A stretch of DNA of 64,000 nt, from positions 1-64,000 of the forward strand of contig VKHL01000070.1 of NCBI GenBank assembly GCA_015146655.1, given 5' to 3'. The translations under genes were made by a program, and so were the position numbers. The notes under the pieces are model-generated. The model had not been told where the DNA came from, searched no databases, and worked only from the letters and a program-made list of their open reading frames with translations. Positions 1 through 64,000 of the stretch are shown here, piece after piece; position 1 is the first letter of the stretch, and every line of letters begins with the position of its first letter. The DNA is from Ochromonas danica. Lineage: Eukaryota; Sar; Chrysophyceae; Chromulinales; Chromulinaceae.

Positions 1-572
1 TGGAGAGTTGTGTTATATTGGATTATGTTGGATTGATGTATTTTTTTTGTTTTCTTGTTGTGTTGTTTTGGGGGGGGGGGGGGGTGGGGGGGGGGGGGGG
101 GGGGGGGCTAAGTGGTATTTGATTGTGAGGGGGGCTGTACTCTGTACTGAAGCAATTCGATGACGGAACCTCTTCTAACCGCACATTAGGAACCGTTGAA
201 CTTTGAAGTTGGAAAGTTCTTTTTCAGTTTTACTTCGAAGAGTTCAGTGTATTCAGAGAGTTCCAGTGGGGAAAAACTAAAATAGTACGTTGCAGTCAGT
301 GGTTTCACAATCTTCCAGATATAGACCCATCTTCCAGATATCCAGAATCTGGCTCCCCCTCTCTCTCTCTGTGGGATTGGTGGGAAGCGTGAGGGGAAGG
401 AAGAGAAGGATTGGATACTATTAGTTGAAGAAGGTTAGGAACATCCCCAACCAACCCTTTGCCACACAAACTACAAAGTCAATTATTGCCCCCTCAAGGC
501 ATTCATTCACTTTCCTCCATCACCTCATAATTAATTCCTTTCCTATCATATCATATCATATTATATCCGATC
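1..572. other. Upstream region of the DUF2828-vWA gene, with a poly-G tract
   Basis: No gene is supported here. The stretch contains a nearly pure G run at 70-107 (one T at 85) and a CT-rich run near 358-371. The 200 bases before the ATG at 573 are probably promoter and 5' UTR. The open frame at 425-637 overlaps the real start out of frame and has a chance composition. Confidence 0.6.
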
Positions 573-3413
573 ATGTCAGCCACTACCACTGCCACTGCCA
601 CCGCCTCTGCCACTGCTGTAGAGACCTCGGAAGTTAACGTGGAAATTCGTCCTGGCGAAGATGTCTCTATTGAGCGTCTCTTTGTCAATCTGGACGTGAG
701 CAATCGCACTGAGCTGGGCTTGGTGGGGTCTACTATCCAGGAGATCTACCGCACAGTGAGGGACACCACAGCGGGGAGAAGCCTTCGTGAGATCATCAAG
801 GACATTCTCGTCATCGCCTTCAAGCGTCGTAACCATAAGAAGTCTCAAGCAGATGGAGAAGGTGCGGGTGAGAAGGCTATCTTCTTAGAAGTGCTACTCG
901 CTGTCTTGGAGTACAAGAACGAGTTCCAAGACCTTATCGAAGCTGTCTTACCATTGATCCCTATCTATGGCAGCTGGAGAGACCTAGCAGTCCTAGCAGA
1001 GGAGATCTTAATTCGCCCTACCCTCAGCGGGGAGGGGGTGGGGGAGGAGGAGGTAGAAGGGGGAAAGCGGGCCTTGCACCCCATCGCCGAAGCCATTTGT
1101 CAATTGTTTGCTAAGCAATTACAAAAGGATTTCCAGCATAAAGATGAGACAACACCATCTAATGCTTGCAAGTATTGTCCTCATGAGTCCAGACATCGCG
1201 AGAAGAAGAAGCGAGAGCGGGAAGAAGGTGATGGTGAAGGAGGAGAAGGTGGAGGAGGAGGAGGGAAGAGAAGGAAGACTCACAGAGGAGGCGAAAGAGT
1301 TGTTGTCTCTGACGCAGAGAAGGAGAAGGCCAAGGCAAAGCTTGCTCAACGTCGTCGTGCTAACAGCACTCTGGCTCATCGTATTGCTGTGCTAGTGAGT
1401 CCTCAATTCCCTCCTGGGACTGCTAGCTCTACCCTATCTGCTGCTTTTCGTCATCTACGTGCTGCACTGAATCAATGCCTCACAGTCAAAGGACATCTTG
1501 TCGAGCCTCGCCTGTGCAACAAAGACCTCGAACATATCGATTTCATTCATGCTAATAAAGGCTCTCTTTCTAAGTACACCAAGGCCATCAATCGTGACGA
1601 AGCTACATCTGCTCGTTGGAAGGCATTGATGAAGAAAGATGCTCGTGCTATTCCTGACTTGGACGACCTTCTCAAAGCTGCGAATGCCTTCCTTGAAGGT
1701 GAGACAGACAGCTCTGCTCTCGATGTGTTCAAGTTGCAGTTGAAGAAAGCTGTCAAGACAGTGGGCAGTTCTCGTCAAGCTCTCTTGAAGAAAGCCAAGA
1801 AGCTATTAGAAGTTGGTGGATACTCAGCAGAGGATATTGAGGTCAAGCTTGGTTCATTGCCTTCCTTAACAATTATACTGGATACCACTGGATGTGAAGA
1901 GAGAAATCAACGACTATCTTTATGGTTAGCAGCTTATCTTCTGGGACAAGCGTTAGGACAGACGGTGATTGTAGATGGTGAAGTGGTAGATATCACTTCT
2001 CTGAGTGAAGAGAACTGGGATAGTGTGTGTCCTAGTCGACCTGCTGATCCAGAAGGAGGAAGAAATCGTCTGGAGAGAGCGTTTGAACTTGCCACGACAG
2101 TAACCAGTGCAAGTGCTGGTTCAGAGTCTTCATCTCAAGAGACCGTTGATGTCCTCTTCTTATGTCAGCGCTTCCAACTCTATGAGCAGGATGCCGACGT
2201 AGTTCATGCTTTATTAAATCGCTTCCAGACACGTGATGAATCCAATCCATCTCGCAAGACATTGCGTAGCTTCCGTGTACATCGTGTACTGCATAGTGTC
2301 TATGGCGAGGGAGAGGTGGTGACTTTCACTCCTCGTAAGACTTCTTCGTCCAAGGGCAGTGCCCCACGTGACCCACGCCAGACTACAGCTGATTTACTCT
2401 TTGTGGTGGACTTCACAGGGTCTATGGGAGCTTATATGGATGCTGTCAAAGCAAATCTACTGAGTCTTATCACTGAACTGCAAGCTTCTACTCGTTTGAA
2501 ACATGTCCGCGTTGGATTTGTTGGATATCGTGACTATAACGATGAGGGTCGTGTTGTTACGGTACCCTTTTGTGATCAAGATAATGTCCAAAGAGTACTG
2601 GATGTTATTAGAGGCCAGCATGCGTCCGGCGGAGGAGATGCACCCGAGGATCTGCTCTCAGCTTTTGTGGCAGCGGCTGAACTTGAATGGCAGTCAGATA
2701 TTCGCATTCAAGTTATCATTACAGACGCTAATGCGCATGGCCATGAACCAGGTGGTGGAGATAGCCATGCCACTGGTCGTTGCCCCGATCAGAGCCCTCC
2801 TTATCCATCTCTTGAAGAAGCTTTGACTGCATTGGCTGAACCGCTTCTGGTAGATACTCTGTTTGGCAAATTGAATACAAGCACGGAACCAACCCAGCGT
2901 GCTCTATATGAAGTCTATCAAAGTGTTTGTGGTGGCCAAGGATTTGGTACTATCTCGATGGATCAGAGTGGCGCGGATAGCTTCCGTGAGAAAGTTCTAG
3001 CAGCTGTGAGTGATGCTATCTTGGGCAGTCTGACTCAGAAAGATGTCGCTGGATTGCAAAGTGCTGATGGAGTGTCTGTCTCTGCTGTGACTGGCTCGAT
3101 GAATGCCTTCTTGAGAGAGAGCTTCTCCAAACTAGGCATCTCTCTTGCTACATCTGTTAAGGATGGAGAGCAGGAGATAGGAGAGACTGATTGGGAACGC
3201 TTAGAGCGTGAGCTACAGTTAGAAGAGTTACAGCCTGTCCGTCTCGCTCTTCAGATGCCTCTTCCACCTGGTCAAGATAGTCTTTCTCAACGAGCTGCGA
3301 ATGCTTTGTATCAAGCAGGATTGACAGTGGAAGTTCTTGAACAGAATGGTTATCCTGACCTTATCATTGACAGTTATCGCACCTTCATTCATAGCCATTT
3401 ACAAGCTCTTTAA
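573..3413 (+). CDS. DUF2828/TROVE-like protein with two von Willebrand A regions
   Basis: Single-exon gene of 946 aa. Residues about 50-330 resemble the helical-repeat half of DUF2828/TROVE proteins: a helical block ending in LIPIYGSWRDL, then a segment rich in paired helices (FRHLRAALNQCL, SLSKYTKAINRDEAT). A first Rossmann-like segment follows at about 432-470 (TIILDTTGC, D437), which looks like a vWA with a degenerate metal site. A second, intact vWA begins near 608 with the metal-binding signature VVDFTGSMG (D613, T615, S617) and continues through GDAPEDLLSAF and IITDANAH. This second vWA resembles those of Dictyostelium VWKA-type alpha-kinases, but no kinase domain is present. A lysine/arginine- and glycine-rich insert near 210-255 (KRRKTHRGG) could be a nuclear signal. 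TROVE proteins bind structured RNA; RNA binding here is inference. The ATG at 573 follows a non-coding leader and starts a Ser/Thr/Ala-rich N-terminus. Confidence 0.7.
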   Translation: MSATTTATATASATAVETSEVNVEIRPGEDVSIERLFVNLDVSNRTELGLVGSTIQEIYRTVRDTTAGRSLREIIKDILVIAFKRRNHKKSQADGEGAGEKAIFLEVLLAVLEYKNEFQDLIEAVLPLIPIYGSWRDLAVLAEEILIRPTLSGEGVGEEEVEGGKRALHPIAEAICQLFAKQLQKDFQHKDETTPSNACKYCPHESRHREKKKREREEGDGEGGEGGGGGGKRRKTHRGGERVVVSDAEKEKAKAKLAQRRRANSTLAHRIAVLVSPQFPPGTASSTLSAAFRHLRAALNQCLTVKGHLVEPRLCNKDLEHIDFIHANKGSLSKYTKAINRDEATSARWKALMKKDARAIPDLDDLLKAANAFLEGETDSSALDVFKLQLKKAVKTVGSSRQALLKKAKKLLEVGGYSAEDIEVKLGSLPSLTIILDTTGCEERNQRLSLWLAAYLLGQALGQTVIVDGEVVDITSLSEENWDSVCPSRPADPEGGRNRLERAFELATTVTSASAGSESSSQETVDVLFLCQRFQLYEQDADVVHALLNRFQTRDESNPSRKTLRSFRVHRVLHSVYGEGEVVTFTPRKTSSSKGSAPRDPRQTTADLLFVVDFTGSMGAYMDAVKANLLSLITELQASTRLKHVRVGFVGYRDYNDEGRVVTVPFCDQDNVQRVLDVIRGQHASGGGDAPEDLLSAFVAAAELEWQSDIRIQVIITDANAHGHEPGGGDSHATGRCPDQSPPYPSLEEALTALAEPLLVDTLFGKLNTSTEPTQRALYEVYQSVCGGQGFGTISMDQSGADSFREKVLAAVSDAILGSLTQKDVAGLQSADGVSVSAVTGSMNAFLRESFSKLGISLATSVKDGEQEIGETDWERLERELQLEELQPVRLALQMPLPPGQDSLSQRAANALYQAGLTVEVLEQNGYPDLIIDSYRTFIHSHLQAL

Positions 3414-4392
3414 AGAGGAGAGATGCTTGTTGTTCATTGCTGGAGTCTCTTATTCTTATTGTTGTTCTCTTGTTGCTGTTGTTATTTCCTATATCTCTCT
3501 CATATCATGCCATTGTGTGATTATTTGCTCTTCGCTTCTCTTCTCTTAGGTTGATTGTTAATTCCCTTCTATATAGTCTGCAGTAGTATAATACCTACAA
3601 TAGACTGCCCCTTAATGCTGGGATGACTGACTGCAGAATGTTAGTCGAGCTTGTTAATATTAAAGAAATTTGTCGACAATCATTCATTTATTCATTGTTG
3701 TGTTTTGATCATTAGTGGATGTGGTCTGAGGACCTATTGGTTGTATTGGTTTGAATGAAGTTGATGTTGATCTAGCAGATATTAGACTAAGTAACATCTT
3801 CCTCAAGTGTTAGCTATATCAAGTTAGCGTTCTCTATGTCAACAATATTATACAAGTAGTTATATTATACAGTAACCATCAATCTAAGAAATGTAGTCTA
3901 CAAAATTAAATTAAAATAGGAAGAAAGTGTCAAAAGAGGATAAAACTGCGATCCTCTCTCTCTCCAACAAGTCAGCGAGAACTCCTTGACAACACTAACT
4001 GCTGATAGAATCAAACGGTGAAATCAGGTGGAACTAGTACTCACTGTCTACTAATACCAAGACTAGCAACTATTAACTTCTATGGCAATGCACATGGCTG
4101 GCTGGAGGTCAACAAGGCGTGTTGACAACAAGCAACTCCAACTCTGCCCATGGCGGAAATATACAACGAGACCTTGTCTTCTACAACAATAAGAACTGCT
4201 GTAGTAACAACCATCCCAATCCAATCAGATAAATCAATAAATCAATCAATAAATCAACAGTTGTTGTTGTCGAATAACTCAAACCGCGGTGGTAGTAAAT
4301 AGAAAATCAAAAAATCAAAAGCAATTCTCTGACTGACGAAAAGCATAAGAAAGGAATGACGAATAAAACCTACAGTATGACTACCATCTAGA
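3414..4392. other. Intergenic region, convergent gene ends
   Basis: About 1 kb between the 3' ends of the DUF2828-vWA gene (+) and the following minus-strand gene. It is AT-rich and has no frame with coding character, no tRNA and no clear repeat. I see nothing in it beyond probable 3' UTRs. Confidence 0.5.
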
Positions 4393-5608
4393 TTATTGCG
4401 TATCACCATGACTGCTAGCCAATTGCAGCTGGCCATGATGATAATAGCGTCGAGTGCGAGAGGGAGAAGATGAACCACTTCTCCCACTATGCATCGCATG
4501 AACATTGTTGCCATGATGGTGGTTATTGCTTTGACTCATAGTGGAGAGACTGTCGGGAGCAGATCCTTCCATGAGATTGACAGTATGCACACTATTAGCC
4601 TGCTCCTCCTCCACCACCAGCACCTCCTCCTCCTGCTGCTGCTCCTGTTGCATCTCTTGTTCCTGTTCGAATACCATTCTCTCCTGATGCTCAGGTTGAA
4701 GCAGTTGTTGAGTTGGACGGATAGCATGGGGATAGAAGAACTCTCTCAATGACCGCCTGCTATTGGCTGCACTGTTGGTGGTGGAGTCACTGTTACCCAA
4801 TACACGCGAAGGAGGAGGAGGCTGCACGATACTCACTCCTTCCATAGCCACAAGCCAGTGGTTCTCACGCCTACCACCACTGCTACTGCTACTATGTTCA
4901 TTCCATCGAGAATGATCAGGTGCCACGGTGGCCGTGCTCCAGAGGGCACTGGAATGTTGCCCTCGCTTGGTCATGTGATGGCTATAGCTCATGGATAGTC
5001 GACTAGAGAGTCCTGACTGACCACCCCATAGCCCTGAGAGATCAAAGGATGAGTGAACAAGTGAATGAATCAGAGAGAGTAAGTGAAAGAGAGACAGAGA
5101 GTAAGTTAGAGTGAGACAGAGAGTAAGTGAAAGTGAGTGAGAGGGAGTAAGTGAAAGTGAAAGTGAAAGTGTGAGAGAGAGAGAGAGTAAGTGAAAGTGA
5201 GTGAGTGAGTGAGAGGGAGTGTGTGAGACAGAGAGTAAGTTAAAGTGTGAGTAAGTGAAAGTGAGTGAGTGAGTGAGTGAGTGAGTGAGTGAGTGAGTGA
5301 GTGAGTGAGTGAGTGAGTGAGAGAGAGAGACAGAGAGTAAGTTAGTGAGTGTTAGTGATGTCTGAGGTTTGAGATGGTGGTTGGCACTTACCTCTCAGCC
5401 ATGGGCAACAGGAGCAGTCGATGCTGACCTTGTCCTCCTCTTTCTTCTTCTCCATCTTCATCATGGTTGAGGAGGATTTCTTAGGAACCTTCTTTTCATT
5501 TCTACCAGGTGATGAAAAGGAAGAGGAAGATGTTGAAGTGGGAGATAAAGCTCCTGCTGCTATTGCTGCTGATGATTCACTCTTTGGAGAGTCAACATTC
5601 AATATCAT
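4393..5608 (-). CDS. Unrecognised two-exon low-complexity protein
   Basis: Minus strand, exon 1 5608-5392, exon 2 5033-4393, 285 aa. The donor is GAGAG|GTAAGTG and the acceptor CTCTCAG|GG. Splicing in phase 1 joins CPWLR to GLWGGQSGLSSRLS in frame and leaves an open frame to the stop. The protein is Ser-rich at the start with a basic patch (KKVPKK) and a conserved-looking core around the splice junction (WLRGLWGGQS). It continues with a Gln/Glu-rich run (EQEQEMQQEQQQEEE), His-rich and Ser/Arg-rich stretches. I do not recognise a family. The splice logic and the uninterrupted frame support a real gene; the start at 5608 is the first ATG of the open frame and an upstream exon is possible. The intron holds a GTGA-type satellite. 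Confidence 0.55.
5034..5391. repeat. GTGA/GAGTAAGT satellite in an intron
   Basis: From about 5050 to 5345 the intron is built from imperfect GAGAGTAAGTGAAAGTGAGT-type units, ending in a clean GTGA run at about 5259-5320. On the coding (minus) strand this is a CTTACTCACT/CACT repeat. Confidence 0.8.
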
Positions 5609-5625
5609 TATTATTAACTTATAAC

Positions 5626-5669
<44 letters not shown>

Positions 5670-6017
5670 AGAAGAAGAAGAAGAAGAAGAAGAATGATAG
5701 AGTAATCAGACTAAAGAAAGCAAGAGGATTTAGAAATTCAATACTACCTTTTATTTGGTCTTCTTCATCAAAAGCGATTATCCACACGCACGCCTTGTCT
5801 CCCTCTGCTCCTCCCTCAGCTTCTTCTTAAGTTAAGGTATACTGGAGGGGTCTGTCTGATGAAAAGCCGTATTTGGTGCTTTCTAAGTCCATCTTTGTGC
5901 TTGCGCTCTGGCTTTGCTGTGCTAACCCAGATTCCCAGATACCCAGAGGCAATGAACATAACCTTGCTCCAACCCCAACAACACCTCTCCTTAACTCCCA
6001 TTAAATCAGTCATTTCT
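5609..6017. repeat. Intergenic stretch with GA and GAA microsatellites
   Basis: Between two minus-strand genes. It contains a GA run at about 5632-5665 followed directly by a GAA run at about 5666-5694. The remainder, up to the Whirly-A stop codon, shows no gene and is likely 3' UTR and spacer. Confidence 0.7.
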
Positions 6018-6878
6018 TTACACAGTATCCCATCCTAACATACGAGGAAGAAAGAAACGAGCATTTGTCTTGATCACTTCCATCTCTCCCCATGTCAATG
6101 GAACACTCACTGATTGAGTGCCTTCTGTCTTGGTAGTCGATGAAACCTGTAAGAAGACTCCTATAGCACAATCACACCTTTGTCATTCATAGCAGATAGA
6201 GGTAGAGGTAGAGGTAGAGGTAGAGGTAGAGGTAGAGAGGGCAGGTTGGTTACCTTTGCCATCCTGCATAGCGGAAATACGTAATTTCTTGGTCTTCTTA
6301 CCAGCATCAGCACCTAGTAAGACAACAAAGTGTAGAGAGAGACAGAGAGGGAGATGAGTCCACCGCATCGCAATAATAGTTAACCCTGTATAGTATAGTA
6401 ACTATACTATACCTCCAGCGCCTGGGTCATGCATGAACTCCACACTCTGACTGAAGTCATGATTAGCTAATAGCTCTCCACACTCTGTGGCAGAGAGAGC
6501 AAAGGTGATCTTTCTTGACCAATCATACTCACGAGGTTGACTTCCACCAGGTGCTACTTCAAGGAAGAGACTTCCTTCTCTGTCTACTGTACGATAGCCC
6601 TTAGGAGAAGGAGGAGCGAAGGTAGCAGGGATAGGCTTGACATTGAGAGCAGACTTCCCCTTGTAGACATTATAGCGGACAGTGTTTCGGATAGAAGATG
6701 ATGACAGGAAGTCAGCAGTATTAGTATTAGTGGTAGTGGTATAGACCATACTTCTCTTCATGACTCTGAAGGAAGGAATTGTTGTTGTCTGGGTTAAAAG
6801 ATAAGCTGAAGTAAGATGAGAGAGGAAGATAAAGTGAACAAGGAAGAAGAAAGTGGTGGTAGAAGTAGAAGTCCACAT
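6018..6878 (-). CDS. Whirly-family ssDNA-binding protein, predicted plastid copy (Whirly-A)
   Basis: Minus strand, three exons: 6878-6413, 6313-6254, 6160-6018; 222 aa. The Whirly DNA-binding motif KGKSAL lies at residues 73-78. The family core follows: VDREGSLFLEVAPGG, YDWSRKITFALSATE, HDPGAGG, KKTKKLRISAMQDGKG, LTWGEMEVIKTNARFFLPRM. Whirlies bind single-stranded DNA as tetramers in organelles and nucleus, protecting organelle genomes and acting in transcription. The N-terminus has a signal peptide with hydrophobic core FFFLVHFIFLSHLTSA, then a Tyr at +1 and a Ser/Thr/Arg-rich stretch. That is the bipartite plastid-targeting pattern of red-lineage secondary plastids. The start at 6878 is chosen because it opens this signal peptide; the frame upstream has no in-frame ATG of comparable sense. 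Intron positions and phases match Whirly-B exactly (60-bp exon 2, 143-bp exon 3), so the two genes are duplicates. Intron 2 carries a GGTAGA repeat. Confidence 0.88.
6200..6237. repeat. GGTAGA hexamer repeat
   Basis: Six tandem GGTAGA units inside intron 2 of the minus-strand Whirly gene (plus-strand reading). Simple sequence, no coding role. Confidence 0.85.
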
Positions 6879-7139
6879 CTTGTTGAGAGGAAGTCTTGGG
6901 GGAAAGGAGGTCAAGGGATTGGATTGGATTGGATTGGCGACAAAGCAAGGTCCCCCACGCAACATAATAATATCATGCACTGCCGCACAATACAACAATA
7001 CCACACACGATAATAATACTTACTATCCCAACGCATCGTAACAATAAATGACGGTAATGCTGTGGTTTGTTTGTTGCTGTGCTGTTGTGAAGAAATCCCT
7101 TCTTCTTCACAATTGAAAGAAAAGAGAAAGAGAAAGAGA
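6879..7139. promoter_or_regulatory. Shared divergent promoter of the Whirly pair
   Basis: The 261 bp between the two start codons must carry the 5' UTRs and promoters of both Whirly genes. It includes GGATT tandem copies (about 6918-6936). No named element can be assigned. Confidence 0.6.
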
Positions 7140-7957
7140 ATGATTCCTGTTTTACGTAAATTCACTACCTCTACAAAGAAGTTCTCTCTTCGTTCCTTTG
7201 CCTCTGATCATCATCAGTTTGGTTCTTCTACTATTTCAGTGGATAGACCTGTGGCAGGATATTGTGTCTACAAGGGAAAAGCTGCCCTCAGTGTCAAGCC
7301 TATCCCTGCTAAGTTCGCTACCTCTCCACAGGGTTTTCGCTCTGTAGACAGGGAGGGAAGTCTCTTCCTAGAGATTGCTCCTGTGGGAAGTACCCCTCGT
7401 GAGTATGACTGGTCTCAGAAGATCACCTTCGCTCTCAATGCCACAGAGTGTGGTGACTTATTGGTGGCTCAGGACTTCTCGAAATTCTTGGAGTTCATCC
7501 ATGATCCTGGAGCTGGAGGTAAGTAGTCATGACTGTCAGTGGTGGTGGGTGAGATATTGTTGTGGTGCGGGGGATAAGGTCTTCCTCTTTATATATGTAC
7601 CTTATCCTATCCCTTGTTTCATATGAAACTCTATGATGTGTTCAGGTGCTGTGGCTGGTAAGAAGACCAAGAAACTCCGCGTCTCGGCCATGCAAGATGG
7701 CAAAGGTAATCCTCTCACTCTCACTCTCTCGTCTGACTCTTTGTGCTCTGCTATGAATGACATGATATTACTGTGACACACCTTGTCTTGATACCGGATG
7801 GCATGTAACAATAGGAGTCTTTCTTCAAGTCACATCGACTACCAAGGAAGAAGGCACTCAATCAGTGACTGTTCCATTGACATGGGGAGAGATGGAAGTG
7901 ATCAAGACAAATGCTCGTTTCTTTCTTCCTCGTATGTTAGGATGGGATAAGGTCTAA
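7140..7957 (+). CDS. Whirly-family ssDNA-binding protein, predicted mitochondrial copy (Whirly-B)
   Basis: Plus strand, three exons: 7140-7518, 7646-7705, 7815-7957; 193 aa, all junctions phase 1. The protein carries KGKAAL at residues 45-50, the exact canonical Whirly DNA-binding motif, followed by the same core as Whirly-A. Its N-terminus (MIPVLRKFTTSTKKFSLRSF) is rich in Arg, Lys, Ser and Thr without acids, as in a mitochondrial presequence, and lacks the signal peptide of the neighbour. I place the start at the ATG at 7140 because it opens this presequence; an in-frame alternative start at 7062 would add a Cys-rich stretch of non-coding character. The last 75 or so coding bases are nucleotide-identical to Whirly-A although exon 1 has diverged, which suggests gene conversion of the 3' end. 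Confidence 0.88.
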
Positions 7958-8362
7958 CCTTTAATAATAAGAAGAGGACAGCTTCATCATGTAACTGTTA
8001 AGTTAACCTATCTCTATTATTATTATTCTCATGATTATTATGATTATCTTATTTATTAGATAGTAGAAAAATATCAAATAGTATAGTATTGAGATAACTA
8101 CTGTTACCTCTATAACTTTCTAAAGACGAGAAGAGAGGAAGAGGGAAAGGTAGAATAAATTATTGTGTTGCGTGGTACGACTCCAGTAGTTGTTGTGTTG
8201 CGTGGGAGAGTAACATGTGTAGTTATTGTTGTGTTGCGTGGGTGGATGTGAGGGAAAACGGTTGGCGTGATGAGATCCTCTGCTGCTGGTGCTGTCACAG
8301 TCAAATAACAACAACAATAACAAAGAGAGAGAGAGAGTAGGACAGTCAAATAAGAAAGGACA
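7958..8362. other. Intergenic region upstream of the C2-repeat gene
   Basis: About 400 bp from the Whirly-B stop to the next start. It has a TTATTA-rich stretch, repeated TGTTGTGTTGCGTGG units (about 8161-8240) and an AACAACAATAACA run. No gene is seen. Confidence 0.55.
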
Positions 8363-11300
8363 ATGAGTCTCCTTCAAGACAATCCTCTCCCTCAAATACT
8401 TGAGATTCATACCTCTCAAGAAACAAATCATCATCAACCTCCTCCTCCTGCTACTACTACTACTATTCCTACCCTCAGTCTGAATCAACCCTCTGCTGCT
8501 GTTCGAACCTCTGAGACAACTTCTTCTTCCTCCCAATCCACTACTCCTATTACTACCCCTCATAACAAAAATCCTACGCTCCCTAATAATCACCACCCCT
8601 TAGGTAGTGGTGGTAGTAGTAGTGGTCGTCATATGACTCAAGAACTACTAGATTCTATTCAAGCAGTTAAAGATCGTCTACGTAATCGAGTACCAGTACA
8701 ACTTACTATCGTCAAGGTAGAAGTGTGTGCACTACCTCGTGTGCACCGCTTTGTGCGTAACCGACCATGGATCAAAGCTCTCTATGGTAGTAGCACTAGC
8801 ACTACCACTACCTCGAACACTACCTCGACCACCACTACCACTACCTTCACCGCAGACTATCAAGAGAGTGAGGTAGGAGAGGAAGCAGTGTGGACAGAGT
8901 TGAATTGGCCAATGATCGTCGAACGAAATGCTGAAGAAAGAGGTAGTCTTACCATAGCAGTGTGTTCAAAGGATATTATTATAGGAAGATATGTATTACA
9001 TAGAGATGAGATATCTGAATTAGTTGATGTTGCTATAGGGAAGTATATTGAACGAGAAGAATTGAAAAAGAAGAGAATGGTACAACAGGAGCAGGTGGAG
9101 GAGGAGGGGGTGGAGCAGGAGGAGGAGGAGGAGGAAGGGGAAGACTTTCTATCTATTGATGGAGAGATAGTGAATGAGATTGGACCAGCAGGAAGAATTC
9201 AATTACTATGTAGTCGTCGTGTCCTAGTCTCTTCTATTCTTCATGACCCCTATACTACTACCACTTCTCCTCCTCCTCCTGCTACTACTACTGCTACCAC
9301 AGCGTTAAGTTTAGGTGTAGGTACCCTCGCACCTATTCCTACCCAATCTCGCCCAACTTCACCTTCAATAGAAGATAGTCAACTTCAACTTCAACAACTA
9401 CCTCTCTACTCCTCTCATGAAGTGACTGTACGGTTACTATCCATCGCTGTCATGGATCTACCTTCTGTACACTACCTACAAGCTAACTCTCCTCTTGTCG
9501 CGGTAGATACCGGACAGTATGTTAACTTTACAGAGAGTCGTCTGTTAGCAGGTATCGCAGCGAAATGGTCTAACTTGTCATGGAGGTTTAACATAACAAG
9601 AGAACGAGGTGTAGTAGTAACAGTCTTCTCACAGAATACACTTATAGGGAAGTGTGTATTAGCTACAGAAGAATTAATTGCTATCATACCTAATAATCAA
9701 GGGGTAGTATCGATCATTAAGTTAATAAGTGATGGTAGTGAGATGAGAGGGAAGGTGAAGTTAAGCATGATAGTCAATCATCCAGATGATGTATTTGCAC
9801 CAGCTGAAGGGTTAATGACATCTATGAGAGAGTCTATCTATCCTACAGATAGACAACGACTTGGTCTTGGTAGTAGTGAGTCGATGGTATTAGGAGAGGA
9901 GGAGAGTAGTAGTGTAGTAGCAGGAGGAGGTGGTGGTGGTGGTGGTGGTGGTGGAGGAGGAGGAGGTGGTAGTAGTAGTAGTACTAGGGGAAGGTTAAGA
10001 AGTACTTCTGGTACATTAGGACCAGAAGATAGTGGTAGTACTAACCTTGCTCCTCCTCCTCCTGCTACTACTACTACTGCTAGTCGCGGTTCTAGTAGAC
10101 GACCTAGTAGTGTGGGTAATAGCAGAAGTGTCTCTCCTAATAGTAGCAGGAAGCATCTACCAGGGGTAGGTGGAGTAGGAGGAGGAGGTGGTAGTATACT
10201 AGATAGTCTACCTGCTACCCTTCGTATTCGTGATGTACCTTTCACTATCATAATACAAGAAATAACAGTATTAGATGTTAAACTACCTACTTTACTCTCT
10301 ATCTTATCTACTGCTACTGGAGTAGTAGCAGGAGCAGCAGGAGGAGGTGGTGGTGGTGTAAGGAAGAGTGTACCACTTCGACTACATCTTGGCTGTGGTC
10401 ATCATGCCTGCTCTACCTCTGACTTATATACCTATGGGAAGTTTGCACATTGGTTAGATATGGTCTGGAAAGTCCCTATAATACAATCAAATGTAGCATT
10501 ACGTGTATCTCTATGGTCAAAGAAGACTGCCTTAGGAGAAGGTAGATTGACTGTAACGGATCTATTAGGTATGCCTACTACCAAGACAGGACATACTGAA
10601 ATCTTTACTATTTTAAGAAATGAACGAGAGGAGATTACTGGCAAAGTACGTCTTGCTTGTCATTATGAAGCTGGTGTTAGTAATGCTGCTGTCACTACCT
10701 CGAACACTACCTCGAACACTACCGGTGTGTTCGGAGAAGGTAGTGTAATGTCATCGAAGAAAGGAGGTGGTGGTAATGGTAGTGGTAGACCTTCTTCTTC
10801 TCCTTCATCACCTGCTCATGGTTCATCTCGTCCTCGTTCTTCTTCTTCTCCTTCTAATCAGATGATGATGATGAATGGTTCTCATCATAGTAATAATACA
10901 ATGAATCCCTTTGCCATCGATGGATTCCATGGAATGCCTCCATGGAATAATGTTCCATGGAATGGTGTGCCTCATCAAGGTGGTGATGGTGGTGGTAGTT
11001 ATAACAATCAACTAACAGCAGCATCAGTAAAGAAGATGATGAAGATGATTGATAATGATCCTCCCCTTCCTTTAGACTTCCCTCTCTTAGTTCATGTAAA
11101 GTCTATTGCTTTAGTAGATCTACTAACCTCCTCCTCCTCCTCCTCCACTACTAATGCTGCTGCTACTACCTCTTCCTCTTCTTCTTCTTCTTCCTTATTA
11201 CAGACTATAGGTATTCCTTCTTCTTTCCTCTTCTCTTCATCTCCTGTCATTGCTATTCAATTAGGATGTGATCGTAAAGAGGCTAGAACAGAATATCGAC

Positions 11301-14300
11301 TTTTACAAGGGGGAGCTGTGAGATTTACTAACATAAATTGGACTTTATTCGTTCGTAAGGATTCTATTCTTACCTTATCAGTGGGTAACAAGAAGTTCAA
11401 GACGATCCTAGCACACGCTGAGATTGCTACTGAGCTACTAGTCAATCAGCCAGTACCAGTGTCAGTGATGAAGGAGGGGCAGGAGGAGGAGGAGCAGGGG
11501 GGAGAGGTACAGGTTACCGTGTTGTTGAAGAAGGATGGTACCACTGCAGGAAGAGCTATTCTTACCTTGCAGATGAAATCTGTGGAAGGATTGAATCTAG
11601 GTGCTGAAGTAGCAGGAGCAGGAGGAGGAGGAGGAGTTGATATGACTAGGCCACGATCACCTGTAGCAGGAGGAGGAGGAGGTGTGGGTAGTAATCCTCC
11701 TTCCTCACCCTATGCTACACAGTATGGAGAAGCAGGAGGAGGAGGTAGCTCGCCTGTGCTATCATCTACCAAGAGAAGGCCATCTCACAGTGCTACTACC
11801 CGATCCTCCTCTGCTTCTCCCAGCAGAAGACAGACTGCTACCCCTTCTTCTCCTTCACCTTCTCCTAGTCGAAGAACTTCTCTCGCTACTGACTACCTCG
11901 CTAGCAACAATCCTAGACAAGACACACACTACCTCGTGCACACCGGTGCACAGCTACCTCTCATGCCATGGAGTAGTCAGAGTGTAGCCTCTCTTGGGGG
12001 GGAAGGGGGGCTACTAGCAGTACGATCTATTCTAAGTGGTAACGGGTATGGGTATGGGTATGGGGGAGAGCAGCAGGGGGTAGCAGAGTCATCTATGCTA
12101 TTTGACCCGAAGCTACTACTACAACCTCCTCCTGCTGCTGCTACCACCACCTCCTCCTCCTACCCCATAGGTCAACTACATCAATCATCAGGTCATAATG
12201 CTGCTTATCATCTCTATGACTTCCAAGTGACAGTTGATGAAGTTGATCTCTGGGATCTACTACCTCATCATGGTATGTTAAAGAATAGTCCATCTATCTC
12301 TATAGCATGTGGTAAATGGGCTAGGCATAGTTCAATTAAAGAACAAGCAGGGAATGCTTGTTATTGGACTGGTTTACAATGGCATTATCATTGGATAGAT
12401 CAAAGAGCTAAGTTAAGGTTTACATTACATGCACGAGGTGATCGTATACAAGGGACTGTAGCCTTTACCTTACAACAACTCGTGCAGAGTGAAAGTGATA
12501 ATACTGGGTTTAGAAGGGTGAGTGTGCTCTTAGAAAAGTCGACTTTTTTATTGCGTGGTGAACTTACGATGTGTGTGTGTATGTATGTGTGTGTGTGTGT
12601 ATGTGATATAATAGATACAAGGAAATATCTTAGATATGAAGAAGAAGATCGTTGGAAAGATTAAAGTTAGCTTTGTCTTAGATGTTAAAGCCAAGCATCC
12701 TAACCAAGGCGGAGGTAGAGGAGGAGGAGGAGGAGGGGTAGTAGGAGAGGGTAGTATATCCTATTCACGTCGTTCTTCTGCTGGAACTATAAGTCGTTTA
12801 GATCAAAGCTCATGGTATGTACCAGATGTAGGAGGAGGAGGAGGAGGTAGCAGGAGTATAGAGGAGGACTCTATGATGGACCCCTTCTTTGAAGACTCTC
12901 TGGCTACCAATGGCTTGCCTAATGTTACCTTCCCCTGTACCTTCACTCTCATGGAGATGGTAACCACAGAGTTGCTCTCTGTTCACTCTATGGGACGTAA
13001 TGTTCCTTTTATTAAAGTAGAGTGTGGACACTTCTATCATAGCACTGAGGTAAGACACACACACACATGTACACACACTAAGTGACACATACACACACAC
13101 TATCGATATACTACATTATTACAACTATAGTATGTTATGTTAAACTACCTTATGTTATGTTAAACTGTGTCACGTTAAATTGCACTGCTGTATTGTTATG
13201 TTAAACTGTGTTATGCTGTGCTATGTTATATTGTTATGTTAACTGTTATTGTTACTGTGTTGTTATGTTAACTATTATTGTTACTATGTTGTTATGTTAA
13301 CTGTTGTTGTTACTGTGTTGTTATGTTAACTGTTATTGTTGTGCTGTGTTGTTATGTTAACTGTTATTGTTACTGTGTTGTTATGTTAACTGTTGTTATG
13401 TTAACCTACAGAGGATAAGTGATGGAGGGGAGACTTGTATCTTCCGTCATCTCAATTGGGCCTTCCCTGTAGACAACTTGTCTTTTGTAGTCTTTACTAT
13501 CATTTCCAAAGATGTAGAGATTGGTATAGCAGAGTTAGATATCAACTTCTTTGCTACCATCCCTCCCGTCAACAAGAATTTGAGAGAGGTAGGTAATCCA
13601 TGCATCATGTGAAGTTAGAGTTAAAAGTCCCTTTCTTTGGGTTAGATTAGAGCAAAAGTGACTTTTCCTCCTCCTCCTCCTCCTGTTGATATCATGAATC
13701 TAATGGAAGGTGTGTGTGTGTGTTACAACTAGATCATGTTGTTAATCAAGAAGAAAGGTGTAACAACTGGTAAGCTAGTCATTCGAGGAGGATTCTCTCC
13801 GTTAGAAGAAGAGTACCACGACCACCACTACCTCGACACACAGCAGCAGCAGCCGCAGGGGGTCCAGGGGGGACTGACCCTACCCCCTATACTACCCCCT
13901 GCCTTTCAAGGAGCAGGAGGAGGAGGAGAGGTAGTGCCATTGCTAGGACATCATAGTCCCTCAGCTGCACCCAGTCGACGACCCAGCAGTGTGGCAAGTA
14001 ATACTCATCATCCTCCACAAGAAACTCTATTTTCTCGATTTAAAAGGCGACAAAGTGCCAGTAGTGATGCCTATGACCGATCAAGTGGTAGTGTTGGAGG
14101 AGCTGGAGGAGGAGGAGGAGGATATCGACGTGGTAGTAGTTTCCGAGGGCAGCAAGAAGATGAACATGGTAGTCTGAATGGGCGAAGTCAATCAACTGGA
14201 CGACTCTTTCAACTACCACAGTTCTTCTCTTGGCATCCTCATGAAGGAGGTGGTGGAGGAGGAGGAGGAGGTTCTTCTATGGCTATGATGACGATGACAG

Positions 14301-15223
14301 GAGGTAGTATGACAGCAGGAGAGGCTCAAGGTAGTCCAGGTGGAGGTGGAGGTGGAGGAGGAAGTGTGGGGGGTATGGGGGATAGGGGTAGAGAGGATGA
14401 CATGTCCTGGGCTGGCTCTGCTTCAGCTGCTTCTTCTACCACTGCCAAGAGACGACAAGAGAAGAAAGCTCTCTCTGCTACTACTAACCACACTACCCCT
14501 CTACCTGGTAGTGGCTCTCCCGCGCAAGTAATAATTGCCTCCTCCTCACGCAGCAATAATAATAGTGTAGGTGGTAATGGTGGTAGTGGGGGTGGTCGTA
14601 GGGGTAGTGGTAGTGGAAGTGGAGGTGGTAGTAGTCCAATACTAAGAAGAGGTAGTAGTGGTAGTGTGAATGCTATGGGTACTACTACCCCTGCTGGTGC
14701 TGTTGGACCCCCCTCCTCCTCCTCCCCCTCCCACTCTCAATCCCACTCCCCCTCAGCATCCTATTACCATCCAACAGCACAATCTATCACTCAACAATCT
14801 CTTGGTATACAATCTCATCAATCTCTCTTCCAAGCGGATGTCTTTCCTCAAGGTCTAATGATGGAGATCTATGCTATCTATGCTATGGAATTACCTTCTA
14901 TTCATCGTTTAGCATTAAATAGTCCAATTTGTGCAGTTGCTTGTGGTCGATTTACCTCTTCAACAGATGAACGAAAAGGTAGTGGATCGAAGGCTACCTG
15001 GGAAGATCTTTCGATGAGATTTCTCTTTGAAAAGAAGTCTAACTTGAGATTGTTATTCCTCTCTAAAGATAGTACAATAGGGTTTGTTACCTTTCATCGT
15101 GAAATGTTATTAAATGGTAAATCTAGTCAAGCAGGGAAGATGATGGTATTAGGGGATATACTAGATAGTAAGAATCGTAATGCAGGCAAGGTCAAAGTCA
15201 TCTATTCCATTGAAATACCTTGA
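8363..15223 (+). CDS. Giant protein with seven divergent C2-like modules
   Basis: Four exons: 8363-12557, 12634-13049, 13412-13588, 13733-15223; 2092 aa. Seven copies of a module of about 110-130 residues lie near 110-220, 352-480, 624-760, 906-1080, 1285-1420, 1497-1615 and 1970-2090. Each follows one pattern: a hydrophobic strand ending in a D-L-P-S-V-H-like turn (AVMDLPSVHYLQANSP), a V-x-C/D-x-G strand, a W-x-x-L-x-W/M strand, a L-x-x-x-x-x-S-K-D-x-x-I-G strand, and a final G-K-V-K-L/V strand. This order matches C2-like beta-sandwiches known to me from stramenopile proteins; the calcium-binding aspartates are not evident. Linkers are long Gly, Ser, Thr and Pro runs, with poly-Gly near 520. 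Introns 2 and 3 interrupt module 6 and intron 1 lies at the end of module 5. There is no signal peptide or TM helix. Membrane or scaffold function is inference. Its 3' end is duplicated downstream. Confidence 0.72.
13231..13405. repeat. 29-bp minisatellite in intron 2 of the C2-repeat gene
   Basis: Tandem units of about 29 bp (TTGTTATGTTAACTGTTATT plus GTTACTGTG) begin at 13231, 13260, 13289, 13318 (31 bp), 13349 and 13378. Each contains the GTTAAC palindrome. The last partial unit runs into the splice acceptor at 13411 (GTTAACCTACAG). Confidence 0.9.
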
Positions 15224-15490
15224 ATTCTCTATATCAAAAGTAGTACTTGTCGAAGTCGTCTATTCGATTGAAATACCTTGAATTCTCTATAATAAAAGTA
15301 ATACTTTCTCTCTATTGCACTGTGCTGTACTGTACTGTGTGAGGCAAAGTCAAAGTCGTCTATTCCATATAAATACCTTAAATTCTCGACCAAAAAGTAG
15401 TACTTGTCAAAGTCGTCTATTCGATTGAAATACCTTGATTACTCGATCAAGAAAGTAGCACTTCCTCTCTCTACTGTGTGCTATACTATA
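15185..15490. repeat. Decayed tandem copies of the C2 gene 3' end
   Basis: The final coding bases of the C2 gene (AAAGTCATCTATTCCATTGA, around 15196-15215) recur in altered form at about 15252-15280, 15350-15378 and 15410-15438. Each copy is followed by an AAATACCTTGAATTCTC-like tail and an AAAGTAGTACTT-like tail. The array continues up to the assembly gap. The copies lie past the stop codon and are not coding. Confidence 0.85.
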
Positions 15491-16191
15491 NNNNNNNNNN
15501 NNNNNNNNNNNNNNNNNNNNNNNNNNNNNNNNNNNNNNNNNNNNNNNNNNNNNNNNNNNNNNNNNNNNNNNNNNNNNNNNNNNNNNNNNNNNNNNNNNNN
15601 NNNNNNNNNNNNNNNNNNNNNNNNNNNNNNNNNNNNNNNNNNNNNNNNNNNNNNNNNNNNNNNNNNNNNNNNNNNNNNNNNNNNNNNNNNNNNNNNNNNN
15701 NNNNNNNNNNNNNNNNNNNNNNNNNNNNNNNNNNNNNNNNNNNNNNNNNNNNNNNNNNNNNNNNNNNNNNNNNNNNNNNNNNNNNNNNNNNNNNNNNNNN
15801 NNNNNNNNNNNNNNNNNNNNNNNNNNNNNNNNNNNNNNNNNNNNNNNNNNNNNNNNNNNNNNNNNNNNNNNNNNNNNNNNNNNNNNNNNNNNNNNNNNNN
15901 NNNNNNNNNNNNNNNNNNNNNNNNNNNNNNNNNNNNNNNNNNNNNNNNNNNNNNNNNNNNNNNNNNNNNNNNNNNNNNNNNNNNNNNNNNNNNNNNNNNN
16001 NNNNNNNNNNNNNNNNNNNNNNNNNNNNNNNNNNNNNNNNNNNNNNNNNNNNNNNNNNNNNNNNNNNNNNNNNNNNNNNNNNNNNNNNNNNNNNNNNNNN
16101 NNNNNNNNNNNNNNNNNNNNNNNNNNNNNNNNNNNNNNNNNNNNNNNNNNNNNNNNNNNNNNNNNNNNNNNNNNNNNNNNNNNNNNNNNNN
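15491..16191. other. Assembly gap (701 N)
   Basis: A run of N. Both flanks are repetitive (decayed C2-end copies on the left, TAGACTAGT units on the right), so the gap probably hides a repeat array. Apparent open frames through the Ns are artefacts. Confidence 0.98.
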
Positions 16192-16350
16192 TAGACTAGT
16201 TAGTTAGACTAGTTAGTTAGACTAGTTAGGCTATACTAGACTAGTTAGACTATACTACCACTGGGAAAATCGGGAACGCTGTGACTGCGTGAGAAGAACG
16301 TACACTAGTTAGTTACACTAGTTACACTAGTTAGACTAGTTAGACTAGTT
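16192..16350. repeat. TAGACTAGT tandem repeat at the gap edge
   Basis: Units of TAGACTAGT and TTAGTTAGACTAG recur from 16192 to about 16260 and again from 16303 to 16350, separated by a short unique stretch. No gene. Confidence 0.85.
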
Positions 16351-16411
16351 AGTTGTTAGTGAAGTTAATCGTCATATTGACAGTAGAGAGAGAGAATGAG
16401 AGAGTTTGATC

Positions 16412-18832
16412 TCACCACAGTGCTTTATAGACCATACATGAACAACAAGAATGGCAAGGATAAGAAGAATTCTGTACGAAGAGACGGTAGCTTTCCATAT
16501 AGTCACTATAGATCATACTTAAGGTAGCTCCTCCTCCTCCTCCACCACCACCACTACCACCACTACTACTACTACTACCAGCAGCCTCATTGGTAGTGGA
16601 GAGAGTGATCTGGTGGGAGTGGGCTTGCTTCTCATCAACCTTCTTCGCTAACCGTCGTCTTAACTTAAGATCTCCTCCTCCTCCTCCTCCTCCTTCACCA
16701 CTACCACTGGTAGCAACAACCTCTTGTGCTAATCGTTCAGAAAGAAAGTCGGGAGGAGGTTGTCCATTGATAGATCGAGCATACCAAGCCTTGAATGCTT
16801 CACCAGGACTATAGAGACTACGATCAATAGGATAGCTGGAGGAGGAGGAGGAGGTGTTGAGGTAGATAGAGGCTACAATATGCTTGCCATTCCAAGTGTC
16901 TTCATGACTATCTGAACAACTCACACAGTGATGAGCACAGGATTCAATGAAGACACCATGTCCAGCATCTATTATAGGCCATGACCCATTACCACCACTA
17001 CCACTACCTCGACCACTACCACTACTACTACTACTAGCAGTACTATTACTGCTGTAATGTGTGTAGTTACTATAGCGTGAGAGGAGGGTAGTAGTGGGGA
17101 AGGAGGCCTTCAGAAGACGTTCACTGAGTGTGTGTCCATAGGCTGTGATGGATTCCATGGATTCCATGGAACCATTTCTCTCTCCACCATAAATATGATT
17201 GATCTGCCAATGATCATATTGAGACTACATAACAACAATAACAACAATAAGGTCAGACAGAGAGAGGTTAGGTGAGGTTAGTCATGAGTTACCTGTACAG
17301 AGAAGAGAGGAGTGGTAATGAAAGGTAACACATTCTCTGCTAGAACACATCGACTACCACTACCACTACCACTACCACTACCACCATTACCGTAACTACC
17401 ACTACCGTAACTACTACCACTGTGACTACCACTATGATAGTGATGAAGACAATTCTGATTGATTCCAGCAGAGAGATTCATCATATCATAGATCTTCTCC
17501 ATAGCTAAAGGATAGTCTAATCTACCACTACTACTACTACTACCATTACCACCACCATTACTACTACTACCATTGCTACTACCATTGATATGAACTACTC
17601 CATCATCTTTACTCATATCAAACAGATGATAATTCTTCTCATTGACAATAAGAGAAGAAGTGTAACTTAAGAAGAATCCACTAACAGCTAGTCCACGAAC
17701 TAGTATAGAAGGATGTCCTTCTTGATGGATGATAGAGGTCATTTGGTCTATACCCAGGTAGACCCCTAAGGCCCCTGCTGAGCATCCCATTAGGACTACT
17801 TCTTTAGCATGACGCATACCTAGTGAGAGTAGAGAACGTATTGTCTCATCACGATTAACTTGTCCACGAAAATAGAGTTGACCTCCACCCTATATATACA
17901 CATACAATACACACAGTATACACACATAGTACATACACACACACACCATACACACACAAATAGTACATATATACACATACAATACACACAGTACACACAC
18001 ACCATGCACACACAGTACACATGCAGACACACAGTATACACACATACACCATACACATACATAGTACATATATACACAGACACAGACACACATACAGGAT
18101 TAGCATCAGGCCGGAAAATGTCTGATTTATCGGCAGATTTATCGGTCATTTTACGGGTGTCCCCCTTATTCTAAAATCAAAACTTACCGGAATAGGTAAA
18201 GCAGTATTTCCAGCATATGATCCACCATCACAATAGCGTACACGAATAATATTCCAATGAGACATCATTGGGTTAGCACTAGCTTGTGAACTTAAATAGT
18301 GTTTCATAGAGTCTTTAGAGAGACAAGTAGGGTAGTCCTTAGAAGACCCATAGACCCCTCGGGATCGTTGCTGACAGGAAAGAGGATCAAAGCACCATCC
18401 TCCTCCTTCAAAATGGACTAACCATTTGTCTTTGCTATTGTGACTACCTTTCTTCCAATAGAAGGCAGGTAGACTACCATCCATACAGCGTGCACCATGT
18501 CGACCTGAGAGAGTGTATTTGATAGCGTCATCTTCATTACAGAGGTGACTATCAGGGATAGTGTGGGAAGTAGAGGAGGAGGAGGTGGAGGAGGAGGAGG
18601 AGGAGGAGGAGTGGTCACTACCATGACCTAGTCGTATCTCACTAGGAGAAGATCGACTGCTATCACTAGAAGAAGAGGAAGAAGAAGAAGAGGGAGAGTG
18701 AAGAGGAGTAGAGAAGGGGTCAAAGATATACCAGAGGGTGAAGAGGAAGAGTAAGGTAGAGAGGATACCATAGGGTCCTACCCTCCTTCGAAGACAGGAA
18801 GAGTAGTCACGAGGATAGGCAGGATAGCTCAT
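16412..18832 (-). CDS. Membrane-anchored Notum/pectinacetylesterase-family hydrolase
   Basis: Minus strand, three exons: 18832-18188, 17889-17293, 17224-16412; 684 aa, all junctions phase 0. The family landmarks are LVHFEGGGWC, the YCDGGSYAGN loop, GQLYFRGQVN, the nucleophile elbow GCSAGALG (S252), QYDHWQI, and a late His block (IESCAHHC) that should carry the catalytic His. Family members remove acyl groups: pectin acetate in plants, Wnt palmitoleate for animal Notum. The substrate here is unknown. An N-terminal hydrophobic segment at about 19-38 after RRR suggests a type II membrane anchor. Ser/Gly/Thr runs interrupt the fold around 60-110, 320-400 and in the C-terminal third. The stop lies within CTGTGGTGAGATC, which could also be a splice donor, so a further 3' exon is possible. 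Intron 1 is a CA/TA microsatellite. Confidence 0.85.
17890..18090. repeat. ACACAT/ACACAG microsatellite in an intron
   Basis: Imperfect CA-rich repeat (ACACACAGTACACAT-type units) filling most of intron 1 of the minus-strand Notum-like gene. Confidence 0.85.
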
Positions 18833-19276
18833 GGAGAGATTGTTTTGTTATTGATTTAATATGATTTAATGAAGTCAGTCAGCCTGTTTGGTCAAAATAT
18901 TGGACTTGTTGTTGTTGAACTAACAGTTAACCAACAGTTACCTAACAGTTACCCAGATGGTTTGGAACTGGATCCAGGCCCAAGCCCGTGCCTGGGTGGC
19001 AGGAGATCCGTTGCACCGCAGGTGAAGTGCTTCGTCAGAGGCCAAGGCTTGCGAAGTCAGAGGGAAAGAACAATGACAACAATAGTACAGTAATAAAATA
19101 ACTAGCCAGAAGAGATACCGTGATTGATAACGTTGAATTATCATCCTAAAGAAATAGAAATAACTCAATAGTGGTGACAGACAGTATCAAAAACTGAAGT
19201 CATTCTTTAATAATAGTCATAAATAGCAGTAGACTACATCTTCATTCATCATAGGATAGAATAGAATAGGACAAGA
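18833..19276. other. Divergent intergenic region
   Basis: Lies between the start codons of the Notum-like gene (-) and the histidine kinase (+), so it carries both promoters. It holds a GC-richer island at about 18955-19075 with a CCAGGCCCAAGCCCGTGCCTGG inverted repeat core, but no tRNA fold or gene that I can support. Confidence 0.5.
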
Positions 19277-19719
19277 ATGAATACTCTACTGGAAAGACAA
19301 GCTCACATAGCCATTCCTACTGTTCTCATACTCTACATCATACTACAAGGTGGACTCTTCTACCTTCGCACTACCTCTTCTTCTTCTCCTCCTACCTCCT
19401 TCTCCTCCTTCTGTAGAGAAGAGCAGGTCATGCCTGTCTGGGTGCAAGTAGTTAACTTTGCTGCTGCTTCTTGTCTCTCTGCTAATGCTGCTTTACAACT
19501 TTACTTCTCTTCTCAATTATTCTTTCGTAAAACATCTGGTAAATATAGTTTAATGGTAATGCATCTCTCCATCTTCTGTGTACATGGTATATCAGCTAGT
19601 TCCATGTATTTAAGTCATTTCTCTTATCCTGGAGGATTCTGTAAAGATGCCCTTGGGTAAGTCTACCCTCTACTATTGTTGTTATTAGGAATGTAGTGAC
19701 ATGACATGTTAACGTCAAC

Positions 19720-19757
<38 letters not shown>

Positions 19758-22700
19758 ATATAGAGTTTATTCAAATGCATCACAATGGAGTGAATGGGTA
19801 ACAACTGTACCCTTCTTAGCTTATCTTTCTTGCTCTGGGATGAATAAAGAAAGGCTAGGTCTATTTGAATCTCTTGTCATGCTCTTTGCAGCATTAATGA
19901 TCTCTCTTGGCTTTATGTTGATTATCTCACCCAAGTTAGCCTGGATATGCTTAATCATCTCTATCTCTTGTGTGACAGCTATGAGAGTCTGTCTGAGATT
20001 CATCTCTTCTCAACATGAAGAGAACCTTCTCTCTCAATCTTCTTTCACTACTAATAACAACAATAATAATAACAAGTCAACCTCTTCCTTGTTGACTTCA
20101 GAGAAGATCTTTCAACTTCAAGTAGAATGGAGAAAACGAATGCTTAGTCGTCTGTTAATGATCTGTCCTTATTTCACTTTAGTCTATTTGCTCTCATTAG
20201 TAGGTCTTCTGAGTCCTCCTATGACAATCACAGGCTTTATTATGGGATCTATGCTAGGCAAATTCTTCTTCTCAGCGTCATTAGCAGAAGGATATCTTGA
20301 ATTACATGATGAAATTACCTCTTTAAGAAATGAAGCAGAAAAGTCAGATGAAGCCAGAAAGTCCTTTCTGAGATATGTTTTCCATGAGATAAGAGGACCA
20401 TTGAATACCTTATCTATGGGAATGCAAGTCTTTGAAGAAGCTTTTGCTTCTCATAAAGGAAAGAATGATAAAGAACCAAAGATTGATCGAGATGAACTAC
20501 GTCAACGTGGTCTTCATCGATCACCTTCTCCTTCATTACAAAGTGATAGTATGAAAGTGAATTATGATGAAAGTGAAAAAGCAGAACAAAAGATACCCTC
20601 CAAAAAACTGAAAAGATGGTTGAAACTTCAAGAAGAACTTGAAGCTATGGATGAATTCACTGACCATCCTCCTCTGCTGACGTCAGCAGAAGACTGTCCT
20701 TCTCCTTCTCTTCGTCGTCACAATCAAATCCCAACTGGGAAGACATCAAATCAAGAGCAAACAGAGCAGAAGAAAAGGAATAATGTTGAGAAGGAAGTAG
20801 TAGCAGTAGTAGGGAAGAAAGAAGAGAAGAGTCGTGGTCATAGTCATAGTCATAGTCATGGTGATAATAATGATGGACCACAACATAAAAAGGAAGGGGA
20901 AGATGATGATGATGATGATGCTATGGAAGTGAATAAGATTGATCATCAAATCTTTCAAGCCATGCAAAATGCAACTTCTACTTTAGTTGAGACTGTCAAT
21001 CAAGTCTTATCATTACATAAGATTCGTAGTGGTGAGGTTACATTAGCTGAACGAGTCTTTGATATCCAAGGTTGGTTACAAGATTCTATTGATGAAGCAT
21101 TACCTTTGTTGAAGGAAAAGGATGTGACATTGACATGGGGAGTTTCTCCAACAATTCCTCAACAACTTCTTGGTGATCCTGAACGTCTACAAACTGTATT
21201 AAATAGTGTTGTTTCTAATTTACGAGGATGTATGAAGAATAGTGGGAATATCCATATTGATCTTACTTCAACTCCTCCAAGTGACTTTGACAAGAGATGT
21301 GTTCAGAAGTTTTATCCTTTATCCATTTCTGATAAACTTGTTGGAAATGAAGAAGGCAAAGATGAAGAAGAGGAAGAAGAAGATAAAGAAAGTGAAGATC
21401 AGAACTGCTTTACTGCTTTATTTCGAGTGCTGAGGTTTGTAGTTGATGTCTTCTTCTCCAGTATGGTGGGCAAACGTACAAGGAATAAAGAGCCGCAAAA
21501 TCATTTGGCAACACTCTATCTCACTATTTCTTCATCTGAGTTTAAGCTTTCTTCTCAAGAATTGCATGACTTATGTGATCCTTCTCAGTTATTGAATTCA
21601 TCTTCCCTGCAGACTGGTCTAGGATTGGTTTTGGCTGGAGAATTAATTAGTATGCAAGAATATGGCAGTATGTTCTTCTTAGATAGTTCTTCGGAAGATA
21701 ATCGACAAGCTGTTTGCTTGAAGTTTGCATTACCTATTATACCACCTCCAGTCTTGGCTACCACTGCTGTTAGCACATTGAACCTTGATTCAAAGGGTAA
21801 TGTCCTTTCACTAAGCAATAGTGACGAAAGACTGATTGGCGTTTGTCAACAAACAAGGTGGCAGTCCATTTCTGTCTCAACTTTAGAATCATTATCAATA
21901 TCTCGCACCGATAGTCGATCTTATTCCAAGCCAATGCCAGAGGTTCGTACTATTCACGCGCCTTCAATTGTTGAAGATACTATAGATAAAAGCGCTGATA
22001 TTGGGAGAAAGACGTTTCCTTCATTTAGTAGCTTTGATAGTGCTACTTTGTCGAGCGTGACGACACTACCGGAGAACACAAGAAGTTGGAATGCGTTGGT
22101 TGTGGATGGTAAGGGTAGTCTATTGCAACGTGATGGGAGTGGCATTGATCTTAATACCTTTATTGTGAAAACATAGATACTCCCAGTAATAGCAAGATCC
22201 TGGCGGCTGTTTTGTCGAAGAAGGGTCATGTCTGTACTATTGCTAAGGATGGTGAACAAGCTGTTAATATTGTGAGGGAGAAAGGATTGGATGCATTTGA
22301 TATAATCTTCATGGACCATACCATGCCAATAATGGTGAGTATTCGCTCTTTGCTTAATTATTTGTTGCTTGTTATCACTCATAAACTATTTGATTGACAG
22401 ACTGGTGTTGAAGCTACTGAAGAACTTCGCAGAATGGGATTTAATCGGCCCATATTAGGAGTGACAGGCAACGTGTTGGATGATGACTTGTTGCTATTCC
22501 TTCAAGCTGGTGCTGACACCGTGCTTATGAAGCCTTTGCGCCTCAAGGAGATTGATATCGTCACTTCCTATTTTGAATCCTTTGGAATGGTGCATGATAA
22601 TACTAGAAGGTTTAAAATCGTGGGAAGCCAACTGTTCGTTTGTTCAGTTGCCGATATGGCCTTAGCTGAAAGTGGAGACTTATCTTCAACGTATTCTCCC

Positions 22701-22763
22701 CTTGTTCGCACCCATGCCAGTTTATGTGACTTGGCAACAGGTATCGCTTGTTCGGAAAACTGA
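19277..22763 (+). CDS. Hybrid histidine kinase with rhodopsin-like membrane domain
   Basis: Four exons: 19277-19656, 19764-22108, 22177-22334, 22401-22763; 1081 aa. Eight hydrophobic helices lie near 12-31, 52-77, 88-113, 135-151, 159-181, 185-206, 248-270 and 276-299. Helices 2-8 look like the seven of a microbial rhodopsin. The fourth reads QWSEWVTTVPFLAYL and aligns with bacteriorhodopsin helix C (E137 at the Asp85 position, W138, T141 and P143 matching W86, T89 and P91). The last has a central lysine (SMLGKFFFS, K293) where retinal would attach. A short coiled segment leads to the kinase H-box FHEIRGPL (H334), then a charged insert, an N-box (DPERLQTVLNSVVSNL) and a glycine-rich GLGLVLAGEL. 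The usual DxGxG G1 box is not evident (SSSEF instead). The C-terminal receiver is complete: VVDD, phospho-acceptor D955 in FMDHTMP, VTGN, MKP. The 68-bp intron between kinase and receiver explains the stop in the genomic frame. Retinal binding is inference. Confidence 0.8.
19723..19757. repeat. GT microsatellite in kinase intron 1
   Basis: GTGTGT run occupying the second half of the 107-bp intron 1, immediately before the acceptor at 19763. Confidence 0.9.
20673..20690. promoter_or_regulatory. 18-bp perfect palindrome around TGACGTCA
   Basis: TCTGCTGACGTCAGCAGA is its own reverse complement and contains a bZIP/CRE core (aureochromes of ochrophytes bind TGACGT). It lies in the coding exon of the kinase, so a regulatory role is uncertain. 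Confidence 0.35.
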
Positions 22764-23440
22764 TTTTTTGATAGTATTTCACTGTCTTTTGTGTAATGGT
22801 GGATTAGATATGGAGAATAGTTTATGTTGATTGATATGTATATATATTCTTATCCCTGTGATTTAGGAATTGCATAGTGTTTGGTGCATTTTTACTGTCT
22901 CGCTGTGATAAGATTATCCACGTCGCTGAGTTTCTCTGTGACGTCACCTTTAACTGGGATGAAAATTGCCTATATATTTGAAAGGTACTTCTCTATTGTC
23001 GTGCATCCTGTCAGCCCTGCTGAATAGGCGCTTATCTCTGCATACTGTCTCGACTGCCTTTGTTTCCACTTCTTCAGCAACTGATAACATGTATTCAGGA
23101 ATGAAGTCGAAGTGTTTTGACTCAGTGTTATTATGTCACGATTCTTCTGCTTATTACATATAGAATTAATAGTATATGTAAAGATATGTACTGTAGTTTT
23201 GCTAGTTGCACTGATAAAGCTGTAATTCTTAGTTATTCTTCAATGGTTCAACTGCTATTCTTGCTATTACACAGTCTGAGGAGAGTGTGGGCGGTTTCCC
23301 GCGCATAGCAAAAATCATGGAGCCGCGCAGACCGCTGTGCTGCCCAGTTTGGAGCAAGAGAAGAGGTGATTGTTGCACAAGTACTACCTGTAGTCTACTA
23401 TACACACTTGATGTTTTTGTAATTTATTATATGATTCTCC
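22764..23440. other. Intergenic region with a CRE-like site
   Basis: Between the kinase stop and the EF-hand start. The palindromic bZIP core TGACGTCA occurs at 22939-22946, about 500 bp before the EF-hand ATG. No coding frame or RNA gene is supported. The open frames at 22966 and 23287 lack homology and splice support. Confidence 0.5.
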
Positions 23441-25042
23441 ATGGGATGTCAACAATCGCGACGTGTCTTTGTCATCAACCCGATAGTTTCTGGGCAGGTG
23501 AGTAGTGACTCACTTCTGTCATCGACTTCTTGACAGTTGAATGATATTTTGTCATATAGGACCAATCCACACTTGAGATTGCTGAATCACTTGGTTTAAA
23601 ACCAAATGAAGTTAACTTCCTCTATTCCATATTCTCTGACATTGATAGTCATAAGTCAGGTCAGTCAGCAGCCATCATGCTTTTTGTGATGATGATGACA
23701 TTATGTTTTTTGCTGTCATACTCTATCAGGTTGTATTCGCCCAGTGGAGTTGCTGACTTATTTCCATCTAGATGGTCATGACTTTGAGAAGAAGCTCTTC
23801 GTTTTATTTGAAGAGAATCGCAAGGGACAATTAGATTTCCTGGAAGTGCTTGTCTCTCTTTGGAACTTCCTCACCTTACCAGAGAAATACCTGCCTTTCA
23901 TGCTTTATTGGATGAAAGACCCTTCTGGTACATACTGTGTCAAAGGTAGACTACCCTCTGTCTTCTTGGTGGAGTAGGGGGGCTAATGCTATTCTATGTG
24001 ATTTGTCTTTGTAGTGACTGAGGTGAAGGATGGACTAGAGATGCTTCATCGCCGTAAACTCGAGACTGTACCTGTCTTGATGCAACACTATCAACGATTG
24101 AAAGATGAATATCCACTGGAGTTGTCTTTGCAGGACTTCGCTACATGGTCCCAGGGAGTTCTTCCTTCATCCACCTCATCCAATGCTGGCGCAACAGCAA
24201 GTGTCCTCTTCACCCCTCTTGTCATCTTTCAATTGAAATTGAGAAAAGCGATTGTTGGAGAGAAGTTTTGGTCTGCTAGAATGGAGGAGCGGGAAAAACT
24301 TGCTAGTAATGCAGCTGGAGGGGGAGGAAGTGTTGTGATCTGGAATTCTTTTGTTCAACAACTGCGACAAATGGTCAAAGAAAGTCATTCAAAGCAAAAG
24401 ACTCATATGATGACGATTAAGGAAGCTCAAGAAGGAGGTGATCGTGAAAGACAACTTCGACAAACTGATCTCTTACGAAAAGCTTTTCAAGTGGAAAATG
24501 CTTCACCTGCAGCAGCTTCAGGGAGCTCAAAGAAGGGACAGTCTTCTCCCATTACCAGAGAAAGTTATGGTAATATTGCAGCTGGAGATATGGTGCAGGC
24601 ATTTGATGGATCTTCTTCCCCATCTCCAAGTGCACCAAGTTCAGCAGCGAATAGTCCCTTGAACAAAAGAAAGAAGAAGATCACAGTGGGGATTCCATCT
24701 GTTTCTGGTTCTTTCTCAGCAGATCCATCATATGTGCGTGAAATAGATGGTGAAGGAAGTAGTCGCGCGAATCAAAGTCAAAACAGACAGCGTCGTAGAA
24801 AGTCTTCGAGTGCTCAATCCATCTCTTTGGAAAGTGTTGGCAGTACCAGTAGTATGAAAGTATCTGATGTTGAAGATTCATCCCCACCATCTCGCCGACC
24901 ATCATTGAAAGCTCAAAGACCTGAAAGTGTTAATAGAAGGAGGCGAAGCTCCTCTGCTGGAAGCATTGATGAAATGAATGTGTTGGAACCAGATGGTGGA
25001 AAAGAGCATAATCATCCTGATGCAGTGATTTCTATCAGTTGA
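23441..25042 (+). CDS. EF-hand protein with predicted N-myristoylation site
   Basis: Four exons: 23441-23497, 23560-23659, 23730-23945, 24015-25042; 466 aa. The protein starts MGCQQSRR, a classic N-myristoylation plus palmitoylation signal, encoded on a 57-bp first exon. That is the reason for choosing this start. Two EF-hand loops follow: DSHKSGCIRPVE at about residues 48-59 and EENRKGQLDFLE at about 79-90. Both keep Gly at loop position 6, a hydrophobic residue at 8 and Glu at 12, but position 1 of the second is Glu, so its calcium affinity may be low. The remainder (about 125-235) is a helical region of unknown fold, and the last 230 residues are Ser/Arg-rich and probably disordered (RRRKSSSAQS, RRRRSSSAGS), like phosphorylation targets. 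A calcium-responsive membrane adaptor is the natural reading, by inference. I do not recognise a named orthologue. Confidence 0.75.
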
Positions 25043-25283
25043 TATCGCTACGATCAAAAATGCCACCAATCATAGAAAAACCAGAAAGGAAACGACGATA
25101 TTTGATGTTAATGATGAATTCCTTGTAGATAAATCGCTGCTTTCTTTCCCTTCTGCTTTTTTGTTTTGATATTTTAATCATTTGAAAGATAATCGGATTT
25201 CTTGTGTTGTAAATAATTAACATTGCGACGCACTTCGGTGCACTGTATAACTGGATGGTTGTGATGAGGTGTTTGCGAAGTTT

Positions 25284-26522
25284 TTAGGATAATGAACTAT
25301 CGCATTCATAAACCTGTTCTATTGTGTAACTATTCAATCCAATCATATGAACAAATTTATTAACCTTGGATGTTTCTTCTTCATAACGATCACCTCTTAT
25401 CCAAACAGACAAAGTTGACAGATATATATTTGATGTGGAGGAAGAGAATACATCAGCTAAACGATCCCATTCAATTGAACCAATGGAGCAATTTCGTATC
25501 AATAAGTCATATTCTCTTTTGGTATCTTGTGGAAAGCAAGAGGTAGCAGTACTTGATCTCATCCTTTCACAACTAATGAGGCCCACAACGTCAATTGATT
25601 CAATATGAGGACAATTCTTTAATAGTGGACAGATGATAGAGATATTCCTTATTCGACAAAGATACAATCGAAAGTACTTTAATTGAGGCAATATCAGACA
25701 ATTCAAGAATCTGTCCATAGCATCACCAGTAAAACGCCAGCTGATCAAAGTCAGTTCTTCTAAATGAGGTAGCTGAGACAACACAGATTGAACATCTTCC
25801 CCACAGAGTGAGTCTATCCCCATACATTGATCGATAGAGAAGTGGAACGATTTTAATAGAGAACAATGTTTCACTATTAATTCCAAACAAGTCATTGTAA
25901 CCTTACCACTTCTATCTAATTCAAGTGATGATAATGTTCTTCCTATCCTATCCAAGATAGTCCCTATTCTCTCCTCTTGAAAGACTGTGAGTTCTTCTAT
26001 TAGATTGTGAGGAAGAATAAGCTTCTGCAAGGATGTTGAGGTTGAAGTTGACTGAGAGAACACTTCAAGAAAACTGAAAGATACAGATGATGGACAAAGA
26101 AGATACTGAAGATCCAAAAAGGAAAGAGAAGGACAAGAATGAAAAAGTTGTCTTGTTAAAGTTGTCATTTCAGGCAAAGAAACTGAAGATACGAAGTTTC
26201 TAGAGCAAGAGAGTCTCAACTCAGTGATATGGTCCAACACATTCAAATACTTTGCTATACCAGGTAAAGAGTCCATCTTCACACTCACATTTCCTCTTAT
26301 CTTCATACCACGACAAGTCAACCATCTCCAATAAAGGACATCATTGATCTGATCAGCACGATGTGCTGGTATGATAGGTGCTTGATGATTCCTTAAGCTA
26401 AAGAGAAAACTACTTCTTAAGGAACGATTACAACAAGCAGTATCAAAGGATAAAATGCTTTTAGTTTCTTTCACAAATTGAAATAAGATGTGATAGAGAA
26501 GATCAGAAGGCAAGACATCCAT
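25284..26522 (-). CDS. F-box/LRR-like protein
   Basis: Single exon, 412 aa. The N-terminus LPSDLLYHILFQFV followed by a CNRSLRSSFL segment resembles the F-box-like heads common in stramenopile LRR proteins. From about residue 95 there are repeated leucine-rich segments (ITELRLSCSRNF, LSFLDLQYLL, LEELTLISWRFTG, LKYFRLYLCRI). Such proteins usually recruit substrates to SCF ubiquitin ligases; neither the SKP1 contact nor a target can be read from the sequence. The ATG at 26522 is the first of the open frame. The gene faces away from QTRT1's 3' end. Confidence 0.65.
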   Translation of the reverse strand: MDVLPSDLLYHILFQFVKETKSILSFDTACCNRSLRSSFLFSLRNHQAPIIPAHRADQINDVLYWRWLTCRGMKIRGNVSVKMDSLPGIAKYLNVLDHITELRLSCSRNFVSSVSLPEMTTLTRQLFHSCPSLSFLDLQYLLCPSSVSFSFLEVFSQSTSTSTSLQKLILPHNLIEELTVFQEERIGTILDRIGRTLSSLELDRSGKVTMTCLELIVKHCSLLKSFHFSIDQCMGIDSLCGEDVQSVLSQLPHLEELTLISWRFTGDAMDRFLNCLILPQLKYFRLYLCRIRNISIICPLLKNCPHIESIDVVGLISCERMRSSTATSCFPQDTKREYDLLIRNCSIGSIEWDRLADVFSSSTSNIYLSTLSVWIRGDRYEEETSKVNKFVHMIGLNSYTIEQVYECDSSLS

Positions 26523-26947
26523 CTTTCATTCTTGCCATCCTCTCGAAGAGTCCAGATTTCCAGAAATTGGGGGTTAGGGTTAGGGGGTACATGGCCTATC
26601 TAGATGTATCATTGCTTCATGCTACACTATAAAGAAGAGCAGAAGACTATTTCAATGAAGTAATATCTAATCACAATCACTTCCTAAGATCAAAAAGTCA
26701 GAGTCTGTTAACTTATGCTCTAACAACAACCTAATTAGTCAGCAGTAAGTGCTCCATCTCATCTCAATAAACTATAACTCTAAAGAAGCATACTATCAAT
26801 GACAAACAAATCCTTGCTGAAAAGTCTTTCTTAAATTAGTCAGAGCATGAATCTAACATTGATATCTCAGACTATTCAAACCAGCACATTCTTCCTGAGC
26901 TAGTCTAATTCTCCTGTGCATTATTCTAGCATTAAGTTTATCAGGCA
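26523..26947. other. Intergenic region with a telomere-like motif
   Basis: Sits between two minus-strand genes. At 26569-26588 it holds GGGGGTTAGGGTTAGGGGGT, two TTAGGG units, about 50 bp upstream of the F-box start codon. The rest is AT-rich with no gene. Confidence 0.55.
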
Positions 26948-28318
26948 TTAAGCTTCTATTTCACACTTCTTCTCTTTATCTTCCTTATCTCCAACTTCTC
27001 CTGCTGCTTCTGCTTCTTTGTGTTCCTCATTGGTGGCTTCTTCTTCACCTTTCTCGTCTCTCTGTCTCTTCCGCTCTGACTTTACAGGCTTGCAATTACC
27101 TCGATGATCTTCAATCAATCGCACAATAGGCACTTGAGCACCGTTTTGCAAAGCATCAATAACCCAAGTAGGAATGTCATCTCCTTGATCAAGGAAGTAT
27201 CCAATGAAGAAATCTCTCAAATAAGCATGATAAACGTCAGTACCATCCATAATCGCTTGACGCATGGAGCGCATTAAACGCATCATATAGGCTAGGTTAT
27301 GCTTTGTTATCAATTGAGCTGCTAAAGGACTACCTTCTTTGAGCATGACGTGAAGAGAAGAACGAGTATAATGACGACATGTGGAGCATGGGCATTGTTC
27401 ATCAATGGGGACATATTTGTCTTCATGTTCCTTCGCTTTCAACCGTATTGTTCCAGTTGGAATAAATGCAACACCAAAACGTGCTGTACGAGTAGGATAG
27501 ACACAATCAAACATATCCACTCCCAGAGCAACACAGACAACAAGATCCACAGGATAGCCTACCCCCATGAGATAGCGTGGCTTTTGAGCAGGTAAGCGAA
27601 TAGCATTATGAGACACTACATTCCAGAAGCTTTCCTTGTCTTCACCTCCAGCTAATCCACCAATGGCATAGCCAGGAAGGTTTCTTGCAATCATGGCCTC
27701 TAAGCATTGTTCTCTCATGCCACCTGGACTAACATCTAACCCACCTTGAATAATAGCAAAGAGATTCTGTTTATCAGGTTTACGATGAGCAGCAATGCAT
27801 CGATCTAACCAACGAATCGATCTTTCCATAGCTTCTTGGAATCGACTTTGATCATCATGAATGCTACTGACCACGTCATCCAGTTGCATCATGATATCCG
27901 CACCAATCTCATTCTGACAGTGAATACTCTCTTCAGGGGTAAGCATCATCTCTCGTCCATCCACAGGAGACTGGAAGCGAACACCTTCTTCGGTAATCTT
28001 AGCCAATTTTAACAAGGAAACCATTTGAAAGCCTCCACTATCAGTCAGCAGGTTCTTCGACCAGTTCATGAACCCATGCAAGCCACCAAATTCGTCAATT
28101 AGCGAGGTGCCTGGCTGACTGGCAAGATGATAGGTATTGCCTAGGATAATCTCCGGATCAACATCATCAGCATGAAGCTGTTGAGGGGTGAGTCCCTTGA
28201 TAGTGCCTTTGGTACCAACAGGCATGAAGACAGGGGTGCGGACAGGTCCATGAGGGAGATGGAGGGTTCCAGCACGTGCTCTTCCAGAAGTAGCATGAAC
28301 CTCGAATCGAAGAGCCAT
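26948..28318 (-). CDS. QTRT1: Queuine tRNA-ribosyltransferase catalytic subunit
   Basis: Single exon, 456 aa. This enzyme swaps guanine 34 for queuine in tRNAs with GUN anticodons, normally as a heterodimer with QTRT2. The TIM-barrel family landmarks are all present: FMPVGTKGTIKGL, ILGNTYHL, LLTDSGGFQMVSL (with the Asp that contacts the base), IIQGG, YAIGGLAGGE and MGVGYPVDL. The catalytic nucleophile is the Asp of MFDCVYPTRTARFG (D271). The zinc site reads CPCSTCRHYTRSSLH with three Cys and the His in the expected spacing. The C-terminal 55 residues are a Lys/Glu-rich tail, an addition to the usual length of about 400. No targeting signal is seen, which suggests a cytosolic or outer mitochondrial location as in animals. 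QTRT2 is not in this window. Confidence 0.96.
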   Translation of the reverse strand: MALRFEVHATSGRARAGTLHLPHGPVRTPVFMPVGTKGTIKGLTPQQLHADDVDPEIILGNTYHLASQPGTSLIDEFGGLHGFMNWSKNLLTDSGGFQMVSLLKLAKITEEGVRFQSPVDGREMMLTPEESIHCQNEIGADIMMQLDDVVSSIHDDQSRFQEAMERSIRWLDRCIAAHRKPDKQNLFAIIQGGLDVSPGGMREQCLEAMIARNLPGYAIGGLAGGEDKESFWNVVSHNAIRLPAQKPRYLMGVGYPVDLVVCVALGVDMFDCVYPTRTARFGVAFIPTGTIRLKAKEHEDKYVPIDEQCPCSTCRHYTRSSLHVMLKEGSPLAAQLITKHNLAYMMRLMRSMRQAIMDGTDVYHAYLRDFFIGYFLDQGDDIPTWVIDALQNGAQVPIVRLIEDHRGNCKPVKSERKRQRDEKGEEEATNEEHKEAEAAGEVGDKEDKEKKCEIEA

Positions 28319-28430
28319 GATAGATAAACTTCTGTAATACTCTACCAGAGAATAATGAGAAAGCCACTCAAATGACTGGGTCTACATTGCCTAATCATTT
28401 TTATTTAAATGCTATTCATCGCATTGCATC

Positions 28431-28508
28431 GGCAGAATGGCCGAGTGGTCTAAGGCGCCAGTTTCAGGTACTGGTCTTCGGGCGTGGGTTCGAATCCCAC
28501 TTCTGTCA
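28431..28508 (+). tRNA. tRNA-Leu (anticodon CAG)
   Basis: Acceptor arms GGCAGAA and TTCTGTC pair (one G-U). The anticodon stem is CCAGT/ACTGG with anticodon CAG at 28465-28467, followed by a short variable arm and the T arm GTGGG TTCGAAT CCCAC. It is intronless, with discriminator A at 28508. TTTT at 28515-28518 and 28523-28526 can terminate RNA polymerase III. It reads CUG codons. Confidence 0.93.
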
Positions 28509-28718
28509 AATAGATTTTGGACTTTTCAGTCCGTGGCGATTGCTTTTCATGTTTTAGTCGTTATAAATATATTAATCCCATTCACTCATAGAAGTATCAC
28601 TGGTTATTCTCTATTTGTGGAAGGGATAGCTGAGTTTTCTTTCCCTGTGTTCACTGTTCACAACTTCATCATACAGCCGTTTCATCGGAGAAACCTGAAA
28701 ATTCCCACAATAGACTAA

Positions 28719-30877
28719 ATGAAAGATCTGATAGATGGTGTGAAAGATACGAAGATTTCAGTTTCTCTCCCAGCATCACCATCAGCTGCAGTCCTGGAGA
28801 GTCAGAATGCCTTCGAAGCACAAGTAAATCGCCTCCTTCAACACCATCCCCTGCCTGCTGTCCTGCTCGAAGGCAATGGGAAGACTGACCGGGAAGATAC
28901 TAAGGAAGGCAAGACTGACCAAGGTAATAGTGATGGAGTCATTCCTAATGAGTCATCACAGCATCCTCTCCCATCTTATAGCAAAGTGGAGATTGAGATC
29001 ATGACGAGTCAGATGAGGAAAGAATTCGCAATATTAGACAATGAGAACATGCTAGGTCAACATGCTTTAATCAGGAAGTCTCTTGCAGTGCAGGATATCA
29101 TCACATCGAAGAGACTACCTTTCTCTACCTCTTCTCTTCCTCCTATCTTTAAGCCTTCCTCTTCTTCTGGGAAATATCGAGGGAGAAGAAGAAATGCTTC
29201 AGCCAAACCACAAGGAGGAGGAGGTGGTGGAGGAGGAACAGGCAGTGGGAATGGTAGTCAAGCTAGTACCCCCTTGCCGACTCATCGCCAGAGCATGAAG
29301 AGCAACTATTCAGAGCATAACTCATCATTGGGAAACAAATCTCGACCTGGAAGCGGAAATGCCAGTCCTCTTCCAACTCATCGTCATAGTATGAGAAGCG
29401 CAGGGAAGTCTCAAAACAGTAGTGAGAATGCCAGTCCTCTTCCAACTCATCGTCATAGTATGAGAAGCGCAGGGAAGTCTCAAAACAGTAGTGAGAATGC
29501 CAGTCCTCTTCCAACTCATCGTCATAGTATGAGGAGCACAGGGAAGTCTCCAAACAATAGTGAGAATGTCACTCCTCTTCCAACTCATCGTCATAGTATG
29601 AGAAGTAATTACACAGAAAAGCTCTCCATTCCCAGCAGCAGTGGCAGAACTTCCAACGCTGCATTATTACCAGAACCAATTGATGCCAAGCGGGTTGATG
29701 CAAAGTTGCAAGAAGTGTTGGAATTGATGAATAAAGCTAAAGATGATATCAATCCTTCCAAGCTAATGTTCCAAGCTGCGGTAGTATTCGATGAGTTACG
29801 AATGTTTGATCGAGCAGCCTATTGTTATAACAAAGCCACAATTAAGAGCAATGCACAACGTATTGTAGATATGGAGATTATGCCTGAAGATGTCAAGTAT
29901 AAGCGGAAAATAGAAAGAATGAGTCCCTTGGTTTTACCAAAGTTCCTATTAGATCGATCGAAGCGACGGAATGAAGAGATTTATCAAGAGAGTGAAACAC
30001 AACGACTGCGTAAAGTCGAGGCACACATCCAATTGGTCAAGTTGTATCTTCTAACGAATGTTAAAGATATATATAAAGCTCATGATAATCTTATGGAAGT
30101 CTTCCGTCATTCTACTTCAGAAGAAGAGCATATTGAGTGCCTTCATCGTCTCCATGACATTATTATGCAATATTCGGTGAGTTGCCTGGTCCCGCTGCAT
30201 GAGATATTTGTTGTTCTACTTCGATTAAGACTAGATTGTTCTCTCTTAGGCGTTAATGAAAGGGAAGGCTGATTTCCTTTCTTCCAAGCAAGTCCTCCGT
30301 CATTCTGCGGGACCAATTGCAGACGACCATCTTCAGATTCTCCTGGATTTAATCAAAGTTGATCCAAGCAATCCATGTAAGAGACATGTCTTGGATTCCT
30401 ACTATAATTTCTAATCTCTCTTCTTGTCCTTCTAGCATTCCATGATTGGCTAGGCATCCGTTATGCTGAAAAGTGTGACTTTCCTCATTCCCAATATCAC
30501 TATAAGGTAATTATGATGGGTAATTGGTCATACGTTTTAACAGCTAATCTGCTATTTGTGGCGTGTAATTATTTTACAATCAGGTGGCCAGAGATCTTCG
30601 AGTGAACCCTCAGGGCCAGGATTGGGAAGATATAGCCTATAGTGGTGAGAATAATCAACTGCTGATAGAACAAAGAACAGCCCATCTAGTGCAGAACATT
30701 GCCCAAAATGTTAACAAGACAATGCTTAAGGTATACGGCAGTGAGACAGAATATTCGCAGCATCGTCTAGAGCAGTTGGAGAAGGAGAAGGCTGAGAGAG
30801 ACTATGCATGGTTCGGTGGTCGCCATGAAGATGCAGAAGTGATCGTCTATGTTCCACCTCCACAAGGGTGGGGCTAG
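28719..30877 (+). CDS. TPR-like protein with expressed His/Ser-rich minisatellite
   Basis: Four exons: 28719-30176, 30250-30376, 30436-30506, 30584-30877; 649 aa. Residues 1-150 contain mixed helices and a Gly run. At about 180-300 a 23-residue unit (core SPLPTHRHSMRS) repeats four to five times, with 69-bp units nearly identical in DNA. From about 320 the protein is helical, with TPR-like antiparallel pairs (SKLMFQAAVVFDELRMFDRA, AAYCYNKATI, VEAHIQLVKLYLLT, DWLGIRYAEKCDFPHSQYHY). It ends in a charged coiled coil and VYVPPPQGWG. Such an architecture suits a scaffold, possibly cytoskeletal or ciliary, but no family name can be assigned with confidence. Exon junctions conserve frame with standard GT-AG sites. 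Its start lies 210 bp after the tRNA. Confidence 0.7.
29265..29610. repeat. Coding 69-bp minisatellite
   Basis: Units start at 29361, 29430, 29499 and 29568 with exact 69-bp spacing, plus a more diverged copy near 29265. Copies 1 to 3 are close to identical, indicating recent expansion in frame within the TPR-like gene. Confidence 0.93.
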
Positions 30878-31217
30878 AAGAGGGTGTCGTGTGCAATTCC
30901 TCTATGCTGCTATTTGTGTACTTAATAATTCTCGTCATGTGACTCACATTCTCATGATGTTGCCGCCAGTTGCTGAAATTGACATGACACAATCGTTGTT
31001 AATACCATCGCGTGGCCTTAGCTACTACTTGGTTCGTAGAACACAAGCAAGTGAAGCTCCTCCTTCAACTAAGACATTGCAGTGGGAAAATCGAAGCATG
31101 ATCATTCTTATTTTACAGAGAAGATGAGGACACAAACATGCAAAATCGACCTGTAGCTGAGGAGTTGCAAGCTCTGCTCTTGTAGCTACGATTTGATTAT
31201 AACAAGAAGAAGGTGAT
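30878..31217. other. Convergent intergenic region
   Basis: Holds the 3' ends of the TPR-like gene (+) and the four-TM gene (-). No coding frame or repeat is seen. Confidence 0.5.
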
Positions 31218-32003
31218 CTATTCTTCCTTGTCCTCCACCTTGCCTCCCAGCAAAGCCTTTGCGGTGAGAGCGACCATGGAGAGCGCTCCCCAGGACAGAC
31301 CCAGCACAACTCCTCCATCCACTATGGCACGATAAGGATAAGGCAGCAGCTTGACAATCTTCACCAACGAGAAGACTCCAGCAGTAACAGCCCAACTAAC
31401 AATCATCCTCTTCTTACTTGCTGCGAACATTCCCATGCAATACGGTCCAGCCAGGAGGATGTTGAGAGGATGAGGATGGTCGATGAGAGCGAATGCCCTC
31501 TGTACTACCATAGGAGAGAACTTCTTCTGAAAGGCCTTGTATCCCTCAGCATAGACCATGTAGATGGCCCAGACAGCGTAGAGACCCCACTGGAAGGGCA
31601 CCAAGTCGTTCTTCTGCAGAGGCTCGATGGCCACAGGGATGAGACGCTTCAAGGCATTTCCTAAGATAGAAACTACCTGAACCACTCCCCAGACTCCAAG
31701 AAGATTCTTCATAATGGATCTGCGAAGAGAATAGGGAGCTTTCTTCTCATTCTCTGAGGGAACTGCTGGCTCAGCATTGCTGAGGGAGTTGTTGTTGCTC
31801 TCTCCACCACGAAGAGACATGATCAACTGTGTTGAATCAGAAGAGGAAAGACAAAGTCGACGAGGATGACTGGGTAAATAACGAGAGGTGAGATCCTCAC
31901 GAGGACTTGCAAGGGGGCAGCTGTGTGAGAAGACCTTGGCTTGCAACAGAGGAAGAGAAATCGTCGCTAGCAGAACAACCACGAGAAGAGAGTGAAAGAG
32001 CAT
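31218..32003 (-). CDS. Four-TM protein with plastid-type bipartite leader
   Basis: Single exon, 261 aa. The N-terminus is a signal peptide (LLVVVLLATISLPLLQA) followed by a Ser/Arg/Pro-rich stretch and SLRGG, a combination common in ochrophyte plastid precursors. The mature part has hydrophobic helices near 104-120, 136-155, 180-200 and 205-250. A conserved-looking loop, YAEGYKAFQKKFSPMVVQRA, lies between the second and third. I remember related sequences in plants and cyanobacteria as conserved hypotheticals but cannot name the family. A plastid membrane location is inferred from the leader. The C-terminus is short and acidic. Confidence 0.7.
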   Translation of the reverse strand: MLFHSLLVVVLLATISLPLLQAKVFSHSCPLASPREDLTSRYLPSHPRRLCLSSSDSTQLIMSLRGGESNNNSLSNAEPAVPSENEKKAPYSLRRSIMKNLLGVWGVVQVVSILGNALKRLIPVAIEPLQKNDLVPFQWGLYAVWAIYMVYAEGYKAFQKKFSPMVVQRAFALIDHPHPLNILLAGPYCMGMFAASKKRMIVSWAVTAGVFSLVKIVKLLPYPYRAIVDGGVVLGLSWGALSMVALTAKALLGGKVEDKEE

Positions 32004-32257
32004 AGGATAAGCGAACCCTGTAGACCTGGAGAGACCTTAAAGCAGTCAGTCAGTTAGTCAGTCAGTGGTGCTATTCTTCTGCCACTTGTTATTGTTGCTC
32101 CTCTTCATGGGGGTGAAGGGAATTTCTCATAGTGGGAGATTCGGAAATATGAAGATTCGGAGCTTCGGTTTCCGTTTTCGTTCCCATCAAGTGTAATTCC
32201 TCAAATTTATTAGGTAATTCCCTATTTAAGGGTTGAGGGGTTGGTAAAGCAAACCAA

Positions 32258-32303
32258 GAGAGAGAAGAAGAAGAAGAAGAAGAAGAAGAAGAAGAAGAAG
32301 AAG
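32258..32303. repeat. GAA repeat just before the CSL4 start
   Basis: A run of about 14 GAA units ends immediately before the ATG at 32304, so it lies in the 5' UTR. Reading it as coding would put an unlikely poly-Lys tail on CSL4. Confidence 0.85.
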
Positions 32304-32888
32304 ATGGAAGAACCTCGACAAGTTTATCCTGGTGATTGTTTAGGGTCAGCCAAAGAGTTTTCTTCAGGTAATGGAACTTATCTAAAAGATGGTCAGATTT
32401 ACTCTTCTTTGGTTGGTCGCCTCATGACCTCCCACAGCCACAGTCACAGCCACAGTCAGTCTCATAGTGGGAGTAGTCAGAGTGGATCAAGTAGTGCTGT
32501 GAGACCTTTGCTTCATATCGTCCCTGACCATCCTCACCAATCACAACAACAATCTCATTCCCATGTCAAGGCATCGGATTACATTCTTCGTATTGGAGAC
32601 ACTGTCTTATGTCAAGTTACAAGAGTTAACTATAACCAAGCCTTTGTTGAGGTAATCATGGTAGGAGATCTGCTACTCTCTTTCCCTGTCAAAGCAGTCA
32701 TTCGTAAAGAAGATATTCGAGAGAAAGAAGTGGACAAGGTCATCATCCCTGACCTTCTCAAACCTCGAGATACTGTACGAGCTATGGTGATCTCCTTAGG
32801 AGACAACAAGCACTACTACCTCTCCATTGCTCGAGCAGGGCTAGGTATCATTCTGCCTATGAAAACCGATGAGACCACCTTGCCCTAG
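32304..32888 (+). CDS. EXOSC1: Exosome component CSL4
   Basis: Single exon, 194 aa, the family's usual size. CSL4 is one of the three S1/KH cap proteins of the RNA exosome, which degrades and trims RNA in nucleus and cytoplasm. The N-terminal module has the family pattern PGDCLGSAKEFSSGNGTYL, then DGQIYSSLVG. An S1 domain occupies about 95-185 (GDTVLCQVTRVNYNQAFVEV, VIRKEDIREKEVDKV, DTVRAMVISLGDNKHYYLS). Between them is a Ser/His/Gln-rich insert (about 42-90) longer than usual. The start at ATG 32304 gives the expected N-terminus MEEPRQVYPGD; the open frame extends upstream only through a GAA microsatellite and lacks an ATG there. Confidence 0.93.
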   Translation: MEEPRQVYPGDCLGSAKEFSSGNGTYLKDGQIYSSLVGRLMTSHSHSHSHSQSHSGSSQSGSSSAVRPLLHIVPDHPHQSQQQSHSHVKASDYILRIGDTVLCQVTRVNYNQAFVEVIMVGDLLLSFPVKAVIRKEDIREKEVDKVIIPDLLKPRDTVRAMVISLGDNKHYYLSIARAGLGIILPMKTDETTLP

Positions 32889-33764
32889 TCTGGTCTAGTC
32901 TAGTCACTTAGTCACTGTTACTAACTAGTCTGTTACTACTACTGTACTCTAACTCATTAAGTCTGAATGAATAACCCTTTGGAATTCATAGTGTCATACT
33001 ATCTCTTCTAGGTACTTGGTCTACTACTTGTAGAGGTTTGGATGGATTGTCAATGTAGTTACAGCTGTGTGACCGACTGATGATTGACTGGGTCAAAACC
33101 CAATGCTGTCCCTCAAAATGACCCCTTCCCTTCCCTTCCCTTCTCTTCTCTACCCTTTCTCTCTCTTCTGGTCTGATGGAGTTGACGAGGTGATGGCCTC
33201 TCATCTCCTCAGCCTCATCATCTTGCAATCCTCCACTGACTAGAAGGGACTATGACTATCACAGAGCTGTCTCTCACTATCGGAGCAAGGTTAGGATATC
33301 TTTCTCGTTCCATCATGTACTGCTGTTGCTGACTCAGTGGCTGTGACTAACAGCTACAGCTATACTACAGCTATACTATAGTCTAGTCTAGCCTAGTCTA
33401 GTCTAGTCTAGTCTAGTCTAGTGTGTAATATAGGGCAGTCCAATGCTTGCAATTGATTGCTGTGGATTATAGTAGACTAGACTAGACCAGACTAACTGTC
33501 ACTACCGACTAGCAAGAGAGCTTTCACTTACTCACTCACAGTACACTCTCACTCTGAATGTCCACGACTCTTGTTACCCAGCAGCCAGCACGTCTTTGGA
33601 CGCGGCGGAGATAGACATTCCTATGAGCTTGTTATATACTTGTAATACTCTACTTCATCATGAAGAGACAATGTGAATGCTACTTTGATTGTGCTTTGGA
33701 AATAAGTGACAATGAAATAGGATCCTACTTGTGTTTTATTGCCCTATTTAGGGCTTCATGCAAC
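32889..33764. other. Intergenic region with TCTAG repeat
   Basis: About 880 bp between CSL4 and tRNA-Thr. It contains CTTCCC repeats near 33125, and a GTCTA pentamer run at about 33381-33422 with partial inverted TAGACTAG copies downstream (33473-33490). No gene is supported. Confidence 0.6.
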
Positions 33765-33836
33765 GCTCCTGTAGCTTAGGGGTAGAGCATTGCACTTGTA
33801 ATGCAAAGGTCCCGAGTTCAATTCTCGGCGGGAGCT
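33765..33836 (+). tRNA. tRNA-Thr (anticodon UGU)
   Basis: Acceptor stem GCTCCTG pairs with CGGGAGC (one G-U). The anticodon stem is TTGCA/TGCAA with loop CTTGTAA, anticodon TGT at 33797-33799. T arm CCGAG TTCAATT CTCGG. Intronless. T runs at 33841-33844 and 33848-33855 are suitable Pol III terminators. Confidence 0.94.
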
Positions 33837-34217
33837 TCTCTTTTGCCTTTTTTTTATAGTGAAGGGTGCGGCACTTTCTTTCTTTTTCCTCTTTCTTTTT
33901 GATGATTTATTACTGGTTCATTGGCTTCTTTCAAGTTTCTTCGTCTTGGGTTTTACCTAACTTCCCCCCCATTAGATCATCATTGATGACTTGTGATCCA
34001 CAATGTTCAGTACTTATGGTGTGAAATAGTATTGTGGTGCGTGGGAATTGCTGACCCAGTTTCTGTGTTTGTGTGGTGGTGAGGCCAAGGCCAGCCATCA
34101 AGGGAGGAATCATCGCATACCTTTCGCTCTCGCAGTCGTCGCTTCTCTTTCAGCAGATCTTAACCTGCTTCTCTATCAGATTACGATCTTTGCTGTGCTT
34201 TATTAGTCTTGAAAAAA
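33837..34217. other. Spacer and likely 5' UTR of eS10
   Basis: Pol III terminator Ts, then probable promoter and leader of the eS10 gene. The open frame at 34073-34357 crosses the eS10 start and first intron and is not real. Confidence 0.5.
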
Positions 34218-35107
34218 ATGGTAAGAATATCGTTCGTTATATAACAAAGGGAAAAGATCACTACCCACCTACCCACCTACCATGGCACTGTGACCTCTTG
34301 AGGAATCTGACCTTCTGTTCTCTTCCATGCTCTCTTGTCTATCTAGTTCATTCCTAAGAAGAACCGTATCCTCGTCTACTCCAACCTCTTCAAGGGTAAG
34401 TCAGTCGTCTTTGTGTGTCTCTCTGTGTGTCTGGTGTTTGTCTGTCATGGACCTACCAGTGTGATAGTCAATCCTCTATACACTATATCACTATTATTAT
34501 TACTATCATCATCATCTTCATCATCATCGCTGCTGGCTCTCTATTCGACTATACCACCGCATATGTGATGATATGAGAGTGGATGGTATAGTATAGCATA
34601 GTATGTGTTATGTTATGTATGTCTTGTCTGTTACCCTCTGATAGCATTTTCTAATCTAATCTCTTCTCTTGTCATGCTTCTCTGCAGAGGGTGTCTTGGT
34701 TGCCAAGAAGGACTACTATGCTGCCACTCACAGTGAGGAGCTGCCCATTGCTAACCTCGAGGTCATCTGCCTCCTCCGCTCTTTCAAGTCCAGAGGCTTC
34801 GTCACTGAGACCTTCAACTGGCAGTACTACTACTACACCCTCACTGCTGAGGGCATTGAATACCTCAGACAGTACCTCGGCCTCCCTGCTGATGTGAGCT
34901 GCTCCGTACTTCTGATCGATCTCAGTGCCTTTGTTGACATATTGTGCTTTGCTATTGCTCCTACTGGTTAATTAGATTGTCCCTGCCACCTTGAAGAAGG
35001 CTGCTGGTGCTGCTGCCCCTGCCAAGGAGGACGACAAGAAGGCTGTCCCTGCTGCTGACTTCAACCCCGAGTTCGCCAAGGCCAGCAAGGAGGGCTACAG
35101 GAGCTAA
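34218..35107 (+). CDS. RPS10: 40S ribosomal protein eS10
   Basis: Four exons: 34218-34220 (the ATG alone), 34347-34395, 34688-34893, 34976-35107; 129 aa. The spliced protein begins MFIPKKNRILVYSNLFKEG, matching the eS10 N-terminus, and continues VLVAKKDYYA, then SFKSRGFVTETFNWQYYYY, LTAEGIEYLRQYLGLPADIV and PATLKK. It ends in a short Ala/Lys tail. eS10 is in the head of the small subunit near the mRNA entry. Exon 1 contributes only the initiator Met: the donor follows directly (ATG|GTAAGA) and the acceptor is TCTAG|TTC. Splicing is therefore needed to make any product. Codons here are more GC-rich in third positions (CTC, ACC, AAG) than in most neighbours, typical of a highly expressed gene. 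Confidence 0.95.
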
Positions 35108-35304
35108 ATGGCTTCCCCCAAGCCATCGAGTAGTGCCATGCCAGCGAGAGCGACCTGTCATGATAACATAATATCATCCAAAATGACACCCCCTGTGGCA
35201 ATCTATTTCTTTCTCAGCACTGTATGTCTTTTAGGTGGTTCATTTATTACTCAAAGCTTGGCGAGACTGTTACACACATTATTCACCAGATGAGCGTATG
35301 TTTA

Positions 35305-38300
35305 TTAATAAGTTCCAGCCAGCATGGCGCGGCGACTGCTCTTGCCCAACTCAGCTGTCTCATCACTGACAGTCAAGCTTTCCAACTTGAGAGCATTTGC
35401 AACAGACTCCTCGTCCTTGTCCGTGTCAACTGAGGAAGTCTCTTTGTCATCGTCGCTGTTAGCTACAGTGCTTGCACCATCTTCCTCAGAGTCATAATCA
35501 TCAGAATCTTCCTCTTCTTCATCATCAGAGTCGATTGTGATCTTGGCAGCTGCCTTCTTTTTGGGCTGTGCCTTGGATTGAGTATTGCTGGCTGCACGAC
35601 TAGCACGAGTTCGTGGATGATCTTCATCAGCCTCAACAAAGAACGAAGGCTCGTCCCAATAGGGTTGTGCGAGTTGCAACAAGTCGCTGAGCCCACTGGC
35701 CCAGCAAAGTAGTCTTTCTCTGCCCTGATAAGCTTGTACTTGATTGTCAGATTGATTCGAGTGATTAGATCTCAACCAATCTTGATATCCCTTTACCACT
35801 GATGTGAACGCAACGGTCGGTTTCGCAGTAGATTTTACGCTTGCTTCAGCTTGTTCATACAATGCTCTCATGATCTTCTGGGCTGTACCTTGCTCTTCAG
35901 CAGACATATTGGCGAAGATGTCAAGCTGGCAAACCACTTTGCTGTAATGCTGGAAAATAAGGCGATCTGTCTTATCAACCATATTCAGCTTCAACATCTC
36001 TCGACAGAGATTGCCAAATATCGCTATTTCGAGAGAGTATTTGGCAACTTCCAAGTCTGCGTTATAGGAGGAGGAGACAGGAGAAGCAGCAGCAACTAGG
36101 ACACCCAGTAGATTATGTAACAAGGGTTGCAAAGCACTCACTGACAACACCTGATCACGAATCTGGGTGGTCACATGAGAAAGAAAGAGAGACATGCTCT
36201 CACAAATAACTTCCACACACGGTGATAGATTCCCCTGCTGTGCCTCCTTCGATACTACAGAAGAACTTCCAGGGCTAGTCAAATATGTTGTCAGAAAGAG
36301 GGACACAAGCTGCTGCACTTGAGACATTCGTTCGTCCTGCTGAAAGAAGAAAGTGGCTAAGATCTCATAAACCACCTCAGGAGCTGTCAGATAACCATTG
36401 AAGGTTAGCTTGACGGCAGCTTCCAATGCTGCGACAAAGAAGGCTTCTCCTGAGCCATCCATTCCAGCATGAAGCACCGAATGAAGTAAGATAGTCACAT
36501 CCTTTTTGTCAACCACCGACTGAAGGCCATTGCTAGATTGGTCATCATCATCATTATCATTATCATCAACGTCAGCTTCGTTGTCATTACCATCGGCTCC
36601 ATCACTCTTGGAGTTCGAAGAGTGGGAATGGAGAAGACATAAATCTGTCAAGATTTGAAGAGCTTGGATGCGAACAGTAGGGCTTTCCATGCCTGAAGTG
36701 CAAGCAATGCGCTTGATAATATGCAGATACATGTTGATTTCCCCTTGATCCTCGCCATACAGCTGATAGGCCAGCAAACAGAAGGTACCAAGACAAATCA
36801 TGGCAAGTTCACGTTGCTCAACATCGCCACTTTGTAGAGCTTGCAACAGAAGGTGACTCAATTTTGGTGAAGCTGGGCTTTCATTCATAGATGGGGAACA
36901 TCCTCTCTGGACTAGGGCTTCGTTAACACTAGGGTTTTTCAACGTCCATAAGATGACTTGCAGCAGAATTTGCATAACTTCAATACCAGTATCAAGATCA
37001 CCTTCTGCTTGAGCATTAGCATTATACTGCTCATAGAGGCGCATTATCAACTTTTCAATCTCTTCCACGAACTTCCTAATGGCAGTTGGTGTTGGAGCAG
37101 CGCGATTTGGTAAGACAGGAAGATGAATTGCTTGCCAAGCACGCAAAAGCAAATCAACGGTTTGAGCACATTGTAAATGTGGATGCTGCAACTGGTCCAA
37201 CAGTAATATCTCCAGAGCACGATGGCTCGTGACATCACCAACTGCCACCATCATAGGAGCGAGCTTCGCTAAAGCTCTGTAAATCCTCAGAACTTCTTCA
37301 GAATTCTCTGTGGTTTGAGCTATCTTACTGTCCACCAGATGAACAACTTGAATAAAGATTGTGACATCCGGAAGTAACTCTTCTGCCAAATTGGTGAAAG
37401 AGAAGGTATTCATATAAGCTTGAGCATAAGAGAGACGCAGACTGGTCCACTGTAAATCTCCTGTCATGCTGGAATCTAATCCATAACCTGAGCGCCATTT
37501 CCCCCAAGCTGGTGTTTGACTACGAATAGCTTGAACCGATGCAGTTTCTGTCTCATTGAGACTTCCAGTAGAAGGTTGGAGACATTTCTCCGCAAGTACT
37601 GCTCCAACCAACTGCAGACAATCCTCGAAGCTATCCTCAGGGCTATGGAAATAGGCCAGAAATCTCACTATATCATTATGTAATAGAGATAACCATTTCA
37701 AGATAAGTTTTTCTGTTAAGGATTGTACTTCTTGATCACGATCTTGTAATCCATTCTTTATAATAAGGAAGCGTAGATCACGTGAGAATTGACGGACATC
37801 TGTTGCTTCTGTAAGACGTACTATAACAGCACGACGAACTTCAGCTTTGACATCACGAATTCGTTGTGCTAATGCCATTTTAGTAGTTTCAGTTAGAACA
37901 ATATGATCAACAATCGCTTTTCTTACAGTCGCATTAGGATCCATAGTCATAGTTGATAATAATGCTTGAGTGGAAATATCCTGCGAATCTTCAGGATCTT
38001 GAAGATATTGAAGAGCATTAACAGCAGCTAATCGTACTACAGCAATTTTATCTTTTAATCGTATTGTCACTAATTGACTTAATTGTTGGAAGATCTCAGT
38101 GGATAGATCTGTGACATTAGCAAGGAAAGTTGTTAGGAAATCACAACAACGTTGACGAACTAATTTATTTGATGAATTAATTCGATTTTTCAAATGTTCT
38201 ATCAGAAGAATATGATGTTCTTCACTTGTAGTAGCTTGTGCAAAGAATAATGCTAAGAAGTCTAAGACACGATCAACATAGGTAGAAGTCTTAGGAACTA

Positions 38301-38472
38301 ATAGACTACGATCAAGAACACTTCCTAGAAGTAAATGAATGACTTCATCTTGTTGACTAGTAGAGAGTTGATGGAAATAAAGATGTAATTTACGATGAAG
38401 TGTCTTATGATTGTGTTTGGATTGCTGCTGGACATCAACAAAGAGAGAGAGAAGATCTTCAATGGAATTCAT
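35305..38472 (-). CDS. NCAPG: Condensin complex subunit CAP-G
   Basis: Single exon, 1055 aa. CAP-G is a HEAT-repeat subunit of condensin I that binds the kleisin CAP-H and DNA and is needed to compact mitotic chromosomes. Residues 20-290 match the family's N-terminal HEAT solenoid (YVDRVLDFLALFF, LVRQRCCDFLTTFLANV, RLKDKIAVVRLAAVNALQYL, DPNATVRKAIVDHI, RDVKAEVRRAVIVRL). The middle and C-terminal halves are further helical repeats with an acidic loop near 625-650. The tail is rich in Asp/Glu and Ser (IDSDDEEEEDSDDYDSEEDG). I start at ATG 38472 (MNSIEDLLSLF) since the frame's five upstream codons contain no ATG. It ends about 200 bp from the convergent eS10 gene. Confidence 0.9.
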   Translation of the reverse strand: MNSIEDLLSLFVDVQQQSKHNHKTLHRKLHLYFHQLSTSQQDEVIHLLLGSVLDRSLLVPKTSTYVDRVLDFLALFFAQATTSEEHHILLIEHLKNRINSSNKLVRQRCCDFLTTFLANVTDLSTEIFQQLSQLVTIRLKDKIAVVRLAAVNALQYLQDPEDSQDISTQALLSTMTMDPNATVRKAIVDHIVLTETTKMALAQRIRDVKAEVRRAVIVRLTEATDVRQFSRDLRFLIIKNGLQDRDQEVQSLTEKLILKWLSLLHNDIVRFLAYFHSPEDSFEDCLQLVGAVLAEKCLQPSTGSLNETETASVQAIRSQTPAWGKWRSGYGLDSSMTGDLQWTSLRLSYAQAYMNTFSFTNLAEELLPDVTIFIQVVHLVDSKIAQTTENSEEVLRIYRALAKLAPMMVAVGDVTSHRALEILLLDQLQHPHLQCAQTVDLLLRAWQAIHLPVLPNRAAPTPTAIRKFVEEIEKLIMRLYEQYNANAQAEGDLDTGIEVMQILLQVILWTLKNPSVNEALVQRGCSPSMNESPASPKLSHLLLQALQSGDVEQRELAMICLGTFCLLAYQLYGEDQGEINMYLHIIKRIACTSGMESPTVRIQALQILTDLCLLHSHSSNSKSDGADGNDNEADVDDNDNDDDDQSSNGLQSVVDKKDVTILLHSVLHAGMDGSGEAFFVAALEAAVKLTFNGYLTAPEVVYEILATFFFQQDERMSQVQQLVSLFLTTYLTSPGSSSVVSKEAQQGNLSPCVEVICESMSLFLSHVTTQIRDQVLSVSALQPLLHNLLGVLVAAASPVSSSYNADLEVAKYSLEIAIFGNLCREMLKLNMVDKTDRLIFQHYSKVVCQLDIFANMSAEEQGTAQKIMRALYEQAEASVKSTAKPTVAFTSVVKGYQDWLRSNHSNQSDNQVQAYQGRERLLCWASGLSDLLQLAQPYWDEPSFFVEADEDHPRTRASRAASNTQSKAQPKKKAAAKITIDSDDEEEEDSDDYDSEEDGASTVANSDDDKETSSVDTDKDEESVANALKLESLTVSDETAELGKSSRRAMLAGTY

Positions 38473-39238
38473 GACTTCAAGCAGCAAGAAACTGAAAGAT
38501 ACGAAGAGAGAGAGAGAGAAAGAGAAAGTTCTATAAAAGAGAGTGAGGATATTCGTGTAAAGAAAGATATTCAGTCAGATGATTTCAGTTTCTGTTGAAT
38601 GAAATGGTGACAGAGACAGTGCCAGCAGACTCCAATTGTTCAAACCTTCAACGGTCGCTAATCCCAGAATTTGGCAATCTGGCCGTCTTATGCTCTTCAC
38701 CATTCTGTACAAATGTTAGCGATTGCTCGCTTTGATCGATTAGTTGGGCAATTAGCTTTTGTCCTTGGCTTAACAATTTTATAAGTAATATTTACGATTA
38801 CAGTCATTATTATAAATTCACTTTATCTTGATAATGATCCTTATTAGATACCTCAAGTGAACTGCTTAGAATCAGCTAATATCGCAGCACTTTCTAACTA
38901 TCTCCACCACTAATCATTAATCATTCAAATCAAATCAAACCAAAATCCAATGTATATAACAAAACATGGAAAATCCCACAAAACGAAAATGGAAAATTGT
39001 TGTCAGTCCCGAAAACGGGCCCCGCACTGTGTCTCAGCCTCGCTCTTCCGGGGGATCATGCCTGCGTGGACAGCAGGCGGTTGTCACGCAGACACGCCCC
39101 CCTCACTGGCAGCCAGTGGCCACACGAGGTCGTGGCGCTCGCAGCAGCCCGCGCTGGGTGGACGACTGGCTGACTCTCATCACAAGGTGTTGGAAACCTG
39201 CTCCTTTCGAAGAACCCCTCCTACTCTTAACCTAAATC
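38473..39238. other. Divergent intergenic region with GC-rich island
   Basis: Between the CAP-G start (-) and the eIF5A start (+). The half next to CAP-G is AT-rich with a GA run at about 38502-38524. The half next to eIF5A (about 39010-39200) is strikingly GC-rich, including AAAACGGGCCCCGC and CGTGGCGCTCGCAGCAGCCC. It is likely promoter or leader of eIF5A. Open frames across it have no coding signature. Confidence 0.5.
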
Positions 39239-39953
39239 ATGGCAGACGTCAACGACTACGACTTCTCTGGAACTGATGCTGGTGCTTCTCATGTCTTCAA
39301 TGACGAAGCTGGTCAGGTCCGTGTTGGCGGGTAAGTAAAACAAACTCTCCTCCCTCTCAGCCTGTCCAACCCCTTCGCCCCTACCATCCCCTCCAATCCC
39401 TACTATTTCCTACTCCTCTATCTTGCTATTATTTTAAAGATGATGACTGGATAGCTCTCCTATCCTATCGCCTTCTATCTTCCTCATGAATTTTGACTGC
39501 ATTTCGACTGAATTTTACTTATTTTGCGTTTCCGTGTTTTTCTTGTCCTTTAGTCACATCGTGATCAAGGATCATCCTTGCAAGGTCTCTGCCGTCTCCA
39601 CTTCCAAGACTGGCAAGCACGGTCACGCCAAGTGCAACTTCACTGCCATTGATATCTTCACTGGCAAGAAGTATGAGGATATCGTGCCTTCCACCCACAC
39701 TGTCCACGTGCCTTTCGTCGTGCGCAAGGAATATACCTTGGTCGACATCACCACTGATGGCTTCGTCTCTCTCATGGACGAGGCTGGTGAGGTGCGTGAG
39801 GATGTTAGACTCCCTGAGTATCCTGAGAACTTCGCTCGTGAGATCCAGGCTGCCTTCGAGACTGGCAAGAGCCACACCGTGACTCTTCTCTCTGCCATGG
39901 GCCATGATCAGATCGTGGCTATCAAGGAGGATCAGGAGGAAAAGAGCAAGTAA
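39239..39953 (+). CDS. EIF5A: Translation factor eIF5A
   Basis: Two exons: 39239-39330 and 39554-39953; 163 aa, the usual length. eIF5A rescues stalled ribosomes and promotes termination after hypusination. The hypusine loop STSKTGKHGHAK is intact, with the modified lysine at K52. The rest of the KOW-like and OB domains (HIVIKDHPCKV, AIDIFTGKKYEDIVPSTH, DGFVSLMDEAGEVREDVRLP) is fully conserved. The intron splits the Gly codon before HIVIKD (phase 2). The base composition of the codons is GC-shifted as in eS10, consistent with high expression. A deoxyhypusine synthase gene is not in the window. Confidence 0.97.
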
Positions 39954-40447
39954 ATTCCATCGTCATTGTCTTCTTTCATAAGAACTTTGGCGTTGTCTTG
40001 ACAGCAGCAGCAAACCATTTTATTGTAGATTTCTTGTTTGCCAATCTTCATGAATATGTTTGCTTATGTTGGACTGACAACAGATAGATGAAAGGCTTTT
40101 GCTCACAAAGGTCTTTCTATCTCCAACACCTGTGATTAAAATAGCCTTTGCCCAGTATGAACAACTTCCTCTTACTGAATGACCCAACCCAACCCCCTTC
40201 TATCTACCTTTCTCACACCATCAATAGCAAGATTCAGAAGAGTGAGAGGCAGCGTTAGATAAGATCAATTTACAGAGAAGAAGAAGCTGCTGCCTACTCG
40301 TCTACTCACTCACTACAGTAGCTCACTTGTTGCTATACACACGGACTTCATGTCTGCCTGACCTGTCTTCTCCTACCCCTCACTATCACTAATAGACCAT
40401 CCTTATCAATCAGAGAGGGGGAGGAGAAGGAGGAGGAGGGTGGGTGA
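39954..40447. other. Convergent intergenic region
   Basis: 3' ends of eIF5A (+) and LC8 (-). It contains a GGAGGAGAAGGAGGAGG stretch at about 40417-40440 and nothing I can call a gene. Confidence 0.5.
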
Positions 40448-40924
40448 CTACTCGAGGGATTTGAAGATCAACCCGTGCAGCTGGTCGACTTGTAGGAAGA
40501 GCACATACTTGGTATCGTGAGTGATGGAGCAGCCGAAGTTCCTGCCTATCACACAATGCCAGGTACCTGACAGATGCTCATCACACTTCTTCTTCACAAA
40601 GGTAGCCACATCCTAATAACAATAATAATATCGTAAATACTCTATTAATTCAAGTCTGAGGGGAAGAATAGCAGCAGCAGCAGCAGCAGGAGGAGGAGGA
40701 GGTGGATAGTGTATGACCTTCTCTATGGTAGACTTGTCCAGTGCTTCATTGAGGTAGGAGATGATAGAAGTGGTGGTCTCCTCTGACAAGGTAGAGCGAT
40801 GAATCTTCACCTATTAACAGAGAGAGATATATGATCTATTAGGAGGGGGAGAGAGTCTAGGAAGATCCAGGAATACCTTGCGATTTGATGTCTTGGCAGT
40901 TGTTGTTGCTGTAGCGTCAGCCAT
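40448..40924 (-). CDS. Dynein light chain LC8-type
   Basis: Minus strand, three exons: 40924-40877, 40810-40718, 40612-40448; 101 aa. LC8 is a small dimeric hub found in cytoplasmic and axonemal dyneins and many other complexes. The family signature WHCVIGRNFGCSITHDTKY is present, followed by YVLFLQVDQLHGLIFKSLE. The helical half (SEETTTSIISYLNEALDKST) also fits. The first exon encodes a poorly conserved Ala/Thr-rich N-terminus of 16 residues. All junctions are phase 0. The sequence deviates from canonical LC8 (FKSG instead ends FKSLE), so it may be an axonemal LC8 paralogue. Intron 2 holds a GCA/GGA run. Confidence 0.92.
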
Positions 40925-41405
40925 GATATCAATCTAAAACTATTTATTTATTTCAATCTGATAGACAAACAGAGCATGATGGCGGTTATCACTGCACCAG
41001 GGTTTAAGGAAATACACAATTTATCCATGGAAAGCAGTCCGGCACTTCCATGGAATGGCCTTGCAGGTGAAAGATACCGGAAAGTGAAAAAACGAGGTTT
41101 TAAAGATGTTTATGAGATAACTTCTCCCTCTCTCTCTCGCTCATGTCAGTGACAGTGACAGTGACAGTGACAGTGGACAGTCAAAGTGACAGTGACATAG
41201 TGAGAGTGACAGAGTGAGTGAGTGAGTGAGTCATTATCTATCATCATCAACCTGCAGGACTATTCATCTACTATATACTATTAGCTCTCTATTGCTGGCT
41301 AGAAGAAGAAGAAGAAGGTCCTTTCTAATTGATCTCTTTATTAATTGACGACATATTGTTATTATTATTGATATTATTGATATTATTGTATTATTAGCTA
41401 TTATT
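40925..41405. repeat. Divergent spacer with CAGTGA repeat
   Basis: Between LC8 (-) and NAD kinase (+). A CAGTGA hexamer repeat with GAGT units spans about 41145-41233, followed by a TATTGATATTAT repeat near 41357-41390. The promoters of both genes must lie here. Confidence 0.7.
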
Positions 41406-43564
41406 ATGATGTGGTGGTGGCCTCTCTGCCTCTTACTAGTCTTAGTCCCTTGCCACCAACCCTTCCTTTTGCACCCCTTAGGTAGTGGTGGTAGTGGTAG
41501 TAGTAGTGGGTGGAGGTGTAGTAGTAGGAGGTGGTCCCCCTCTCCCATCACTACCTCCTGCTGGCCATGGCCTTCTAGGACTCTGCTGCACATGCGTCAC
41601 TCATCCTTCCTACAAGGAGTGAATGGATCAGCTATCTTGGATGACAGCACCTCCTCCTCCTCCTCCACCTCCTCTTCTAATGGTAGTGGTAGCAGTAGTA
41701 GTGGTAGTCTAGGGGGAGGGGGTCACTTCCACTCCCACCCCTCTCCTCCTCCTACTGCTACTACCACCAACTCTATGAGTCAACAATCATCACCTAGTAC
41801 GTCAGATGTATACAATACAGCAGCAGCAGCAGCAGCAGGAGGAGGAGGAGGAGGAGGAGCAGAAGAAGAGGCTATCCCTTTCACACTGAAAGACCATATC
41901 TTCAGTCAAGCTACTCAGACACACTATTCTACTACTGACTTCTTCACTGGTACAGAGATTAGCTATAGTGGTCCTTCTTCTCCTAGTTTACTGATTCAAT
42001 GGCATTCTACCCCACAGAAGGTCTTCCTTCTCTCTAAAGAAGATCCTGATCTACTTCCTGTAGTATTAGAAGCATTACAATATCTTATTGATATTAAACA
42101 ATTAGAAGTCGTGGTAGAAGAAAAGCTATTAAAGCATCTAATTCATTATGATGACTTTATTCAATGGTTAGTTAACTCAAGGAAGAAGTCAGCACAGACC
42201 AATACACCTCCTGGTTTGAGGATTAGGAGAGAAGAAGGTAGTAGTGGTAGTGGTAGTAGTGGTGGACCAGGAGAGGTAGACTACCGTAGTGATGAAGAGG
42301 TGTTAAAAGAGGTAGGAGAGTTGAATATAGCAGGGAATCATCTTGTCTATAACTCAGCAGCAGATGTGGTAATTGATAGAGAGAGTGTAGCTAAAGTAAA
42401 TCAAATGTTAGTCAATCATCTGACTAATCATAGTCAACATGGATCAGTTCAACAAAAGCAACTCATTGAACACGCTAAGGGGGAGGATAAGGAGGAGGAG
42501 GAGGAGGGTAAGAGTAAGGTAGATGTAGATCTACAAGGTAAAGAAGGTTATGGTGAGTCAGCATATGATAATCTGTTTGGTACAGGATCAACAGATCAAC
42601 GTGAAGCTTTCTATGCTTCATTAGATATTGATAATGATGGTATGCAACGTGAAGATAATTCTGATTTAGTTGGTTCATTAGAAAGTGATGAAGAACCACC
42701 ATTAATCTCTATTAAAGATATACATCCTCGTATTTCAGTCTTTACAGAAGAGATGAGTGGATTAGATTTAATTCTAACATTTGGTGGAGATGGTCTATTA
42801 CTCTATGTGAATACATTATTTCAAACACGTGCTATTCCACCTGTTATGTGTTTTGATTTTGGTTCACTTGGGTTTCTTTCACCTTTCCAATATGCTAACT
42901 TTCAACAAGAAGTTGATGAAGTATTAAATGGTACTGCATTATTAACATTAAGAATGAGATTACAATGTACCATTTATCGATTTGATCAACCACGTGGTGT
43001 TTATCATGTATTAAATGAAGCTGTTATTGATCGTGGTCCTTCACCTTATCTTAGTGTTTTAGATCTCTCTTGTGATAGTCAATATTTGACTACTTTACAA
43101 GGTGATGGTGTCATCTTCTCTACTCCTACAGGCTCTACAGCATATTCATTAGCAGCAGGAGGATCGATTATCTATCCTGCTGTACCTGCTATCCTTCTCA
43201 CTCCAATATGTGCACATAGTCTATCTTTTAGACCTATGTTACTACCTGATAGTGCGGTGATGATGTGTGAGATTCCACGAGAATGTCGAGCAAGTGGATG
43301 GGTTTCATTTGATGGGAAATATCGTCAAGAACTTCATCGAGGGAATCGGTTAGAAGTGCGCTTGTCTCCTTTCCCCATGCCTACCATCAACAAGTAAGCC
43401 CCCTCCTTTCCCTCCCGTTGCTTCTTCTGATATTGATTGATGATGATGTTTTCCGTTTGTTTTCGTGCTTGTAAATGATCAGGAGGACGTTTACAGGGGA
43501 CTGGTTTGATGCACTACGAGCTAGCTTCATGTTTAATATGAGACCTCGCCAGAAGCCACGCTAA
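41406..43564 (+). CDS. NADK: NAD kinase with signal-peptide-like leader
   Basis: Two exons: 41406-43393 and 43483-43564; 689 aa, much longer than the 300-450 of many NAD kinases. The enzyme phosphorylates NAD to NADP. The catalytic domain is in the C-terminal 240 residues: LILTFGGDGLLLYVN (GGDG near residue 460), the LGFLSPF turn, LNEAVIDRG, then GDGVIFSTPTGSTAYSLAAG and a conserved SFDGK. The N-terminus has a hydrophobic leader (MMWWWPLCLLLVLVPCHQPF), so ER or plastid routing is possible. Residues 30-170 are Ser/Gly/Ala low complexity, and a long acidic middle region precedes the catalytic part. The 24 C-terminal residues, after the phase 2 intron, resemble NADK tails (RTFTGDWFDALRASF). Alternative ATG one codon downstream. 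Confidence 0.93.
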
Positions 43565-44108
43565 AGATAACTAACTTCCTAATAATATGTGGCCATGACG
43601 ACTAACTGGTTGATTGGCTGATTGGTTATTCTATGAAAGTTAATAGTTGGTAGTAGCAGTGGTCTCTCTGTTCTGTTTCATTCGAGTGTTGACTAGTCTA
43701 GGGCAAGTGATGTCAATGGAAATGGGTGTGGAGGAGGTGTGGAGGAGGTGTGGAAATAGTGTAGTACTGTATCTACTAGATTGCACATAATAATGATAAT
43801 GATGACAATGACATGGTTCTTCTTCTGTGCTATCTACTCTGTGTTTTACAAGTCTTTCTTCGCTGACCTCAACATTGTAGAATATTATCTGTTGAGTAAT
43901 GATGACAATTGCTTCATCAATGAAGATTGTTAAATATTAATCAATTAATGTGCTTGATTGGGGATTTCGTTTGAATGATTGATTATAAAAGAATCTCTGC
44001 CTTGCTTTATAGAACTCAATAGCTATGAACAAGGGGGAGAAGGAACATTGAATCATGAACAATGAAGTACCGACTATGTACATGGTGTGGTTAGAGATAG
44101 TAACATAA
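43565..44108. other. Convergent intergenic region
   Basis: 3' ends of NAD kinase (+) and the next minus-strand gene. It includes three GGAGGTGT-type units near 43729-43752. No coding sequence is seen. Confidence 0.5.
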
Positions 44109-45229
<1,121 letters not shown>

Positions 45230-45643
45230 TTAATTCTGAATTGTGTCGTCCAAGACTCTCTGGGATGTGAGAGAAAGTCTGTCTGCATGGCTGGCTGTGT
45301 GAAGTATTCAGTCCAGCTTCAGTTGGTGGCGAAGTGTGTGGGGTTAGTCCCTTGGGATTCTACTTCAACAACAAGAAGAAGAAGCATTGAGCATACGTAG
45401 CTCACTATTGAATAATTCAATACTATTTGATATTCTAATAGACTTCTGATTAATAATCAAGAAGTCAACCATCATCATTTCTAGATGGCAACAGGAAAGA
45501 GAAGCAGAGCTACTGTCCCCCAGCTTCTTTCTGGTAGATCAGTTAGTTGAAGTCTTCTCCTAAGCGAAGCAATCACCTTCCCTCTCTTTAGGATAGTAGT
45601 TATTTACATCTCTATTGCCTCCAATGACAATATTCTCAATCAT
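45230..45643. other. Intergenic region
   Basis: About 410 bp between the 5' end of the small helical gene and the 3' end of UROS, both on the minus strand. Nothing recognisable beyond an AAGAAGAAGAAG stretch near 45370. Confidence 0.5.
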
Positions 45644-46638
45644 TTACAAATCTGCTGCTGCTCGACGAACTGCATTAGCCCAGGCCTCCAGACCTTTCGA
45701 TCCTTCCTCTGGGCTCACCACACGGCGATATCCAGCTGCTTCAGCTGCACGCTGACTAGTGGGACCAATCACTACTACAGGGGTATCATAGTTGCTTCCT
45801 GCAGTGATTCCTAGCTTCTCAGCCCATATCTCCACAGTGGAAGGAGAGCCAAAAGTGACAATGTCCACCAGCTGTGCTTTGCTGACGTCACAGCTTGACC
45901 AAGAAGCAGCAACGGTAGTGTAAGTATCTAAGCGTGTTACCTAGTCATATATCCATTTCAAAAGCAGTGTTCTATATATTTCAATGCAGAGCCAATCCTC
46001 TCCCTCACCTGGAATCCTCGCTCTTCTAACCCACTTGCCAAAGTATCCGCAGCCAAAGCAGAAGATGGATATAACAGCCTCTTGCCTGTGAACAAGCAGG
46101 ACAGAAATATCATCAGAGGGGCTATTAGTTGGAGAAGCCAAGGTATCAGTCTCTTACCGATCTCCAATGGCAGCTCTTTGGCCAGCACCTTGCCCAGTGC
46201 CTCGGATGGCTCAAATACTGGCACGATGCCTTCCTTCTTCAAAGGCTGAGAAGTTCCTTTACCTACTGTAATCACTTTAACGGGTGGTCGACCATGTTGA
46301 TTCCACTCCTTTAGGAAGACTTTGACTGCCTGCGGGGAGGTCAAGATGACGGCGTCATGGGCCGCCAACTCGGGGCCAATCCTGGATGCTTCAGGTGTCG
46401 TTTCAAATGTCAGACATGGTAACTCTACACATTCGAATTCTGGTAGCAGAGCAGCAAGTTTGTCATTGGCTCCTGCCTCACGAGTGAGGGCCACTTTGAT
46501 CTTCTGTGCAAATAGTCGACTTGAAGGATGATAGTTTGTGCCCTTTCTACTTGAGGTGAGAAGACTTTTGAAGCCTGAGTTCACCTCTAGGAGAGCTAAA
46601 GTGACGAAGAAAAGGAAGAGAATTGAGTTCAACATCAT
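45644..46638 (-). CDS. UROS: Uroporphyrinogen-III synthase, predicted plastid
   Basis: Minus strand, three exons: 46638-46158, 46085-46009, 45940-45644; 284 aa. The enzyme cyclises hydroxymethylbilane to uroporphyrinogen III, the branch point for haem and chlorophyll. This low-identity family is recognised by its pattern: KVALTREAGANDKLAALLPE, VELPCLTFE, HDAVILTSPQAVKVFL, ITVGKGTSQPL, LLYPSSALAADTLASGLEERGF, RLDTYTT, IVTFGSPSTVEIW, VVVIGPTSQRAAEAAGY. The N-terminus has a signal peptide (ILFLFFVTLALLEVNSG) with Phe next and a Ser/Arg/Lys stretch, the bipartite plastid leader of red-lineage algae. Plastid location matches tetrapyrrole synthesis in photosynthetic ochrophytes. Splicing of exons 2 and 3 restores the FQ|VTRLDTY family join. 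A second ATG at 46635 is equally possible. Confidence 0.9.
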
Positions 46639-46868
46639 CCCTATTCAAGATCTATCCCTTCATCGAGATTCATCATCAAACAAGAGGGAAAGTCGAGATT
46701 GCATGAAAATAGTAAAACAAAGGTTATAACTCGTATACCATTGATGGGGGAATTGTGGCACTTAAACTCAAAATTTATGAAGTTTTACTCACACATTCTG
46801 GTTGGCCAGGGGCCAGTCCAAATTCCTGGAAGCTTTCATCACTTGTTGAGATCACTCGCCTAGTGAAG

Positions 46869-48347
46869 ATGAACGGATTCTATTGGCTGGTTCTATTATC
46901 TTTAAGTTATGTCTATGCTATTGACAACTTAAAAGAAGCAGAACAACATATTCGAGATCATTTAAAAAATTATGCTTCTGTGTCAACAAGTTCGATGTGT
47001 AGTGAGAATACTTGCTGCAGTATCTCCTCTACAGAATCATGTCCTATCTCTTCTATGACTAAAGATAGCAGTACTTTAGTCTTACCTGGTGGAGAGACTC
47101 GCTGTATCTTCAGTTATTCCACTCCTTTCGCATTTCAGGTATTTCGGAATCCTGTCGTCTTCGTATCTTTTCAGTATTTTTTTTTCTTGTCTTTCATCGT
47201 CACTTTCCTTTTTTTTCAGTTTGAAGTGAAGTTAACCTTCTCTGTCTCTCTGTCTCATGTGTCATTCATGTTGTCTTAGGTCATTCCTGGTGATACTGAC
47301 AAGCTCTTGTTCTACTTCCAAGGAGGTGGAGCTTGTTGGGATGAATACAGTACCAAAGCTGGTCTCTGTACCACAGATGTTGCTCCACAATCTCCTGTGG
47401 GTGTCTTTGATCGTAGCAATAGCGAGAACCGCTTCAAAGACTTTACTATTGTCCATGTGATCTATTGCTCTGGAGACGTTCATGGTGGTAATACTATTCG
47501 CTCTTACAATGATGCCCAGGGTGTTCCAGTGCAACAGAAGGGATTAGCCAATGCTCAGTCTGCCTTGGATTGGGTGAATCAGGAAGTGAAGGCTGGCCAC
47601 TTGGCCTCTACATTCTCTGACGTGGTGGTCATGGGCTGCTCTGCTGGATCCATTGGTGCGCAGCTCTGGGCACAGCAGGTCTTGAACTCGCTCTCTTATA
47701 CCCGCGCCGCTGTTGTACCTGATTCCTATGCCGGAGTCTTCCCTCCTGGCTCAGAAGGACCCCTCATTTATGACTTTGGCCTCTGCACTGCTTCCTTCTT
47801 GTCTGATGACTTACGAGCAAAATGTCTCAATCAAACGTTGGAAGTGACGGATGTGAATTTGGCCTCACAGTCTGCATTAAAGGCCATTCCTTTTGTCTTC
47901 TTGCAGTCTAAAGTGGATATAGTCCAGCAATCATTCTATATCTCTGTAGGTGTGACAATGAACAGCTCTTCGAAAACAATCACACCAACGGAATTTTATA
48001 ATGATGTCAATACCATCTTTGGTGGATACAATGCCGCATCGAAGAACTTCCTCACCTATCTGATCGATGGAGATCATCATTGCTTCACTGACCAGGCTAT
48101 CTATTACACAACTGATCCAATCTCTGATGTAGACAATGGAAAACAATCAAGCTCTGCTCTCTTGACTGACTATGTTGATAACCTACCCTTACAGGAAAAT
48201 CAGTCCCTGGACACTGTCTGCGATGGCAGTGTCAAGGTTTTCTCTGACAGCTTTGGTAGCAATGGAAAGAAGTCATTGAGAGCTGGTGCTGATAATACCT
48301 ACTGCTCTTCTCAGCTTGTGCCGAAAACCTTCACGGAGCATTACTAA
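46869..48347 (+). CDS. Secreted pectinacetylesterase-family hydrolase
   Basis: Two exons: 46869-47138 and 47280-48347; 445 aa. The start at 46869 opens a signal peptide (MNGFYWLVLLSLSYVYA). The family landmarks are LLFYFQGGGACWDE, the IYCSGDVHGGN loop, and the nucleophile elbow VVMGCSAGSIGAQ (S211). DGDHHC is the likely catalytic His, and many Cys suggest a disulphide-bonded secreted protein. The N-terminal 70 residues are Cys/Ser-rich. The YCSGDVHGGN variant differs from the YCDG form of the Notum-like gene at 16412-18832, so the two are distant paralogues rather than a recent duplication. The likely action is deacylation of a wall or extracellular polysaccharide; the substrate cannot be told. 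Confidence 0.9.
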
Positions 48348-49298
48348 ATTGTCAAGTTAACTTCTTTATCACGTGTTCTTCCTTCTATTCCCATACAATG
48401 CGTTATAGTTCTGTACCCTCTATCTCTATGCGGTTATCGAGGTGTATTGATCACAATGTCAGGAGCTAGTCGGTCGCGCAGAGGGTGAATTTCCCATCCA
48501 ACTACTTTCTTCTTGCCATTGTTGCCGTGACAAGTGTAGGCATTACTACTGTATTGCCCCCTTTCCCTTGAGTATTGTATTGTCGTTTGACATTAGTCAA
48601 CAATGACGAAGGTATTATCAACTGTCGTGATGATGCTTAATGGTGGTGTAAAGACTAAAACAAAGATACATTTGCTTAAGTAGTATCTGTAATATAGTTA
48701 ATATCACAACCCCTGCTTTAGGGCATTCATGAGGCTAGCAATCTAATTATTTCACTCTGAACACAAAGCAAATACCATCACTAGTCTACTCAGAATAGCC
48801 TCAACGCTACGAGTAACATCTAAAAAACCAATATGACAGGCTAATAAAACTATTGTATTGCCATGAAGAAGAGCAAGGTCGAGAAGGGAAGGACAAAGGA
48901 ACTATCCCTCTCTGACTATCCCTCCCTGTTCATAGACTCACCTTCTTCTCTTGATCTACAGTAATCATTGAAATTTGAAAGAAACGCTACAAAACCATGT
49001 AATTAGAACACATAGGACTAGTCTTAACAATGAGGACTTTCGTGGCATGTGGAATGATTCCATCATACCATAGTCCTGGATTTCTCCATGCTGATGGCCG
49101 GTTAGAGAAGTCGTCATCGTCTTTTCTCTTTTTCAATAGATGAGGTATAGAAGAAGTTTTCAGAAGATCATCGAAAGAGAGAGAGAGAGAGAGGTAGAAG
49201 AACATTATCAATATATGTAACTAAATGGTGTCCGTCAAGAAACGAAACATCACCATATTATACTTGTATTATTAAATCAAAAATGAAGATATATCGAA
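48348..49298. other. Intergenic region, convergent gene ends
   Basis: About 950 bp between two convergent genes. It has AT-rich sequence, a GA run at about 49180-49192 and no supported gene. A 74-codon open frame at 48987-49211 on the minus strand lacks a recognisable domain or splice partners. Confidence 0.5.
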
Positions 49299-51434
49299 TC
49301 ATATTGATGGTAAGAAGTGCGAAGAAGGAGAATTAGTAGTAGTAGTGGTAGTAGTTTGACTTTCCCCACTCAGTTGTCTGCGATGTTGTTGTTGTTGTTG
49401 TTGTTGTTGCAGTAGTAGTGGGTGTGTGGGGTGAGTCAAAGGAGGTGTTGTTACTGTTGCATGATTCGTGCTATTAATAATTGGGGTGTTGTGGTTAGAG
49501 TAGATAAGAGGTCGATGAGATTGCTGAGGTTGAATTGGAGTCAAAGGTGGTGAATTCATACGTGCAAAACTTCTTCTTGTCTGCCTGCCATGAGCAACAC
49601 TCCCACCACCACTAATACTAATACTAATACTCTTCTCTTTATTACCTTCATAATGATCATCAATCAACTCAATGGGAGGGATGGAAGAGCTAGAGAGAGG
49701 TGGAGGTAGTTGTCTCTTACTAGAAGGTGTGGATTCTTCTTCTTCACTGACATCACTGACTACTTCACTAGTAGAATCTACTGCACCCATAGAAGAGTAA
49801 ATAGATCCTTGCTGACCTTCTTCTGTCTTCTCTATCATCCCATTATCATCTAAACGCTCATCATCATCATCATCATCACCACTGCCTCCTCCTCCTCCTC
49901 CACCACCACCTATACTACCTCCTTCAGGGACTAGCTTTTGCTTGTAAATGCTATCCATATCATCCTCAGCAAAGCTATTGACAGCATAGTTACTACTACC
50001 TCGTTCATGACTATCATCAAAATACCGTGAAGGAGAGATCTCATCAGATGTTACTTTTTGTGAAGAAAGACTTCCTCCTGACAGGTAGATAGTCTTACTA
50101 GAAGAGCCTCGAGCACTGCGATGTCTGTCTAGACGTCGTTCAGGAGTATGAGGAGTGAGTGGTCCTGTCTTACTATCTGATGCATCTGATAGCACCATGC
50201 CACCATGATAGACAGGACTGGTAATACTCTCCTTGTCCATATCAAAGTTATGACTTCCACTTCCACTTCCTCCTCCTCCTCGGAAAAGATGAGGTTTGGC
50301 TTCTGCTGTCATCATGAAGTCATCACTTCCCCCACCACTCATCACTGGATTTAATGTTGTACGAGGTTGAATATGAAGAGGGGCAAGAGAAACAGCCCTA
50401 GGAGAGAGAAGAGAGCGTCTGTTCAAGAGTCCTTGACCACCAGGCAGTGGCTGTGGATAATAGGAGGAAGACGACTCCACCTCCTTGGCAGCTGTTGTGC
50501 TGCTGGTGGGTGGTAAGTGTACGTGGAGGAAGTGGTTGGTGGGATGGTCACTACTTGAGCTATGACTGGCCATAGTGCCAAGTGATGGCATAGTGCTATG
50601 ATAGCTCTTGCTTTCACTTGGACCATGAGCTTTACCTGGTGAAAGAAAGATATGTCCCCCACCATTGCTTCGTCCCAAGCTGTCATCAAATGAATCCATC
50701 CCATCGCTCTGCTTGGCATAGCCGCCACCATTACCACCAATACCACCTCCTCCTGAGCTGGTTGGACTGAGGTGTGACTGCGTGCCATGATGTCGTTGAT
50801 GCACAGGGAAGTGTGGTAGTAGACCATTGTCTTGTTGTGGGGTGGTGGTGGCCTTGCTGTCCTCCCCTAAGCTAGAAGACAAAGCCTGTGGATACCTACC
50901 AGATTTGCGTCTGTTGACAACAGGAAGGTCATTAGGTCTGCTGCACAGCAGGTCAGAGGTAGTGCTGGTATTGAGGCTGCGTGGCTCATCGCCTGACGGG
51001 AGGCGATCATCCACTGCTGGCTGGAGGGAAATCCTCCACCCTGGCACACTTCCTCCTCCTCCTCCTCCTTCCTGCTCACCATAAGAAGTCCCACTAGCAG
51101 AAGGTGAGGCGTAGGTCATCTGCAGACGAGCCAGCAGGTAGTCCTTGGCCAGTCGAAGTACCACTTCTTCCTGCACCTCCCCGCAATCCACCACCTTGCT
51201 CTCTAATAGCTGCGCTTCCTGCTCTGCTAGAGTAGCTTTCTCCACTAATTCATGGTCTAACTTTGATCGAAGACGTGGGTAATCTACATAGAGTCGCTCT
51301 TCATCGGAGGGACTGGCTGGATCGCTGGCGATGATTTCAAAAAGATGAAAAGAGGGATGAAAGACAATGACAATCTCAAGGTTGGTCTTCGTCTTCCAGA
51401 AGTTCTTTGAGCCTGTAAAGATGATTTCTGCCAT
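49299..51434 (-). CDS. Unrecognised protein with conserved-looking N-terminus and disordered body
   Basis: Single exon, 711 aa. Residues 1-110 look like a folded domain: MAEIIFTGSKNFWKTKTNLE, IVIVFHPSFHLFEIIA, then long helices (LRSKLDHELVEKATLAEQEA, EVVLRLAKDYLLARLQ). The remaining 600 residues are Ser/Gly/His/Pro/Thr low complexity with a poly-Gly run, an acidic DDDDDDE stretch, and a poly-Gln run coded by GTT/CAA repeats near 49387-49410. The family cannot be named from sight. The strand, an open frame of this length and a plausible folded head support a real gene. The start at 51434 opens the folded head. Confidence 0.65.
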   Translation of the reverse strand: MAEIIFTGSKNFWKTKTNLEIVIVFHPSFHLFEIIASDPASPSDEERLYVDYPRLRSKLDHELVEKATLAEQEAQLLESKVVDCGEVQEEVVLRLAKDYLLARLQMTYASPSASGTSYGEQEGGGGGGSVPGWRISLQPAVDDRLPSGDEPRSLNTSTTSDLLCSRPNDLPVVNRRKSGRYPQALSSSLGEDSKATTTPQQDNGLLPHFPVHQRHHGTQSHLSPTSSGGGGIGGNGGGYAKQSDGMDSFDDSLGRSNGGGHIFLSPGKAHGPSESKSYHSTMPSLGTMASHSSSSDHPTNHFLHVHLPPTSSTTAAKEVESSSSYYPQPLPGGQGLLNRRSLLSPRAVSLAPLHIQPRTTLNPVMSGGGSDDFMMTAEAKPHLFRGGGGSGSGSHNFDMDKESITSPVYHGGMVLSDASDSKTGPLTPHTPERRLDRHRSARGSSSKTIYLSGGSLSSQKVTSDEISPSRYFDDSHERGSSNYAVNSFAEDDMDSIYKQKLVPEGGSIGGGGGGGGGSGDDDDDDERLDDNGMIEKTEEGQQGSIYSSMGAVDSTSEVVSDVSEEEESTPSSKRQLPPPLSSSSIPPIELIDDHYEGNKEKSISISISGGGSVAHGRQTRRSFARMNSPPLTPIQPQQSHRPLIYSNHNTPIINSTNHATVTTPPLTHPTHPLLLQQQQQQQQHRRQLSGESQTTTTTTTNSPSSHFLPSI

Positions 51435-51669
51435 AGTTTACCCGGCTCATTAATCAATACTGCTATATAATCTCGTTCAGTGTGCCGATGTGCAAGTGAA
51501 CGGGGCCAGCGGCAACAAAGAAACTGTTTCTGACAATGTAACGGCCAATGAAAAAGTCTAGTTTAATCAAAACCGACCTTTTGATCTGCTTCCCCACGCA
51601 AAAGCATTATAATGCTACAGTCAATCCATCGAGAAGACGCGTGGAAAGAAGAAAACACTTACAAATAGA

Positions 51670-52549
51670 ATGATGATGACTGTGGGTGGTGTTCAACAAT
51701 GGTTCTCTTTCATAAGCTTTCTTTGTCTAGTCTTTCTAAGCCATGCTGCTAAGAAAAGCACGGAGCCTGTAACTTGTGGTTCAGTGATTAAACTCCAACA
51801 TAAAGAGACGGTAAGGAATATCCCCCCCACATCCACCCCCTCCCACTCTTCGGAAGACACTCACGCACTTGTTGGTACTTGACTTCTTATCGTGTTGTGA
51901 CCTACCACCACTCTGTCCCTTCCTCCTCCCCCTTGCTCTCCTCTTTCCCCCTCTCGCTTCCCCCTCTCTCTGTTGACAGGGTGGGAATCTTCATTCTCAC
52001 AGTATCAACTGGGGCAGTGGCAGTGGCCAACAATCTGTCACAGCTCATAAATCCTCCAATGATCGTAGCTCTCTATGGCTGATCAAAGAAGCCTATGGTG
52101 ATCATGTCTGTGCGATTGGCACGGCATTAAAATGTGGCGACATGATTCGTCTTGAACATGTTGATACAGGACGTAACTTACATTCCCATCTTTTCCGTGC
52201 TCCTCTTTCTGGACAACAAGAAGTCTCAGGATTTGGTGAGAATGGGAATGGTGATACAGGTGATAATTGGCAAATACAATGTGATAGTCGAGGAGAGTAT
52301 TGGATTCGCAATGAAGTGATCTCTTTGATGCACGTGGATACCAAGAAGTATCTTTCTACCTCTTCCAGTCATCGTTTCAATACTGCCAATTGTGGTGGAA
52401 ATTGTCCTATTATGGATCAAACTGAAATATCTGCTGCAGGACGTAAAGATGCTAATGCTAGATGGTACACTGATCAGGGAGTCTACTTCCCTCCTAAGAG
52501 TGTCAATGGTCAAGGCTCTGGCGATGATGATGATGACGACGAGCTCTGA
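51670..52549 (+). CDS. SDF2: SDF2-like MIR-domain protein of the ER
   Basis: Two exons: 51670-51810 and 51980-52549; 236 aa. The start opens a signal peptide (SFISFLCLVFLSHAA). Three MIR units follow, beta-trefoil style: TCGSVIKLQHKETGGNLHSH with INWGSGSGQQSVT; ALKCGDMIRLEHVDTGRNLHSH with SGQQEVSGFG; and WIRNEVISLMHVDTKKYLS. SDF2 and the related SDF2L1 work in ER quality control with BiP/DnaJ partners. The C-terminus ends in DDDDDDDEL, where the final DDEL resembles the KDEL/HDEL retention signal. The length (about 210-240) and the LHSHxINWGSGSGQQSVT block fit the family closely. The phase 0 intron separates ET from GGNLHSH. Confidence 0.93.
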
Positions 52550-52925
52550 GTGTGTGTGAGAGAGAGACTGAAGGCTTTAAGTTAACATGTCCTGATCCAT
52601 GGGTATCTTTCACAGGCGTTTTCACAGTTTTCTTCACAACGTAAGTTGAAATCTTCACTCTTCTCTAAGATCGCTCTCTCATGGCTTGGTCACTGGCTGG
52701 AGAAGATAAACAATGAGAGAGAGAGAGAGAGGTAGTGAGAGTGAGACAGAGAAGGTAACCATAGATACTGTTGTAGAGAGACAGTGTGTGTGAGGTAGCA
52801 GAGAGAAAGAGAGACACACACACTTAACGAGAGAAGAGAGAAGTCCTAGACATATTACTCTAATTTACTGTACAACGATTATTCACTTCTTCCTATTACT
52901 ATCACTACTACCACTACCTCGAACA
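52550..52925. other. Convergent intergenic region
   Basis: Between the SDF2-like gene (+) and cardiolipin synthase (-). It carries short GA runs (about 52715-52731) and, near 52907-52928, CACTACCACTACCTCGAACA, a motif also found elsewhere in the window. No gene. Confidence 0.55.
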
Positions 52926-53777
52926 CTACTTCTTTCTCTCTTCCTTGCGCTCTTTCACTATACTGCTGACTTTAGAAGAGAGACGTTGGACACCAGGATC
53001 AACAATATAACCCAAGCCTGACCAAATCGTGGTGGTAGCAGCAATCCACCACAATGGCTCAATCACTCCCATTACAGGCCAAGCAAAGGCAAGATGACTG
53101 AGTGTTGTACCCAAGAGAGAGAATTGAACAAAGGTGTTGACCTATCAATAGTCAATAGCAATGAGATCATTCATTCACACCTCATTGAGAGAGACGGAGA
53201 GGGGGGAGGAGGGGGACGGGGGGCCTACCTTGCTGATATCACTGGGTACAATCTGGACGGTAGCATTATCAACCATATCAAAGATCCCTGCATTGGCAGG
53301 TTTATCCAAGAGTCGAATAATGAAAGCACAAGTGATAAGAGAGACATCTCGCACCATGAAGAGTGTGAAGAGAGGCCAAGGTAGAAGTCCTTGCCACGTT
53401 AGTCCTGCTGCTAATGCACCTATTGTTAACTTATCAGCTAAAGGATCAAGAAATGCTCCTAAAGTAGTTCTTTGATTTAATCGTTTGGCAAGATATCCAT
53501 CTAACCAGTCAGAGATACCAAAGACCACACAGCCAGTCAGAGCTGTCACTTTCATGTCTGTTGCTACAGCATATCCTAAGAATGGTGAAGCTAGAATACG
53601 TGAACAAGTGATCATATTAGGAATAGTACGAATTTCTTTGCGTGGTAGAAATGCTCTCCAGTTGAAGCAACGACGTTGAGAAGAAGGGATTTGACCAGTA
53701 AGAAGAAGAATCTTCTTTGAAGTAGTGGATGATGACAGTCTTCGTGAGGTAGAGGTCAAAGGAAAGAAGGCAAACAT
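52926..53777 (-). CDS. CRLS1: Cardiolipin synthase (CMP-forming), predicted mitochondrial
   Basis: Minus strand, two exons: 53777-53229 and 53141-52926; 254 aa. The enzyme joins CDP-diacylglycerol and phosphatidylglycerol to make cardiolipin. The CDP-alcohol phosphotransferase motif D-x2-D-G-x2-A-(K/R)-x8-G-x3-D-x3-D is intact: DWLDGYLAKRLNQR, then TTLGAFLDPLADKL. The TIPNMITCSRILASPFLGY opening and the SDISK|VNTFVQFSLL join match CRLS1-type enzymes better than PGP synthase. The N-terminus is Arg/Ser-rich with few acids (SRRLSSSTTSKK), a likely mitochondrial presequence. Several hydrophobic helices follow. A plastid PGP synthase remains a less likely alternative. Confidence 0.87.
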
Positions 53778-54065
53778 GATGATAGGATCACTTCTACCAG
53801 TAGTCTACCCACTACTAATGCTAGTCTTTGGTTGCTCCACCCTTGCCTGACACTCCTCAGCTGGTCCAGACCCGGAGACTAGACCAGTCTGGGAATCTAG
53901 ACCTCCCCACTTGACTTTGTTAAGTTAATAAAGAAACGGGTTTTCATAAACGCATTATTAGAAGCTAAAAACGTAACGGCATTGGCCAGCCCAAAAGAAA
54001 GCAAAAATATTGAATAAAGTGAAAGAAATCGATTCAATGACATCTTAAGCAAAGCTTCGAATAAC

Positions 54066-57000
54066 ATGAATATAACAGATTTATTAAAACCTACTGATGA
54101 GACAGGGAATAACTTTGGAGTGAATAATTATGAAAAGAAGAGTGAAGCAGCAGAGAAAGGCTTTGATGGTCTGACAGTGGATGACTTCGTGGAATTAGGA
54201 CATTCAACAGTGCGTTTCCTTACCAAAGATTTACCTAATAGCACAGTGTGGGCTTATAAAACAGTTAAATCAGTTGTTACACCAGGATTTATACGACGTT
54301 ATAATGCTAAGAAAATACATATTCAACAGATTAATCAAGAAGAAAGGTAAAGCTATTTGCACATATAGTATGTGTAGTGTTATAATTACAATGAACTCTA
54401 GCTCTGCCTCGGATAAGTCATTTTCAGTTTTCAGTTTTCAGTTTTCAGTTTTCATTTATATTTTCACTTATTTTCATTTTTCCTATGTATATCTTTCACA
54501 GAGTCTTTGATCAACTACATGAAGATACGGTATTGACAATAGCAGCAGAGTTGAAGTATAAGGATACTGAACGAGCACGAGCTAAGCTATTGAGAGACTT
54601 AGTCGAGTCTCGTCAACATATCCGAGAGAAGGTAAAGGAAGCTATTGATACAGCACAAGCTATTGCAGTAGAAGAAGAATTTAGAGCATTTCATCGAAGA
54701 CGAGCTGAGCAATTAGCTGAAGGGAAGGTTAGTCTCTCTGTCAGTCTGTCTCTGTCTGTCTCCCTCTGTCTCTCTCTGTCCTTCTATTTCTCTCCTGCTC
54801 TTCTTATGGATAGAGGGATAGGAATAGAGAGGATTTCTAATGTGTTTCCTATGTATTTCCTATGTGTTCCTATGCATTACCATATGCTCCTATGTGTTTC
54901 CTATGTGGTACTTCTGATGTATTCCCTGTGTCCATCCTATGTATTCCTATGTGTTTCCATGTATTCCCATACACTCCAATGTGCCTCCCATATGCTCCCA
55001 TGTACTTCCTATGTGATACCTCTTACCTATTCCCTGTGTGCTTCCCTGTGTCTATCCCATTATGTGTGTTTCCTATGCGATGCTTACCCTTGCTGTGTAC
55101 TGTGATGTATCTTATCTTAGGCTAAGAAAGAAGCTGAAAGATTAGCACAAATTGCTGAAGAAGAGAAAGCTGCAGATCAATTACGAAAATGGCGAATGAC
55201 CTTTTATAACGAACAAGCGAAGACTTATCAAGAAGAGTATCTTCAACGACAAGGTGAAGAACGTTCTCTTGGAGTGGATGTAGAAGGTCAACGTCGTATT
55301 GCAATCATACAACGAATACAAGAAGATTGGGAAGAAAGAGATCAAGGACGTATTATCATGCAAATTGAACAACTTCCTCCTTCGGAACGAGTGAAGCTAT
55401 CTGATGATAATGAATTAGGTATCTTTGCTCAACCTCCTGGACAAAAACGAATTCTTACAGAAACAGAGAAAATGATTAAAGAGTTAAATCATAAGAATCT
55501 GTCTGGTATTACATCTATTGGACGTCAATCAAGAGGAACAGGAGGAGGTGGAGGTGGAGGAGGAGGTGGAGGAGGAGAAATGGTGATCGAAGAGTTTCTG
55601 GACAATGAAGATGTTCATCCTTTCACTTCTGAAGGCAGCTTTGTAGCTTATGAAGAAGAAGTCCAGCAAGGAAACCAAATTGCCTCTCAGTATGAACAAC
55701 AGGCATCTCTCTATCAAGCACTTCTTTCTGAGGAAAAGGCACTACAAGCTTCATTAGAACGATGCCGACATATTAAAGAAGAGGTACTAGATCGTTTCCG
55801 AACACAAGTCAACAATGAGATTATTTCATTAGAAAAGCGTCTAGCAGGTCCTCCCAAGCGACTTCCCTATCCCTATGAGATGGAAGCTATGGATTTACAT
55901 AAACGACAGTTGAATGGGATAACTAAACAAATAGATGATCTTAATTATGTTCGTGAGAAGCAGGAGAAGAAGCTCGCTATGATACAGCAGCAAAGTCTCC
56001 GTGCTAGTAAAGCGATGGCAGTATTGCAGGAGCAAAATCAAGCTATTGAAGATAGAAAGAAGCAGTTCAATCTTGGCGAGGGTCATCTGCCTGTTGTCAT
56101 TGGCACATCACTCACCAAGCTACCAATTCAATCTACTTTCTCCTCTATTAACAATAATTTACCAGAAGAGTTATCAGAAGAAGAGCGGAATAAACAAGAG
56201 AACTTACAAATCTTGCTTTCTGCTCCAAAGAAGACTTTCGAAGCCATCACTCAACAATCTAAGCTAATTGGGATTAAGAATGAAGCTCAACAAGCATTAA
56301 CTTTACACAAAGCTACCCATAAGATGGATCGAAATATATGGATTAAAAGATTAGAAAAAGATGGCAAGACGACAGATTTGAATGGAATGATTTCACGACT
56401 AACTGACATCTCGAGTCGTTTACAGGGTGCTAAAGTGAAGAACCTTCGTGAAAACGTGATCGATGCTTTGAAATTATTTCTGGCAAAGGGAATCGCATTA
56501 AAAGTAGTGCACACTAAACAAGCAGGTATCCTGCCTTGGTTTAAGTATCAAAACTTTATGTTATCTCATAATGTCACACGATACAGTACAACGAATAATA
56601 TGGGTGCTATTATATTTGAATCCGCGGATGTGATATCATCAAGTGGTACAACAGAGAGTGATGGCAAGAAGGATGGAGCAGTAGTAGTAGCAGGAAGTGG
56701 AGGTGAGAGTATTAAAGAAGGAAGTACTGATGATGAAGAAGCTCGCGAAGCCTTTAACAATGGAGTCACCTTGGGAGGGAAAGATCATACCGGATATATC
56801 ACAGGAACTATGGCGATGCCCAGAGAAGGCTTGTGGTCAATATCTATCACCATTACTTCTCAACAGAATGATTTCTCTTCTGCATCTCCTCCCTCCTCGT
56901 CTTCTTCTTCGAAAGGAGGCTCAAAAGGAACACCACCATCTCCCTTGGAGACGAAAGATGACAGTAAAAGTGAAGTCCTCGGAAATAATTCAAGAGAGAA

Positions 57001-60000
57001 CAATTTGAAGGAAGAAGAAGACCTCATAAACGAAGTTGAGAAGGAATTCAAAGAGGAGGATGAAGAGCAAAAGCAAGAGCAAGAGCAAGAGCAAGAGCAA
57101 GAGCAAGAGCAAGAGCAAGAGCAAGAGAAAGGTGGTATTGTGGCTACGGAGGAGAAACAACAAGAGATGGAAGTGGAGGAGGCTAAGAAGGAGAAGGAGA
57201 AGGGAGACCTCCCCGCCGACGAAACCGATTATGTCACAATAAAGCTCGGTCCTGACTACCACAGTCTGACTACTATTGGAGTGTTTTATCACAAGGCTAA
57301 TCCTGCCACTGGTTTTGTGCTCTATGACGTCAAATACCTTCTCCGAGGAAGTGTAAGTTCCCTTTCTGATTCCTTTCACACTGTCAACTAATAATCGTCT
57401 ATGTGGCAATTAGAGCTTTGCATTCCGTTTTGAGTGGAGCAGTAGTAGCTTGGAAGTAGTGAAGCACTTGGCTGTCTGCACTGGTCTATACGAAGAATAC
57501 GCTGTTAAAGATCTGGAAGAAGTTTCTGACTTGAATGCAGGGCCATGGAAGAAGGGCAAGCAAACGAAGTTGCCCACATCATTCAGCCTTTCAGCCTCAG
57601 AATCTTCTTCCTCGCCGTTATCATCACTAAAGAAGCCAACAGTTTCTCCCCCTCCACCTGTTCCTCCTGCTCCAACTGGTCGAAGAGTTCTGTCCTCCTA
57701 TGTCAAGATGCTTCGAGTAGAAGAAGCAACTGGGAAGCTGCGAGAAACTCGATTGCTGGAAGAACTCATCTCTCTTGAGCACTCCTTAAATTCTGATCAA
57801 GATAAACTAAAGACCTTTATTCCTGGTCGATATGTTAGCAAGCGTATGTTGGGCAGTGCTCTTCATTGGGACAGCAATGTTTTGAGCCAGACCTATCAGC
57901 GCTTCCCCAAGCAGTTCTTCTTGCGCATTCTCAAAGCCGAGATACTTCTGCAGCAAGAAGCGAAGAAAGTTCAGCGACTAAAGGAGCAAGAAGCCTTGCA
58001 AAAGACTTTACAGGCTGCACAAGAAGCACACGGAGGTGGAGCAGGAGGAGGAAGTCTCTCATTATACATGAACGCAGAGAATTCCACAGCCTTGGTTTCT
58101 TCCCTGTCACAAGTCAAAGAGCAACGTCTTGAGACCTCCAAGAAGAAATACATCGCCAAAAAGCGAGCCTTGCAGCAAGTTTTCATCAACCATGCTCAAG
58201 ATCTCGTTCACAAGCAGCTTGTGTTATGGGACAACAGCATCAACAAGTGGCGAAACGTCAAGGTCCTCTCTTGTCATGTTACCTGGTTGGAAGGAGGCAC
58301 ACAGGTTGAGATAACTCATCAAATCCAAGAATACAATGACATTTTAGAGCCTATCGGAAATAAACGCCAGGTTAACTTATACTCATTCAAGTTCTTTGAA
58401 GCTCCTTCTCATAACATGGATCCAATCCTTGTGGAGCGATACAAGATCAACCTCTTTTATGATCAAGAGCTCAAGGAGCTGGAAGCCAAGCATCAACAGA
58501 TACTTGCCGACTTAGATGCCAAACAGAAGCAATATGAGCAGAAGGTGAAGAAGGATTACCAGCGTCTCAAGCATATATCTATCAAGACATTCCAGAAACG
58601 GATTCACACACATGCTCTTGTCTTCTTGCAGTCTGCTGCTGGTCGGGCCGCCCTTCACACTCAAATCCCTGAAGTTGTCCTAGAGATGAAGAAAGGTTTG
58701 GTAGAAGTTGATTCTAGCAAACAGAATGGACTAATATTCACCAACGATCTCTATCATAACAATCGATTACTACGCCAACAAGCTAAAGGTATTGCTAGGG
58801 ATAGGCTGATCGAGCAATTCAAAACAGCTCAACGGGCTATGTTGGACGATGAATTGGCTCATGCTTATGAGATGATTGAAGAAGAGATCGCAAAGAAAGC
58901 CCAGCATCACCTGCATCTGAAGGAGAAACAAGATCGACTTTATGCACAGACTCGCAATCAGTTACTAAAGGAGAAAGCGGAACAATACAAGGAGTATCGA
59001 CAAAAGCTGATGCCCAAGCTCACCTTCCCTCGCGAAGTCTTTAGTAGAGCTGTGCCAAAAGTCTATCGCTGTGAGCATCGCCGAACGAAATGCTGGGGTG
59101 CGATCTATGAGAAAGGAATCAAGTGTTTAAGTTGCGGGATCGAACTGTCTAACCTACACGAAGACGAGTCTCAAGTACTAGGCTATGGTACAGGCTATCA
59201 TCCTCAACTCTTCCAGATGCTAAAGCAACACGTCACAAACGAACGCACTTTTCGCTTCAAACGTGCTGCTGACCTCCAATGGGTGGAAGAAGAGCGAATT
59301 CGCTTGGAGAAAGAGAAGCGTATACTCTACCACAACGAAGAGAACTTTTTCTATGATTTTCAGTCAATTAAGGCTGTCTATGACTTTGATCTCCTACACC
59401 AGAAGGAGTTGAAGGCTAAAGGACTCTTCCGTCAAGGGTTGCAATGGAAAGATCATGAATTAGAGAGCTACTTGCAAGACAAACTCATGGAAAAACGTGA
59501 CTCCCTAGTGAGGCAAGGTTTACCGTTAACACTGTTGGAGGATTACGATCCTCTGGGAGAAATGGACCATCCGCCTCCCACATATCGCTTGATTGATGAG
59601 CAGCATCGTGCCCATTACCACGAGCTTCTCTTCCACATGGGTCGCCTACAGAACTATCAACGCAAGATACGATCTTATCGCTTGATTTACTTTGACTTAT
59701 TGGATGAGCGCAAGCTCTATTCACAGGTTGTGGATAGCTTACACAGATCTTCTTTTAGTTATGAGGTTGAGCTACAGGAAGCGGAAGAAGATCTCGACCG
59801 CACGTCTCATTTTCTCGCCCTCTATAGTCAAATGGAAAGACTTTGGAATGATGCCAGTCACATTCTCACACAAGCAAAGCGAAATTATCGCAAAGCTGAG
59901 ATGTCTATTGCGGGCATGGAGAATGAGATTGCTGAGAAGGAGAAGGAATTGGTCTATCTTCACGATGAAGTCTGCCAGTTGCTTATTCTTGAACGACGAG

Positions 60001-63000
60001 CCAAGCAGCGCAAAAATGATATTCTTACTTTGCAGCAACAGCGCGAGATGGAATACCAACGCAGTCATCAAGAATACACTCTATATCAAGAAAAGCTCAC
60101 AGTTCTAAGCTACGCAATGCCAGGCAATCTGGTCATGACAAAGCACTATGGCGCTTGTTATGTGATTGCTTATCGTATCGTGGACGATGTTCTTATCGTC
60201 TCTCTTCCTTTTGGTCGACCGCGAGCGAAGGGGTACATATACTATAAGGAAATAATGGAGATGGAGCGGTCAATCAATAACCGAGAGAAGGCTCTAATGG
60301 AAGCTGAAGATCGTAGTTGCCGTCTCTTCTATCAGTTGGAAAGAAGCCAACGGCGTAAGGAGAGCTATTTGATGGCTGCGGAAGAGTCTTCACTGCGCCA
60401 GATCTATGCCTATCAAGACCTCCTCCAACAAGCAGATGGCCTAGCCAAAGCAGCGATCGACAAAGCTGTCGATGAAAGCCATTTTATCTCTCAGACTCGC
60501 CGCTATCGTCAGGCACAGAAGAAGATGGTGGCCAAGACGTTGAAGTTTCGCGTTGAGGAGAGAAAGAAGAGAAGAAAGGACTATATTGGCCCTCCCTCCG
60601 GCCGACCGAAGGCTTTGGGTGCCTATGAAGTCTATTTGCAAAGAAAGGCGGTTACTTTGGAACTACAGCAACGATTTATATCGCAAGCGGCGGGAGCTGC
60701 TGAGGCTAAGTCACGAAGTCAAACAGAGGTCGAGATAAAGAATTGGCTACAGACGTATTCCTTTCACAATTTCCTGGATCGCATTGTATCTGAGGTAAAC
60801 TTTTGACAACTTAATGACAGTTAGTATGTGGTAATCTTTTGCTAATGCCTTATATTTTTGCAGGTGATATACGAAGTTTGCTATGAGGCTCTTACGGAGG
60901 GCCAACAGGCCAAACTTTCTCAAGAAAAGAAGATTGGCATCTACATATCCTCTTCATCTACTCCTGGGAACAACTTTCCGATGCAGTATCATGTTTATCG
61001 TGGCTTGGTAGATATCTGGCAGCGCCACAAAGAGGAAGTTCAGCATAAGGTGGAGACACTTAAGGGAGAGGCACTTCGACTAATTGCTTCGCTGGATCCG
61101 ACCGCATCTCCTAACGAAAACGATAACAAGAATAATGGCAGCAACAAAGGTCTACATCGAGTTGCCAGTGCAGCTGGGGGGAAGGACTCTGCAACTGCAG
61201 GTGCTGGAGGGAACGGTGGAGGGAAAGGAGGTTCTGCTACCACTGCCACATCAACCTCTCAAACAGCGAGCACCAAGAAACTCCAACGTCAGGAAGAGGC
61301 TGAAATGGAGGCAGTGATACAAGCTCGTCTGGAGAAAGCAAAGAGGCGAGAAGAAAAGCGCCGACAGCGCCGACTGTGCGAGGAGATGAAACGTGAAGAA
61401 GACCATTGCAGGTAGTGTAGAGCCATTATTTCGTCATACAACCTTTTGATATCTGATATTGTGTTTGAACTGATAGAAAATTTTATTCATGGGAGCTGAA
61501 GGAGAATCTTCGAGAGAGGCGTTTGATGCGTGAAGAGGATCTGCAGATGCAGCGGATTCGTCGTGAAGAGGCCAAACTTCGTGCTGAAGCTCGAGAAGCA
61601 TCACGACTAATGCAATCACAGCCCACTACTTCTGCGGCTTCAAAAGGTGGAAAAACCGGTGTCACTGGAGGTGCTGGTGGGGGAACTGGAGGTGAAGGAC
61701 CTGGGGGAACTGGCCGTTTAACTGCCTCACAAGAAGCTGAGATTGCTGCTCGTCGCGATATTGCCTTGACCTATGAACAACGACGAGCAGAGTTGAAGGA
61801 GATGACTCTTGAACGACGCCGTCGAGCAATAGACCAGGCTGGAATGTTATTAGCGGACGAAGAGAGTCAAATGCTGCGAGAGATCGTGCGTAAAGATATC
61901 CAGAGAGCCAAGTATCTCGCGGAGTATGGCTTACCAGAAGAGATGATGAATAAAGGTGAAGGAGGTGAGAGTGGAAAGAAGAGCAAGTCTGCACCAACAT
62001 TTATGTCATTGTTGTTTTCCGATGAAGCGGGAGGAGACGACAACAGCGTGTCCTCTTCAAGCGAGAAGATCAAAAATAAACAAAACCAGCTTATTCTCCA
62101 AATGGACGAATCTATGGTCCTCTCGGAGCTCGAGGCTGGTGCTTCAACTCGCTCTCTGAAGATTCCCTCGTGGATGGCTGTTCCAAAGCAATTCTATACC
62201 TGGCCTGTTGTTGAGCAACAGAAGTATCTCAAAATTCAATTCTTACTTCACTTTAAGAATCAAAAGGTTGCCTTGAAGGCTGAAAGAGAAGAGAAAGTTC
62301 TCCAACGACTCGAAAACAAGTCATACAAGAACTGGGAGAAGTATATGAAGATGGTGGAATACCAATCATTTCAATCTGAGCTAAACATGATCATGAAGCT
62401 GGAAGAGTTTTATCAGGTGCAAGGCCAAGTACAAGCAACAGAAGAGAACTTGACGAAGCTTACTATTTTCTGTCGCATGAAAGGAGAGGAAGAGCTCTCG
62501 TTGAAGTCTTCCATTCAACGTTTTCAACGAACCTATCAAGAACGACTGACAGAGATTGACCAAGCCAAGGCCTGGCTGGATATTTGCTTGAATCGAGCAC
62601 GACATCGTGACAAGCTCAAGCGTCGCGTTGCTGTAGCTTGTCAGTATATTGATACCGAAAGCATCAACGGCTTCCACCAGCGCTTCGAAACCACACGACT
62701 GCGTGATCGCATCTACAAGACCTACTTCAGATCTATCGTCTACTCGATCGTCAACAAAGCGGAGACTATCGCATCGGAGAGGAAACTAATGGATATCCAA
62801 TATCAACTCTCTCGAACACGTGATATCTTAAATGATCGTATCCAAAAGATGAAGTCTTTATTCCGTGATATCCATGCAGAAGAATATCTTCGTATGAAGC
62901 GCTCATTTCTCAACCAGTTCATGTTCACTTATCATCGCAAGGAGGTGCTGACCAATGCCTTCATGGGATGGGTCAGATTCTACATGTGGAATAAAGGCCA

Positions 63001-63658
63001 TCAGGAAGCCTTCAAGCTTAAGTTCGAGGTCTTGAAGCGAGAAATGGACATCAAGAGACAATACAAAGCACAACTTGAGGCGCCACGTCTATCTAAACCT
63101 CCTCGTTCTACAACTGTCGTTGACAAACAGCAACCTCAGACAGAACTCGTGCCTGTACCCACTGTAGTCCAAGAGAGTCAAGGCAGTGACAAAACATTGA
63201 TGCAGGCCGTGCGCGAGAGAGTTTTAATTTGCCAGACCTGCAATGAATGCTACTTGGCTGCTCAAAACCACTCGTTAGCATGTGTTTATCATCCTCAACC
63301 CTACCAGTTAGCGTGTCCCAAGACTTGTAAGGAGAATGGTCTTGCCTTAGCCTGCATGGCTCATCGCAAGAGAAGATGGCTTTGCTGCTACGCCACTGCA
63401 CAAGGAGCGGCTGGATGTGCTCGTCGTTACCATGTCCCACCACCCGTGGACAGCCACTATGAAGAGGTGGTCAAGGTAATGCATGCCTTTGATGACGACG
63501 TGATCTTAGATCTGGATAGTCGCTTGCAAGCCATGCAGGAGCAAGACTACCCATCGAAGTTAAGCGCTGCCCGTGAGGGACGATTAAGAGAAATTGAGAG
63601 TGAGATCGAGGATGCTCGAGCCACTGCTGCGCGAATCAAAGACATCAAGTTCGTATGA
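54066..63658 (+). CDS. Giant coiled-coil protein with two Cys/His clusters
   Basis: Six exons: 54066-54346, 54502-54727, 55121-57352, 57414-60794, 60864-61411, 61477-63658; 2949 aa. All five introns keep frame (phases 2, 0, 0, 0, 2). Most of the chain is charged coiled coil (for example AEERLRQ-like runs in exons 2-3, 4 and 6). Between them lie beta-rich segments: YVTIKLGPDYHSLTTIGVFY continuing across an intron into SFAFRFEWSSSSLEVV, and NVKVLSCHVTWLEGGTQVEI. A zinc-knuckle-like cluster reads CEHRRTKCWGAIYEKGIKCL with a further CG. A second cluster near the C-terminus has CQTCNECY, CVYHP, CPKTC and CCYATAQGAAGCARRYH. A Gln/Glu run (57065-57126) and Gly runs are inserted. It could be a cytoskeletal or flagellar scaffold, by inference from coiled coil alone. 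The possibility that it is two genes is reduced by the tight frame-preserving introns. Confidence 0.7.
54421..54448. repeat. TTTTCAG heptamer repeat in an intron
   Basis: Four exact TTTTCAG units lie about 55-80 bp before the true acceptor at 54501 of intron 1 in the coiled-coil gene. Each resembles a 3' splice site. Confidence 0.85.
54728..55120. repeat. Imperfect TTCCTATGTG minisatellite in an intron
   Basis: Intron 2 of the coiled-coil gene begins with a CTGTCT-rich tract (54730-54785). From about 54840 to 55090 it repeats TTCCTATGTG/CTCCTATGTG/TTCCCTGTG-type decamers imperfectly. Confidence 0.8.
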
Positions 63659-64000
63659 AATAGATGAGAAGAAGATTGTGGTTTATCAAACTCTGAATGG
63701 TTATTGTAACATTTGTATTATTGTAAAGCTATCATTACTTTATTATGACGATTGACCACCAACTAACTCTCCGCAATGGTCCTCTTTTCTCACTATAGCA
63801 AGGCTTGACTTCTTTTGATCCTTGAGACAGTCAGATGGGATGTGCAATCCATCAGAGAGCAGTCCTTTCCCCACACGTTCTTGTGAACGACACAGCCAGC
63901 GGCAGATTCAGTTCCAGATGACATGACAGACAGTCTCGCTGTCGTTCAGAGAATCCAAACAGAAATGCACAGCACGATCTTCTCTATGGAATCCAAACAG
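63659..64000. other. Downstream region at the window end
   Basis: Probable 3' UTR of the coiled-coil gene and spacer. The last 150 bases have no open frame I can assign; a neighbouring gene may begin or end outside the window. Confidence 0.45.

Follow-up and report, generated by a model that had tools for sequence, protein, structure and literature searches.

The window analysed here, a 64,000-nucleotide stretch of contig VKHL01000070.1 from Ochromonas danica, carries on its forward strand a gene at 19277-22763 whose four exons, separated by GT-AG introns at all three junctions, give an open reading frame of 1081 amino acids when spliced (Table 1), the size that an earlier note on this DNA had given for the spliced protein. 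Residues 287-1081 are identical (795/795) to the EukProt protein P0003, which is named Ochromonas danica, a chrysophyte ochrophyte, and the ochrophyte host predicted from the letters of the DNA is thereby borne out. EukProt splits the gene into two models, scaffold633 AAC.32 and AAC.33 (P0003 and P0014), and because of this cut both the fusion and the membrane domain are hidden there. Two findings support the gene model: in a relative, the exon-1 frame (P0011) and the exon-2 frame (P0001) come from contigs of equal size, 3593 bases, and in C146, another copy within this genome, the first intron lies at the identical place. Elsewhere in the window there is a stretch of N (about 15490-16190), and several frames resemble known enzymes by eye: pectinacetylesterase/Notum at 18146-18847 (-) and 47280-48347 (+), tRNA-guanine transglycosylase at 26948-28381 (-), NAD kinase at 41349-43397 (+) and uroporphyrinogen-III synthase at 45958-46644 (-).

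Table 1. Features of the gene and its product, in window coordinates.
Feature	Position	Strand	Basis
Exon 1: TM0, helices A and B (residues 1-126 and two bases of codon 127)	19277..19656	+	
TM0, extra N-terminal helix (residues about 10-31)	19304..19369	+	Hydropathy; C168 and P0013 models
Exon 2: helices C-G, HisKA, degenerate ATP-binding region, start of receiver	19764..22108	+	
Helix C (residues about 132-152)	19777..19839	+	
E137, predicted single counterion	19792..19794	+	Glu in 11/11 sequences
Helix G (residues about 281-306)	20224..20301	+	
S289, D212 position	20248..20250	+	Ser in 10/10 sequences
K293, predicted retinal Schiff-base lysine	20260..20262	+	Lys in 10/10 sequences
HisKA match (residues 325-353), phospho-acceptor H334 kept	20356..20442	+	Pfam E 3e-4, below cut-off
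Region aligning with the C168 ATP-binding domain (residues about 561-760)	21064..21663	+	GLG kept, G1 Asp lost
Receiver domain (residues 905-1012, spliced)	22096..22553	+	Pfam E 3e-19
Exon 3: middle of receiver domain	22177..22334	+	
Exon 4: end of receiver, C-terminal tail, stop	22401..22763	+	

The assembly searched (31.2 Mb, 337 contigs) holds two further copies of the family, C146 and C168. The C146 copy, which lies from G000:C146:47050 onwards, is 91% identical to the window gene and is a dispersed duplicate of it: the alignment (4,151 columns at 85.6%) is confined to window 19094-23177, and the C146 flanks examined gave no match to the window outside those bounds, for which reason an allele was dropped as an explanation. 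The membrane part of the two copies is under purifying selection (dN 0.045, dS 0.141). Kinase- and receiver-like frames follow the C146 copy at L006 6274-7000, by eye. C168 is a distant paralogue (G000:C168:36091-32913) with a spliced product of 933 amino acids. Its membrane part alone, searched against the genome at E <= 10, found itself only; C168 is tied to the window gene by the match in the linker and HisKA, the profile search, the alignment of motifs and the fold.

Three protein searches, each of about 5.8 billion proteins, returned 4, 1 and 8 matches, few of which carry names and none of which is labelled as a rhodopsin or histidine-kinase rhodopsin (HKR); P0002, as the lone query against a set of this size, matched itself only. 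The family falls into two clades, the first with the window gene, the C146 copy, P0001, P0002 and P0013, and the second with C168, P0007-P0010 and P0012. Identity between the clades is 12-19% in the membrane domain, and each of the nine aligned rows has LRYVFHE at the end of the linker ahead of HisKA. A weak genome match at C8:112436 (E 0.04) was discarded, its frame showing no rhodopsin features by eye. A giant-virus origin was likewise set aside: one scan of viral_contigs gave 34 pattern matches and, by tblastn, no relative.

The earlier note had described the membrane part as a seven-helix set preceded by one extra helix. Hydropathy is strong in the N-terminal segment (about 10-31) and only moderate in several later helices, and the models of both C168 and P0013 have eight helices, in agreement with that description. 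The residues that had been singled out, Q134, E137, W138, T141, P143, S289 and K293, are found where they were placed, and the register of helix C, earlier aligned by eye, is recovered independently by a xanthorhodopsin match that pairs EW..T.P with DW..T.P. Relative to bacteriorhodopsin, the equivalences in helix C are Q134=R82, W135=Y83, E137=D85, W138=W86, T141=T89, P143=P91 and L148=D96, followed further on by Y268=W189, S289=D212, K293=K216 and F296=F219. Four of these residues (W135, E137, W138 and P143) are invariant in the 11 sequences that cover them and four more (Y268, S289, K293 and F296) in the 10 that do; T141 is kept in 10/11, being Cys in P0013. The lysine, for which loss among homologues had been named as evidence against a pigment, is thus kept throughout. 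Other positions diverge from bacteriorhodopsin. At the R82 position clade 1 carries Gln and clade 2 either Leu or Met, with Arg in 0/11; D212 is absent in 10/10 (Ser) and W182 in 10/10 (Phe, Cys or Thr); and the D96 position is Leu or Ile. Because of the residues at R82 and D96, the domain is likely to be a sensor and unlikely to pump protons. The cysteines C46 and C122 (in the region of window 19414 and 19640), one between TM0 and helix A and the other in the B-C loop, are kept in 11/11, and a disulphide between them on the predicted outer side is plausible. A hypergeometric test placing six of the eight invariant membrane positions on 23 pocket positions gave 1.5e-5 and is given no weight, since the list of pocket positions is an informal one and these very motifs had steered the alignment.

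The Pfam model PF01036, with which the earlier note had proposed to identify the domain, has no match in the window protein, in 12 family members or in the genome, and Pfam finds no credible domain in window residues 1-320. The same genome search recovered PF01036 in 3/3 rhodopsin-bearing genomes; these controls are all intronless prokaryotes, so that a eukaryotic gene interrupted by introns might escape the search, which found nothing elsewhere in the O. danica assembly. A proteorhodopsin query against the genome, run without a positive control, gave nothing. Among 177,635 distinct PDB sequences searched at E <= 10, the sole match of residues 1-320 was xanthorhodopsin (E 0.024). In further PDB searches the best and sole match of a five-sequence profile was archaerhodopsin-1 (E 0.067), and the top match of P0013 was a cation channelrhodopsin (E 0.094), with the two lysines aligned; none of the three is significant alone. 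In the same kind of search P0002 matched an antibody chain alone (E 0.74) and no rhodopsin, and P0008 returned kinases only, by way of HisKA.

Such weak E-values, the missing Pfam match and the shallow alignments behind the models would suit another eight-helix sensor fold, in which EW..T.P and S..(G/A)K arose by chance and AlphaFold2 defaulted to a familiar bundle. We consider this very improbable. The weak matches obtained with three different queries are all rhodopsins and all in register. A profile-profile comparison (hhalign) of the 12-sequence family, 10 of which were used, with 80 prokaryotic rhodopsins scored 34.9 (P 3.5e-4, probability 37%) over 46 columns of helices F-G, lysine on lysine, and this score beats 200/200 locally shuffled decoys (mean 14.1, sd 2.6, maximum 22.4) and the reversed profile (12.7); the global alignment reached a probability of 8%. 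The AlphaFold2 models, which were made of C168 and P0013 from 9 and 12 alignment rows and are to be read with the caution that AlphaFold2 knows the rhodopsin fold well, argue in the same direction. The two proteins share 12% and 26% identity, respectively, with the window domain in the membrane part and 18% with each other, and both separately obtained models show a rhodopsin fold with eight helices, strands in the B-C loop and the conserved lysine in register. Among the matches listed, the model lysine superposes on the retinal lysine of sensory rhodopsin II, K205, in 10/10 and 14/14 rows; against bacteriorhodopsin K216, again among the matches listed, residue 282, the model lysine, takes that place in 12/22 rows and residue 283, off by one, in 10/22. 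The best Foldseek match of both models is rhodopsin phosphodiesterase (Rh-PDE), the VIA alignment to which starts at model residue 6 and so includes TM0, and among the structural matches listed, at most 50 in each of four lists, there is no family other than rhodopsins. The structure prediction that had been asked of the window protein thus gave, on its relatives, the expected fold with the lysine in place. Fold and lysine position are supported by prediction on these relatives, and the window membrane domain very probably has a rhodopsin fold as well.

A fold by itself shows no function, and the protein could be an opsin-like receptor for another ligand, or for none. The substitution of R82, D212 and W182 alike and the eroded kinase of the window copy are consistent with this. 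However, the residues at chromophore-pocket positions are kept down to 12% identity (Lys in 10/10, Glu in 11/11, Trp at W86 in 11/11 and Tyr at W189 in 10/10), and the domain is under purifying selection. In opsin relatives that carry no pigment, this lysine is usually missing. A receptor that does not sense light is therefore an improbable reading, and the product of the window gene is probably (about 0.8) a light sensor of the retinal type, fused to two-component domains. Compared with type-1 rhodopsins it has the seven-helix fold (in the models of relatives), the lysine in the last helix and a carboxylate (Glu) at D85; it lacks R82, W182 and D212, which are common but not universal, and a match to PF01036, which is an operational test.

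The output half had been described as a hybrid kinase, a claim that holds for HisKA with H334 and for the receiver; the ATP-binding domain, however, is degenerate, so that the protein may not be an active kinase alone. In C168, Pfam matches HisKA (6.8e-10), HATPase_c (1.8e-27) and the receiver (3.4e-17), so that this paralogue, judged by its domains, is a complete hybrid kinase and a better candidate than the window protein for a working histidine-kinase rhodopsin. The window protein might still be a light-gated histidine kinase by itself, with an ATP-binding domain that is merely divergent, given that H334 and GLG are kept, one N-box Asn is aligned and the receiver is strong. This seems rather unlikely to us: over residues of about 545-800 no Pfam HATPase match was obtained at E <= 10, against 1.8e-27 in C168, and the G1 Asp is missing both here and in P0001, which shares the erosion. 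P0002 is also divergent in the ATP-binding region, yet keeps a KD..GLS stretch. With an ATP-binding domain eroded in this way, the window protein is most likely a receptor that would depend on another kinase, and it is filed here as a rhodopsin-two-component fusion rather than a proven histidine kinase.

The predicted architecture is TM0, a seven-helix microbial-rhodopsin domain, a signalling helix, the HisKA pair of dimerisation helices, a degenerate ATP-binding domain and a receiver, and the N-terminus of TM0 would lie inside. In the most likely mechanism, all-trans retinal would be bound to K293 with E137 as the single counterion. Its isomerisation by light would move helices F and G, and the dimerisation helices, with which helix G is predicted to be continuous, would change their state. 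The signal could then leave through phosphorylation or dephosphorylation of H334 and afterwards the receiver, with the help of a partner kinase such as the C168 paralogue; alternatively, the window protein may act as a phosphatase or scaffold.

Among known systems, the green-algal histidine-kinase rhodopsins and their kin include, according to passages in PMC7693036 and PMC12558739, Chlamydomonas COP5/HKR1, Ostreococcus Ot-HKR and the COP6-type cyclase opsins. The family resembles them in carrying a rhodopsin domain, HisKA and a receiver in one chain, with HATPase in C168; in contrast, the host is an ochrophyte, the ATP-binding domain of the window copy is degenerate and Pfam finds no cyclase in the window copy or C168. 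The Rh-PDE of Salpingoeca rosetta likewise has eight helices with TM0, whereas the output here is two-component and not a phosphodiesterase. Rh-PDE has, as described in PMC7644710, an acid pair of Glu164 and Asp292, of which Asp292 is the counterion; in the window family Ser replaces the second acid. Bacteriorhodopsin and the sensory rhodopsins share the fold, the position of the Schiff-base lysine and the EW..T.P motif, and differ in an identity of only about 8-16% over the superposed part, in Leu/Ile at D96, Gln/Leu/Met at R82 and Ser at D212.

The pair E137/S289 does have a counterpart in heliorhodopsin, where Glu at D85 and Ser at D212 are E107/S237 and Glu is the main counterion (passages in PMC6951262 and PMC10238734). 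A pigment can thus dispense with D212, and of the unusual pigment foreseen in the earlier note the Ser at D212 and the Gln at R82 are real, but the Ser is not unprecedented. Heliorhodopsin has an extracellular C-terminus, as stated in a passage of PMC6951262, whereas the kinase tail of the window protein must be inside. Membership of that family was set aside on topology; its model PF18761 has no match in the window protein and is not among the 19 families matched by the 12 members, and the genome search with it, run without a positive control, was empty. In addition, heliorhodopsin has Arg at the R82 position, which is missing in the window family.

Carotenoid cleavage oxygenases (PF03055) are encoded at four loci of the assembly (C15, C61, C24 and C5). 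Phototaxis of O. danica is on record, as the titles of references indicate, and retinal from its flagellar swelling was reportedly the subject of Walne et al. in 1995, going by the title as cited in PMC10298208. Table 1 of PMC2781859 lists ochrophyte phototaxis as flavin- or pterin-based. Our literature search, whose coverage left out most subscription journals, found no description of a rhodopsin-histidine-kinase from any ochrophyte, chrysophytes included. We offer it as a speculative and, on balance, unlikely proposal that the family is a separate chrysophyte lineage of enzyme-rhodopsins and the retinal photoreceptor of the flagellar swelling, in which catalytically dead receptors (the window and C146 copies) pair with the live C168 and a lone Glu serves as counterion without Arg or a second Asp. 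Such fusions can escape PF01036, and surveys based on that model would therefore undercount them. If the genes encode the predicted light sensors, rhodopsin-two-component fusions would reach beyond green algae, the pigment would have an unusual minimal counterion, and a protein would have been found for the retinal of the O. danica flagellar swelling.
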